Part shown: positions 1 to 64,000 of the stretch, piece after piece | Layout: every line of letters begins with the position of its first letter | Numbering within the stretch: position 1 is the stretch's first letter | Assembly: GCA_037783415.1 (NCBI GenBank) | Contig: JAZGTN010000190.1 | Coordinates: 186,001-250,000, forward strand | Direction of reading: 5' to 3' | Length of the DNA: 64,000 nt | Source of the DNA: Leptasterias polaris | Taxonomy: Eukaryota; Echinodermata; Asteroidea; Forcipulatida; Asteriidae | Made by a program: the position numbers and the translations under genes | Notes under the pieces: generated by a model | Seen by the model: the letters and a program-made list of their open reading frames with translations, nothing else | Database searches by the model: none | Told to the model about the DNA's origin: nothing

Positions 1-296
1 CTTCAGCAGGGAGTAAGGTCTTTGCAACATTTGTATACATTTTCCCAGCGCCCGGATGCTATTAAAAAGATCCTAACTACTTACAATCCGTTTGATGCAA
101 AGCCAATTTAATGTCGGCCAATAGAGACGAAGAGAAATCGTCGCATCACGTGCGAGACTACTCGTTCATATTCCTGCGCGCTGTTCTCCACAGCCCCCAG
201 AACGTGTTGGTGGGCGATCGTAACACGACCACGGTCGAGTGCAACGTTACGGACCATTTGCACAGTTCTAGTACAGGCCGTGAGATGTGTGGGTAA
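1..296 (+). other. Possible exon remnants at left edge, unassigned
   Basis: Two short open stretches are visible. Reading from base 1 there are 36 open codons (LQQGVRSL... to ...PFDAKPI) ending in TAA at 109-111, which could be the C-terminal end of an exon entering from the left. From about 96 to 296 a second frame is open. It holds a 61-codon ORF from ATG 111 with two NxT sequons (NTT, NVT) and runs into GGTAAGT, a good splice-donor consensus, at about 291-297. I do not recognise a family. Both stretches are short enough to be open by chance, so this is a weak call based on composition and the donor-like site. Confidence 0.18.
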
Positions 297-661
297 GTTC
301 GGTTGGACTGTTTGGTCTTAATACACGGTGCCTATACTACCGAGGCCTACCTCATTTATTCAATCGATAAGATCACAGCTTCGCTGAAGTCATCATCTCT
401 TCGGTCAAGTATTGGAATCGGAACCCCGTAAGACAATCTCACACTGTTTATTTTTCATCTCGCCTGTAAGAACAAGCTCGCCTTCTACTGCTCAAGCTAA
501 ATGGGCCGGGTACTTCCCCAGTAAATCCCCTCCTAATTTTCTTAAAGCAAACAACGAGAAGTCCAAATTGTGAGTGGTGTGGTGTTATTCCAGTCAAGTA
601 AAGGGGCACAGAAGGCTTCATTTTCTGTACACCCGACACGTCTATAATCTGTCAAACTCAA

Positions 662-1062
662 TTGCATTTCAGCCATAGTTGTTGGCACTTCAATGGAAAT
701 GACTTCATGGTGACGTTTCTGCAAATGCAGCAAAGCCTACCTTCAACTTTCCCCATCGCATTCACAGATAACATTGTAATTCACAGTTGGAAGAAGATGC
801 CTTTCGTTTTAGCGAGGGTATGCTGGCCGAGAGCTCTAATGGACAACGGTTTCATGCTTTTATGTCATTAACGGGAACATTCACTTGGATTGACAGCAAC
901 TTCATTGAAGCTTACAGAAAAGCTTCGCTGCCCGATTACACTGAAAGCGACCAATCAAACATCGGATTTTTCTGTAGAGTCAAGACACATCAGGAATCGA
1001 TAGCTTTTTCGCTTCGCTGAAAACATTGTAGGTATTGTCCAACGCTTCAATAACTACAAGGT
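662..1062 (+). other. Possible decayed exons, unassigned
   Basis: An acceptor-like TTTCAG lies near 667. It is followed by an open frame containing NGNDFMVTFLQ (about 690-722). A different frame stays open from about 787 to 1020 (FSEGMLAESS...FTWIDSNF...SNIGFFCR) and stops at TGA 1018-1020. GT donor-like sites follow at about 1029 and 1056 (AGGTAAGT). The two frames would need a frameshift or a small intron to join. Residue composition looks protein-like, but no family is recognised. It could be a broken secreted-protein gene or chance ORFs. Confidence 0.2.
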
Positions 1063-1610
1063 AAGTGTATTTTGTCATTACGTTAACGCTGTATATAACC
1101 TAACCATTGTGCAGACTGCGGTTTACCCTAACCATAACCTTACCCTAACCATGGTAATACTAATCGCAATCGTTTATGGTTTGGTTAACGGTTTACGGTT
1201 GATTGAAAAGCCAAGTATTGGAAGATGAGAACAATGTCTGCTAGACGAAATGTACACAAGTTGAATTATTTTGTAGTCACACAATTAGAGGTACAAAGAA
1301 AAATGTTGTTGTTTTTTGCGAAACCTCTCGTTTACATGAGTCAATTTGAAAAATGTACGTTCAGTTTTTTGTGTGAGATATTGTAGGTATCTAATGGGCT
1401 ATAACTCATTATTAATAAGAATTAACTCAAATAAAACCAAAATTGTAAACAGTAATGAACAAGTAATTACAAATACAGTAACAAGCAGAAATGTTTTACA
1501 TTAATTACATTGTCACTGAATCATCGGACTCATCGTTTCGGACAATATTCTCAGATTTGTTAAAAAGGTTTCAGCCTATGATATGTTCAAACAGTGTTCG
1601 TCAAAGCCCG
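1063..1610. other. AT-rich non-genic stretch with telomere-like scraps
   Basis: No coding signal is seen. Bases about 1100-1155 hold several degenerate TAACCC-like hexamers (CCTAACC, ACCCTAACC). The rest is AT-rich and unstructured by eye. Confidence 0.5.
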
Positions 1611-1615
1611 CAAAT

Positions 1616-2047
1616 TAATAATAATAATAATAACGGCTTCTTATATAGAGCGCATATCTGTCACTCAGTGACACTCAAGGCGCTTCAACAGTCAGTATTT
1701 TCCTGCAAGGTATAATGGAGCTACTTTTTGAAGTATGAGACCTATTCCTTTACATAGCACCATGTAATGGCTTACAAGGTGCTGTGGCGCAATATGCAGC
1801 CAATCAAACCAGGAACACCGGGGCAAACCCCTTCTCTTTTCGATAAGTGCACTGGGTTATTTTACTTGCATTACACAACACACGGGACCAAAGGCTTTAC
1901 GTCCCATCCGAAGGACAAAGCAATAATGGTTAAGTGTCTTGCTTAAGGACACAAGTGTCACGACCGGGACTCGAACCCACACTCTGCTGATCTGAAATAC
2001 CAGAGCTTGAGTCCGGTGCTCTTATCCGCTCGACCAAGACACGCTGA
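1616..2047 (-). repeat. tRNA-Leu-like SINE, minus strand
   Basis: Read on the minus strand, the element starts with a tRNA-like head: A-box-like TGGTCGAGCGG, an ACTCAAG anticodon-loop-like string, and B box GGTTCGAGTCC, in a long variable-arm layout like tRNA-Leu(CAA). A shared body follows (rapid-repeat phrases such as TTGCTTTGTCCTTCGGATGG) and then an (ATT)n tail, seen as (AAT)n at 1617-1632 on the plus strand. The same head and body recur at 4310, 10690, 15308 and 57940. This is a non-autonomous retroelement mobilised by a partner LINE. Confidence 0.75.
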
Positions 2048-2858
2048 ATTTAATGGAGTTTGAACGCTTCGGGAGCTTTTCTTGTTTTCACAAACTGAAA
2101 CGCAAGTTGAATTTACCACCGTGTGCTCGGAAGAAGGCTCTTCGTCCTTCTTCTAGGCACACAGAGTGCTTTTTCCTGTAAAAAAATGCCGTAAGAAATA
2201 AATAGCTCCTGACAAAAAATCAAATTAAAATAAATTAAAATAGGAATAAACAAGGTGTGTTCGTGCTTGTATTGCACGAACACCTATTATCTATAAAAAT
2301 CAAAAGAAAAAGAAAAAAACAACACAAACAACAAACAAGTGGCATTACTGTCACAATATTGTTGCTGTGGAATTACAACAAAGAGATGTTTTCCAATTCC
2401 CATGCAGAATGTAACCTTTCTATGATGACTAATGAATGGCAGAAACCGATCAAACTTCCACACTCAGCTGTCTTGAAACCCAATTAATTGCTTTAAGCCC
2501 TTTCGTAGTCTTTCTTCAACGCACACGACGGGTTGTAAGGTACGAAGAGCACCAAACTCAAACGTGAAAAGAAGAAGATGTTTAGTTATTGACTGTACCA
2601 TTATCCAGCGGAACCACTACGGATTGCCCTTTGCAGTCTGTGGTAGATAAATATGTGAGAAGAGTGCAGAATGCACAATGGAATAACGCCATCCAGTTTA
2701 TATTCTGGCTACAGGAAATAATGTCAAACAAAATTAAAAAACTCTGACAGAGAAATGCGGTACTATTGAATTTAGCACATTACTGTGCGCGCTCAATATA
2801 TTCAATCAAAAACATGATGTACCATATTTATAGATCATGAACAATACATAATTGACTT
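2048..2858. other. Non-genic stretch with one short hairpin
   Basis: No coding or transposon signal is recognised. A hairpin with 10-bp perfect arms (GTGTTCGTGC / GCACGAACAC) and a short loop lies near 2257-2283. Confidence 0.5.
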
Positions 2859-3861
2859 CGTCTAAAGAGTGACTCCAAGGTTAAATTCATTTTGGGTTCT
2901 ACCCTTTCTTTCCCCAATAGATAGACTCCTGAAGAAAATTGGAACAAAATACAAGTCTCCCACCTGACGTGGTGTAAAATGTTTCAAATGTCAAAATAAA
3001 AAATCGTTTCAATATATAAGGCCAAGTAAAAAAACAGTTTCTCGTCCGGACTTTTTCCCAAAAAAGGAGGAGGCAGGGCGTTATTATTTACTATTTTTCA
3101 ATTTTTAGCTATTTTTTCCAAGATGACCGCCATGCTAAATATGGCTGGCCAAGGTATATTTATTCATATATATTGTTCTATTTGAGTATACTGATGCAAT
3201 TTATGACAAAACACATTATTTGTAAGACCCTTCAATGCAGAATCGCAGCACCATCACCTTCAACAACAGTTGCTGTCCGCTCTGAATAGAACGCCCAGCT
3301 GGGTTTGGTGCCAAGACACTGATGATATATTAATGAGAAAGTTGGGAATTCCTGAGACAAAGCTGCTATTTTGGCCCATCTAATTGGATTCAAGAGATTC
3401 AAAATATCATAGATGCCACTCAGTTTTATCAAAACAAAATTGATTTCAGCTTTAAATCTTCAAAAAAATCTGGTTTAAGATTTTGTTTTATTTTTTATTT
3501 ATTTTTCTTAAAATAGGAGGCGGGCAGGGACGAGAAACCCTTTTGTTTTTTTCTTGGCCTAATGGACTGTACATTTTTGTAAAGATAATTTAATCAGATC
3601 ATTCCTGAATTCTGATTGCATATTCAATCAAAACGGCATAATATTTGAGTTTATGACTGGCACAAAAATTCCCTTTGGAATGTACAATTTTGTTGTTGTT
3701 GTCCAATGACGTCATGTTTCAAATTCCGCTTTGAAAGAGTATTAAATAAAAATGAAAACTTTCACAATTTAAACCTGATGTAAGGGACTTCCCCAAGTTC
3801 ACGAAGACTTCGTAAAAATGAGTGAATCACATTTCACCTTGGAGTCCCTCTTTAAGAGACG
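2859..3861. mobile_element. Inverted-repeat DNA element with nested MITE
   Basis: Imperfect inverted ends: the left end reads CGTCTAAAGAGTGACTCC and the right end, reverse-complemented, reads CGTCTCTTAAAGAGGGACTC. Both continue into a shared AAGGT(T/G)AAAT stretch. Inside sits a second element (about 3019-3560) with its own ends (AAGGCCAAG near 3020, CTTGGCCT near 3552-3560) and internal inverted segments around TTTCTCGTCC and GGACGAGAAA. No transposase frame survives. A related right end recurs near 58430-58490. Confidence 0.6.
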
Positions 3862-4309
3862 TTGCTTAATTTATGTCTAGGAAAAGTAAAATCATGTCTG
3901 GCGTAGTATGGCGGCATTATGTCTCACGTAATCCTTTCAAGGTGATGCGTAATGGTTTGCTTGCCTATCCAAAGGTAAATCTTAACAATAGACCTTTCTA
4001 TTGCAACGTCACAGCCCGAGTTTTTACCAACCGAGGTTGGAAAACCAGGGAAAGCCATAACTGCATATCATAAACAGACAGCCATATAATTTGTAGCAAT
4101 GTCACACAAAATATTCAAACATAGTGTTGAATTTGTTTGAAACAAATCAACCAATCATGGAAGGTATTTCAGTTCAAAAATCTGTTACAGAAAATGTTGA
4201 ATTTGGTCACAACATTTTTTTACACTATTGAATGTTTTGTATGGACGATTTGTATGGACTGGTAATTATTTACGAAACTTTATATTGAATTGAAGTATAC
4301 GATATTTAC
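3862..4309. other. Non-genic stretch
   Basis: No gene is seen. A short dispersed segment around 3990-4030 (ATTGCAACGTCACAGCCCGA) recurs near 61418-61440, so at least part is repeat-derived. Confidence 0.4.
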
Positions 4310-4600
4310 TCTGGTGTTTCTGATCAGCAGAGTCTAGGTTCGAGTCCCGGTCATGGAACTTGCGTCAAAGGGCAAAAAACGTTTCCATAATTGCTTTGTC
4401 CTTCGGATGGGACATGAAGCCGTAGATCCCGTGTTCTAGGATTGGTAATGCAAGTAAAATAACCCAGAACACTTATCGTGGAAGAGTAGGAGTTAACCCC
4501 GGTGTTTCTGGTTCACATAGCAAACACCCTTGTACACAGGTTTCCTCAGGCTTGCGAGCTACAGATTAAGTTCACTTATGAGGCATCATTGGTTTTATTA
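4310..4600 (+). repeat. tRNA-Leu-like SINE, plus strand, 5'-truncated head
   Basis: The copy begins inside the tRNA-like head (TCTGGTGTTTCTGATCAGCA) with B box GGTTCGAGTCC. It continues through the shared body (TTGTCCTTCGGATGGGACAT) to a 3' part with TTTCCTCAGGCTTGCGAGCT. That 3' part is also found in the copy near 10690-11000. Confidence 0.7.
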
Positions 4601-4754
4601 CCAGAAATATATAATGATCATCTTGTACATTTCCATACAAATCTGTCACATAGAAGAATACATGAAGTTGGTGTACAGTTATACTATTTTGGGATGTATT
4701 GCATGCAAAACATGCAGTAGTGTCACAATTCACCACTTTTCTTTTATAATTATT

Positions 4755-4920
4755 TTATAAAAGCAACTACTGCATCAAGATGTTAGGATCTGATCAAGAA
4801 TGCGCAGGTCGTGGGTTCGAATCCCACCATAGCATCATGCCAATGAGTTTTTTCCCAAAAGGTATCGGAACGCACGGAGTATCCAGTGCTTGTCACACAT
4901 CGGTGTTGGGGTAAACAAAT
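4755..4920 (+). repeat. Second tRNA-derived SINE-like element
   Basis: A strong B box, GGGTTCGAATCCCACC, lies near 4813-4828, preceded by a tRNA-like stretch with GCGCAGGTCGTG. Downstream is a distinct body that runs into CACATCGGTGTTGGGGTAAA. It is different from the tRNA-Leu-like SINE. Confidence 0.5.
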
Positions 4921-5230
4921 TACAAAATTAGCTAATAAGAAGAGTAATAATAGTATTCGTTCTAGTTTGGTCTTCCTTACATCGGTGTTAGTGTAAACCA
5001 CAAATGATAACAACAAATAATAATAATAATCATAATAATAACATTCGCTCTAGTTTGCTTTTCCTTACATCGGTGTCAGGGTAACGACAAACGATAATAT
5101 TGAATAAGAAGAGTAATAATAATAATAATAGTTCTAGTTTGTTTTTCCTTACACCGGTGTTAGGGTAAACAACAAACGATAATGAGTAATAAGAAGAGTA
5201 ATAATATTAATAATATTCGTTCTAGTTTTC
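4897..5230 (+). repeat. Tandem repeat, ~85-95-bp unit, about 4 copies
   Basis: Units begin with CACCGGTGT/CATCGGTGT then TAGGGTAAAC, continue through ACGATAAT and AAGAAGAGTAATAATA microsatellite, and end in GTTCTAGTTT. The array appears to have grown from the 3' part of the adjoining SINE-like element, because its start phrase is shared. AAT runs inside it vary in length. Confidence 0.65.
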
Positions 5231-5499
5231 CCCCTTCACCTTCAACGTAATTGTCCACTTGGATTCCAACCATTTATTGCTGAATTCTCTAGCCAGTCGA
5301 GAATGCCTAACCAGTAATTAGATGATTAAATAACTGACCAGTTCATTAACCATGGTTACACTTTTATCATGTTTATTCAGGACTGCAAATTGTATTTATT
5401 TGAACCGATTTTGCTTGGGTAGGATTATATTAAATTCCGATTGATTTTAATTATTGTCCTTCACTTGGAGCGAACAGACAAGAGATGCGTTGTCAGTGA

Positions 5500-5612
5500 T
5501 CTTGGGTTAGGGTTAGGGTTTCGGTTTAGGGTTAGTATTAGGGTTAGATTATGGGGTTAGGGTTTGGGTAAGATTGAGGGCTAGGGTTAGGTAGTAGGGT
5601 TAGGCAGTGGCG
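5500..5612 (+). repeat. Degenerate TTAGGG-like interstitial repeat
   Basis: About 110 bp rich in GGGTTAGGGTTAGGGTTT-type hexamers with substitutions and indels. Compare the much purer array at 12229-12298. Confidence 0.7.
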
Positions 5613-6780
5613 TCACCAGACACTTTCATTTGAGGGAAAGCAGAGGCAAAGAACATTAATTTGGTGCATTTTGTCAACCCTATTCTGAATCGTTTTATTT
5701 ATATGTTTATGTTTTGAAAAGAGAAAAAGGTTCTGAGGGGGGGGGGGGGTTGTGCTCCACTGGTTACTCTTATAAAGGTTTAGACTTAAGTGCTCTCAAA
5801 TTTATTTAAACTAGGGACAACCTGCAAATGAGTTGCCTTATTTTTAACAGATTAGAGTGCCGGCAACAGTGAAACGAATCGGATGTAAATGTGGCGGGAG
5901 TCGAGTGTACGAATTCGTGCATCGTAGAGATATGTGAGTGGTTGCAGCTAAACCGCAATGTTTGGAAGATTTAATTATGAGCTTTCATGAAAGAAATTTG
6001 CGAAATTAATTGATTGCTGCTTACGAATTGGACAAATGCTTGAAACTGCAAATATATCGAATTCTCAGAACAATTAAAGTCCAGTGTTCTTCCTTGGAAA
6101 TTAACAATAGCTATCGGTAAAATGAAAAGACCTCCTAAAATAAAATAAATATTTAAGTTCAAAGTACACTTTTGTCAAATAAAAATTCTGAAATAACTGT
6201 AATAACAATGAAATTAAAAATAAAAAGTTTCAAACAAAATACAAGCACAAAAGTAAGCTGCATTTTAAAACCTAACTTATAAATTGGGCCTAATAAACCA
6301 CAGGGACAACATTTTTATTTTTGGGGTGAACAAATAATTTTTTTTTATAATGCTTCGGAACCTACCTCCGGATTAACATTTTTAAAGTTATTTATTTTAA
6401 ATTTTTTTTTTGGGGGGAAAGGGGGGGCAGAACATTTTTACTTAAACGGGATTTGAACCTGCGGCTTATGGGTAGTTGTACTAGTGCAATACGAGAAGTA
6501 TTTTACGTCTGAATCAAAAAACACCTTAATAATTATGCCCAATGATCTGCATCCATTGGCCTTTGTGCGAGGGCGCTTTTTGGCCTCAGTGAGGGCGCTT
6601 TCTAAGAGTGTGACGTCACATGCAAGGGGCCTATTCATTATCATCATCAACTTCCTGTATACTGTGCAAAAACCTTCCCGGAGTAAAAACACGCAAATTG
6701 AAAACCAGTGCCTTAATATATATATATCTACCCTTTAGAAAGTCACGGAGTAATTTACCTGCTATGACAAGCACAATAAT
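5613..6780. other. AT-rich non-genic stretch
   Basis: No gene is supported. It includes a G13 run at 5737-5749 and a string near 5605-5630 (GTGGCGTCACCAGACAC) that looks like dispersed repeat. GGGATTTGAACC near 6449 resembles a tRNA B box in reverse but has no supporting head. Confidence 0.45.
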
Positions 6781-6784
6781 AGAG

Positions 6785-6880
6785 TAAATTAATTTCAATT
6801 GGAAATGATCGATTGTTCTCGCGGGGTAAGTGGCGCCGTTATATTCCAAGTCACGTCCAGTTTATGTTATCAAGGTCGGG
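6785..6880 (+). repeat. Dispersed segment also present at 8075-8165
   Basis: About 85 bp (TTAATTTCAAT...GATCGATTG...GTAAGTGGCGCCGTTATAT...TTATGTTATCA) matches 8075-8165 with few differences. At 8.1 kb the same segment lies between two arms of a foldback structure, which suggests it is the core of one mobile element. Confidence 0.65.
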
Positions 6881-7264
6881 GGGAAGATTGAAGTCTAAAT
6901 TGCTACCTGGGAAAGTGCATTCCACCCAGTTTATTCACACTTATCTGATTTATTATGAAAATAGGCTTGACGAAAACAAACAAAACATAATGTATAGGTT
7001 TGCGATAACACCTTGCGGTAACGCCATGAATGATATGTTTTATTTTCATTTTATAAAGGAAACTAGTAAGCACATCTTTTCTGTGGGCTACTAGAAACTG
7101 TACAATGTACTTGCTTAAAATGTTCACATTTCTACGCTTTCAGATGTGAATACTTTCAAAAATGAGGCTATAAAATGAGTATATATTTTGAAGTTTGTGG
7201 ATGTCTTTTCATTTGACAATTTAACTGGTTTTGCCTGCTAACATTAATACATTTGCATTAATGT

Positions 7265-7430
7265 GACCCCAATCTACACGTGCACACGCCTTCCACCACC
7301 TCTAGGACTCCGGTTCGAATCACGCCGGGGGCACTCATGTATTGGGTTTTGAGTCCCCACCTGATTGCATGGGGTTTCCCCTGAAAACTTCTTTGTTTTC
7401 TTCATTGGGTTATTAGCTAGTATTAATAAT
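7265..7430 (+). repeat. tRNA-derived SINE-like element, third type
   Basis: A B-box-like string CCGGTTCGAATCACGCC near 7312-7328 is followed by a body with GGGTTTTGAGTCCCCACCTG. That phrase matches, from memory, a SINE body common in echinoderm genomes. No clear A box survives. Confidence 0.4.
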
Positions 7431-7551
7431 TAAGCTCACTTTTTTGTTTAGAGTCCTTGGCTTCAAAACCAGAATTAATAAATGAACATTAAACAAAACC
7501 GTGTTTTGTAACAAATCTTTATAAACGCGTGAGACTTAAACATTCCTTTAT

Positions 7552-7905
7552 TAGTGGCGAATTCCATAGAGCTGTTGAAGCACAAAATACCGTTGCTTAC
7601 CAGAACAAGGTTACCAAACAAAATAACCATGTCCCAGTGTACTATTTGTGACGGGTTTCCTGCTTATTTCTTTGCTCAGCAGAACATTTTTGAGCACTCT
7701 TTCTGCTAAAGCAGCTCCCTATAAGTTTATGGGGAACCTAAGGGCCCAATTTCATGGAGCAGCTTTAGCAGAAAATGTTGCTTAACACTGTTTTGCTCAG
7801 CAAAACTAAGCAGAATGACATAGTAGTGTGGATGGTAAACTTATTCTGTTAAGCTTGTTTTGATTGTGCCTAGCTGCTTGTTGTGCTCAAGTAAAATTGA
7901 TGACA
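7552..7905. mobile_element. Foldback MITE copies, GAGCTGCTTA family
   Basis: Two adjoining pieces carry the family's end phrases: ATAGAGCTGTTGAAGCACAAA at the left, AAGCAGCTCCCTATAAG in the middle, and GGGCCCAATTTCATGGAGCA at about 7743. All are rich in GCTTA/TAAGC words on both strands. Relatives lie at 36868-37143, 40935-41215 and 59130-59300. Confidence 0.55.
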
Positions 7906-8008
7906 AAAGTGCATCTTAAAACATAGCGACCTAAATAACGCATTAGTTCATTATTGAACAGCGATTAATTCGTTCCATGTAATTACAACACCGGTTCATT
8001 GTTGCATA

Positions 8009-8312
8009 GAGAAAGCTTGTTGATATTCTTTCACACATTACAGTCGGTCTTTAACTACTCTAGCAAAATGATAAAATAAATTAATTTCAATATATAATTG
8101 ATCGATTGCTCTCGTGGGGTAAGTGGCGCCGTTATATTTCAAGTCACGTCCAGTTATGTTATCATTTTTCTAGAGTAAAGACCGATTATAGTAATGGGAA
8201 AGACTAGCAACAAGCTTTATTTTATTAACTAGCCTTTTCTATGAATAGAGAAAGCTTGTTGCTATTATTTCCCACATTATAATCGGTCTTTAACTATTCT
8301 AGCTGGTCTAGC
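8009..8312. mobile_element. Foldback element with a third, duplicated arm
   Basis: The arm GAGAAAGCTTGTTG...ACAGTCGGTCTTTAACTA at 8009-8070 is inverted at about 8165-8215 (AAAGACCGATTATAGTAATG...CAACAAGCTTT). It is repeated again in direct orientation at 8245-8305. The loop contains the 85-bp segment shared with 6785-6880. The layout suggests insertion of one copy beside another, or arm duplication. Confidence 0.6.
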
Positions 8313-8870
8313 TAGTATAAATTCACCTGGAGGCGAACTGCATAATTACGCTATCTCCCCGTTAATGAAAGCTGCCCCGTTTCTGAATATTGTTCGGATT
8401 TCCCCTGAATAATTTTGAAGCATTTGGAAAGAGTGTCTGTTTTAAGATCGCAATACATCATAATAAAACCCTTAGAAACATAGGGACCAAAAATAACATG
8501 CAATTATTATTATTAGTATTATCATTATTATTTATTTGGCCAAAATATGCAACAATCATACATACATACATGGGAATGACCGGATAAATAAATATAGAAT
8601 AGGATAAGTAACAGGATGTCTAGTTTATTAATGTAAAGGCTGAAAATAATAAACGGATTTAAAAAGCGGGAGTAAGGGGCCGGGTATGGGAGAGAAGAGA
8701 ATGGGTACTGGTGTAGAGAGCATCAGTTGAAAGTCCAAGTAACAAAATAATAAAGCAGCAATTTGAACACGGGCTAATAATTCAGGCAACATTCAGGTCT
8801 GATTATTGAGTGTATTTATAGATGGGTACGTTGGAGTTACTTTACTTTGGTTATTGTGCCTACTAACTGT
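8313..8870. other. Non-genic stretch
   Basis: Nothing recognised on either strand. The short ORF at 8390-8587 is AT-rich and has no family features. Confidence 0.45.
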
Positions 8871-8879
8871 TTATCTTAC

Positions 8880-9110
8880 AATTGATTTTGTTTTACTTGT
8901 ATAGGGACATTTTTAAATGTCATTTTTGTCCATTGTTGTATTTTTCTAAGCTCTTGACCTGTACGTAGTTTTATACTTATATTTGTATTTTTTCTTCTTT
9001 TGAGTGGAGCTCTTAGACTCCGTTTGTTTAACTCAAGTAATTACAAGTACATACATCTTATATGGAACATAAAAGCATTCAATCACTTTCAATGTAGTTC
9101 TCTTGTTTTG
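8880..9110 (+). repeat. Dispersed 3'-end-like repeat (non-LTR type suspected)
   Basis: The phrase TTTTGAGTGGAGCTCTTAGA...CTCCGTTTG...AACTCAAGTAATTACAAGTA occurs here. It occurs again, reverse-complemented, at about 23850-23915. The T-rich run with stop-dense frames is like a retroelement 3' UTR, but no coding part is attached. Confidence 0.45.
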
Positions 9111-10083
9111 CCTCGGGTTTGCCATTTTTAACATTTTCAAATCATTTAATTTTGATGTCAAACAACTCGATGCAATATTGCCTCCGGCAACATAATTTTA
9201 ATAAACCGTGAATAATAATGATAGTAACAATAATGATAATAAAGTTTCAGTTCCCCATTTATATGCAATTCGTTCACTCGAAATAAAATTAAATTTACCA
9301 GTTCCTTGTTGCTACCCTTGACGCATAAATAACCGCTCACTATAGCTACGCTCACTACCATAGCACATTGTATATTCAATCGAGTCTATCTGTCCACACT
9401 GTCGCCCGTAAATGAATCTTGTTCTGTAGGCACGTTGTATCCATGTAGAGTGTCTAAGCATTTCGATTACATCATTTGTATTGGGGAAGGGTACATTCAA
9501 TTACACCCTCTAGTACAAATAACGTCTCCAACGAGCCTGTCCTAATCTAATCGAATTAAGTGGCCAAGTTTGAATGAGAACACCAGTTCACCTTTTGTGA
9601 GGGTTTTTTGCACGTATTCCAGCTTATTTGGATTTCGTGCACGTTCTTAAACCTGCTTTTTGTATTTCAGTTGCAGCTATACAAATAAACACTGGTATAA
9701 ACACATTGGGTATCCTTCAAATGTTATCTTGTTAATTTAATTTAATTGTTTTGAATTTATGATTTGTTAATACAAATAACGACATCACAGCCAGAGACCC
9801 ATAAAGATAATAGTTTTATCTTATTAAACATTTACAATTAAACTACAGATCAAAATGTAGATCAACAATATTAATGGATGGTGACTATGCTAATAAATGC
9901 ACAAAAGAACATATAATTAATATAACAGTATCTGTGAATCAAAAGCTGTTGAATAAAATACTTATTATCTCACAAAATCACTAAAATTAGAAAGAAAAAA
10001 AATAAAAATAAAACACTACTATAAAACATGAACAGCAGTGTGTAAGCAAATTGGAATGGGTTAGCAGATTGCAAAGGGCAATG
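9111..10083. other. AT-rich non-genic stretch
   Basis: No gene or repeat structure is recognised. The short ORFs at 9158-9500 on the minus strand lack family features. Confidence 0.45.
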
Positions 10084-10085
10084 TA

Positions 10086-10633
10086 TGGAGGTCGAAATGT
10101 GGACATCTGCTTCTCAGCTTTCTAAATATGAAACAACAGATTGAACGGTTTTTTTTCTTGTGCATTTTTCAACTTTTCTGCTTTTCATCCCCCTGAAAAG
10201 TAGATTAAACATTTTCAAAAGTGAAATTGTCCAGAACGTACGATCGGCTTTTCGGGTTGTTGGAAACCAGTAAAAGCAGATGTCCGCTTTTGTGCCACTG
10301 TGTGACAAAACGTCCAATCTGCTTTCTGGCTAGCAGAAAAGTAGAACAATATATTTATCTTAAACGTTCAACCTGCTTTTATGCTTCTAGGAAACCCAAA
10401 AGACAAATGTCCGCTTTTCCACCGTAAGTGTAGGTGAGTAAGTAAAACCTGATTTCCTCGAAACTGAAAAGTACAATTATAATAGTAGACAAATGGATAC
10501 TAGGAAAAAAATTTATTTACTTTTCAGGGGGACGAAAAGCAGAAAAGTTGAAAAATGCACAAGGAAATACGTTCAATCTGTTTTTGTCATAATTTAGAAA
10601 GCTGGAAAGCAGATGTCCACTTTTCGACCCCCA
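10086..10633. mobile_element. Foldback MITE with ~120-bp TIRs and TA flanks
   Basis: The left arm (10086-10205) and right arm (10515-10633) are inverted copies with a few differences. The left starts TGGAGGTCGAAATGTGGACA and the right ends CCACTTTTCGACCCCCA. Each is flanked by TA (10084-10085 and 10634-10635), as expected for TA-targeting elements of the Tc1/mariner type. The core repeats GCAGATGTCCGCTTTT words. No transposase is present, so this is non-autonomous. Confidence 0.75.
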
Positions 10634-10689
10634 TAGTAAGGAAAAACAATCATCTCTGCTCAGTGTTCCAGACGGAACGTTAAGTGGCA

Positions 10690-11020
10690 AGTTGCGTGTC
10701 GTGGCCGAGCGATTAAGAGCACCAAGCCTTGGGTGTTTCTGATCAGCAGAGTGTGGGTTAGAATCTGGGTTGTGACACATGTGTCCTTGAGCAAGATATT
10801 TTCCCACAATTGCGTTGTCCTTTGGATGGAACACTAAGCAGTATTTGCAGATGTACAAGGATTTGTATAGTGCTAGGATTTTTATATTGAAATAGTATAA
10901 AAGTTACCCCCAAACTTCCAAAGTTTCTAGTCTAACCTTGTTTACAGGTTTCCTCAGGCTTGCGAACTACCGTGATTAAATTTTCTTATATGAGGCATCC
11001 TTAGTTGCATTACACATAAT
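10690..11020 (+). repeat. tRNA-Leu-like SINE, plus strand, nearly full head
   Basis: The head is the most complete on the plus strand: GTGTCGTGGCCGAGCGATTA (A box) and GTGGGTTAGAATCTGGGTTG (a decayed B box). The body follows (TTGTCCTTTGGATGGAACAC), then the same 3' part as the 4310 copy (TTTCCTCAGGCTTGCGAACT). The B box mutations suggest it is no longer transcribed by Pol III. Confidence 0.75.
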
Positions 11021-11846
11021 TATATAATCAACACTCTTTCAGCCGGTTTTCACCTAACCTTGTCATTAAAATAGAACGCGTGCTGATAAACTAACGATGT
11101 CCGATCACTTTAGCATTGCATGACTTATCACATTGACTATTTATTACGCCGAGGTGAAGTACTGACTCGATTGAGTAATCTATATTGCATTATAACAACA
11201 GCACATAGCAGTTCCTGAAACCAGTTAAATATTAATTTACCGGTTGAGAGAAGTGAACGCGTCCTCCCCTTGAAAATGTTAACTACCTGTCCACTTGTGA
11301 AGCAGAAAATGACCATCAAGGTTTATAAAGTGGTCAAATTGTATCTAAAAATACCTCCACTTTATCCTGCGTTATTTTATAAAAGGCAGAGTTAATTGCT
11401 CTCTTCGCGCGCGGCGATTCAAGCATCTGTAAAACAACCTCATAAAGGTCACAAAATAAGATTTTAAAATAAATGCGGTGTCTTTGAAGTGATTGACACG
11501 GCAGTTCCTATGTAAACTCACGAATGTATAATTGATGTATTTGTACGCGGAGAGCGTGGAAAGCTAATTGCTCGTCTTACTATCGCGTTAAAAATGTGCA
11601 ATATTGTTCTCTGCTTTCCTGCGATTGATCTGTTTGTCAAGAGGAGATATTTGTCTCATTTGATCACAAACAGTGTCTGTCTAGGATCGTATTTGCATAG
11701 AGGCAGTTCAAACACTGCCTATGTGTGTGTGTGCTCATATTCGGTACCTTATGGAGACCAAGGACAAAACAAAACGGGAAAATAAAAGGTCTCCATGAGG
11801 GAATTCTAAATACTGGGGTGCTCCACAAGATAAGTTGTGTACAAAG
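11021..11846. other. Non-genic stretch
   Basis: No coding frame with family features is seen on either strand and no repeat is recognised. Confidence 0.4.
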
Positions 11847-11848
11847 TA

Positions 11849-12763
11849 TATAGGGTCATTCCGTGCCAAATCACCTAAAATTCTGAAAAGTTGGGCAGGC
11901 TCCGTCTCAGATTTGTCTATATTTTTTTTCAAACATTCCCCTATGGGTGCCATGAACACACACCACATTTTAGAAACCTACTTAAAAAGGTTGTTTCTTG
12001 GCATTTTTACAGCCGGACCCACATTCAGACTCCTGCCAAATACCCATCAAAGGTGTGATTAGTCTATCCTTATACCAGGTCACACACATATACACCTAGT
12101 TTATAACTAAATGCAATACAAAAGCAATCGGACATTTCACTTAGGCACGCCAGATTGTTTTCCCACGTACTTTTTGACACCGCGCATGCGCACTTACTTA
12201 CTCCTGAATAATCCATGAATATTAATGAGGTTAGGGCTAGGGTTAAGGTTAGGGTTAGGGTTAGGGTTAGGGTTAGGGTTAGGGTTAGGGTCAGGGTTAT
12301 GATTTTGAATGTCTCCTTTTCTCGGTTCAAATATACATGATAATACACTACACGCGTACACAGCGTCCACTTACAGGCGGGTGTCAGAAAGGTCGTAGGA
12401 AAAACATATCGCCTTAGGCACTATGGGGTCTCAAAATGACGAAAAATCATTCCGCGGGCTAATATGTCAGTTTTTAAGACCTAGGCCTATGCCTTCATAT
12501 AAACATATCCTATGCTACTTTTGACAGTAGATTCAGTTGATGGGGGTACCAGGTACTCTGTATATTAATTTGCAGTTACATACAATTATGTAGGGGCGGG
12601 GCTTAAATTTTTTAGGGGGATTATATCTCAGAAATTTTAAGGAGTTGGATTCTAAAATTTGGTGTGTGTTCATGAAACCCATAGGGGAATGTTTGAACAA
12701 TTTGTAGAATCTGAAACGGAGCTTGCCAACCCACCAGGTGAGTTGGCACAGAATGACCCTATA
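11849..12763. mobile_element. ~915-bp inverted-repeat element carrying a telomere-like array
   Basis: The ends are TATAGGGTCATTCCGTGCCA (left) and the inverted GGCACAGAATGACCCTATA (right). Homology continues inward for about 130 bp on each side, including matching blocks TTCAAACATTCCCCTATGGG and CCCATAGGGGAATGTTTGAA. The interior has no transposase and contains the TTAGGG array at 12229-12298. Short ORFs across the arms are by-products of the repeats. Confidence 0.7.
12229..12298 (+). repeat. Interstitial TTAGGG telomeric array, ~10 units
   Basis: About 70 bp of GGTTAG units, eight or so perfect and in register, edged by degenerate units (GGGCTAGGG, AAGGTTAGG, GGGTCAGGG). TTAGGG is the canonical telomere repeat of deuterostomes, so this is an interstitial telomeric sequence and not a chromosome end. 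It forces an artefactual LTLTLT reading frame on the minus strand. Confidence 0.9.
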
Positions 12764-14835
12764 GGGAGGATGTCAAGTACAAGGCCAAAGGAAAGAACAA
12801 CAGAATGCTCGACAAGAATGCATTTTTTGAAAACGTGTGGGTAGGAACACACAAACAAACCAGTAAACTATAACAAAAAGGGCAATAATTTATCAGCTTC
12901 CCCGACCATACTTAAGTCGTCGTGCATCCTGCTTTAGTATATCTATCCCAGACCTTGCCCTTACCAGCTGCATGAATTCAATGCTTGGACCGAAGTTTCA
13001 TTTACACTGCCATCTCCCTATGAAACAGTCTTCCAGACCCTGTTGTTGGTAACATTACTAATGATTAAAAAACATTTTGACTAATTTGAAAAACTAGCAA
13101 ACTAACTTCTTATTTTGCAAAGAATAATTAAAAAACAAATTAATACTAATTTCGTGATGATAAACTGTTAATTTACCACTGCAATTAGTCATTTGGAAAT
13201 CTACCAATTGAAATTCACATTACCTATTGGTTGACTATTATGTATTCGTGAAAGTCTACTAATCTTGAGTTAGTCAACAGCCTGAAGTTTTTGTCGTTAA
13301 AAGTTCGCGCGCTTTTCAACTCTGTTCTTTCTGTGTTAACGTGTAAACTAGGGTGGTGGCTCGCTGCTGAAATTAATATGGGCAAAAAATCTCATTGACT
13401 TGTATGGTCCGGTCAAGGGTATTGAATGGTTCTACATGTATATATATTGGGCAACCTTCTAACTGTACAGGACCATTAGGACTCTGGTAAGTACGGGAAC
13501 TATCATATTGAACAATTGTGAGTGACCACTGAAGAAAATAGCAAGACTAAATAATACATTATTTGACTGATATATTGTTTTTTGGAGTAAGACTAACAAC
13601 GTTTTAAAGATTGCTAATTAAATGTTGTGAATTACTAATCTTGCGAACAACTAGTAAAAGTAAACCATTTTCAAAGACTAAATAGTCTTTTGTTAATGTA
13701 TTGACTAATCTTTCGAATGGATACGAAACCAATATTCGTAAAATTAAACCAGGTGAAGGACTTTTGTCAATTGACCTAGTTGTGTTTTCAGTGAAGGGAT
13801 TAAGTCCTTCAAATCCAGTGTGCGTGAAAACCTTCTTCTTACGTTAATCAGCAGAGTGTTTCATGGACACCATACATCTGTGTTGTCTGTTGTACCTGCC
13901 TAGCAACTCTGAGTTACAGTGAACCATTTGATTAGCCCATCAAATGTCTCCTTCTTTTAACAGCATTCAGTCTAATTAAATTTTCATTCTGCTCAATGAC
14001 AATGTGTGATGGGCTGTCGTTCACAATTGCTCATTACAAATAAATAAATAAATAAAACAGGGTCCTCGGTTGAGGTGCAAATGAGGATTAAAGGTTTTAG
14101 CTTGCGTGGGAGCGGCAACGTCAAACTTCAAAGGATGCGTTTTGCAATAACATGTCGCTTTATCACTCTATACCAAATGGCTATCGCATACAGATCACTT
14201 CACCTGCAGAAAGCCCCCCACCTCATTTAAAGCACATAAACCTGCATACGGAGCACATCTAAAGAAGCATTTACCATGATATCCATCCTATAACAGGAGA
14301 CTAATTTCAACAAAAACTCGTACCTTCGCATTTCTTTTGATAAACCCGTAGCCTTTTTTAAATCGTAACTGGACTGTATACATACAATATCGGCATCTTA
14401 ACATGTCCGAATGAATATAGTCAATCTATCTCAGGCTGCTCGCGGAGTGAAATTCCCCGAGTAGAGGTGCAAGACTAAATCATGTTCCTTTATTGCACAT
14501 AAATGTAGCGTAGACTGAATTTCGACCGGGTGAGACAGTCAGCTTATAGTCGCCATGACGCGATGAACCTTCGTAACTCCACTCCACTTACTCCCTTGAG
14601 TTTAGCTCGAGTGCAATTACAATGTTATCTTCGAGTTACAATCCACCCACTTGACGTAACGGAATTTTGTTACTTATGTGCTGATCTACTAAGAAGTGGT
14701 GCGTGCTAAGTAAACTTAGTAAATCTGCGTTGGGCAGAACTCGTCTGCGCAACTCCATCAAAAATAGTGTTGCCTGAGACCTAAAATGTAGCAGATCTAA
14801 AAAGTCAAATAATAAACCACAAGGGAAACTGACAG
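12764..14835. other. Long non-genic stretch with degenerate GACTAAT words
   Basis: No gene is supported. From about 13040 to 13740, words such as GACTAAT, CTAATCTT and AACTAG occur repeatedly on both strands with no clear period. This could be an old satellite or subterminal repeats of a decayed element. A microsatellite AAATAAATAAATAAAT lies near 14040. The rest is unremarkable. Confidence 0.4.
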
Positions 14836-14839
14836 GGTG

Positions 14840-14965
14840 ACTTTTAAATGAGTTGGGGTTGAACACAAAATAATACAAAATTAGTAGAGCGGGATTTGAA
14901 CCAACGAAAAGAGGGAGGCCACCATTATTATATAGCTCAGTTTGTAGAGCAAATAATTGACATTA
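14840..14965 (-). repeat. tRNA-derived SINE head, minus strand (GAGC...CAAATCCCGC type)
   Basis: On the minus strand, B box TTGGTTCAAATCCCGCTCTA is followed by a body ending in TTGTGTTCAACCCCAACTC. The same head and body appear on the plus strand near 32266-32345 and 32538-32630, so this is a third tRNA-derived family in the window. Confidence 0.55.
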
Positions 14966-14999
14966 CCGTCAGTTGGGCAACATTCTTAGTTCACCGAAA

Positions 15000-15198
15000 C
15001 GGATAAAAACATATATATATTTTCACTGTTTTCAAACATCGTATTTTATCACGCGTGATAAAGACTAATTGTTTAACTCATTATAGCATTTCAAGCAAAA
15101 CTATTTCGAGGGAACATCTTTATACCATGTAAGTTATGTGCAAATCTGTGAAAGTTTATATTTTAAAACTTACCAATGTTGTTCACACCCTTTAAACT
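15000..15198. mobile_element. Half copy of TTAA MITE family 3
   Basis: The sequence from TTTTCACTGTTTTCAAACATCG to CCAATGTTGTTCACACCCTTTAAA matches, in reverse orientation, the first half of the full copy at 59335-59690. That includes the TTTAAA end. The other half is missing. Confidence 0.6.
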
Positions 15199-15307
15199 TC
15201 GTAAATAGTTAGATCCCAATCACCTTAGTCGAATCCACCCAAAAAGTCAAAATTATTTTTTTATCGATTTTTCAGGTTTTTGGCCCTTCGTGAAATTGCT
15301 GACGATA

Positions 15308-15412
15308 TGGTAAAGTATCTTGCTCAAGGACACAAGTGCCCACACTCTGCTGATCGGAAATACCAGAGCTTGAGTCCGGTGCTCCCAACCGCCCGGCCAC
15401 GACACGCCACAA
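15308..15412 (-). repeat. tRNA-Leu-like SINE head fragment, minus strand
   Basis: On the minus strand it reads GGCGTGTCGTGGCCGGGCGG, then ACTCAAGCTCTGGTATTTCC. The B box region is deleted (AGCAGAGTGTGGGCACTTGT), so the head is broken between variable arm and T arm. It is followed by a short remnant of the body. Confidence 0.65.
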
Positions 15413-16780
15413 TGGATCCGTAAAACACAGACCAGTGGCGCCTAAAGTTTAACTCGTCTGAAAGATGTTCGTGCCTTCAGCGTGTTCCATTTTAGCAAAT
15501 CACTACAACCAGGGAAGCTACTTGTGTGGAGTCCTTTAAATCGAAACATCGTAGGATACAGCTGTCTTCAATTCTAAGGGAGGGGCTTATCGAAAGGGGA
15601 GGGGGGGGGGGGGCACTGGTCTACAATCCCGGCCAAATTGCTTAGGCCAGGTGACACTAAACATACCCTCCCCCATTCATCCACCCCCCGCTCAATGTTG
15701 TTAGGAGCGCAGACCTTGCAATGAGAGCCACCATTGAACGCGGGCCGGGGGCGGGGGCCCGACGAGACATGGCCGGGATTGTAGGTTTCGTGCTCGCGGG
15801 TCTTTTTAGTTTATTAACAAACATCTGACAACGACTCCATACTCCAAAAATGTTTAAATGGATTCAGCAAAAAAGTTGAGTCAAAGTAAAAGAGAGTGTT
15901 GACAGTTTGGTTTAAAAATAACTGCTATATATATACTGAAAACTACAGGGACAGACTCTGGAGTCCGGGTCAAAGATTGCCTGACCCATTTATGGTCAGG
16001 CTGACCTTGAAACGGGTTGAAACATTAATGAGATTTTTACAAGAATTCTGGGTCAATTTGACAACTTGTTTATCAATTTTGGTGAACAGAAATCAGTTTT
16101 TCCTTTGCCTTCTCCACAAACAAAAATCGACATTACTGAATTCGATGATATTATGTGTTATGAAACTTTGGGAATAAATTGACTCTTCCAAAACAAACGA
16201 TAAATAATATTTTGAATATTTGATCCACGAACCACCATTCTCAATTTCTGACACCTGCATTCCTAACCGCACGCTCGGCAGCAACATCACGAAGTGCCAA
16301 AACGTCCCCTGCAGCAAAAATTATATGTTTGAAGAAAACCGCGTGTGAAGAGAAGCTAATTTTGAAATCAATCATTGGTTGGAAGACTGTTCGCCTTTTA
16401 ATCTTTAAAATGTTGCATATCAGGGGAGTGGAGATCTTAAATCAAACAAATCTATTTTGATTTGTTCACAATGTATTTAATAAATGAGTAGTTGTGTAGT
16501 TAACAACATTGTCTTTTCGCAAAACTGTTCAAATGTGGTTTGTTTGCAGCGCGTCACGTCAAAACATTTTGGCTGTTCGTGAAAACAGGAGATCAACGTG
16601 TTTGAAACTTAGTGAAAACGCAAAAGCCGGAGCATTCATGTTTGGCACTGTGCCGGCTGTTTAATCAACTCGGTCACGTATAACTTATACGCAGTGACAA
16701 AATGATTGTGGGCACTTCGTGATCATTTAATTCAAGGCTCTCAGGTCTTTTGCCGCCAATCAATTCAACATATTTAAGAA
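15413..16780. other. Non-genic stretch
   Basis: No gene is recognised. A G13 run lies at 15601-15613 and a GC-rich island at about 15700-15790. The 93-codon plus-strand frame at 15896-16177 has no family features, and the opposite strand is also open there. Confidence 0.4.
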
Positions 16781-16784
16781 ACTA

Positions 16785-17035
16785 GGTTATTTTTGAGACC
16801 TACAACTACGTAAAGTGTCAGACACTGGTCAACTTAATCGAAACCACAAAAAACAAGACAAATTGAATTTTCCCACCGACTTAGTAGGTTTTTGGCATAT
16901 CTAGGACACTTAATTCCAGTTTCTTAGTTTGTTGTTAACGTTAATCAACTTAATCAGCATAATTACTGTATGATTTTGAGACCTTCAACTTCGTAAACTT
17001 TGGATACTGATCAACTAAATCGAAACCACCCCGAA
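16785..17035 (+). repeat. Imperfect ~185-bp spaced duplication
   Basis: TTTTGAGACCTACAACTACG...CTGGTCAACTTAATCGAAACCAC near 16790-16848 recurs as TTTTGAGACCTTCAACTTCG...CTGATCAACTAAATCGAAACCAC at about 16973-17030. It appears to be a local duplication or two units of a repeat. Confidence 0.5.
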
Positions 17036-17148
17036 AAAGAAAAGGCAAATAAAGCTTTTTTGTCATACTCTTGGCACTTCGTGATAACACTGACGATCTG
17101 TTTGGAAGAATGTGGTCGTACTTTGTGGTGGGTTAAAGGGAAAGTATC

Positions 17149-17488
17149 GTTAAAGGGAAGGTATCGTTTGGTAATCACTCTTAAAACAGCTTTCGATAGT
17201 ATAAAGCATTTTGAGAAACATTTCACTTCGAAATATAATTTTTGTTTATGCCCAACAATTTGAATCTGAGAAACCCTACTGTCACAAATGTTTCTCAGTT
17301 TGTGTATTCCTATATAGATTATTCTTCCGGTGTAGACATTTCTCTCCGGTTTTTCAGCCAAATCTCAAAATCGCTATCACCTTTTGAAACGAAATGTTCA
17401 CATGTTAGTTTTATTGTATATATCTACATTTACATAAGATTAACAAAATAGAACAGTTCCAAAAACCACAGGTATACTTTGCCATTAA
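17149..17488 (+). mobile_element. TTAA MITE family 2, full-length copy
   Basis: Left end TTAAAGGGAAGGTATCGTTT and right end GGTATACTTTGCCATTAA show the TTAA-flanked form. Internal landmarks are TCGATAGTATAAAGCATTTT, GAGAAAC/GTTTCTCAG palindromic words, CTTCCGGTGTAGACATTT and CAAAATAGAACAGTTCC. A partial left end repeats just upstream (17133-17146). Other copies lie at 19888, 24117, 51060, 60349, 62221 and 62950. TTAA target sites are typical of piggyBac and Kolobok types; which one drives this family is unknown. Confidence 0.75.
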
Positions 17489-17985
17489 AGTCAATGTGTT
17501 ACACCCACGCCGCCTTAACTCCACGAACTTTTGCTTCGACTTTCCCCTCTAATAAAACCAACACAGATTAGTACACCCCTCGAGGCCCAAGTACCCCCAT
17601 TTCCAGCGCCTCGAAGACATTCTGTCTATCTAGAAAGCTGCTGTTGGTTATATTACACCACACAGAGTGTCTAAATCGCCCGGAGTGGATGACATTTGGT
17701 TAATCGGATTGGCGATTCGGCAGGCTACGGAAAGGCAGAAATAAAAGACGGAGCACCGATACGGGCAAAACATCATGTATAAATACACTCGGAGCATCGA
17801 CACTCACGGTATGCACCGTAAACCGCTTAAAGAGACAAATCATCCATACACATTTTTAAGTCTTGTTCTCTAGGGGTTTCAAATCAAAAGCTCTATACGT
17901 ATATCTTGGTTCAGAGACCTTACAAGTTTGGGTCATGTATGATCTTAGTTTGGTCACTATTTTCTGAGCAAGGATATGATTTTAG
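17489..17985. other. Non-genic stretch
   Basis: Nothing recognised. It ends where the 64-bp satellite begins. Confidence 0.4.
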
Positions 17986-17989
17986 ACGA

Positions 17990-18500
17990 GTCGTTAATAC
18001 ATTTTCCTAGCCAGGTCATTATTTTCTAAGCAAATTCATATTTGATTTAAACCGGGTCACATTATTTTCCTAGCCGGGTAATTATTTTTTTTTAATTTAG
18101 CTGATATCCGATCCTTGCCGGCTCACTATTTTACAAGCCGGGAACATTATTTTATAATCAAATTCATTTCTGATCCTATCTGGGTCACCATTTTTTTTTA
18201 CTAGCCGGGTCAATGTTTTGTTATTAAGCTGATATCTGATCCTAGCGCGGGTCACTAGTTTTCCTAGCCGGGTAATTATTTTGTAATTAAGCTGATATCC
18301 GATCCAAACGCGTGTCATTATTTTTACAAGTCGGGTCATTAATTTATAATCAAATTCATTTCTGATTCTATCTGGGTCACGATTTTTTAAACTAGCCGGG
18401 TCATTGTTTTGTTATTAAGCTAATATCTGATCCTAGCCGGGTCACTGCTTTCCTTAGCCTGGTCAATATTTTCTAATTAAATCCATATCCGACCCCAGTA
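17990..18500 (+). repeat. Satellite with ~64-bp dimeric unit, about 8 copies
   Basis: Each unit has two GCCGGGTCA-like boxes about 23 and 41 bp apart, separated by TTATTTTCTAATTAA and CTGATATCTGATCCTAG phrases. Box-to-box spacings of 61-67 bp repeat across the array. Divergence is moderate, so it is not freshly homogenised. The minus-strand ORF across it is an artefact. Confidence 0.75.
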
Positions 18501-18849
18501 GGTCAATACTTTCTGACTTGTGTAATTTGTCAATTGGGACCCATTTTAAAGCACATTTCTGTTTCCTTGATATCAACATAAATGGACAAAACATGTCCCA
18601 ACAATCTTGAATATGCGACTAATTTGCATGGTTTGCAGATTCATTGTTTGCAAACATAATTAACGTTATAGACTAGCTTGATTCAAATAATGTAATCATG
18701 CAGCCAGTAACAACAGTATTTCAACAATTTTCTAAAAAGTTCACTGCAGTATCGCAATAAAGTAACATCTACGGTTACAATCAGAAACAATTTTCAAAAC
18801 ACTTTTCAAATCTCAATTCTAAGAGATGATAAACACAAGAAGCATCACT

Positions 18850-19440
18850 TTTGCCAATATTTCTGATATTCTGCTGTTAAAGAATTGAACATGTTGTACC
18901 TTATATTGATTCAAAGAGAGTAAACGAGCCTGAAGCAGTGATGTCTCATCATTGCCAATATTATACATTTTCTTGGTTCAAATATAGTAAACAAACCAGA
19001 AGCAATGATTTCTCATCAATCCCAATGATACACCTTATATTGATTCAAATAGCGCAAACAAAACCGAAGCAGAAATGTTCACATGGTTGCCAATGTTGTA
19101 CCTTATCTTAATTCAAAGAAAACACATAAACCTGGTCAACAATATTCATATCATGCTAATGTTTTACTTTATCAAGTTTCAAATACAAACCTGAGTATTC
19201 TGATCGTTGCCAATGTTGTACCTTCTACTGATTCAAAGAAAACACGCAAACCGTGTGTTCAAATCATTGCCAATGTGGTACTTTATCTTTATTCCAAGAG
19301 AGTAGACAAATCTGAATATTCACATCGTTGCCAATGTTACTTATCTTGGCTCGAAGAAAACACGCAAACCTGATTTTCACATCATTGCCAATGTTGTACT
19401 CTATCTTTATTCAAAGAGAGTAAACAAACCCAGGTGGAAA
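18850..19440 (+). repeat. ~57-70-bp tandem repeat, array A
   Basis: About nine units follow the consensus TTGCCAATGTTGTACCTTAT then CTTGATTCAAAGAGAGTAAA then CAAACCTGAAGCA with a variable tail. TTGCCAAT boxes fall near 18852, 18951, 19086, 19206, 19265, 19326 and 19383. The same repeat in opposite orientation forms array B at 25515-26165. Divergence is high in the first units. Confidence 0.8.
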
Positions 19441-19887
19441 TTGTAGACGCATGATCAGCACATTATCTTTAATCTGGTGGTCACGCCTGTTAACCAATGC
19501 ACTGTATCAAACCATCTGCATCTCATCCGCTTGCTCCTTTCTATCCGACGCCGCAGGTCATGTCGTGAGTGAACAGCCGTTCCAAGCAAAGAAACATCCC
19601 TAGGGAGAAATCCATTTCTTTAATAGTACTACCGGGAACAGCGCAGAACGTGCAGTGTAGCGGGAACGTGGCTGGCTGTTGATTGCGCTGAGTTCGCCTT
19701 TGTTTTTGAGCCTGTCATTAACATTCACAATGCACTAGACATTAGCTCAGATACACTGCAATTACCATACTCCACAATTATCTCCAACAATGTGTTATTG
19801 AGGTAAGCACTTAAACATACTTGCTTGACATCACAAATTAGTACAGTCATTACTCGTTATAAAGAACACTTTTATAAGAGGTTCTGC
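19441..19887. other. Non-genic stretch
   Basis: Nothing recognised between array A and the next MITE. Confidence 0.4.
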
Positions 19888-20163
19888 TTTAAAGGGCCTC
19901 TATTCGTAAAAAGCATTTTGAGAAACATTTCACCTTGAAGTAATTCGGTTACGTAAACAAATTGCAGATTTTATGTCCCAAGATTAGAATCTGAAAAAAA
20001 TATTTATGTAAGAAACGCTTCTCAAATTGTGTATTCCAAAGTAAGTTTTATTCTTCCTGCGTGGACATTTGTACAGGTTAGTTTTATTGCATGTAACTAC
20101 GTGTATATAACATTGTAACAATCGAACGGTTCCAAAAACAAAATGTATACTTTGCCTTTAAAG
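19888..20163 (+). mobile_element. TTAA MITE family 2, internally deleted copy
   Basis: It runs from TTTAAAGGGCCTCTATTCGT to GTATACTTTGCCTTTAAA and so keeps both TTAA-type ends. The left part of the interior (GTTTGGTAATCACTC region) is missing. It shares the AAAAGCATTTTGAGAAACAT and CTTCCTGCGTGGACATTTGT landmarks with other family members. Confidence 0.7.
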
Positions 20164-20284
20164 AGTACACGATAAAGTCCCAAATCTCATGTGTGCTGTG
20201 TGGCTCTTTGCTTTGCTTTCTTCTAATAACAGAGTTTAAAGCGACTTTTAATCCGTGTTAAGTTTTAAAATGGCATCAATGATG

Positions 20285-20605
20285 GAGATATTTAAAACAC
20301 AGGTGTCACATTGGTGAGTGTCAAAGACCAGTATCCACACATGATGTGACCCAATATATATATATATGAAATAACAAACCTGTGGAAGTTTAAGCTCTAT
20401 CGGTAATTAAGGAAACGAGACAAAAAAAAACCTGGAAAAATCCTTAAATATGTTTACTGTTTTTAAACGAGATCAACACAACTGCTTTACTCATTTCTCA
20501 AAAACTATAGCAGTTCAAGCAGAACTCTTTCAAAGAGAGTATCCCACCATGATCATCTTTGTACCTTATAAGTTATGCTTGAATCAGTGGACATTTAATT
20601 GTTTA
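20285..20605. mobile_element. TTAA MITE family 3, partial copy
   Basis: It contains GTGTCACATTGGTGAGTGTC, AAAGACCAGTATCCACACAT and GATGTGACCCAATATATA, then the TTACTCATTTCTCAAAAACT and ACCTTATAAGTTATGC landmarks of family 3. The right end is lost where the family 1 copy begins at about 20614. Confidence 0.6.
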
Positions 20606-20610
20606 CTCCT

Positions 20611-20998
20611 ATTAAGGCACTGAACATGTTTGGTAATTATCAAAGACCAGTATTGTCACTCGGTGTATCCCAACATTTTTATTATGCATACAATAACATA
20701 CCCGTGAAAATTTGGGCTGAATCGGTCATCGAAGTTGCAAGAAAATAAAGAAAGAAAAAACACCCTTGTTGCACAATTTTGTGTGCTTTCAGATGCTAAT
20801 AAAAGGCTTCATGCATGAAGTCTTTTATTATTTTAGGTAGAAGTTACCTCTTTCTCAAAAACTACGTTACTTCAGAGGGAGTGGTTTCTCACAATGTTTT
20901 ATACTATCAACAGCTCTCCGTTGCTGGTTACCAATTAAGTTTTTATGCTAATATATATTTTGAGTAATTACCAAACGTGTTCAGTGCCTTTAATGTAA
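20611..20998 (-). mobile_element. TTAA MITE family 1, full-length copy
   Basis: Ends are TTAAGGCACTGAACATGTTT and ACGTGTTCAGTGCCTTTAA. Landmarks inside are ACACCCTTGTTGCACAATTT, GTGCTTTCAGATGC, CTCAAAAACTACGTTACTTC and CAACAGCTCTCCGTTGCTGG. It is in the opposite orientation to the copy at 32755-33146. A palindrome GGCTTCATGCATGAAG lies in the middle. No coding capacity. Recalled as abundant in sea star genomes. Confidence 0.8.
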
Positions 20999-21550
20999 AA
21001 CCAACTCTTAAACATGATAATTTAAAACTGAAAAAAAAATTAATAAAAATGAATCGGCTCCCCTTAGAGTTTGTTACCAATTGACATCATCCAAACAGAA
21101 ACTGTAACACAACTCGGTAGGTCAATGACTTTTATATTAACACTGGTAGTGTATACCTATGCCCACAAGGTGTACAGTCCGCGACCAAATTAACCCTTAT
21201 CCGCGGGGAACTTTGTGAAAATAGTCATAATTGACTAGTTGGTGACAAATTAGAAATGTCATAATTGCAGAGGGGTAATTTACGCAGCCCATGGCACGAG
21301 TTACCACAGTCTCTAATTTCTGATTTCCGTTAACTTGTAATTACCAGTTGCTGTTCTCTCTGTTCCTGTCACCCCAAGACAACCCCATCCTACATCGTGT
21401 TACATATTGTTCTCAAAAGTCAAGGGATATAATTGATCCCTTAAGACACAACGAAGATCTACTGCAAGATGCCTATGGTATGGAGTGATTTCTCTTGTTT
21501 CGGCTAATTTCGCAGAGGCTGCTCTACTTTTAGTTGAAACTTGTCAACAC
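20999..21550. other. Non-genic stretch
   Basis: No gene or repeat is recognised. Confidence 0.4.
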
Positions 21551-21850
21551 GCACAAATATTACACGTTTACCACTGAACGGGGTATGATAAAGTATTTTT
21601 ATATAATTCTCCCGGAAAAACCCAAAGTTCCTGAACTCAAACTTGATTAAATTGTTAGTGTTATTTTTGTTGTAGATTCAGCAAAACAACCAACACAGCA
21701 CTTTAGTTGGACCGTATCAAAACGTCAAAATATCACATGTTAACAACTGAACAGTGTTTGTTACATGTATTTTAACAATTCCCCTGGTCAAACACAATAA
21801 GTTCCTCAATTCATACTTGATTAAATTGTTTTTTTGGTAGTAGTTGTTGT
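21551..21850 (+). repeat. Imperfect tandem duplication, ~172-bp period
   Basis: Bases 21552-21675 and 21725-21848 align with gaps. Shared blocks are AAAATAT(T/C)ACA(C/T)GTT, ACCACTGAAC/ACAACTGAAC, AGTTCCT(G/C)AA and ACTTGATTAAATTGTT. Both end in a TTGTTGT run. Confidence 0.6.
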
Positions 21851-21964
21851 TCTTGTTGTTATTTTGTTGTTGTTGTCCAACTCTCTTCGTTTCAACTCCT
21901 CGGGCGTGTGCAGCACCGGCAGCCAAGTGCACCGGTTGCTTATCAATTATCACATCAACAATAA

Positions 21965-22245
21965 GAAGTCGACTTACCAAGATAGTTCATCTCGACATGT
22001 CGACTTACTAAAACTACTATGTCGACTTACCATGAAAGTACATATCTACAAGTCGACTTACTAAAACAAAGATGTCGACTTAATACCGTGGTAGTTCATC
22101 TCAACGTCGACATACTAACACCGGTATGTCGAAGTAAATATAGATGAGGTGTCGACTTGTCCTGACTACTAATCTCGCCGAGATGACTTTCTAAAACTAA
22201 TATGGTAAGTCGACTTTGTATTCAGTAAAGTCGTCTTGGTTGATA
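21965..22245 (+). repeat. GTCGACTTAC-rich short tandem array
   Basis: Eight or so GTCGACTT boxes are spaced about 25-45 bp, alternating with AAAACTA and AGTTCATCTCGACA phrases. The last part inverts (GGTAAGTCGACTTTG). The type is widespread in marine invertebrate genomes as I recall it; function unknown. Confidence 0.65.
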
Positions 22246-22357
22246 AATTATCACAACCGGGTCCACTCAGGATCAACAAGTTTTATTTATGAGCAGATTA
22301 TCACAAGTAAAATTATTCCGTAAAACAAGCCGACTTGGCAAGATAACTTATTTAATA

Positions 22358-23250
22358 AATAACCGCTATAGTTCTTATATAAAGCGCACACTACAACACA
22401 TTTTCAAAGCGCTTTACATTAGGTTCTCATTTCCCTTGAGAGTATACAGCCCGAGCTGCCGTGGCGCTCCGTAGGCCATTCAAACACAATATCAACCTCT
22501 ACCCTCGCAGGAACCCATGTATACCCTTGGGTAAAGAAAAGCAACTTGAGTCCGTCCGGTGCACTAGACCTCTCTTCCATGACCTGCTTTATGTGGGAAT
22601 TAGTTGTATAACACTGCTGGGATCCGTACATTTACTCCTGGGTGACGAGAAGCGATTATAACTAAATATCCTGCTTAAGGACACTAGCGTCAAGGGCGGG
22701 ACATGACTTTAGCACCATAATTCGAGTCTAGGGCACTAGACCGTTAATTCTGCCATATCTCTAAGGAGGTATTAGTGCAATGGCTATGGTGGAAATCCGT
22801 ACGTTAACAAATGGGAGATGAGAAGCATTTGTGACCGAGTGTTCTGCTCTAAGACACAATTGTCACAACCTGGACCTGAACCCACAACCCGATGATTTTA
22901 GCACCAGGACTTGAGACCAGTGCACTAGACAGTTATGCCATGTTTATGTGTAGACTGATTGGGATCTTTACAAATTAGGATTTGTATCCGACCCGAGTGT
23001 CCTGGTCTTGGACACAAGTTAGTGTCACGACCACGACTTGAACCATCACCCCGATGACTTTAGCACCAGAGCTCGAGTCTGGTGCACTAGACCGTTCTGC
23101 CATTTCTCAATGTGGATATTAGTACAATGGTTTTCCAATGGAAATCTGTCCATTTTACTCCTTGGTGATGAGAAGCAATTATACCTATATGTGTCTTGCT
23201 CAAGGACACAAGTGTCACGACCTGGACTTGAACTCAATCCCAAACTTCTA
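22358..23250 (-). repeat. SINE cluster: tRNA-like head-and-body units in tandem
   Basis: At 22358-22540 the tail and body of the tRNA-Leu-like SINE are visible (TATATAAAGCGCACACT, GCGCTTTACATTAG, GAGTATACAGCCCGAGCTGC). At least three head-like units follow, each with (minus strand) GGTCTAGTGCAC, a GACTCGAGCTCTGGTGC-like arm and a TTCAAGTCGTGGTCGTGACA-like T arm. They lie near 22706-22760, 22893-22945 and 23056-23110. Spacing is about 165-185 bp. The heads are diverged from the copies elsewhere in the window. Confidence 0.6.
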
Positions 23251-24116
23251 CATTTCACACAAAAACAATTCTCAAGAGAACTCACACGGGTTTACAGATC
23301 ACAAAGATATGCTATATTATATTAATTTTCCTATTAGTACATGTCATCAATATGTACTTTTTCGACCTGTTTACTGTTACAAATTGACGAGAGAGAAACA
23401 ACATGACAGGACAAAATGCTCGTCAAGTTGCAATGCCATGGATGGAATTCTACAAGTGCCTGGGGAGCTTATTTCCAAATAAAATAAATCGATTCCATCA
23501 GTGTATTTAAAAGACAGTTACTCCCCGGTGGGCCTCGCTAGAAGTTACAAACTGAAAATGTCAATTGCCACTCCGAAATTCCTGCTGTATCTCATGTTTG
23601 TATTGAAATACATGTGAGTTTTCGAGCCAAGCGAATTCCTGCTGTTGCTAATAAATATTAAACATACAATGAAGAGCAAAGTCACGATGAGTTAAAATTA
23701 ACACAACTCGTACGACAAATGGAACACAAATACATAAATACATAAATTATACATATGTAATATCACATATTGTTCATTGTCCTTTAGTTTCTAGTAACCT
23801 CTATGTACTTGTGTATTGATCTATCAGTACTTGCATTTATGTATGTACTTGTAATTACCTGAGTTGAATAAACGGAGTCTAAGAGCTCCACTCAAAAGAA
23901 AAACAAAATTGTACAACAACAAAGAAAACAGATCATAAAAAGTCCAATATTTGATGATTATAATTTGTAATTTGGGAGGCTAATCATCCTCACTAGCAGC
24001 TGGGAGGCTGAATTGCAAAGGACGCGGCTACAACGCACCAAACAAATTTACTTGAAAAAGAGCAATGGAGAGCTGTTGAGGTTATGAAACATTGTTAGAA
24101 AAGACACCCTTTGAAG
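23251..24116. other. Non-genic stretch with one dispersed 3'-end-like repeat
   Basis: No gene is seen. Bases about 23820-23915 are the reverse complement of the repeat at 9000-9070 (AATTACCTGAGTTGAATAAA then CGGAGTCTAAGAGCTCCACT), supporting a dispersed retroelement tail. Confidence 0.5.
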
Positions 24117-24478
24117 TTTAAAGGGAAGGTATTCTCTAAAAATTGATGGTAATAACAACCTATTTGTCAAAAGCCAACAGCAGCTTCCGATAGTATAAAG
24201 CATTATGAGAAACCATTCACTTCGAAGTTTTGTGGTTATGTAAAAATACAACAGTTATAATGCCCCAAATTTGAATCTGAGAAACGTTTCTGTCAGAAAC
24301 GCTTCTCAGATTGTGTATTCCTATTAGGGATTATTCTTCCTGCAAGGACATTATTTTCGCTCCCCATCTTCGGCGATATCTCAAAAAACGTGACCACCTT
24401 TTCAAATGAAATGTTCACATTAGTTTTATTGCATATAACTACATTTATAAGGATTAAAACAATCGAATTATTATTTGT
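24117..24478 (+). mobile_element. TTAA MITE family 2 copy, right end lost
   Basis: The left end TTTAAAGGGAAGGTATTCTC and all internal landmarks are present (AACAGCAGCTTCCGATAGTA, GAATCTGAGAAACGTTTC, TTCTTCCTGCAAGGACATT). The copy decays after AAAACAATCGAATTATT, without the expected GTATACTTTGCC end. Confidence 0.75.
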
Positions 24479-25514
24479 TTTAATTTATTTTTAACGGTTT
24501 TGGGTCTGATTGATGTACATTACAATAAAATAAACCACCAAGTAGATTTTGTTTGATCTGAAAAAGATTTCATCTGGCCAAGACGGATTAATGTTGATCT
24601 GGGGAGAACTGTTGCTGCTTATCCCTTTAAAGTAAATGAAGGTTTAATGTTCAGTATTTTAAGTATCATATAATCCCCTCCACGAGAAATCTGACGCTAC
24701 ACATGTCCACTTGGATGATAATACCAATGCAAACATTGATGCCCACCCCCGGCGCCACAGTACGAAGTAAGCATCGTGACCAGCTCGATACCTTCCGGCA
24801 GCTGTCAAGAAGCAACACACCAGCCTAACTACCCAACAATTTTGTAATGAGTATTTCTCGCATGACCTACATCAAACTGATTTAAGCTTCTCAAGGAATT
24901 GCTGTTACCTCTTCGTGAAATGCTTTTACGAGCCGAAGTAAATTGATGGGGTAGAGTACGCAATGTGTCAAGGAGAATAGTTTTAGCACTATAAAGATAC
25001 GACTTCAAAACTCCAGACTTCGCTTTTATTTTGTGAGTAGACGTCAAGGTACCAATCTCTGATCAATAATTAACGCCAGCTACATGTATTTTGGAAAGAT
25101 TTACCTAATTGATTGTGTCGGCGAGTGTTAAGTTGCCTTTACAAATTCTACTTTATAACTTCTTTGTAAAATTGTGGAGAGTCCATGTGATCTGTCCTAC
25201 AAATGTACTACTCAAGACATTAAGGGTATCCTTTTATACTTGAGGGGGTGTTACAGATTTGTCTCGGTTATTTTAAAGGTACTTGGGATGATTTCAAGTG
25301 CCTTCCAAAACCCTGCAGTGAAACAATATCCGCAGGCACTGCATCAAATGGGATTCGAGTCGGTAAATCGTGTATTAACCCATAATTGTTTTAAAAAGAT
25401 CTTATTGAAAAAAAAGAAAAAAGTTAATGGCCTGACGTTTCGATCCTAGCAGAGTCTTTCTCGAAGATCTAATTGATTTACTTCCGCTAGTTTTCAGGAC
25501 ACACATCATTAAGC
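24479..25514. other. Non-genic stretch
   Basis: No gene is supported. The 91-codon plus frame at 25174-25449 ends in an A/G run and the phrase GGCCTGACGTTTCGATCCTA (about 25429-25448). I recall that phrase as part of a dispersed repeat, so the frame is probably not a gene. Confidence 0.4.
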
Positions 25515-26168
25515 CAATTGTTCGAAATAAACATCATGTTTAGTCTATTTGAATCAAGATAAAGTGCAACTTTTACAATGATTGGATGAGTGCTGATTTA
25601 AGTTAATTTATTCTCAATAAATCAAGCTAATGAATAGCATTCATTGAGTAAATCATTGCTTTTCCAGGTTTGTTTACTCTCTTTGAATCAAGATAACGCA
25701 CAACTTTGCCGATGAGTAAATCGTTGCTGCTTCAAGTATGTTAACCCTCTTTGAAGCAAGATAAGGTACACGGTTTTTAATGATGAGAGCGTTTTTGATT
25801 CAGGCTTGTTTGTTCTCTCTGAATCAAGATAAGGTACATCATTGCCAATGAGTAGATCGTTGCTGTTTCAGGTTTATTTAAACTATTTGATTCAGGATAA
25901 GGTACATCATTGCCAATGAGTAGATCGTTGCAGCTTCAAGTTTATTTACTATTTTTGATTCAAGATAAGGTACAATATTGACAATAATTGGAACATCGCT
26001 GCTTCAGGTTTATTTACTCTATTTGTTTCAGGATAAGGCACAACATTAAAAATGATGGGAACATCGCTGCTTCAGGATTATTTTGAATCAAGATAAGGTA
26101 CAACATTGACAATGAGTAGATCGTTGCTGCTTCAGGTTTGTTTGCTCTCGTTGAACATGTATATCAAG
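25515..26168 (-). repeat. ~60-70-bp tandem repeat, array B (inverse of array A)
   Basis: Units read GCTGCTTCAGGTTTGTTTAC, TCTTTGAATCAAGATAAGGT and ACAACATTGCCAATGAG, the reverse complement of array A. Eight to nine units are visible and several are better conserved than those of array A (for example at about 25810-25980). The outer end runs into a diverged unit near 26150. About 6.1 kb separates the arrays. Confidence 0.8.
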
Positions 26169-27632
26169 AGAAGATAAGTGTAAGTTTCCAACCATTACAA
26201 ATCCGATATTCTACAGATTAGAGAAGAGTGCATAACGAGGGTTCATTTGGAAAATACTTTCTGTAAACCACGCACGGCCGTTCCGCAGTATTAAAATGTG
26301 CACGCCCTCAGTGTTCACGCTGCGTCCAGTTCATTCTGACAAGTTACGCGCGCGCGACATTTGCAAGTTTATGTTTACACCTGAAAAAGGTCACGTTTTG
26401 TGATTTGCATATCACCATTTCCTTAAATTTCATTGGTCGCAGGAATGTTTTGAATAAAAATAGTGATAATTCTCATGAATATTCATCTGATTAATCCTTA
26501 CTTGGATCTCCGAGGTCAATTCAGCCATGTGAGCTGCAATCCAGGGGCCACTGCGTACGGGGTGTCATGGTGTCGTCGTTTTACTATTTTGGCGTGCGAA
26601 TGACGTGCAAAAGAGTGTTATTTTATGGAAATAAGAGTTTTCATCAACAAAATCTGACCACAGATGTTTAAAAGAAGCATACTCCAAGCCAATCAGGATA
26701 AAAGAAGGTAAAAGACAGCGGGATGATTTGTGATATTAGAGATTTTGTTTGGTTATTTTCCAACGTGTGAAAAATGATCTTTCGTTTATTATGTACATTC
26801 AATACACTATAATATACAGAGGCTACGTAGAGTTTGCATACGTTCATTTTGTACATCGTTGTGTCAGTGTCGGGATATTTTCATGACTGATTTCAAACTA
26901 GCCTAGGCCCTATGATTTAAGTTGTTAGGCCTACTGCATCTGTGTTTTCAAAACAATTTTTTACTAGGGTATATATTATAGGCCTACTTTTTTGAATGAA
27001 AACTGGAAAAAATTTCATTCTACACGTACATACAATCCTCCGATCCATCATGCCAACCCAAATGCAAATAATAATATACTAAATCGTGATTTGATTCTGG
27101 TCCCTGGGTGTCTGGAATAACACGTTTCTTGAAGTGAACTGTTACGTCCTGTGGTGGTATGGCTTAATTAATGGACATTATGTTTTTTTATTGGGATTGC
27201 TGATAATTAAACATTTTCTTATTTTCTCGAAATTACACAGCCACTGTCGAACTCGAACCCTGCCAGTGCCAGCTTACCAAAGCAGAGAGGACTATAAGTA
27301 GGCCTACATGTGAAGGTGAGTGACTATTCCAAGTAAAATTGTAACGCTACACTAGTCCGACTTGTATTTTCATTTTGAAGCCTTTAAACTCAGCTGTGCT
27401 ATTCATAATTTTGGAAATTAAAAGTCTTGCTGTGCATGTACCCCCCCCCCCCCCCCCCTTTGGCAAATTTGCATGCATATTATTTACACTATCTTGTCAT
27501 CATGTATCATTCAGCTGTTGAAAACAATTGTTTAAGTTTGATGTGATCATGATATGATGTATTTGCACACAAAATATTATAGCGTAGTAAATTAATACCC
27601 AACTTGAACCTTGCTTAAAAACAATATTTGTG
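26169..27632. other. Non-genic flank of the RAG1-like gene
   Basis: No coding frame is seen. It holds a C18 run at 27441-27458. On the minus strand, TATAGTCCTCTCTGCTTTGG...GGGTTCGAGTT near 27250-27295 weakly resembles a tRNA-derived head. I found no terminal inverted repeat here matching the far side of the gene at 29.7-31 kb, including no RSS-like CACAGTG heptamer in a paired position. Confidence 0.4.
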
Positions 27633-29654
27633 TTATTCTTCTATTTTTGCTTTTTTTCTACATGTGATGACTTTGGCTTGTACTTCTGGAGTGGTTGACA
27701 AGTGGTGACGTCGCATTGTTGTCATGAGACGCTGTACAACACGACCTGTCCTGTTGAACTCGGTGTGTATGAGCTCGCCTCCTTGCTCATTGAGGAGGCC
27801 AAACCCAACACCAAACCTGGACAGCTGTTCAACGGCGTGGTTCTCCAATAAGTGCATCTTTGGTGTGATGCTGGATTCAGGGAAACTCTCTCGGTAAGAT
27901 GCCATGAAGACCTTGATACACATATCTGCAAAAAAAAAAAAAACATCATTACTCTGGACTGGTATTAACATTGGTACTTCACAACAAAAATTAAATGGAG
28001 TTGAGTAATTACCAATGCGGTTCAAGTCATCTGGTGATAATGCCCTCCTATGGTTTATCGCAAAGTGTGCATCGGCAAATTTTAGGAAAATATCCTCGAA
28101 AGTAGACCCCAATTTAGCTGCTTCTCTGATGAGTTCTTGCTGATGTTTCAGTGGAATGTCATCGTTGGATACACTTTGAAGGATTCTGGGGGGTCCGCTT
28201 TTGGTGGATTTTCGAGGAGATTTGATTGAGCTGTGAGCAATTTTCTGCACAAACAATGGTTGTAAAGATGAGATGTAAAAAATGGATTGTCATAATTTGT
28301 GTTAGTATAAAACAGCATCATTGAATACAAAATGTACTATTTGTAAATTTGTAAATTTTGACTTAGTAATGTTTAAATGTGTTTACGTTTGGGTGTTTGT
28401 GTTGGCATTAAGCAGAAATTATGTGTTTGATGTTCTATTTCAGAAGCTAAATCCTAACCATCAATATTTTTATTATTATGAAAATGTTTATTAAGTACAT
28501 AATTTATTGATGGCTGTGGTATGCGAATGATGTAAATTTGACTTGTACACTTGTAAAAAGTATTTAAAGAAAATAATAATTAATAACAATGCAAGTTGTT
28601 TTACAATACATACCCGGCCTGGTGTTTTCAAGCGCACATCGTTTCCCTTGTGTGCACTAAGCTTTAACCAAGTCCAGCGATCACTGACTTCTTCAATTTC
28701 TGCTGGGATAGGTGTGCCTCTGCTGTGTTCCACTGCAACTTGCTTGAGAAGGTTTGCAGCCTTTATAATCTCATCTCTGTGTATTTTAACTGTGCTTGTC
28801 TCGGGATATGTTTGGATGGGGTTTGCTGATTTTGAACACAAGTCACAGTTACATGATGGTGTTTTATCCTTTTCTGGACAAACATGGTCAGCCATTTTGG
28901 ACAGTTTACCTATTGTTCCGCATACTGTGCAAACTGTTGTCAATGTGCTAAGCTGAAGCCTCAAAATTCGGGGTGATGATGTGACGTTGTCATGATTCAC
29001 ACTAACTTGACATACAGGGCAGGGAACGGTGTGACTGCCTCGAAAAACGAACCACTGCTCTAAACATGAAGAACAGTAGTTGTGTTCGCATTGAGTTTGC
29101 ACAGAAGGGGAGCTCAGGATACACTGGCATATTGCACATATGAAAATTGTCTCCACTGCCTTCTCTGTGCCAAGAATGTCGAGATTTGGGGGAACTGTGT
29201 ACGCAGAATCATTAGTCGCAAAGTTAAACAGATAACTTTTCTCACAGTCCTGTTTATTGAGGCTCGGTGGATTAATGTTCGGAAGACCTTTTCCAGTACG
29301 ATTTCTCTTAACAGGGCGACCCCCCTTAAGTACTTTTCTGTACTGCTCACATGTGGTGCATGTTCCAGATCTTGAGTGAGTCGGCCATTCGTCAGTAGTT
29401 TTTTGTGTAGCAGATGAATATTCAAATTCCCTAGTTTGTTGTTTACAATGTGTCAAATTACGCACACACCTCCAGCATAATTTATTCGGATGCCTTGTTG
29501 AATCATCGAGCCAGATATTTATACTGTACAGTATTTCTAATTCCTTTCTGTATTGTGCACAATCCACTGCCACATATGAATTATTTGTATTTAATTTTGT
29601 GCACACACGACACAACTTATCAAGTGCTAATTGATGAAACTGCAATGTATTCAT
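27633..29654 (-). CDS. RAG1-like zinc/RING protein with reduced transposase end, 3 exons
   Basis: Three minus-strand exons, 29654-28614, 28244-28013 and 27925-27633, join through GT-AG introns in phases 0 and 1. They give 521 residues with no internal stop. Zinc pairs: C15/C18, C60/C63 and C99/C102 (with W90 and H93). Next comes a C3HC4 RING (C173, C176, C189, H191, C194, C197, C212, C215), then a C2HC finger (C242, C245, H257, C259). The order and spacing, including HPxKLCWRC and a basic stretch after C102, follow the RAG1 N-terminal region. Residues 445-454 (TPKMHLLENH) and 471-475 (EQGGE) resemble the last catalytic-glutamate region of RAG1/Transib/Chapaev-type DDE transposases. Only about 185 residues separate the finger from that motif, so the DDE aspartate segment is missing. 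It is probably inactive as a transposase alone. It may be a reduced transposon protein or a host-co-opted gene, perhaps with DNA- or ubiquitin-related roles (inference). Start: the first ATG of the open frame. Confidence 0.75.
27926..28012 (-). other. Intron 2 of the RAG1-like gene (87 nt, phase 1, frame-neutral)
   Basis: GTAATT at the 5' end, and a 13-T pyrimidine tract followed by GCAG at the 3' end. The length is a multiple of three and the intron has no stop, so retention would insert 29 residues rich in F and V. The splice restores an Asp codon at residue 425. The long T tract and short length are typical of a genuine small intron. Confidence 0.65.
28245..28613 (-). other. Intron 1 of the RAG1-like gene (369 nt, phase 0)
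   Basis: The donor is CCGG|GTATGT and the acceptor is TTTGTGCAG|AAAA on the minus strand. The frame continues exactly from Arg347 to Lys348. Exon 1 reads on past the donor for 40 more codons in a hydrophobic, poor-quality extension before a stop, which supports splicing. Confidence 0.7.
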
Positions 29655-31045
29655 ATCTGGAAAACTTCCTGTAAAGATGTCATCGTTGCAATAAAGTGTT
29701 TACCTTGAAACAGTGAATCACAGTAGTATTGCAGTCTGTTTGTTCAACACATCTTTATTTGAGAGTCTGTGTTTGACGATCGCGATACGAACGTAAACAA
29801 CATACTGAGTAGTAGTCATAGAGCTATGGTAGTAGTACATAGATCTTTTTACTACACTAATCTACGTTTTGCATCCCGCGCGCTATTGACGTGTTGGCTG
29901 TGGAGGTGCGCGGTGCACGTCTGCGACTGTGTGTACATTTTAATAGGAGTTTTACGTGATTTTTTGTTCATCTCCGTGAAAAACACACTCTTAAAAATCT
30001 ATTTCTTGTAAATATGCCCGCTGTCTTGTTTTATTCGTTTGGGCTTTAGGGAAAACAAGTATATTTTTTTCAAGAAATTGGCTCCACTTTATCGGGAAAA
30101 CCCAGAATTTTTATTTTGGGACATTTTAGAATCAACAGTTTCTCACTATCTTCGGGAATTCACGTCCAGTTACCAGGGTGGAAAAACCCTCATATTTTAT
30201 ATTTTTCCTCACACATTATTACTCTCAATAAATAAAAGTGATCGATTGAAAGTGTTTATGATAAATTATGAACAAATAACTCGAAAATCAATTGGTTATG
30301 TATGGACAATTCAATGTAATTATCGTTTTTTTATTCAACGTTAACGTTGAGCCTCCGCCATTTTGGAAACGGATTGTTGTTTCATTACTGGAGGAAACGT
30401 TTGTTCGTTGCGAAATCTTTTAATGCGCTGTGTTAATGGGCTTGATACGGCCGTGCACGGTAGCAAAATACAGTCTGCTTTGCACCCAAACCGTCTCTCG
30501 TTGTCCACTACTCCTCACTGTGCTATGTCGTTACCTTTTAGCATTTATCAAACGTCCAAGCATAAAGTACTTGACTTTCAACTTGTGAATTATTATTAAG
30601 AAAAGATGCATTTACCCTTCTTGTAAGAAATAGAAGGAGCTGAACTTTCAATTGATAAACGATCGCTACTTTTTATGATTTATTGAATATTGCCCCCGGA
30701 TATAATTACAACAAAAAGTGCCATTATTAAGTTTAGAAAACGTGATGGGGGGGGGGGGGGGGGCATCTTAATTTGATTACACACAATTCACAGAGTGAAT
30801 ACAATTTTTCATTTTCAAAACTGACCAGCTGTCTGAACTGAAAGGAACTGTTTTTTGTTCGTGTATCGCAGCAGATGGTCTGACCTTTTGTCTATTGTTA
30901 GTTATGACCTCTGATTGCAATTTTCCTGTGAATAATGTAACGTATAAGTCCCAATTCTATCCCAGAATGACCCGGGGCAGGAAAGAGGGGTGGGGCTGGG
31001 TCCAAGTCCTCACTTACTGTTGTGCTGCAGTCGGCAAATGAAGCA
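29655..31045. other. Upstream flank of the RAG1-like gene; no other gene seen
   Basis: It may contain the promoter on the minus strand, but no TATA box or initiator can be assigned by eye. It holds a G17 run at 30747-30763. Plus-strand ORFs here (for example 29769-30344) lack family features. CACTGTG occurs once (near 30514) without a partner. Confidence 0.4.
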
Positions 31046-31049
31046 TCGA

Positions 31050-31805
31050 TTCAAATATATTTTAGGTACAGGGTTGTGCCTACATTTGGTAACAAGGTTG
31101 TGGCTACATCTAGGTACGGGTTGTGGGCTTGTGGCTAGATTTGGTAACAGGGTTGTGGCGACGTTTGGGTACAGGGTTGTGGCTAAATTCGGGTACGGTA
31201 TTGGGGCTACATTGAGGTACAGGGTTGTGGCTACATTTGGGTACAAGGTTATGGCTACATTTTGGTCGGGTTTGTGGCTAGATTTAGGTACGGGTTGTGG
31301 CTATATTTGGGTACAGGGTTGTGGCTAGATTAAGGCACGGAGAAGGGATACATTACGGTTCAGGCTTGTGGCGACATTTGGGTACAGGGTTTTGGCTTGG
31401 TTAAGTATCAGGGTTGTGGCTAGATTCAGGTGCGGAGATGGGGCTACACTACGGTACAGGGTTGTGGCTACATTTGGGTACAGGGTTGTAGCTAGATTCA
31501 GGTACGGAGAGGGGCTACATTACGGTACAGGTTTGTGGCTAGATTTTGTAACATGGTTGTGCTAGATTTAGGTACGGAGTTGGGGCTACATTTAAGTACA
31601 GCCTTGCGGCTACTTTTGGGTACAGGGTTATGGCTGGATTTTGGAACAGGTGTGTGGGTACATTCAGAGAGTTGTGGGTACATTCAGGTACAGGTTTGTG
31701 GGTATATTTGGGTACATGATTGTGGCTACAGGGTTTTGGTTTCATTGACACACATGGTAGTGACCGCACTTAGGTACATGATTGTAGCTTCAATAGAGCT
31801 AGGCC
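31050..31805 (+). repeat. Minisatellite, 24-bp unit, about 30 copies
   Basis: The consensus is GGTTGTGGCTACATTTGGGTACAG, with variants at the TAC/TAG (CTACATT/CTAGATT) and a few 1-3-bp indels. 24 bp equals eight codons, so each frame gives an octapeptide-like reading, but indels break every frame. Not coding. Confidence 0.85.
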
Positions 31806-32260
31806 ACATTTAGGTCTTGGGCAACACTACACCTTTTTAAAGATTTGTATACTAAGAGTATCTAAAAATGGAATAACCCAGATCTTTGCTTGTTGACCAG
31901 TATTTTTGTAGAGTATATACGTCGTAGAAAAATAAACACTTATAACGGATATACAGTAGTAACATACGGAAGGTTGTTCTAAACCTTGCAGCACGTACAT
32001 AAAGACCACTAGCAAAGTATCCCAGGCTGGTACCGCAAAGAAAATACCCACATTTCTTATTAATATTAATGCTGCACTCAAACACTCAATATTATTCACA
32101 TTAATGCTGAATCTTGACCACCGGAACACTTACTCTGTTTCCCGTGCGGTATAAATTAAAGAATGTTTAATCATGTTTAAAATTACACATAATTTTAAAT
32201 AATTTGGGGTTGATCAAAAATCGACTAATGCGGAAACTGAAAACGACCTTCGGATTAACG
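31806..32260. other. Non-genic stretch
   Basis: Nothing recognised. Short overlapping minus-strand ORFs have no family features. Confidence 0.4.
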
Positions 32261-32263
32261 TGC

Positions 32264-32630
32264 AGACGCTTTGCTAGAGCGCTGGCACGTGATTCCGTTA
32301 GTTCAAATCCCGCTCCAGTCAACTTTTCTTTGTTCAACCCGAAATTATTAAAAAAGATACCCAGTTTATTACTTGATAATTGAAATAAAAAAGTCGAATC
32401 ACCTTAAAGTGATCCCCTGGCTGCCGCTTCCCATGTTGTATCCTATCGTCTTAGGTCTGATCCCTGGCTTTAAAGCAGTTAACGGTTTCCACCCTCAAAC
32501 AAAGACATTGACAAAATAGGGAGACCGCCAACATAGGGCTAGATAGCTGGTAGAGTGCCGGCACATTAATCCATAAGGTTTTAGTTCTAATCCCGCTCTA
32601 GTCAAGTTCTCTTTGTTCAACCCTAAAAAC
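32264..32630 (+). repeat. Two tRNA-derived SINE heads of one family
   Basis: Copies at about 32264-32345 and 32538-32630 share an A-box-like segment (CTAGAGCGCTGGCACG; TAGCTGGTAGAGTGCCGGC), a B box (TAGTTCAAATCCCGCTC; TAGTTCTAATCCCGCTC) and the tail TTCTTTGTTCAACCC. A third copy is on the minus strand at 14840-14965. The 190 bp between them holds no other recognised feature. Confidence 0.6.
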
Positions 32631-32754
32631 TGGGCTGTTAAAATTAACAACATGGGTGAGTTATATTTGATAACTCCCATTGTGTGAATTTTAACATCCC
32701 AGTTTTTGCAGGAGTGTAATATTAATGGTTTGACCTGTCCTCGTTTTGGGGGGT

Positions 32755-33146
32755 TTAAAGGCACTGGACATGTTTGGTAATTACTAAAAATATATATTAG
32801 CATACAAACTTACTTGGTAACGAGCAACGAAGAGCTGTTGATAATATAAAACATTTTTGAGAAACGACTCCCTCTGAAGTAACGTAGTTTTTGAGAAAGA
32901 GGTAATTTCTCACTAAAATATTTGAATCTGAAAAATACTTCAGGCCTGAAGCCCTTTTTTCAGGCATCTGAAAGCACACAAATTTGTGCAACAAGGGTGT
33001 TTTTTCGTTCATTATTTTCATGCAACTTCGATGACCAATTGAGCCCAATTTTCACAGGTTTGTTACTTTATGCCTATGTTGGGATACACCAAGTGAGAAT
33101 GCTGGTCTTTGACAATTACCAAACGTGTCCAGTGCCTATAAAACAC
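32755..33146 (+). mobile_element. TTAA MITE family 1, full-length copy
   Basis: Left end TTTAAAGGCACTGGACATGT, right end ACGTGTCCAGTGCCTATAA. Interior landmarks are GAGCAACGAAGAGCTGTTGA, CTGAAGTAACGTAGTTTTTG, GTGCAACAAGGGTGTTTTTT and ATGTTGGGATACACCAAGTG. It is the best-preserved plus-orientation copy. Partial relatives lie at 42308-42640, 58880-59055 and 61650-61822. Confidence 0.85.
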
Positions 33147-33600
33147 TGCCTCATGCTAGCAAACCAAAAGGTCAATGACCGGTAGAGAAAAATTGCACTT
33201 CTCCACCCTAGCTTATGAGATTCAGTATCCGAGTCATTACCAATACGTACAATATTAGTAATCAAGTCAACATTTATGTAAATACTACATTCTTCTCAAA
33301 ATATAACATGTTTACAGAATAATACATAGATACGCGAAATAATAAGCACATGATGATCGGGGAAAGATTTAATATATATATACCAAAATAAACGAGAGGA
33401 TTAGGCTGTCAGATTAAGCCGAGGCTTGTTGAAGACAGCCTAGAAATAAAAAACTACAAACATGGAGACAAGACAAACAAGTGACGCAAAACCTCACCCC
33501 CCCCCCCCCCCCCCCCCCCCACCGAAAAAAAAGGCTATGATGCAAAAAGAGAAATACGTCTAGACCAGCAGGGCTATATTTAAGTAAATTGCCGATGGTA
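33147..33600. other. Non-genic stretch with a C24 run
   Basis: C24 lies at 33497-33520, next to an A-rich run. No gene is recognised. Confidence 0.45.
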
Positions 33601-33860
33601 GGAGCTGGACTGACTATAGAAACAGAGCTATGTCACATAATGGGAGAGGAGAAATCTTTTGTAAGATTACTTGAATCGAACCACAGATGGTGATTTTCTA
33701 ATTTATTCATGAATATAGTTCCATAAGGGTTAGGAGCTGGACTGACTATAGAAGAGAGCTATGCCACATAATGGGAGAGGAGAAATATTTTGTAAGATTA
33801 CTTGAATCGAACCACAAAGGGTGATTTTCTAATTTATTCATGAACATAGTTCCATAAGCG
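33601..33860 (+). repeat. ~129-bp tandem duplication, two copies
   Basis: The block GGAGCTGGACTGACTATAGA...GTTCCATAAG at 33601-33729 is repeated almost exactly at 33731-33859, with only a few substitutions and a 2-bp indel. The high identity means a recent duplication. Confidence 0.8.
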
Positions 33861-34768
33861 TGGCCCATAGAAACGAAGAGTGTTGCTAGAGTGCGAGTAA
33901 AAGTATATAATAACATGTGTAACCCTTGCTCTTTGATTAGTATGTAAGCGTACTATTAATAACTCACCCTCAATACAAACACTTTACTAGCTCTCTAATA
34001 ATCATGGTATATTCTGCTTTACCTCTTTCCCTCTTCTCAACGCGAAATCTGATCCGTAATTCGTGGGGGATTGGAGATAATAATTTGCTGGACTAAAACA
34101 CAAAACTACCCCCGCAGTTTGCTTAGTGTATATTTAGAGTATTGGTGCACAGTTTACGTAAACCCAGATCAATATTAAATAACATCTCTCTCGTGATGTT
34201 TTTTTCGGAAGGTAGATTTATAATTACCTTATAGTAGTGTAAATCCATCATTACATACTGTGGAGAAAAGGGGATCTTATTGTAGTACAGACCAAATCTC
34301 AGACATCACATGTTTACAAAAAAGACAGAGCCTGGACTTCCTGCGGGCACGATTTACACACAGCTTAATGAAAGGACACAAACAAATCTTGCAATTTATG
34401 AAGCTTGCACTGTCAGATTTTCATCAACTTTTGATTTGAGGAACTGGGCACAACTCAAAACTTGTTCAGCTGTTATTTTATATAGCTTGTATTTATGTGT
34501 AAATTATGACAAAAAACGTAAATATTCAAATGCGACCAATGTAGCATCTTGCCGCATGCCAGGAACTGCCTGGACAGTACAAGGTCATTCTTTTTTATAA
34601 ATAAAGTTTACTTGGTCTGTAGGGCGATATGATAATGTTTCTACTGCTCTGAATATTATTCCTTCTGTTTCAATATAAACTAGGATTTTATGGATGGTGC
34701 TGGAAAACGCTTTGAAAAGGGTAGCGCATATTGAAAGGATATAAATCATTGGTAATTGTTGTATTTGG
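33861..34768. other. Non-genic stretch
   Basis: No coding or repeat signal is recognised. The 96-codon plus frame at 34310-34600 has no family features. Confidence 0.4.
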
Positions 34769-34919
34769 GCACCCGATTCGACTACCCACCGCTGCTAATA
34801 AGTGTGCCTGGCGTATTATATAATGCGATAATATATTTCGGGCACGCTTATAGATGGCATCTCCCCCCCCCCCCCTCAAGCCTTGCTTATTAACAGCGGT
34901 GGGTAGTCGAATCGGGTGC
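34769..34919. mobile_element. 151-bp MITE with ~33-bp TIRs
   Basis: The left end GCACCCGATTCGACTACCCA matches the inverted right end TGGGTAGTCGAATCGGGTGC. Homology extends into CCGCTG(C)TAATAAG / CTTATTAACAGCGG. A 5-bp ATTTG lies outside both ends (with one extra G at the left) and may be the target duplication. It holds a C13 run at 34863-34875. Confidence 0.75.
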
Positions 34920-35640
34920 ATTTGTTGAGCGAATGTTGAGTTGTGAGTTGGGATTTATTATGGATAATATGGTTTCAACGACCTGTTTAAATTGTGCATC
35001 CGTGACTGCCGAGAAACTTGAGAGCTAGCACTTGCTGACATTGTTTTGTCAACTGTCAGACGGACCTTGTTGAATTAAAACTCACAAGCTCAACCATCTT
35101 GTCAAAATGATACGATCATTTAAATTTTTCTTTAAAATGAAATAACACCCAGCAAAATGATTTCACTGTATACTCGGGAATAATATGTACTTTCAGTCAT
35201 TAGTAAGTAATTTTGTTGTAAGTTTTCATGTCTGCAAATGATGTTATCTACTTGTATATATATATATAACACGATGCTTTCTAAGTCTTTCCATGCAGCT
35301 TTTGCTGTCACACTGTTTTAAATGCATTTTAATGCTTCGTTAATGGATAGGATTATAATTTCAAGGTTTATTTCAAAGTTTGCTGATTTATCGACACAAT
35401 TATCAACAACAAATATTACAAAAGTTTCCTTTGAAAATTTCAGTATAAGACCCTTCAAATTTGTTGAGAAAACAGCTAAGAACATAAAACAGGATTTTCA
35501 TCAAGAACGTCGAACACATCAACGATTAGCAAGGTGGCGGCGGGTACCAACCGCATCTGAGGCCGTATAGACGGCAGTATTCAAACGGACACCACGGAAA
35601 CTTGCAAAGGTTGCCTCAAGGTGTTCTTTCGAGATTCAAT
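34920..35640. other. Non-genic stretch before the 56-bp satellite
   Basis: One 82-codon plus frame (35322-35570) has a basic C-terminal end (HQERRTHQRLARWRRV) but no recognised family. I do not call it a gene. Confidence 0.35.
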
Positions 35641-35644
35641 TATT

Positions 35645-36652
35645 GGCTACGACCGCGAAAATGCACACCAGAATTAAAATTGAATTGAATTGAAGTTCTT
35701 GGCTACGACCGTGAAAATGCACACCAGAATTAAAATTGAATTGAATTGAAGTTCTTGGCTACGACCGCGAAAATGCACACCAGAATTAAAATTGAATTGA
35801 ATTGAAGTTCTTGGCTACGACCGTGAAAATGCACACCAGAATTAAAATTGAATTGAATTAAAGTTCTTGGCTACGACCGTGAAAATGCACACCAGAATTA
35901 AAATTGAATTGAATTGAAGTTCTTGGCTACGACCGCGAAAATACACACCAGAATTAAAATTGAATTGAATTGAAGTTCTTGGCTACGACCGTGAAAATGC
36001 ACACCAGAATTAAAATTGAATTGAATTGAAGTTCTTGGCTACGACCGCGAAAATGCACACCAGAATTAAAATTGAATTGAATTGAAGTTCTTGGCTACGA
36101 CCGTGAAAATGCACACCAGAATTAAAATTGAATTGAATTAAAGTTCTTGGCTACGACCGTGAAAATGCACACCAGAATTAAAATTGAATTGAATTAAAGT
36201 TCTTGGCTACGACCGTGAAAATGCACACCAGAATTAAAATTGAATTGAATTGAAGTTCTTGGCTACGACCGCGAAAATGCACACCATAATTAAAATTGAA
36301 TTGAATTGAAGTTCTTGGCTACGACCGTGAAAATGCACACCAGAATTAAAATTGAATTGAATTAAAGTTCTTGGCTACGACCGTGAAAATGCACACCAGA
36401 ATTAAAATTGAATTGAATTAAAGTTCTTGGCTACGACCGTGAAAATGCACACCAGAATTAAAATTGAATTGAATTAAAGTTCTTGGCTACGACCGTGAAA
36501 ATGCACACCAGAATTAAAATTGAATTGAATTGAAGTTCTTGGCTACGACCGTGAAAATGCACACCAGAATTAAAATTGAATTGAATTGAAGTTCTTGGCT
36601 ACGACCGTGAAAATGCACACCAGAATTAAAATTAAATTGAATTGAAGTTCTT
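35645..36652 (+). repeat. 56-bp satellite, 18 units
   Basis: The unit is GGCTACGACCGTGAAAATGC, ACACCAGAATTAAAATTGAA, TTGAATTGAAGTTCTT. Eighteen units fit exactly in 1008 bp with no length variation. Variation is almost limited to GACCG(C/T)GAAA and ATT(G/A)AAGTT, which occur in changing combinations. That pattern is expected from recent unequal exchange or gene conversion. Each unit contains GAATTGAATTGAA. No arrays of identical short repeats with unique spacers, so not CRISPR-like. Confidence 0.95.
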
Positions 36653-36867
36653 GTTGAACATAAACAATGAGGGATATGTTTCATTACTTGTTTGTTGGGA
36701 TTATTCACTAAACTTATGTAGACCGCATATAATAGAAATAACAGGTCCCGGCTTGGATTGTCCACAAAGACAATTTCTTTGACCATTGTGACCTCTCTCG
36801 CCAATGAATATCAAGAAATAGAGGCCATCAACAATAGTCGATTTGATGGAAGATCAACATAAATCAG

Positions 36868-37143
36868 GGCCCAGTTTCATGGCTCTGCTTACCACATAAT
36901 TATGTGCTTACAGCACCCTTAAAGCACACACAACCCGGTTTGTGGGGTCCTGCTATTGTTGTTCTATTATTATTCCCTTTTCTAAAGAACTCCCTTGTGG
37001 GCTCCAGGTTGAACAAAGAATTCCCTTGTGGGGTCCATTGTTCCATTGTGAAAAAGACCACACAAGGGCATTCTCGTAAATTCACACACAAGGGTCGCAA
37101 GCACAGAATTCCGCACTAAGCAGAGCCATGAAGTTTTGGGATT
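36868..37143. mobile_element. Foldback MITE (GAGCTGCTTA family) with nested element
   Basis: Outer ends are CCCAGTTTCATGGCTCTGCT (left) and AGCAGAGCCATGAAGTTTTG (right). Inside, from about 36910 to 37095, is a different repeat with CTATTGTTGTTCTATTATTA, CCCTTTTCTAAAGAA and CCCTTGTGGGG words. That inner repeat also occurs alone at 43738-44075. The nesting dates the outer element as the older one. Confidence 0.65.
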
Positions 37144-38030
37144 AAGATTGGCCAATATTAGATGAATATTGGGCGGTGTTTGTTTTCATTTGGTTGAATT
37201 TCCTTGAAGAGCAAGGGGAGCCGTGTTATCAATACATATGCAGCATATCGAATCTATGAACACAAACAAATTGTCTTTTGTCTTTTGTGTACAAAGTCTA
37301 GGAGAGAACGTAAGTCGAGGGACAAAGAAAAGTACACCAGAAATCTCAAACTTTTTGACATACATTTCGTGTTTGGAATTAAATAAGTTGTATAACTAAA
37401 CCAAAGGAAACATAAATAAGTCAATTTATATTTATATATACAAAACAAGACAAGAATAATGACAAATAAGCTTCATTTGTAAATTGAAACATAATTTCTG
37501 CCGTCAGTGTGAAAATAACGAAGTGCATCAATTATACTTTGTTTTAATCGATAATTTCCAAAGAAAATTAGTTGAGTCGTTTTACTAGACCAAAGGGAGA
37601 CCATTGATGTATTGACACAAAAGTAAGAGAAGCATAATAACAAAAAGGCTAGATGGTTAAATTGGATCGATATAGTTGTCCTGTCAATGTGGCTGTAGAT
37701 TCAAAATGTGCATCTTATAAATTATTTGATGGTTTTCAAAGTAAACATTTACATGCTCACAAGGGACCCAACTATGTTCTTCATATCAATGGATGTGTGT
37801 TGCTTCTGTGCCTCGTATACAGGATTTAATATTAACAGACCGTGTAATCGCGTACCGCCGTTGTTTGTCTTGATCTGTTTTAGATCCATTAAGTAAACAT
37901 GAATGTCGCTCTAGTTAACTTCTCATTGGCACAATTCAAGCAGAATTTGTTTAATTAAAGTTACTGTGGATTAGTGTTTAATGCTCCTAACTCGTGACTC
38001 GAGTCGAATACTTGATGACGTGGACTCGGT
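37144..38030. other. Non-genic stretch
   Basis: No gene or repeat is recognised. Confidence 0.4.
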
Positions 38031-38039
38031 TTTGACCAC

Positions 38040-40378
38040 CTGGACGCGAACTTGGATTTTGATTCAACCACCTGGACTCGGACTTTGACACAAATTCGAC
38101 CATCTGGACTTGGACTTGGATTGGATTCGACCACCTGGACTTGGACTTGGATTGGATTCGACCACCTGGACTTGGACTTGGATTGGATTCGACCACCTGG
38201 ACTTGGACTTGGATTGGATTCGACCATCTGGACTGGGACTTGGATTGGATTCGACCACCTGGACTTGGACTTGGATTGGATTCGACCATCTGGACTTGGA
38301 CTTGGATTGGATTCGACCACCTGGACTTGGACTTGGATTTGAATTCGACCACCTGGACTTGGACTTGGATTGGACTCGACCATCTGGACTTGGACTTGGA
38401 TTGGATTCTACCACCTGGATTTGGACTTGGATTGGACTCTACCATCTGGACTTGAACTTGGATTGGATTATACCACCTGGATTTGGACTTGGATTGGATT
38501 CGACCATCTGGACTTGGACTTGGATTATATTCTACCACTTGGACTTGGACTTGGATTGGATTCGACCATCTGGACTTAGACTTGGATTGGATTCGACCAC
38601 CTGGACTTCTTGGACTTGGATTTGAATTCGACCACCTGGACTTGGACTTGGATTTGGATTGGACTCTACCATCTGGACTTGGACTTGGATTGGATTCTAC
38701 CACCTGGATTTGGACTTGGATTGGATTCGACCATCTGGACTTGAACTTGGATTGGATTCTACCACCTGGATTTGGACTTGGATTGAATTCGACCACCTGG
38801 ACTTGGACTTGGATTTGAATTCGACCACCTGAACTTGGACTTGGATTGGACTCGACCATCTGGACTTGGACTTGGATTGGATTCTACCACCTGGATTTGG
38901 ACTTGGATTGAATTCGACCATCTGGACTTGGACTTTGATTGGATTCGACCACCTGGACTTGGACTTGGATTTGAATTCGACCACCTGGACTTGGACTTGG
39001 ATTGGACTCGACCATCTGGACTTGGACTTGGATTGGATTCTACCACCTGGATTTGGACTTGGATTGGACTCTACCATCTGGACTTGGACTTGGATTGGAT
39101 TCTACCACCTGGATTTGGACTTGGATTGGATTCGACCATCTGGACTTGAACTTGGATTGGATTCTACCACCTGGATTTGGACTTGGATTGAATTCGACCA
39201 CCTGGACTTGGACTTGGATTTGAATTCGACCACCTGGACTTGGACTTGGATTGAACTCGACCATCTGGACTTGGACTTGGATTGGATTCTACCACCTGGA
39301 TTTGGACTTGGATTGGATTCTACCACCTGGATTTGGACTTGGATTGAATTCGACCACCTGGACTTGGACTTGGATTGGATTCGACCATCTGGACTTGGAC
39401 TTGGATTTGAATTCGACCACCTGGACTTGGACTTGGATTGGATTCTACCACCTGGATTTGGACTTGGATTGAATTCGACCACCTGGACTTGGACTTGGAT
39501 TGGATTCGACCATCTGGACTTGGACTTGGATTGAATTCGACCACCTGGACTTGGACTTGGATTTGAATTCGACCACCTGGACTTGGACTTGGATTGGACT
39601 CGACCATCTGGACTTGGACTTGGATTGGATTCGACCACCTGGATTTGGACTTGCATTGGATTAGACCATCTGGACTTGAACTTGGATTGGATTCTACCAC
39701 CTGGATTTGGACTTGGATTGAATTCGACCACCTGGACTTGGACTTGGATTTTAATTCGACCACCTGGACTTGGACTTGGATTCGGATTCGACCATCTGGA
39801 TTTGGACTTGGATTGGACTCGACCACCTGGACTTGGACTTGGATTGAATTCGACCACCTGGACTTGGACTTGAATTGGATTCTACCACCTGGACTTGGAC
39901 TTGGATTTGAATTCGACCACCTGGATTTGGACTTGGATTGGATACGACCACCTGGACTTGAACTTGGATTGGATTCGACCATCTGGACTTGGACTTGGAT
40001 TGGACTCGACCATCTGGACTCGGACTTGGATTGGATACGACCACCTGGACTTGGACTTGGATTGAATTCAACCACCTGGACTTGGACTTGGATTGGATTC
40101 GACCATCTGGACTTGGACTTGGATTGGTTTCGACCATCTGGACTTGGTCTTGGATTTGAATTCGACCATCTGGACTTGGACTTGGATTGGACTCGACCAT
40201 CTGGACTCGGACTTGGATTGGATACGACCACCTGGACTTGGACTTGGATTGGATTCAACCACCTGGACTTGGACTTGGATTGGATTCGACCATCTGGACT
40301 TGGACTTGGATTGGTTTCGACCATCTGGACTTGGTCTTGGATTTGAATTTGACCACATGGACTTGGACTTCGATGTTT
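38040..40378 (+). repeat. 31-bp minisatellite, roughly 70-75 units
   Basis: The base unit is CGACCACCTGGACTTGGACT followed by TGGATTGGATT. Variants are CGACCATCTGG, CTACCACCTGGATTTGG, TGGATTTGAATT and TGGATTGAATT, arranged in recurring blocks of several units. The unit has no stop codon in any of six frames and 31 is not a multiple of three, so long ORFs appear in all frames on both strands (up to 334 codons). They are artefacts. Each plus-strand unit has four spaced GG pairs. Edges are diverged (38030-38095 and 40340-40378). Confidence 0.95.
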
Positions 40379-40930
40379 CGGACTTGGGACTCAACGGCAT
40401 AACCATACAAATGTCCGCGTCAAAGAGAAAAGGTTATGAATAAAAAACACCCCAAAACACGAGAGTCACCCTTATGTATTTGTTTCCTAAAAAAGTAAAA
40501 CATTATATTCAGTTGACCAATTTAGTCTTTCTTGATAATTTCGTCTTTAAATCAGCATTACTAAGACAAAACGAAGCCGACATTTAAGTCAGCGTCACGG
40601 TAGCGTGCATACTTATTTCAAAAGAAAACAGATCATTTACGCTATACTTAAACCTGATAAAATAACGTATATATTCTTACACGCATGAATTTAAGATGCA
40701 TAATCAGCGTGAGTTCCGGCAGACTTTGCAGAGACATCAACAATTTAAGTGGTATTTTTACTCTATGTGCAGCATATGGGTACTCTACATATGTATGGGA
40801 ATTATTTCCAGTCCGTGATTTTTTTTATTTAAGTAAAATAACGGAAAACAGGATAAAAAACAAACAAACAACCTTTTACTTCCACAACGCAATTATTTAA
40901 TGTATTAATTGGTTGCAGCACACGGCGCGT
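40379..40930. other. Non-genic stretch
   Basis: No gene is recognised right of the satellite. Confidence 0.4.
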
Positions 40931-40934
40931 ATGT

Positions 40935-41222
40935 ATATAGGATACGAACTGTGCTCAATTTTATAGAGCTGCTTAAGCAAACATTTTTGCTCAACACATT
41001 TTTGTTTAATAAACATGTGCAGGATACCAGTCAAAGATGCTGCATGTGGCATGGTATTATTGCCGGTAACCTTATCCTTGTCAGCATAGTTTGTTGTGCT
41101 AAGCGACTTTATGTGCTTAAGCAGCTGTATGTAATTGAGCCCTGGCCTCTACTCACCGGACGCACTCGACGATCAAGACCACATTTCATAGAGCTTCTGA
41201 TGCACAACATGTAGGAAGCACA
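40935..41222. mobile_element. Foldback MITE, GAGCTGCTTA family
   Basis: The left arm TTTATAGAGCTGCTTAAGCA and inverted right parts (TGTGCTTAAGCAGCTGTATG; TTTCATAGAGCTTCTGATGC) mark the family. Many GCTTAAGC/GCTAAGC words fall between them. It abuts the LINE remnant that follows. Confidence 0.6.
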
Positions 41223-41263
41223 ACAAAACTATGCATACCAGGTTCGGGTTACCAGCTGTATCA

Positions 41264-42305
41264 TTGGATTTTAGTCGAGCGTTTGATACAATTTCTCATG
41301 ATATACTCATCAATAAAACTTAGTTTGTGCTACAACATAAGTACCACTGCCCTTCTCTGCATAAACTCATTTGTTTCTGACCATGTGCAACATGCTGTGT
41401 AAGGTAGTCGCGTCTGATTGGCTATCAGTTAGCTTCGGGGTACCTCAAAGATCTGTAATTGGCCCCTTGCTTTTTGTAATTTATGCCAACGATCTCCAGC
41501 TTAACTTGTCGTCCAGAATTGTTCAATATGCTGATGTTTAAAAAAAAATTATTAAGGAATGTCCACCCCCATAATTGTGATCCAGATCTTTAAAATGACT
41601 TGATGACTATAGCGGACTGGGCTAAGTCTAACGCTTTAACGTTTATCCAAATAAATGTAAAACTGTTCGCTCATCTTGGAGAAACCTCCCAGAGCCATGG
41701 TACCAATAAAATGAGGCTCCACTAGAATGTGTCGACTCTTTGAAATTGCTCAGGTGCTAAATTCAGAGCAATTTATCTTGGGATCTCCAGGTCAAAGAAA
41801 CTGTATCTAATGTAACCGTGTAATAGGACTGATCCGTTTGATAGTTGGCAATTGCAATCCTGAAGTTTCTCTACACCTGTACAAATCACTTGTTATATCA
41901 ACTTTGGAATATTGCTGACCTGTTTGGTTGGTACACAAAAGGAAACATATTGACATACTCGAAGGAATTCAGCGTAGGGCTAGAAGGATGAGATATATGG
42001 AACAGTCCTTCCTGGACAGACTACATTGGGAATGATGATTTAAACTAAACGTAAGGAATTGTAAAACGTGTCCTTTATCGGTAAGTAGATAGTTTCAACA
42101 CTTCTTGTTTTAAAGTTGAAATTTTCTGAGCTACTTTAAGATTAGCAGCAGGCATTCCGATGTTCTCACTTTTCCTAATGGTAAACCTAGAACACCTTCT
42201 TTAAACTATGCTGCGGTTATACGTTTCCCCCAAAGCGTTTTCTGAACTTCGTGTTGAAACCAGAAACTCGTCGGCTCTTGATTCATTCCAGAGAATACAG
42301 TGCTT
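41264..42305 (+). pseudogene. Decayed non-LTR retrotransposon reverse transcriptase
   Basis: Fragments in shifting frames match the order of a LINE RT. LDFSRAFDTISHDIL lies at 41264-41308. At about 41425-41541 a GVPQ-S-IGPLLF-like block follows, ending in QYADV* where the catalytic YADD is lost and a stop follows. A C-terminal LYKSLV...TLEYC and IQRRARRM block lies at about 41873-41990. A last block near 42180-42240 reads PRTPSLNYAAVIRFP. Stops and frameshifts are frequent, so it is inactive. The motif style suggests the CR1/L2/Jockey side, not assigned further. The 5' half, including the endonuclease, is absent. Confidence 0.75.
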
Positions 42306-42307
42306 CA

Positions 42308-42642
42308 AGGAAGGGTACACCTTTGGTAATTACTCTTCAAGTTAATGGTCAAACAAACTTACTTGGTAAGGAACAGTGAAGATCTGTTGATATAATAAAA
42401 CACTGTTAGAAAAGACCCCTTTGAAGAAGTGTAGTTTTAGAGAAAGAGCTAATTTTCACCCCAACATTTGAATCTGAGAAGACTTCAGACATGTAGCCTT
42501 TCTATGCAACAAGGGTGTTTTTGACTTTCCTTATTTTCGTGCAACTTCTGTGACCAATTGAGCAAACATTTGGAAAGGTCTGTTATTGTATGCATATGTT
42601 GGAATACACTAAGTGAGGATACTGGTCTTTGACATTTACGGT
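42308..42642 (+). mobile_element. TTAA MITE family 1 copy, diverged, right end lost
   Basis: It starts at about GGGTACACCTTTGGTAATTA and runs through GGAACAGTGAAGATCTGTTG, GCAACAAGGGTGTTTTTGAC and ATGTTGGAATACACTAAGTG to CTGGTCTTTGACATTTAC. The final CAGTGCC end is missing. It sits directly after the LINE remnant. Confidence 0.7.
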
Positions 42643-42970
42643 GCAGCGTAAATCAATGAAATATTATTCTTTAACCTACCACATGAATAAAACAAATAAT
42701 GTAATAATAGTAATACATTCTTTAAATATTATAAAAGTCTTTCATCTTACGTTTCCTTTTCATGATAAATTTGAAACCATAACCAACTGTTGTGTTAAAC
42801 AAATTCAGGTTTCGGGTTTCATGTTTATTTTCCATACTCTAAGGCAGTACAAGACAAGGGAAACTTTTAACGGAACTTAATCATAGTAAGGGGAGGTCAG
42901 ACAAAAAGCCGATACCTGAACAAAGTCTGCCCTCTGAACAAAGAATCCATAATTATAAACATATAAGTAT
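42643..42970. other. Non-genic stretch
   Basis: AT-rich. The 83-codon plus frame has no family features. Confidence 0.4.
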
Positions 42971-43261
42971 TATTTGGTTTGCGGTAACACCATGTGTATA
43001 TCTACTTGATGGGTAGAGTTTGTTCCTGGAGAACTTGTCTTGCCATTTATTCTACTGCCGCGGAGTAGATTATTCGGAATTCGGGAGACTTCGGGGACTT
43101 CTTAGTTCTGAAAAGAACTGTTCTGCTTATTACCTACTACCTGGGCGGATGGTAGGAAATCGGCCAGGACTACTACTTTTGCTTAGTGGATCGAGGGGAC
43201 TTCTTATTATTATGTTCACTGCCGTGGAGTGAGTTCCTGCGGTGTTACCGCAAACCAAATA
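42971..43261. mobile_element. 291-bp MITE with ~21-bp TIRs
   Basis: Left end TATTTGGTTTGCGGTAACAC, right end GTGTTACCGCAAACCAAATA, an exact inverted pair. The interior has CTACTTGATGGGTAGAGTTT and two inverted GCCGCGGAGTAGATTATTC-like words. Partial relatives: TACTGCTGTGGAGTAGAATT near 57265, GTGTTACCGTAAACAAATG near 59860. Confidence 0.8.
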
Positions 43262-43737
43262 TACATTGATACCTCACCATGCAATGCCTCAAATCCCATA
43301 TATAAACACCTATTTTCAATATCAAGAATTTTCAAATTGGATAAGCAATAATTACTTTATGCAAGTGTTTTTAAACAATTTAATTTTATAAATTCATGAC
43401 ATGATATATCAATAAATTTCATTATGTAATATTGCCATCCTTAAGTTAAGGACATTTGTACTTTTGTCACATGGAAATTCAAGTAAAGTCTTTTGCTCCT
43501 AGGTATCATTAACCATCAGGGCTCGAACTTTACCCTGGACCGAAGCCCGGAGCCAGTAGTTCTAGTGTCGGGCCAGTAAACTCATGATTGGTCAAGTCCA
43601 GCAGTCTTGTGTTTTTCAATTGAATAATAATATAACCTCACTGTGTAATATCTTAATCAAAAACAAATTATGTTCAACTCTTGACTTTGGGACTAATAAA
43701 ACACATTTCAATTCTATTGAGTATAACAAATATCAAC
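43262..43737. other. Non-genic stretch
   Basis: No gene is recognised. Confidence 0.4.
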
Positions 43738-44078
43738 ACAAAATTTTGCACACACCGTTGTGGGGACTTCCTATTGTTGTTCTATTATCCCTTTTCTAAA
43801 GAATCACGCTGTGGGGACCCAGTTTAACAAAGAAAAACTTTGTGGGGACCTTATTTATGTTATTTTATTTTAAATCTTCGGACATAATTCTTTGTTGGCA
43901 GGTGCCGTCCAGGGTAAGGCAAAAGTTTTAATAACTGTCATCAAAGCGATGTGCACTCCCAGGAAACAATTGGGCCCCACAAGGGAATTCTTCAGAAAAG
44001 GGAATAGTAGAACAACAATAGTAGTACCTCACAAACCAGATTTGTACGGCTGCGTGTGTGTGTGTGTGTGTGTGTGAA
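43738..44078. mobile_element. Foldback repeat with CTTGTGGGG/CCCCACAAG words and a TG run
   Basis: TTCCTATTGTTGTTCTATTA and CCCTTTTCTAAAGAATC at the left are inverted at about 43985-44035 (TTCTTCAGAAAAGGGAATAG, TAGAACAACAATAGTAGTAC). The right end is a (TG)11-like run at about 44054-44076. It is the same family as the element nested at 36910-37095. Confidence 0.65.
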
Positions 44079-45450
44079 GAAAACTAACGAAGGTTATCCA
44101 GTTTTTGATAATGCATTTTCGGCGATAGTGACTATGTAGGCTTTCAAAAAAAATAAAATAAATAAAAACATTTCCTTTGAAGGTTATCACTAAGGTATGA
44201 CTCTATACCTTTAATAAAGGCGATTTCCAAGCCAGCTCTCACCCGGTTTGATTTATTACCAACGTGCGCAAACATCAATCTGTCAGGCGTTCTACTTTGT
44301 TTACCGACTCCTTTCACGGTAACGGTATACTGTTACATAAAGCTGTCATTCTGGCTGTGGTCGTTTTTATCTCGTTGATTTTGGGACTCTAAATGCTCTT
44401 AACTGAATGCTGGTTACTGAATTTAAAGCTATAGCTTCAAGAAGCACTTGTGTCACATTGGTAATTGTCAAGGACCAGTATCAACAATTGATGTGACCCA
44501 ACATATACATGACATAACAAACCCGTGACAGGTTAATGGGCATATGTTATGAAAGTGACATTGTTGCAGGGCAACAAATCATAACTAATTATCAGTCATG
44601 CTTTCTCTAGTGAAAATAAACTCAACGTTACAAGATATTCAATCAAACGATAACCTTCTAACATAAAGATCTACTTCAACGATAATTGAGAAATAAAACA
44701 GATTTCTTAATCTCATACGTAATGTTATTAAGTATTCTGAATTTGTAGATTGGATTGTTTAATATTTTTTTCGTAATTTTAACTGAAAAAATTAAACCTT
44801 TCTTGGGGTTTTTAAAAACTCGCGCGCTTCCATGGCTCCCTCCATAGGCACTGTGCTTGTCCAATACTATAGCACTTGCATTTACGCGCACCACAAACCC
44901 ACTATAGGATACGTGCGTGAACCAGCGAATGATGACGTACTTGTTGGGACGGGAAACCAGGAAGTAGCGAGGTGTCGTGTGTTTACACGGTAACTATGTA
45001 TGATGATCTCATTATTCGAAGACATTCACCAAGTTAAGACGAGATAATTTACCGTCCTGAACTCATGTGCTGTCGGTGGATGTACTCGGAACACAAATAA
45101 GAATCCAGATCCTGTCCAGAGAAGGGGGTGGGTTTCGTGACCAACACACGGACAAACTTCACGTTGACAAAATGGACAATGATTTGTAGTGCCCATTTGC
45201 TTCACAAACGGAGAGTCAGACTGGACAGGCACAGAAGCATCAAAACATATACTTCTGTAGTAGCATAATACTATATACAATAGTTTTAAATGTTTGTTGA
45301 TAATAAATAGCCACAGGTTTCATTCAAACTGGTCATCACAATATCACATCAAGTTTGTGAAAAATGCAAAATTAAACAAGTGCTATTCACACCATCAGCA
45401 CTGGTGTTTTGTGGTAGCACTTTGATGGCTTCGATAATCTGCTCATAAAC
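44079..45450. other. Mostly non-genic; one MITE scrap
   Basis: Bases about 44445-44545 are a fragment of TTAA family 3 (GTGTCACATTGGTAATTGTC, GATGTGACCCAACATATACA). The minus frame at 45026-45280 contains a CPFC-x5-CPC pattern that could be part of a cysteine-rich transposon protein. It lies on the same strand as the broken ORF at 45813-46031, but no family is recognised. No other feature. Confidence 0.4.
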
Positions 45451-45802
45451 ACAGGGTGTTTAGATAATCTTCCAAGTTAGCTGGTGGACAGTACAAACGA
45501 ACTATTCAAACCTAATCTCCCCACTCCAAGCTGTGTACAATTGGGCTTTGTTAAGATCTCGTTTGTACTCTTAACCTTTTGAGGAATCCTAGATGTATTA
45601 CAACTAGATCATTTAAATAAAAAACAGTGACTGCTTAATTGGCAGTTTGAATTTTCTAGATAAATGCTGTTTCCTACAGCGCCATTTCAAATGCTAATGG
45701 TACAAAGCCCAATTGTACACAGCTTGGAGTGGGGAGATTAGGTTTGAATAGTTCGTTTGTACTGTCCACCAGCTAACTTGGAAGATTATTTAAACACCCT
45801 GT
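45451..45802. mobile_element. 352-bp DNA element with ~80-bp near-perfect TIRs
   Basis: From CCAAGTTAGCTGGTGGACAG (left, about 45472) to CTGTCCACCAGCTAACTTGG (right) the ends are inverted copies over some 80 bp, with no difference that I see. Outside these the inversion continues through ACAGGGTGTTTA(G/A)ATAATCTT to about 45451 and 45802 with one mismatch. The interior (about 45548-45700) is unique and non-coding. The CAGGGTG start is hAT-like, but I cannot find an 8-bp target duplication. The near-identity of the arms implies recent activity or conversion. Confidence 0.8.
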
Positions 45803-45812
45803 TACGTTGACG

Positions 45813-46031
45813 TTAATGGAAATATATAAGTTCGCGATCCTCTGCGGCCAGTGGCTCAAACCTACATGTATATGGTTCGGCAACTCCCCCAGCTTCATCA
45901 ACGCCCTCTTCGTCTTCGGAGGAGCTCCCTCAACCGTCAGAGCTATCCTCACTATCAATACTATCATATGTATTTACTAATTCTTCTTCGTCTACACTAT
46001 GTTCCTCCCACGATCCGCTAGTGTCTGACAT
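45813..46031 (-). pseudogene. N-terminal piece of a transposon-type protein, one nonsense codon
   Basis: From ATG 46031-46029 the frame encodes an acidic N-terminus (MSDTSGSWEEHSVDEEELV), meets TGA at codon 34 (45932-45930), then continues in the same frame as SSSEDEEGVDEAGG...YTCRFEPLAAEDREL to a stop at 45813. Acidic-rich sequence followed by a CRFEPL-type motif is, from memory, the N-terminal pattern of transposon-associated proteins with a P2X7-C-terminus-like zinc domain (RFEP...CGNC). That downstream zinc domain is not found, and the TIR element begins 11 bp beyond the last stop. Family assignment is tentative; the broken state is seen directly. Confidence 0.55.
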
Positions 46032-46389
46032 TTTGTTTTCGTAACCGTGAAAATAGCTATAGACGCGTACAATAAACACACTCCGCTGCGCGGGGGGTAA
46101 ACAAGCCGTTTCCACTCATGTACGTCATCAAAGTCTATGGTATATTTTCATCACGTGACACGCTGTTTCCAAAAACTCGCTATGAGGAGGGGGTGAACGC
46201 TGGTCAAAATGACCCTTTTTTTAAATTACGCAACCACCGCTAAGGATTTTCTTTGAAATATACGTAATCATGAAACACAAATTGATTGGATTTCGGCAAA
46301 GTTTAAATTATCTTAGTGCCGTTGAAGTAGATCTTTAACTATCAAAACAACAACTAGACAAGCACATTTCGAGTCTCACCCTTTAGTCC

Positions 46390-46700
46390 CTGCACCTGGC
46401 CCACATTCATTAAGCAGTTTACTGCTTAGAAACTTTACTGCTTAGAACTTGTTATGCTTACTATAGCAAAAAACATGCGTCGGCTAAAGTGTATTTCATG
46501 AACAATCGTAGACTTGTTGACAAGTCGTTAATGATGGTTGCGGTGGGTCGAGTCGCGTGTGGTGCTGTAGCATAATAAAGAATGCTCTCGCGAGATCACT
46601 GCTCTCGCGCGAAGTTGCTGGCTGCCGACTCTTCGTCATTAACGACGTGTGAAACCCGAATACTGTACGTATTCATTTATTCAGGTACGAACGCAGTATA
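46390..46700. mobile_element. MITE half with GACTTGTTGACAAGTCG and CTCTCGCG words
   Basis: GAACAATCGTAGACTTGTTG, ACAAGTCGTTAATG and CTCTCGCGAGATCACTGCTC are repeated in reverse orientation at 48598-48735. At 46395-46460 there is also a GCTTA-rich scrap (AAGCAGTTTACTGCTTAGAA). Confidence 0.5.
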
Positions 46701-47035
46701 CGTACATTACGGTTGCTGTAGAGACGATCATTGAGACGAGTCCATTTTATCTGAGGGTAGTACTAATTTTAGTTACTGTAAATGCGATAAATGCTTGCAC
46801 TTGAGACATCTGTGAGTATGTTTTCTGTGTGTTAACTCCTTTATTAATTTAGTAACTAAAGACATAAAGTAAACTTATCTTAAAATGCATTATTATATAA
46901 TTGTTTAAGATGTGTGTTTTGCCTCATAAAAATAAATAATGCCTACTGTGAATAGTTACCGATCCGCTCCAGTCCTTTAACCCGATGTGTTCTACAGTGA
47001 TCGTGTGTATTAAGTGTGTATAAACAACGGACACG
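46701..47035. other. Non-genic stretch
   Basis: Nothing recognised. Confidence 0.4.
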
Positions 47036-47039
47036 GAAA

Positions 47040-47175
47040 CCAGTCAACTCGCCCCCCTAGCAAAGTCGCCAATTACAAAAAACACATGTACAAAGTCACC
47101 GATTACAAAGTCGCCCACTATCAAAGTCGCCCACTGACATACAAACTCGTCCCCTCTCATATTCGCCCCTCACAA
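47040..47175 (+). repeat. Degenerate short repeat, CAAAGTCGCC words
   Basis: Five or six CAAAGTC(G/A)CC boxes spaced about 15-20 bp apart. No period holds across the block. Confidence 0.5.
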
Positions 47176-47199
47176 GGGAATTTAAAAAATTTGTGTGAT

Positions 47200-47660
47200 T
47201 GGACTTCAAGGCAACGAAAGCTATCTTAAGGGAACAAAAGCTAGCTAACTTGAGGGAACGAAAGAGGAATTTTGGGGAACAAAATCTCATTGCGAAGGAA
47301 CGGGAGCGTATATTTAGGGAACGAAAGCATATTTCGGACGAATGAAAGTTTAGTTCGGGCAACTAATTCAAAGTCGTATTTCGATGAAACGAAAGCTTAT
47401 TTTTAGGGAAAGAAATCTCCTTTCGGTGGAATTTTTTTTTTTTATTGAACGAAAGCATATTTCGAGCGAACGAAAGTATATTTTGTTCGAACAAAATCAT
47501 ATTTCGAGGAAACGAATGCGTATCTTTCAGGTAACAAAAGCGTATTTCTGGGTAACAAAATCGTATTTCGGGGGAAAGAAAGCGTTTTCGAGGGAACACA
47601 AACGTATTTCTAGGAAAAATCTATTTCGTTACCTAGAAAAACACAACTTTGTTTACAAAT
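47200..47660 (+). repeat. Degenerate ~21-bp tandem repeat (GGGAACGAAAGCATATTTCG)
   Basis: About 20 units with consensus GGGAACGAAAGCATATTTCG and many substitutions and indels. The ORFs on both strands here (FRERNLLSVE-type, RKRFLSPEIRF-type) are repeat artefacts. A T11 run lies near 47432. Confidence 0.7.
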
Positions 47661-48595
47661 AAAAAAAATATATTATTTTATGTGACAAAATTATATTTTG
47701 ATTGAGTTAAATAATATTTTGAGGAAACAAAATTACTTTGTTGGAATTTTGTGTGTCGAGAGATGGAAAAAGAAATTCCGAGGGAGAATTTGTTTTTCAC
47801 ATATTATAATTTGTAATTTATTTTTCACCTGTTCCTTCAGGGGCTCTGTTTTTGTTTTGTTTGTTTTTTTTTTTTGGGGGGGGCTCGTTTTGTCACACAA
47901 ATTGTTTAACCTAATATATGTTTAACGTCAATATAAGAGTGGTATTCCTATTTATTGACATAAATCTTATTTAATTTCGAAATTGGGGGAAGGAACGTAC
48001 ACCTAGCAATGAAACGTTGCGATTTTAAAACAGCGGATTCGATCAGCGAGGTTTACCGACTAACAAACTCGCAATGACAAGGTAGTTGGTGGCCTGGCTC
48101 CCTTTAATCCCTCCCACATGTTCATGAGCTTCCAGGTACAGCTATCTCTTGCGTCGCGCTGAACCCCGCCGCGAGGCACTGCTTTGCCCCGACAGCTATA
48201 CGATTTGCCCGTGTGTTTATACCTTGGAGGAAGAAATTTAAACTTATGTACCCACACGCTGTGCACTGTCAAACACGCTTCCGTTGCTCGGACTCTCTGA
48301 AATAAAATCTTACCTTCGTTTTTTGTAATTACTTACAAGTTGTACCCATAATTTGAATACGTATTTTCTTTTGACAAAATACTCATGAACACAATCACTC
48401 GCATCACTCCACTCAGTGTTTGGTTGATCGTGCATGATCAAAGCAACATAAAACTCCATCCAGTACAGGATTTAATGTTTAATATTCATCTACAGTTTGA
48501 ATATTCATAGATATAACAGAATTGACCAATCAGATGCGTCCGTACGAAATCAGCTGAAGTGCCCATAGGCCGTGCACAAACCGCCTGCAGGTTTC
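47661..48595. other. Non-genic stretch with one GC-richer minus-strand frame
   Basis: The frame at 48272-48060 on the minus strand (70 codons, containing SYSCRGKAVPRGGVQ and SCTWKLMNMWEGLKG) lies in a GC-richer island and reads protein-like, but no family is recognised and there is no clear splice context. The rest has no signal except a T-rich/G8 run at about 47855-47882. Confidence 0.3.
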
Positions 48596-48740
48596 ACAAG
48601 TCGGTAAATGTGACCAGTCTTGAGAGCAGTAATCTCGCACAGAGCAGCCCTCTCGCGGGATATTGCGAGAAAGCAGTTCCGCTATCACCGCGACAGACAT
48701 TTATCGACTTGTCCACAAGTCTAGAACAATCGTGAAGATT
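48596..48740. mobile_element. Inverse partner of the 46490-46640 MITE half
   Basis: CTCTCGCGGGATATTGCGAG, CATTTATCGACTTGTCCACA and AGTCTAGAACAATCG are the reverse-complement relatives of 46.5 kb, about 2.1 kb apart. They may be the two ends of one larger decayed element or two separate insertions. Confidence 0.5.
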
Positions 48741-50190
48741 TGACAATGCGTGTGAGCGTTCACAATGGATTCGCATTGTTACGTCATTCATTATGCTAAC
48801 GAGAATATAGCACATCGTAAAAACTGAGGTGTAAACATTTACGCCATGGATGTTTTCACATATATACCGACGAGAGAATCAAAATAAAATCTTACAGAGT
48901 GAAAAAATAACACCAGTGTAATGTTTTATTTATTTATTTTTTGGGGGCAGAATTAGTGTTATTTTAACACCCTATCGTGTAAATTTCGGCTCTTTTCCGT
49001 ATCTACAACATGTGACAACACGAAGGGTGTACATGTTAACACTTTAGTTTATGTAACGCATGTAGTTTGCCTTCGGTTTGCAGTGTTTATGAAATAGACG
49101 TTCCGTAAATGGCCGTCAGGAAACAGACATCGCTTGATTACAAGCTTTGTGAAGTTACATGCATACATTTAAGGCATGTTATAAATTATAGCGCCACTAC
49201 ATCAAGAACGCAGCGCATTAGATTGGATAATAATCATTTTTGATACATTTCTTGAATTTGCAAAAAGAGTCAGGTTCTCTGATGGAGATGGTGAGTGCAT
49301 TCCAGGTATGGGGAGCAAAATGAGAAAAGAAGCCGAATTTGGCCCTGCTCAAAGCTACAGCGAATTTGAGACACACAACTACGTAAAGCCAATGAACGTT
49401 TAATGCATGGGGTATGTATTTTCATCTTCGAACATCATGGAGGCAACGGAGGCAAAGTGTCCATGCCCTTTGCCTCGGCACACTTGAAACTTCCCATACA
49501 ATTTGTAATAGGCCTATCCGTCATTTAGTTATCACAACAACGCTTTGCCTTTACAACAACCAAATGGCTGGTCTGCATTAAGAAAATTAATAGCTGTAAA
49601 TTATGGCTCGTCTATTAGTAATGGCTTGCCTTTTATTTATTACATAGATCTTTTTCATTATTGTCTGAGTGTTCAATTAATTATAATATTTGTTTTTAGG
49701 TTAGGATGAAATTATTCCTTAGTGGGCAGTATATTGTGTCCAAAAGTCCATGTGAACTGTCACCATCAATTATTTGGGAATTCAAATAAGTATAGAAATG
49801 AATCGGTACGTGGACTGACAGCAAACAATAAAAACTGTTATTGCTATACAGAGATACATTTTTCAATGTCACCATGAACAATTTGTTTTAATATTTTTTT
49901 TATTTTTTTTGAACAAAGAAGTGTGTCACACAAACGTCAATTCATAACTTATTTGATAACTCAATGAAAGAGCTAATTTCATAATTCAAAAGCTTGTTCC
50001 GTGTTAGAGCTAGTTATTAGATTATTTTAAACGCCGGAAAACCATTCGACTGTGAAAAGTGAAAATGCATTATTTACAAAAGCAACGAAGCACATTTGCT
50101 ATGATTTCGGCTGTGAACGAAGTTTCATTGATGACAGTGGTTCCTCTGGCCGCTAAACTGATCGATGAGAAAACGCAATTGGAGTAAAAT
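48741..50190. other. Non-genic stretch
   Basis: AT-rich with no coding or structured repeat signal that I can support. Confidence 0.4.
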
Positions 50191-50194
50191 TTAC

Positions 50195-50312
50195 AATGAC
50201 TGAAAATTACTGACAATAATTGACCATGACCGACAATGACTAAAAAACTAACTGACTATATAATTATATGACTGACATTGACTGATAATGACTGACAAGA
50301 ATGCAACTTCAA
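50195..50312 (+). repeat. Degenerate TGACTGACAA-type short repeat
   Basis: AATGACTGA, TTACTGACAA, TGACCGACAATGAC and ATTGACTGATAATGAC follow one another with a ~10-bp loose period. Confidence 0.6.
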
Positions 50313-51058
50313 TCATTTCACCAACACATCAAAATTTTGAGTTTTTGACAAACAGAGTTAAAAAAAAACAACTTACAAATTAAAAGAATACATGTTTTTG
50401 TTTATATAAAGTTGTCCATTTATGGCTAATTTCCACAGAGAGGAGGTGATATTTAAAATTAAATAAATAAATAACAAAGAGCGAGGTGGTTCTACAGATT
50501 AGCATGGTGTGCCGCATATGCAGGGGAAACTTTGTTTTTATTTTTTATGAAATACATTGAATTAATAAAATATGAATTATGGGTTTTGGGGCATAAGTTG
50601 AGATACACTGTATATTTAGTTTGCAAAAATACAAACTGTATCAATTTATTTCACTTTGATACAACATCCAATGGCGCTAGCGCTAATTTAAGGATGGATA
50701 AAATCTTGTTTTATATTCGGAAACTCACACAATAGAAACACACACAAAAACACACACAATAGAACAAGGCAAAAGACAAATTTAAAGAGGACAATCAAAT
50801 TAGAACTACGCTTGAACTAGACTAAACCAGACTAGACCAGGCTTTGATGATTATATAGATCAGAGGGTGGGCTGAAATACTTGATTAATTTGATTTTTGA
50901 AGGCTGAGATAGACTGATGAAATATGTCTACAGCATGGTTGGCTGGGGTGACGGAATTAAACAGTGAAATGAGACGATGTATGAAGCCCTTTGTGGCAAT
51001 TACCCTGTTTTTAGGGACAATAAACAGACCTGAGTGACGGAGGTTGGACGGGGAACCT
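50313..51058. other. Non-genic stretch
   Basis: Nothing recognised. A CACACAAAAACACACAC scrap lies near 50740. Confidence 0.4.
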
Positions 51059-51059
51059 T

Positions 51060-51445
51060 GAAGGCAACGTCTACCTTTGGTTTTTGGAACCGTTCGATTG
51101 TTTTAATCCTATAAACATGTGACAATTAAGTAACCTTTCACAAAGTGATCGCGTTTTTTTTATTTGTTTTGATATCGCTGAAAATCCGGAGCGAATATGT
51201 CCACGCAGGAAGAACAATCCCTAGTAGGAAAACACAATCTGAGAAAAGTTTGTAACAGAAAAGCTTCTCAGATTCAAAGTTCGGGTCATACAAACTGATA
51301 TCATTTTACATAAGCATAATACTTCGAAGTGAAATGTTTCTCAACATGCTTTTTACTTTCGAAAGCTGCGGTTGGCTTCTAAACAATACGTTTTTAGTGC
51401 CAATATCTTAAAGAGTGGTTACCAAACGCATACCTTCCCTTTTAA
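51060..51445 (-). mobile_element. TTAA MITE family 2 copy, minus orientation
   Basis: The copy begins at about GAAGGCAACGTCTACCTTTG and ends GCATACCTTCCCTTTTAAA. The interior carries GGAACCGTTCGATTGTTTTA, GTCCACGCAGGAAGAACAAT, AAGCTTCTCAGATTC and GAAAGCTGCGGTTGGCTTCT. It is a nearly full-length copy. Confidence 0.75.
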
Positions 51446-53155
51446 AGGGAAACAACGATCAAAGCAAATTGCAGGTAAATTTACAATTAACACATTTAAA
51501 ATATAAATCAAATCCATAGTATTTCTACGATTTTTGAGTTAGACTTTGCTGTTTAAATTGTTCTTGTCCCCACAAAAACGCAATAGTGCCCATTCAAAAA
51601 GAAAGTTAAAATAATGAAGAAAAAAAAAACATGATTAAAAACTAATACATCTGCCTTTTGTAGGCCTTCACAATAAAGTAAAACAACAAACTGTAATCGT
51701 ATTCCAAGCAAATATTGTTTAACTTATGCGGTGGGGATTGTCGCTATCATCACCGGAAGCGCGTGCGCCAAAGTGTTGACCAATGGGATGCAGAGGAATG
51801 AACAGTTGGTGTGCTTCGCGCTAGTCTGGTAACGATAACCAGCGGTTCACGTGTATAAACATAGGCCATTGGTAATTGTGACCAGCGTTGCGCGCTGCAG
51901 ACTATTGATTAACCGGTATACTAGACTATAGGGCATCGTCCAAATATCTGTTCCATTTTCAAGTTTCGTAGTCTCCAGAGGGGTATAACACAAAACCTTT
52001 ATGAATTGGTTGATATTAGTGTGTCGAATGCATATCAAAAAAGTTCCCGCTGATTGGAGTCCTAAATAATGAGAAAATCCATTAATTAATTGTAACCCTA
52101 TTAGGGGCGGGGTTTTGAGGACTTATATGGAGGGGGGAAATGTACCCCTCCATATTTTCTAAAGTTTATGACCGATTTTCAAGAAACTTGTCACAAATGT
52201 TCATTTTAACAAGTTGTACATGATTTCATTGAAATTATTCAAAAAAATTGCCACTAAAAAAAATGTTTGGCCGTTTTTGCCAATTTTTGGTCAAAAATAC
52301 ATTTTCCCCCCATAAATTACATATTTGAGGTCAAATTTTTATAAAACTTGGCAAAGTTATTTATGTTGACATAATCAATAGAATGTCCTCATTTTTTTTT
52401 GCTGGGGTCACCATTGGAGCACTATTTTATCCAATCAAAACCAATTTGTATACAGTGTACCTGTGAAGTGGGGGCACAAAAGTACCGGTAAATATCTGCC
52501 TTTTCAGTATTTTTTAGTTCTCAAAGAAAAAGTTTCACAATGTTTAGTTTGTGATTTCATATGGTAAACAAATTTGTATTCCAATTGGTTTAAAGACAAC
52601 ATCATTGTATGCCATCACCACACTGAGTACTCTATATTTCAATTGATCCAAAAAAACTAACACAAAGTCACAAAGTACTGAATTCTTGGTCAAATTTATT
52701 AATATAATTTAAAGTCAAATTCATTTTTGTTGTTTACAGAATATGGGTTGTGTATTTAGAAAACAAAACCACTTTGTTTTGATTTACTTGTAGAATACCA
52801 CAGATGTTCGTTTCATATGAACTAACACTTCAAGTTGTTTCTTTTTAATTCCAGCTACGTTGTATAAGACCCTTCCCCCACAAGTCCTTCGTATAAAGCC
52901 TAGAGTGCAAAATTTGTCAACATTCAAAACATCCCATGACATCATTCAGGAGAAAAATGAGTCTGTACATTTTTGAATGGGGATGTTTTGGTTCATTCGT
53001 GACTTTTCAGAACAAAATTTGAAACATGACGTCATTGGATTTCAACAACTGATGGGTCATATATTCCAAGGAGGATTTTGTTCATCAGTCAAAAGTTCAA
53101 ATTCAAGGCTGTTTTGATTGAATATCATCGGAAGTCAGGAATGAACCAAAACATC
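51446..53155. other. Long AT-rich stretch with foldback remnants
   Basis: No gene is recognised. Bases 51725-51930 hold phrases (GATAACCAGCGGTTCACGTG, GACCAGCGTTGCGCGCTGCA) related to the foldback element at 55440-56010. Bases about 52968-53001 (GTACATTTTTGAATGGGGAT, GTTTTGGTTCATTC) are inverted at about 53140-53168 (AATGAACCAAAACATCCCCG), an imperfect hairpin around 140 bp of sequence. Confidence 0.45.
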
Positions 53156-53169
53156 CCCGTACATGAGTA

Positions 53170-53545
53170 CTCAATCTATTGGACAATGAGTACATCATGA
53201 GTACCATCTATGCCTTCTAGCATGGTATTCGTTATTCGCTGAAAGATTTCAGGGGCACTTTTGATTCCGAATGGTAGTCTTGACTTGACTTGACTCGTAG
53301 TCGAGTTCTATCTGTAGGAACCCTGACTTGGCATCTATCACAGATAAAATCTTGGCACCTGACATCGATGCGACTACTTCTTTTACTGCGGGGGTTGGAT
53401 AATGTTCACGGCGTATTGCTTTGTTGAGATCTTTTGGGTCTGTACATATGCATACTTTCCCATTCTTCACCACGGTTACCATTGAACTCACCCAGTCGGT
53501 TGGCTCTGTGACTTCCACAATGTTTCTTTCAAGGCCTCCGTAGAT
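53170..53545 (-). pseudogene. Ty3/Gypsy-type reverse transcriptase fragment
   Basis: On the minus strand, frame one carries the start of a Gypsy-type RT domain: a TEPTDWVSSMV motif, then CTDPKDLNKAI and IDAKSGFLQIELD. It then meets a deletion near 53280. Homology resumes in another frame with LPFGIKSAPEIFQR before decaying near 53170, where the catalytic aspartate pair would lie. This is an isolated fragment without LTRs, protease or integrase nearby. Inactive; described only. Confidence 0.85.
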
Positions 53546-54865
53546 TTTTAATTTTGTGCAGGGATCGGTATAAAAGCCGAATTTTGAAGAAAGACTCTTG
53601 TATTTATTTCACTGTGATGAGTTTCTTGCTCTTCAGTTGTTCAAAATTAGATTTACTGAGTTTTACTATATTCACGGTGATGATTGCAGGCTATCTAACA
53701 ATATGCGCGTTGGCATGGCTCTCCTTCCCTTTGAGGCTTTGTACATAATATCTTGTGAAATGGACAGCATGTGCCTATGGTCTTCTTCACACACCTTTAC
53801 AAAACATTCTTCTTCGGGTTCAGTTGAGGCACCGGTAACCCAAGCTAAGAAATTGTAGAGCTTCACAGGTACCAGTTTTTCTGCAGCGACCATTGTCAGG
53901 TTGGCTGAACTGGGGGACCATGGCAATGTTGTTGGTGGAAGTTTTGCAATTTCCTCCTTTAAGTCCAGAGCACATGAATGGCGTTCTCTCAATGTACTGT
54001 GCGAATAAGTAGTGTGCTGTCATCTGTGTCAGTGTCCGTGTCTGTACATGATGAGGTCTCACTTTCAACACTATCATTGAGCAGCCTTTCAGTACTTAGA
54101 GTGTCAACATAAACAAAGTCACTGCGAGTCTTCCTGGATGGGTGCAGGAAGCGTAGCTGGGGATATTTCATTTTCAGACGCCGCTTTAGACTCCATGTCT
54201 TATATGTTTTAGCATCCTTTCCTTCAACAGACTTGACAGTTTTCAGGAACAGTTGCTTCAACTTGGTGAGTCGAAAGACATTGTTCTTTTCCATAAGTTC
54301 TTTCTCAACAACATCTTGGCAAAATACCTCGAAGGATGGAGTGTACAAAAACAGATGATCAGTGTTACTACTGCCCTTTTGTGTATATTGCTTGCCTGTT
54401 GTTAGGAATCGTGTGTATTCCCTGTAACACGAACTGTGGTACTGTACCTCAATTGCTACACAGTCCTTGTTGTTGATTTGTGTCAACAAGTTGTTATATT
54501 TTTTCTGTTTCGCAGCTTTCAGTAGTAGGCCTCCATTAATTAACTCACAGCGAGTCAATCTTTCTGGTAGTGACGTTCCTCTGCCTTTACTTTTGGAGTA
54601 CCTCTTCCCACGACAAACAACACATACTGGAGGAAGAACATGTGCAGACCTTGCCGACTGTGTGTCAATCCCATCATGTGACCGCAGCCCTCTTCTTTGT
54701 CTTTTTGCATATGGCTCATCACTCACACTTGCATCATGGGACTCTGTCTCTCCTGAAACAAGAAAAGTTGCATCATAAACATGTGTTTGTATTTTAGCTG
54801 TTATTTTTACAGTTTTATTTTACAGGTGTATGCCTAGCTCTAGTGATTTTTATTTTATGTTTATG

Positions 54866-55435
54866 CTCAAGCTTAAATTGAAAAATTGGGCATGGGTCGT
54901 GGGTACCAGCTGTACATTCAGCAAAAGTTTATTTTATTATATTATATCATATCATTAAGAAAATTATTTCACAAAATCCTATTCGAATTGAAAAATTGGG
55001 CGTGGGTCGTGGGTACCAGCTGTACATTCGGTAACAACCTATGTTACTATAATATTAAGTTAAACAAAATTATTTTACAAATTCCTACTCGAATTGAAAA
55101 ATTGGGCGGGTTGTGGGTACCATACAGTAACAATTTATGTTACTATAATAACAATAAAAATTTATGTTACTATAATATTAAGTTTAACAAAATTATTTTA
55201 CAAAATCCTATTCGAATTGAAAAATTGGGCGTGGGTCGTGGGTACCAGCTGTACATTCGGTAAAAATGTATGTTATTACAATATCTATTATAATATCAAG
55301 TTGAACAAAATTATTTTACAAAATCCTATTCGAATTGAAAAATTGGGCATGGGTCGTGGCCAGCTGTACATTCAGCAACAAATTATGTTAAGTTAAACAA
55401 AATTATTTTACAAAATCATATTCAATTGAAAACTT
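54866..55435 (+). repeat. ~115-bp tandem repeat inside the intron, 5-6 copies
   Basis: Each unit has GAATTGAAAAATTGGGC(G/A)TG, GGTCGTGGGTACCAGCTGTA, CATTC(G/A)GTAACAA and a TATGTTACTATAATATTAAGTT tail ending in ACAAAATTATTTTACAAAAT. Units vary in length by indels in the AT-rich tail. The in-frame readings (KNWAWVVGTSCTF) are repeat artefacts. Confidence 0.85.
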
Positions 55436-55439
55436 TTTG

Positions 55440-56012
55440 CCCTTCACGTTTACATGGGCATGGCTATAGTTCTTTTGAAATCAGATCTCGCCAAATTTAG
55501 GCTCTATGTGTTCTTTGTACTCTCATTGAGAGTTACACAGGTCCAGAAAATCCACTCCGCAAAACGTTTTTGCAAACATCGATAATTTCTCACCGTTTTC
55601 AGAATCCTCGCCTTACACGGAAACAAATATTGCTGCTTGCGTTTTTTAATCACTGGTATGGCTTTGCGCAACCGCTGGTCCACAATATACATGAACCGTT
55701 GGTTATCGTGAACCAGCGTATGCTGGCAATCAATGCTGCGCGACGCTGGTTTTACACATGAACCGTTGGTGGACCAGCGGTTGCGTGAAGCCATACCAGT
55801 GATTACGAACGCGAGGAGAGGATTCTGAAAAACGGTGAGAATTTATCGTTTTTTGCAAAAAATATTTGCAGAGTGGATTTTCTGGACCCGTGCAACGCTC
55901 AACGAGAGTACAAAGAACACATAGTCTATTTTTTTTCGAGGTCTGATTTGTTTAGCCATGTAGTAAACGTGAAGGACAAACAGTTTCGAATAAGATTTTG
56001 TTTCAATTCATG
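55440..56012. mobile_element. Large foldback element inside the intron
   Basis: The left arm (TTCACGTTTACATG...GTGTTCTTTGTACTCTCATT...GTCCAGAAAATCCACTC) is inverted on the right (GAGTGGATTTTCTGGACCCG...GAGAGTACAAAGAACACATA...GTAAACGTGAA). The central part is itself a near palindrome around CTGGTCCACAATATACATGA and GTTGGTGGACCAGCGGTTGC. Arms are roughly 200 bp. No coding part. Confidence 0.75.
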
Positions 56013-56443
56013 GAGACAAATTTTGTCATGTTTACTCATTCATTTATTGGCTAGACAATCGGACAGTATTCAAAGCTTTTGAACTTACTTGTACTTGTAG
56101 TAATATCTAGTGTCGGAGCTTCCAGATAATTCACCTTCTTCTTTTCTGCTCGCTTCATTTTGGTGCTATCGGTAAATTTCTGATAGCATTTCAGATGAAA
56201 TCCGCCATTCGTTGGAGGTTCCGATTCCGATGGCGATGATGCGAAGTCAGCGATGAATTTGTTCGCGACTTTACCCTGTTCGTGATCATCATAATCTTTC
56301 CAAAAGAGTGCACAATCGGAGACTTTTGACCACGAACTACTAGTAAATGGCTTGATTTCAACTTTTTCAACTGCAGAAAAGTGTATAAAACACGAATTTC
56401 GTTGACAGTTTCCGACAAGTGACTGCTCAGCGTGGGCTGCCAT

Positions 56444-56775
56444 CTTTGTTGTCAAGCGGCCTGGCGGGGGTCACGGGGTCAGTCAGTATCGATTTCCGCG
56501 TTGTGATTGGTTAAAATGATCACGTGAACATCCTTGTTCGCACGTACCGAGACTCGAAAAAAGCCAAACAAAATGTTGTATTTTCTTTAAAAAACACGGG
56601 ACGCAACGAGCGGGAACAATTTAGAATATAAAATATTATATTTTTAAAGACACATTAATGGCATTTTTAAGTTATACCTCACCAGAGACTACGAAAAGTC
56701 ACCGTAGCGATCGATGCCCTATCGTCTATACGGCCTACATGCCGGAGAGACCAAAAAGTCCTGCTACGCGCAACG
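56444..56775. other. Upstream flank of the two-exon gene
   Basis: No coding signal. It may hold the promoter on the minus strand (GC-richer stretch 56455-56500). No TIR is recognised. Confidence 0.35.
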
Positions 56776-56779
56776 CTAT

Positions 56780-57085
56780 TCCACATAAACCAATGTTCTG
56801 TACATGAACCGTTGGTTATCGTTACCAGCGTAGCGCGCAGCATGCCATTTATAAATTACGGCGGCTGCCATATTGCTGCCAGAAGGCGAGGATTCTGTGA
56901 GAATTTTACTTTTTTTTTTTGAGGAGTGGATTTTCTGGACCCGCGCCGAGCTCACCGTGAGAACATAGAACACGTAGAGCCTAATTTTGGCGAGATCCGG
57001 TTTCAAAAGAGAACTCCGAGTGCATAAACGTGAATGGCAAAAAGTTTCCAATAGGATCTTGTACATGTCACTATATGAGGTTTGT
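56780..57085 (+). mobile_element. Half copy of the 55440 foldback element
   Basis: GAACCGTTGGTTATCGTTAC, CAGCGTAGCGCGCAG, GAGTGGATTTTCTGGACCCG and GTGAATGGCAAAAAGTTTCC match the centre and right arm of 55440-56012. The left arm is missing. Confidence 0.7.
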
Positions 57086-57935
57086 GGAGACGATAGCGGA
57101 TCAAACCTCATAGTTATTGGGCTAGGAAAAAATGACCCCCACCACTGTCAAACCCATTTTCCCTGCCCCCCCCCCCCCCCCCCCCCACTTGGAAGCAATG
57201 CCCACCCCCTGTGCCCCCCACCGAAAAATTCCTGGCTACGCCGCTGCTTGTCTTGCTATTGATGCTACTGCTGTGGAGTAGAATTCAGAATTCAGGTAGA
57301 CTATCTTGTTCTGAATAGAACTTGATACACATTCACATTAGTTCTTGTACGACGCGTTTTCATTTAGATTACAGCGCTGTGACAAACGTCAAACCAAATC
57401 AGACTGTGACATTTACGGTATCAATACAAAACACTTTAATGACAGGCTGTGGCCCCCCACAATTGATGTATGTGCCCCCACCCCATCCAAATGCACATCC
57501 ATTGGAAATCTTGGCTTTTGAGATTTAACAACTCCTGAGTGAAATATTGCATTTGATAAGACTTACACGGAGACGATGCCCTTACCTCAAATTATTGTAG
57601 GCCTATACAAATAGCAACTGGCAATAAGAGCTGAAAAAGGGGCTTGTTTAAGAGAAATGCAAATGAAAACTAGTTTTAATTGGCCAGTTATAGTTCCCCC
57701 TATGAAAAGTGGTGCACTCCACTGTGATCGACTACATTTGATCCTCGGTGCTGAATTAAGAAAACGAAAAAAAAATATATATAATTTAGTATTGAGGAGT
57801 TAGTGATTCCAAATTTGTTTTATAGCAAATTGCTTGTGTTCAAGAATGAGACTCGGTCCACGTTAGCATGTCGTGATTAAACTTGATATTTTTATAGGAA
57901 ACATTAGTGGATCTACATATGTTTGTTTTCATTTA
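57086..57935. other. Non-genic stretch with a C21 run
   Basis: C21 lies at 57166-57186. A scrap of the 42971 MITE (CTACTGCTGTGGAGTAGAAT) lies near 57265. No gene. Confidence 0.45.
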
Positions 57936-57937
57936 AA

Positions 57938-58302
57938 GTAACAATAATAATAATAATAATAACCTTTCTTATATAGCGCATTTCACAATAACGTCTCAAT
58001 GCGCTTTACATTAGTGCCCTGGTCATTGGGCCAATAACATTCCTTTTTAATCTTTCTCAGCTCCCTGGGGAGTATACAGCCTGTGCTGCAATATATGCGC
58101 TACTAGGCTAAATCAATCACAAGAACCATCTCTGCCCTCACAGGTACCCATTTTACCCCTGGGTGGAGAGAAGCAATCATAGTTAAGTGTCTTGCTCAGG
58201 GACACAAGTGTCACGACCGGGACTCGAACCCACACTCTGCTGAACAGAAACACCAGAGCTTGAGTTCGGTGCTCTTAACCGCTCGGCCACGACACGCCAT
58301 CG
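57938..58302 (-). repeat. tRNA-Leu-like SINE, full-length, minus strand
   Basis: This is the best copy in the window. On the minus strand it runs GGCGTGTCGTGGCCGAGCGG, TTAAGAGCACCGAACTCAAG, CTCTGGTGTTTCTGTTCAGC, B box GGGTTCGAGTCCCGG, then CACTTGTGTCCCTGAGCAAG, a body with TATATTGCAGCACAGGCTG, GCGCATTGAGACGTTATTGT and a final (ATT)n tail (57944-57961 on the plus strand). Both boxes look intact. Confidence 0.85.
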
Positions 58303-58878
58303 ATTTTATTTTTTGATTTTGACGAAAATTGCACTTGAAGGGTGTCATACACAGTGGCATTTGACACCATTTGAACGTGAGGTAGGAAACTTGTAATTTC
58401 TGCCAATCTTTTTCTATTGAGGACTCTATTGTAAAATGAGTGAATCAAAAAACTCACCTTGAAACTCACCTTGAAGTCCTTCTTCAATAAGACGAAACAA
58501 ATTGATCAAGTCCTTCGCGGCAATCCTTTCCATCGACATACTGTCCAAATGGCCCCAAATTCAATGGAAGTGGAGTGTGAATATTTGATTTTCCTTGAGC
58601 CTTGTTCTCTTCTCACGCAGTACCTTAATCAAGGTTGCCCCACATATTACGTGTTTACATTTTATGAATTAGTTCAACATTGCGATTTTTGTTTTACTTC
58701 TCAGCTTATCGCAAGGACAAATTGGCCATAATCGTCTGTCATTCATGTTTAACATTAATATTGCTTCATTAAACATTGCAATGGTATTGGACGTGACTTG
58801 GTAGACGTCATTTATCTGAATTGTGGTCACAAAGCATAGGCAATCAATAAGGAACTAAAAGTAATGACGTTGTCAGGC
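58303..58878. other. Repeat-derived non-genic stretch
   Basis: At about 58430-58495 the phrase AAAATGAGTGAATC...ACTCACCTTGAAGTCC matches the right end of the 2859-3861 element. The 90-codon plus frame at 58459-58731 overlaps it and lacks family features. Confidence 0.4.
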
Positions 58879-58879
58879 G

Positions 58880-59055
58880 GGATACACTTTTGCTAATTGT
58901 CAAAGACCAGTATCCGCACTTGGTGTATCCCAACATATGCATAAAATAACAAATCTGTGAAAACTTGGGCTCAGTTGGTCATGGAAGTTGCAAGAAAATT
59001 ATGAAAGACAAAACACCCTTGTTGCCTATAGTGCGCTTTCAGATGACTGAAAGAG
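58880..59055 (-). mobile_element. TTAA MITE family 1, half copy
   Basis: It runs GCTAATTGTCAAAGACCAGT, GGTGTATCCCAACATATGCA, ACACCCTTGTTGC, GTGCGCTTTCAGATG. The other half is missing. Confidence 0.7.
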
Positions 59056-59129
59056 AGACCTGGTGCATATGACGTCATTTGGGTAGGGCGCCCTCAGCTA
59101 AGGGACCGATGGTGGCGTGACGGGGTTTA

Positions 59130-59305
59130 TTTAATAAAACCTGTGAGCACAAAATCTTGCTAAGCACATACAAGGTTTGCTTAGTAGAAACAGGTCACCA
59201 GCAAACATTCCATACAGTTTACATTATTGCGACTGGTGAAGAGAAATTTGCTCAGGATTTTTTTTTTATCTAAACAGCTTTATGAAAAATGGGCCAATGT
59301 CTTTA
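59130..59305. mobile_element. GAGCTGCTTA-family foldback MITE, diverged
   Basis: AAATCTTGCTAAGCACATAC, GGTTTGCTTAGTAGAAACAG and an end AGCTTTATGAAAAATGGGCC mark the family. It is more diverged than the copies at 7.6 and 36.9 kb. Confidence 0.5.
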
Positions 59306-59334
59306 TCGGGAACTTGTGACTCGTTAAAGGGTGT

Positions 59335-59690
59335 GTACACAAATTTGGTGAGATTAAAAAATATAAATGTACACAGATTTGCACATAACTTACATTGATA
59401 AAGATGGTCATGGTGGAAAACTTCCCTTGAAATAGTTTTGCTTCAAATCCTACAGTTTTAAGGAAATGAGTAAAACATTAGTCTTTATTACTTGTGATAA
59501 AATCCGATGTTTGAAAAACAGTTTAAACACACTATGGGGTTTTCACTGTTTCCCTACCACTCTGAAGACCGATTTAGCTGAAACTTTGACAGGTTTGTTG
59601 TTTCATGCATATTTGGTGTCACATCAAGTGTGAATATTGGTCTTTGACAGAATTACCAATGTTGTGCACACCCTTCAAACAATATCAACA
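59335..59690 (+). mobile_element. TTAA MITE family 3, full-length copy
   Basis: Left end TTAAAGGGTGTGTACACAAA, right end TGTGCACACCCTTCAA. Interior: GCACATAACTTACATTGATA, TTTTGCTTCAAATCCTACAG, GTTTTCACTGTTTCCCTACC and GTCACATCAAGTGTGAATAT. It is related in style to family 1; both contain GGTCTTTGACA-N-ATTACCAA near one end. Confidence 0.75.
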
Positions 59691-60345
59691 TTTCAACTAA
59701 TCATAATGTCACAACACTCTTGGCCATTTGGTGATAGACCATTGACAAACAGTTAATAAGTTAAAGTGCCCTCTAGAGGCCAATAATATCCTAGGCACAA
59801 AAAAATAACTAAGATAATGTTTGTTATACTCTACTCACAGTAAGCACGGTATGTTGGGTGTTACCGTAAACAAATGGGTATAAACTAATAAGTTATTAGG
59901 GGTCTCCAAAAATGAAAAGGTGGTGATCAGATTCGGCACCTTTTCCAAGTTTTCCAAATCTGCAGCGAGGTACTTGTTTGGTTACAACGCTCCTGAGGTG
60001 CGATATCAGCAGATGCTGACAAGCTTTTCCCACAGGGGAAAAGAGGGGTTTGTTTTGCATTTTGTCAACGATTTTTTGTTTTTATAAAAGTGTATTGTTT
60101 GTATACATGTCCAAGTCGTGCCTGACTCAATTTAAGCACATCTGTTATTGCTCAACCTTCAATTAGATTTTATTATTTAGTTTAATCTAACATTGACAAT
60201 TGACATCCCGATAGATGCTGGCAAAGTTTTGTCTTGCCCCCATCTAAACCAATCACCAACCCCCTCAATTGACACCCCCTCGGTGAAATGTGGAATGGCC
60301 CGGCTTAGGACATCATTGCATGCTCGCTGACCAGTGTGTTTGTTG
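59691..60345. other. Non-genic stretch
   Basis: Nothing recognised beyond a MITE scrap near 59856 (GTGTTACCGTAAACAAATG). Confidence 0.4.
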
Positions 60346-60348
60346 TGG

Positions 60349-60722
60349 TTAAAGCGTTTGGTAATTATACTCTTCAAATCAATGCTAATAAAAACTTACC
60401 CGGTAGGATGTACCGCAGCTTTTGATAGCATAAATAATACTTAGAAACATTTCACATCGAAGTGATGTGGTTATGGAAAAGTATATCAGTTTTTAACTCA
60501 ACAATTTGAAACGTTTCTGTCAGATACGATTCTCAGATTGTGTATTCCAATGACGGATTATTCTTCCTGCGTGGACAAAACCGCTCCAGATTTTCGGTGA
60601 TATCTGTAATACGCTACCACCTTTTGGAATGGAATTTTCACACGATAAGTTTATTGCATAATATGTCTACTTTTATATATAATCGAACGGTTCCAAAAAA
60701 CAAAGGTATACTTTGCCTATAA
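60349..60722 (+). mobile_element. TTAA MITE family 2 copy
   Basis: It starts GGTTAAAGCGTTTGGTAATT and ends AAAGGTATACTTTGCCTATAA. Internal landmarks are GCAGCTTTTGATAGCATAAA, TTCTTCCTGCGTGGACAAAA and ATAATCGAACGGTTCC. It is moderately diverged. Confidence 0.75.
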
Positions 60723-61648
60723 GGCAATGGAAATATTACAATATTACAGCATGTTACGACAACGGCCCTCACTGTAGGGTTTTAACATTTAGGACGTACG
60801 TGGTTGAGCTCCTTGTATAGAAATAAGACATTCTCAACTCACCGATTTGACACGTCCAAATGATTCTCTTGTCGTCTAAATTTGTAATACCTAGGGTGGC
60901 GGGTGAAATTCCGTATGCATCATTAAGCAGTGCAGGAAGAAGGTTTGAACATGCATTGACATTTGAAAAAGAAATAGAGAATGTTCATACAGTCAAAAGA
61001 GTTCACACAGAGTAAAGTAAAGACAAAGATGAACAACAAAGACATTCGATAAAATCACGAGACAATAGGTGCGTGTACACGTACATACAACAGCAATGTA
61101 ATTCTGCGACGTGAAACGTGGAATGGTGATGCTGCTACACGTGCCGGCCAAAAAACGTCTGACTTCATTCACTCTCTGGTGAGGGACAAACTTCTCCTTT
61201 TCGTCGGGAATTAACGCAGAGAGTGAAGTATAATTCCAATAGAAAAACGGTAGTAACAATTGTTAATAAAATAACAACTTGACAATTATAGTGTTATTCT
61301 CAGGAAGAGCATGAACACGTGCGTGTCAAAACTTGTAAAACAGAAGGTCAAAAATGGTCAAACACAAACGTGTAAAACATATGCAGCTCAAGTAGGTTAA
61401 CTGTATACCTTTTTATTGCAACGTCAAAGCCCAAGTTTTTCGCTTAGTTTATTGATATAAACGTCGTGGCTAAATTGTATAATTTCCAAATAATATGTGG
61501 TTTAGTTTGTATAGCAATCGATCTGAGTAAAACTTTCTAAACGATATGATATATATTTTTTTAATTTATAAAGTATGTTTAGGTAAAGTATTTCAAGAAA
61601 CATAATCGTGCACAAGTAAAACTCAATGGTTGGGAACAACTTGTCCTC
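60723..61648. other. Non-genic stretch
   Basis: Nothing recognised apart from the short segment near 61418-61440 shared with 3990-4030. Confidence 0.4.
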
Positions 61649-61649
61649 T

Positions 61650-61822
61650 CTTCAGGCATCTGAATAGACACATTTCTGTGCAACAAGGGTGCTTTTTCTT
61701 TCATTATATTCTTGGAACTTCGATGACCAATTGAGCCCACTTTTTCACAGATTTGTTATGTCATGCATATGTTGGGATACACTAAGTATACTGGTCTTCG
61801 CTAATTACCAAAGGTGTTTTTT
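61650..61822 (+). mobile_element. TTAA MITE family 1, half copy
   Basis: It runs TTCAGGCATCTGAATAGACA, GTGCAACAAGGGTGCTTTTT, GACCAATTGAGCCCACTTTT, ATGTTGGGATACACTAAG and AATTACCAAAGGTG. The left half is absent. Confidence 0.7.
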
Positions 61823-62220
61823 GGCAAATAAGGTCATTATAATGATAAAACAGCAACTTAGCGTAATACTTACTTCATTTACTTGACTTGATTGTTAAAA
61901 GAAAGAAAACAAAAGAAGAAGACAAACAGAACGATTATAATTTCCGTCACGCAGTGCAAAGAATATCGATTTCGTTTTGAACCCCCCCTTCCACCGAATC
62001 GCCCGATCATAGCTCAAACTCCTACCCATACCAGCTGTTCAGACAGAGAATCAACAACACACGCTGACCACGATGGGTAAATTTACATTATTTACACAAT
62101 GGTATGTTTGCTACATGACTGCAGGCAAGTTTGTTTTCATAATGCCTCCTATTCGTCCAGCCAAACTCCCCATTGAATATCGAGCCAATAATATATTTTA
62201 CGAAGTCTATTAATGGGAGG
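61823..62220. other. Non-genic stretch
   Basis: Nothing recognised. Confidence 0.4.
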
Positions 62221-62577
62221 ATATGCGTTTGGTTATAATCATTTATAAAAATTGATGGCAATAAAAACTTACTTGGTTATAATTACAGCAGCTTTCGATC
62301 GTAGAAAGCATGTTGTGAATCAATTCACGTCGAAGTTATGTGGTTATGGGAAAAGATAATGGTTTTTATCCCGCAAATTTCAAATTTAAAATCTTGTCAG
62401 ATAGGTTTCTCAGATTGTGTATTTCAATTACGGACTGTTTTTCTTGCGTGGAAATGAATCGCTCTGGATGTTCGGCAATATCTACCAAACGCTACCACCT
62501 TTTGAAATGAAAATTTAACAGGTCAGTTTTGTTGTATATATCTACAGTTATATTAAGATTAAGACAATCGAACGGTA
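62221..62577 (+). mobile_element. TTAA MITE family 2 copy, ends decayed
   Basis: It runs from GCGTTTGGTTATAATCATTT to AGACAATCGAACGGT, with AGCAGCTTTCGATCGTAGAA and TTTTTCTTGCGTGGAAATGA inside. Both terminal TTAA motifs are lost. Confidence 0.7.
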
Positions 62578-62949
62578 GTGTCATTGATTGGTAAGTTCTT
62601 TAACAATTAATGGGCAGAAAGACTTTCTTTGAAAAATCACTGCAGCTGTTCACTCTAAAACATTCCAATCTGAGAAACGTTTCATGCATGAATCGTTTCT
62701 CTGTTCTCTGAGAGTTGACTGACAGTTCAAATTTCAGCGGTGTCCGTTTGCGAACGTAGAGGTAAGTGATGCGATTGGTACCCACTGTCAACTCGCTGAA
62801 GGTGGATGCATTCAGCAGTCTTGCTGAAAATACCTTTGCAGGTATCTGTTGCTGTTTTCTCCACAAGTATACACTGTATTAAGCTGACTTATACTGCATT
62901 GATGACTGAGCATTCGAATCAGCATTACATCAACAAAAGCCAATATATT

Positions 62950-63685
62950 ACCATTACCTTTAGAAGGAACGTATATATACCTTTGGGTTTTTGAGCAGTT
63001 CGATTGTTTAAATCTTCTATTATAATGTACATGTTAAACAATCAAGTTAAAGGGACACGTTGCCTTCAAATCTCATGAAATTTTACTGTTTGGAGGTGTT
63101 CCTTATCCTTATTAAGAGTTGTTCTATAAAACACCTTTAATGTGTAATAATTAGTGAATGGTATATATATATATAATCGTTTGCACAGTCAATCTAATTT
63201 CATAAATCAAAGTACAATCGAGAGGTCTCTTATCCAGTCTGATGAGAGTGGAGAAGGAGCCCGGTGCCTTGTGGGTGGTGATAAAAAAAAAAAATACATT
63301 GGCCTCTGACCCCTCGATATCTTTCCCGCGAAACGTATATGTATTTCCAGCCGTAAATACCATCGTCCATGTAATGGCAAAATGCGCGATGAACAGTAGT
63401 TAGGCTGTTGCCGTAGGCAGTGGCTGGTAAACCTACCAGATGAACACTGGGTAACATACCATTCTCTACCTCTGAAGCTAGCACAGTATTGGGCCCGAAA
63501 TTGAGGTGAGTATAATATGGCTCATCTGTTCACCTCCCTGTGTTGCATGTATTCTATTTCTAAGTGAAATGATTCACAACAAGCTTTAAACAATCGAAAG
63601 CTGCTGTACTTCTAACCAAGTAAGTTGTTATTGACATTTATTTCTTAAAATGATTACCAAACGTATAATCTTCCCTTTAAAGGTA
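62950..63685 (-). mobile_element. TTAA MITE family 2 ends split by inserted sequence
   Basis: At 62970-63010, TATATACCTTTGGGTTTTTG then AGCAGTTCGATTGTTTAAAT is one end of family 2. At about 63560-63685, AAATGATTCACAACAAGCTT to ATTACCAAACGTATAATCTT and CCCTTTAAAGG is the other end. Between them, TTAAAGGGACACGTTGCCTT at about 63049-63068 is the start of a fourth TTAA-type MITE family that I recall from sea stars. Only its left end is recognised. Confidence 0.5.
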
Positions 63686-64000
63686 AGTGACATGGGTGGA
63701 GATCCCGATGGACTTGAGGGATGTATCGGAACGTTCACTGCTAAATCTTTAGAGCAGCGTTTTACCAAATACGTGCCTCTCTGTAAGCAACCCTCTTTGT
63801 TTTCTAACACGTTACTCTTTTATTGGGTAATCTTATCTATTTTAGGTTGTTCTCGGTAATTTTTTCCCAACAAAGGCGAAACATTTTACCCATCAAAAGT
63901 ACTTTGTACGAATGTGACATACTGCGTGATATTGGTGTGTTCTACTTCGTAAACACAAAATCTGGCGGTGTTGCGTTTTGTTTTGGCTTCATCTTTCCTC
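63686..64000. other. Right edge, non-genic
   Basis: One 69-codon plus frame spans 63650-63859 (MGGDPDGLEGCIGTFTAK), following an AAAGGTAAG donor-like string. It is not assigned to a family. Nothing else is seen. Confidence 0.3.

Follow-up and report, generated by a model that had tools for sequence, protein, structure and literature searches.

A RAG1-headed gene of the sea star Leptasterias polaris very probably belongs to an internally deleted Chapaev-type transposon

Introduction

The origin and first role of the non-core N-terminal half of RAG1 matter to our understanding of how V(D)J recombination evolved, and a RAG1-like gene in an invertebrate genome raises the question of what kind of sequence carries it. 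We followed up such a gene in a stretch of 64,000 nucleotides of the Leptasterias polaris genome (hereafter the window), in which the original prediction had placed an intact, spliced RAG1-like gene of uncommon reduced layout that would be either transposon-borne or co-opted. Our analysis indicates that the feature is very probably a non-autonomous copy, shortened by internal deletion, of a cut-and-paste DNA transposon of the Chapaev (CMC) type. The longer sisters of this copy (7.03 kb for those retrieved with both ends) appear to encode a single transposase in which a RAG1-like zinc head is joined to a DDE-type core. Among the matches listed in the open-licence literature, no paper dealt with this element.

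Results

The window gene has three exons and a RAG1-like head

The gene is encoded on the minus strand, a detail that the original prediction had left unstated, and joining its three exons yields the 521 stop-free codons that had been predicted, with both introns of the GT-AG type. Exon 1 (28614..29654, minus strand, with the ATG at 29654) encodes residues 1-347, including the RAG1-like head; exon 2 of this deleted form (28013..28244, minus strand) fuses the start of transposase exon 2 in frame with the end of transposase exon 9; and the last exon (exon 3; 27633..27925, minus strand) encodes the final part of the transposase, including the motifs H(4)H and NEQGGE, and contains the stop codon. 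Splicing is thus predicted from the sequence. Because all ten outside relatives of exon 1 have GRV at the position at which exon 1 ends, the first donor site is supported and is probably conserved.

The predicted arrangement of cysteines and histidines was located in full. Three CxxC motifs at residues 15-102 (29349..29612, minus strand), comprising C15/C18, C60/C63 and C99/C102 with a basic stretch after the third, correspond to the Chapa or RAG1 N-terminal zinc region and are invariant or nearly so in an alignment of window exon 1 with 10 relatives (A1, 11 members). They are followed by a C3HC4 RING at residues 173-215 (29010..29138, minus strand; Pfam PF00097, 28.1 bits with a cut-off of 21), which was found in every one of the 11 members, and by a zinc finger at residues 242-259 (28878..28931, minus strand), whose C242, C245, H257 and C259 are invariant in A1. 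The head is matched by 10 proteins elsewhere with 37-49% identity.

We searched a profile built from A1 against 177,635 distinct PDB sequences. The top match was full-length RAG1 (E = 8.3e-14, 54.7 bits), with profile positions 5-264 aligned to RAG1 residues 101-382, such that the three-CxxC region aligns from RAG1 residue 101 onward, whereas the best non-RAG1 chain reached an E-value of 1.5e-8 (37.5 bits). Outside the RING, a 137-residue RAG1 fragment was matched at profile positions 5-103 (E = 1.1e-6). Seven of the 11 members, excluding the window sequence itself, matched the Pfam family RAG1_imp_bd (PF12560) at E <= 0.01, with a best value of 3.1e-9, and P0004, one of three members examined singly, exceeded the curated cut-off of the RAG1 Pfam family.

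Taken alone, the window protein would suggest a RING protein with no kinship to RAG1: Pfam reports the RING, PF12560 is not reached, and against the PDB a weak RAG1 match (1rmd, E = 0.031) ranks under many RING proteins. The lead of RAG1 across nearly the whole profile, the fragment matched outside the RING and the RAG1_imp_bd hits among the relatives argue against this reading, which we regard as highly improbable. Judged by these profiles, the N-terminal half of the window gene is a true relative of the RAG1 N-terminus, which bears out the family membership originally proposed; the profile comparison, suggested at the time as a way of telling RAG1 from an unrelated RING family, came down on the side of RAG1.

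The gene lies in a repeated element with transposon ends

The gene is contained in a whole, internally deleted transposon copy of 4183 bp (26273..30455, gene on the minus strand), the borders of which are common to 14 other copies. The terminal inverted repeat is short (9 bp), with CACGGCCGT at 26273..26281, the 3' end of the element, and ACGGCCGTG at 30447..30455, its 5' end, and the element has the CAC...GTG termini that are a trait of Chapaev (CMC) transposons. It is flanked by a target site duplication, CACG, with the left copy at 26269..26272 and the right copy at 30456..30459.

Flanks were inspected for the 18 elements of which both ends were available. Seventeen of them start with CACGGCCGT and end with ACGGCCGTG, the exception being L009 with an altered 3' end, and 16 are bounded by exact 4-bp target duplications, a length in the 3-4 bp range typical of Chapaev (CMC) transposons; L013 has none, and 5 extra bases precede the duplication of L009. 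Exact matches to the 29 bases at the 5' end of the element number 63 across the genome, and the reversed control has none. Thirteen of the 14 other copies that share the borders of the window copy (26273 and 30455) are 4155-4183 bp long, and the fourteenth, L024, measures 5574 bp because a nested insertion adds an extra 1.4 kb in intron 1. By eye, the nested piece resembles the end of a non-LTR retrotransposon.

A count of paralogues, which had been proposed as a check, returned at least 118 matches to exon 1 across the 630-Mb, 334-contig genome, including diverged families with 37-57% identity, and 58 copies of the deletion junction described below. At least 32 of the exon 1 matches are full-length and free of stops with 98-100% protein identity and, with the 10 outside proteins, they place the window gene and its cysteine plan far above chance. 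Exon 1 is split between two frames at no fewer than 33 genomic sites, and two more matches (C26 and C58:1773672) contain a stop. Among these copies there may be duplicates that stem from the assembly or from segmental duplication.

An open reading frame with introns would also be expected of a host gene of transposon origin that was retained for a cellular function, but such a gene would hardly be present as 58 nearly identical copies of one deletion, with ends and target duplications. A domesticated RAG1-like gene was therefore rejected on copy number and transposon ends, and we consider a host gene extremely unlikely. Of the two origins first offered for the gene, the transposon-borne one is borne out by the ends, the duplications and the copies, and the co-opted one is contradicted by the near-identical copies.

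The insertion sites of L009 and L015 lie within a few bases of each other in different copies of a single repeat, and their comparison reveals the target sequence. The same repeat is also found on one side of L013, and it may be a favoured target. The window element is adjoined by a degenerate tandem repeat (31067-31730) with periods of 24, 71 and 237 bp.

Elsewhere in the window, we observed a 56-bp tandem repeat of 18 copies with 97% matches (35643-36653), a large 31/187-bp tandem array in which several frames are open (38034-40374) and an interstitial, telomere-like GGTTAG repeat of 11.8 copies (12229-12299). By eye, frames on the minus strand at 53249-54819 resemble a piece of a retroelement reverse transcriptase and a cysteine-containing mobile-element protein. 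ARAGORN called two tRNA-Leu(CAA) on the minus strand (1957-2044 and 58208-58298), which are either genes or tRNA-derived repeats.

Full-length sisters encode a putative Chapaev-type transposase

Four copies (L012, L020, L021 and L023) have an extra 2.85 kb at the site that corresponds to window positions 28187-28194, and translation showed that this sequence codes for the central part of the transposase, missing from the window form. The alternative that the longer copies had gained a nested element in exon 2, with a duplication of 8 bp, was dropped on this ground. Joining ten exons produced a complete frame of 974-981 amino acids in five copies (L012, 981; L021, 981; L023, 980; L045, 974; L046, 981). 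For three of these, L012, L021 and L023, both ends were fetched, and the elements measure 7028-7033 bp and have the duplications TATC, ATGT and ATAT; for L045 and L046, the 5' ends are known. L020 passes into other sequence within exon 9.

The full-length protein contains, in this order, GGDKGG (489), FGDYE (559), CLYC (580), SLH (649), HLLENH (902) and NEQGGE (923), and thus the DDE-type core pattern D, D, C(2)C, LH, H(4)H, E, which is also kept in relatives; the catalytic residues are putative assignments from these motifs. The pattern C(2)C, LH, H(4)H is given for Chapaev and CMC elements in the available parts of PMC4079192 and PMC12730594. Pfam DUF1280 was detected in the full-length protein (E = 4.6e-18), and P0016 and P0017 of Asterias amurensis match it over 99% of its length, at 46%.

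At least two further, diverged families with a head and a core were observed in the same genome, represented by L027 (C58:7425000-7434900) and L028 (C46:58000-67900), both of which match the head and then the core in the same order as the window family. In the tree, the L028 head clusters with an A. amurensis protein called RAG1-like (support 100/99). Synonymous sites were saturated in the dN/dS comparison between families, which yielded no value.

A RAG1-like N-terminal half and CAC at the ends would likewise fit a transposon, or the remains of one, of the RAGL/ProtoRAG (Transib) type. However, the target duplications are 4 bp long here and 5 bp long for RAGL, according to the available part of PMC7204232; a profile of 6 cores searched against the PDB matched no RAG1 or Transib chain up to an E-value of 10, returning a single irrelevant chain (E = 6.2); and a reading of the open reading frames of the window element gave no second long sense frame. 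We consider this assignment very unlikely and retain that to a Chapaev-type element.

The window form arose by internal deletion and spread

Compared with its 7-kb sisters, the window form has lost exactly 2840 bp, including both putative catalytic aspartates. The junction (28187..28194, minus strand) is ambiguous as to its exact point within a short repeat. Another 21 bp, retained in all seven copies of other types that were checked, are missing from the last exon near 27737. Both deletions have their breakpoints in short repeats and both preserve the frame. The shortened layout is explained by these two deletions from the 7-kb element, so that the description of the gene as intact, meaning complete, is not supported and its reduced layout is a product of deletion rather than a design of its own; apparently complete copies persist in the genome. 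The C-terminal part of the window protein has H(4)H and the last acidic motif and lacks the first two aspartates and C(2)C. Because the first two catalytic aspartates, as assigned from the motifs, are absent, the 521-amino acid product, which would keep head and tail, cannot itself be the enzyme.

The 2840-bp junction was found at 58 genomic places, with none for the reversed control. Exon 1 is unbroken in 25 of these copies and split or frameshifted in 33; one extra A is the cause in the three split copies that were fetched, and the remaining 30 show the same pattern. The uncut exon 2 site occurs at 8 places, namely the five complete frames, C58:1773224 with a stop in exon 1, a broken-off C35 copy and C312. 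Three more deletions arose independently, in C312 (L043, about 2.0 kb), in C26 (L044, about 2.7 kb) and in C102 (L047), in which 232 bp are left at one end and 1.3 kb at the opposite end. Because the 33 copies with a broken head have spread as far as the 25 unbroken ones, the shortened protein is dispensable in cis for spread, and it is a natural inference that the deleted copies were moved in trans by the full-length enzyme.

The 15 deleted copies differ by a mean of 2.95 substitutions per pair (0-11) in about 4.2 kb, and the three full-length copies show 1, 7 and 8 pairwise differences in 7 kb. Because copies differ so little, activity of the family is recent and perhaps current. Among the 15 deleted copies, 14 sites are variable and one of them is coding, with coding sequence making up 37% of the length (p = 0.024, for sites that share a tree and in a set in which 33 copies are frameshifted), a deficit that counts as a weak hint of a role for the shortened protein.

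Truncated P-element products are able to restrain transposase. The 521-amino acid protein could similarly have a function of its own and act in trans to hold back the full-length enzyme, for instance through RING/zinc pairing, a role that is compatible with the deletion of a Chapaev-type element and that we regard as unlikely. The unbroken exon 1 in 25 of the 58 deleted copies, the frame kept by both deletions, the scarcity of coding variation, and the pairing of the ZDD and DNA binding of the central non-core domain reported for mouse RAG1 in the available part of PMC3124419 are in its favour. Against it, the copies with a frameshifted head, the majority, have spread at least as far, near identity alone would keep frames open without selection, and the p-value remains a hint for sites on a shared tree.

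Discussion

In the mechanism that we propose, the full-length enzyme would be made from the ten-exon copies, would recognise the CAC...GTG ends, cut the element out and insert it with a 4-bp stagger, and would mobilise deleted copies in trans. The central non-core domain of mouse RAG1 (residues 87-217) binds zinc and double-stranded DNA, and the ZDD (265-380) pairs and contains a RING that is an E3 ligase, as stated in the portion of PMC3124419 available to us. By analogy, zinc binding, DNA binding and self-pairing would be expected of the transposase head, which may help the enzyme to pair and to hold DNA.

The more exciting reading of the locus, a co-opted or newly designed reduced RAG1, is thereby removed. 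The locus also shows one way in which elements coding for a RAG1-N-like protein with an incomplete core can originate: a complete Chapaev-type transposon loses internal sequence. With five apparently complete frames, clean ends, target duplications and scant divergence, the role of the head could be tested by a transposition assay.

The element resembles RAGL/ProtoRAG transposons in its RAG1-type N-terminal zinc motifs, and it differs from them in that they have 5-bp duplications and a RAG2L partner (PMC7204232, available part), whereas the duplications here are 4 bp long and no partner was seen among the frames of the window element and the ten exons of the 7-kb copies. A genome search for the RAG2 family (PF03089) gave no match, while its controls also gave none. 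The RING/ZDD is reported to be absent from echinoderm RAG1L in the same part of PMC7204232, and a weakly conserved ZDD region is mentioned for sea urchin RAG1L in the accessible text of PMC9885083; therefore, the RING is no sharp divider from RAGL. With vertebrate RAG1, the element shares the non-core N-terminal half, as the alignment to RAG1 residues 101-382 indicates. No likeness of the core to that of RAG1 was seen by sequence, and RAG1 is a single-copy immune gene.

N-RAG-TP of Aplysia californica was reportedly described by Panchin and Moroz in 2008. Like the window element, it is a transposon coding for a RAG1-N-like protein without the full core (PMC8355894, available part); N-RAG-TP is known to us by description, and for the window element the full-length parent is present in the same genome. 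As a guess, N-RAG-TP may have arisen likewise by internal deletion. A bolder proposal, which we consider unlikely, is that the deleted copies spread a catalytically dead, RAG1-headed protein that pairs with the full-length transposase and holds it back; the RAG1-type N-terminal half would in that case have started as a Chapaev self-control module separable from the core, with N-RAG-TP as a second case.

Internal deletion products of Chapaev elements are known, and those described in the available part of PMC4079192 are, like the window form, direct deletion products of a full-length element that were amplified. They are MITEs, whereas the window form is 4.2 kb long and has kept a frame of 521 codons.

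The closest likeness is to the two subgroups of Chapaev transposons with a Chapa domain and a RING finger (Kapitonov and Koonin 2015, PMC4411706, in the part available to us); the accessible part of PMC3630058 contains no link between Chapaev and RING. Shared with these transposons are the CAC...GTG ends, the 4-bp target duplication and a transposase that combines a RAG1-like, RING-bearing zinc head with a DDE core containing C(2)C, LH and H(4)H. In contrast to them, the window form is a deletion product, and by exon 1 identity, which is at most 49% to relatives in the tree, it represents a family of its own. Judged by motifs, ends and duplications, the element would be a new, recently active member of the Chapaev transposons, in which the combination of Chapa domain and RING was already known from the same part of PMC4411706.
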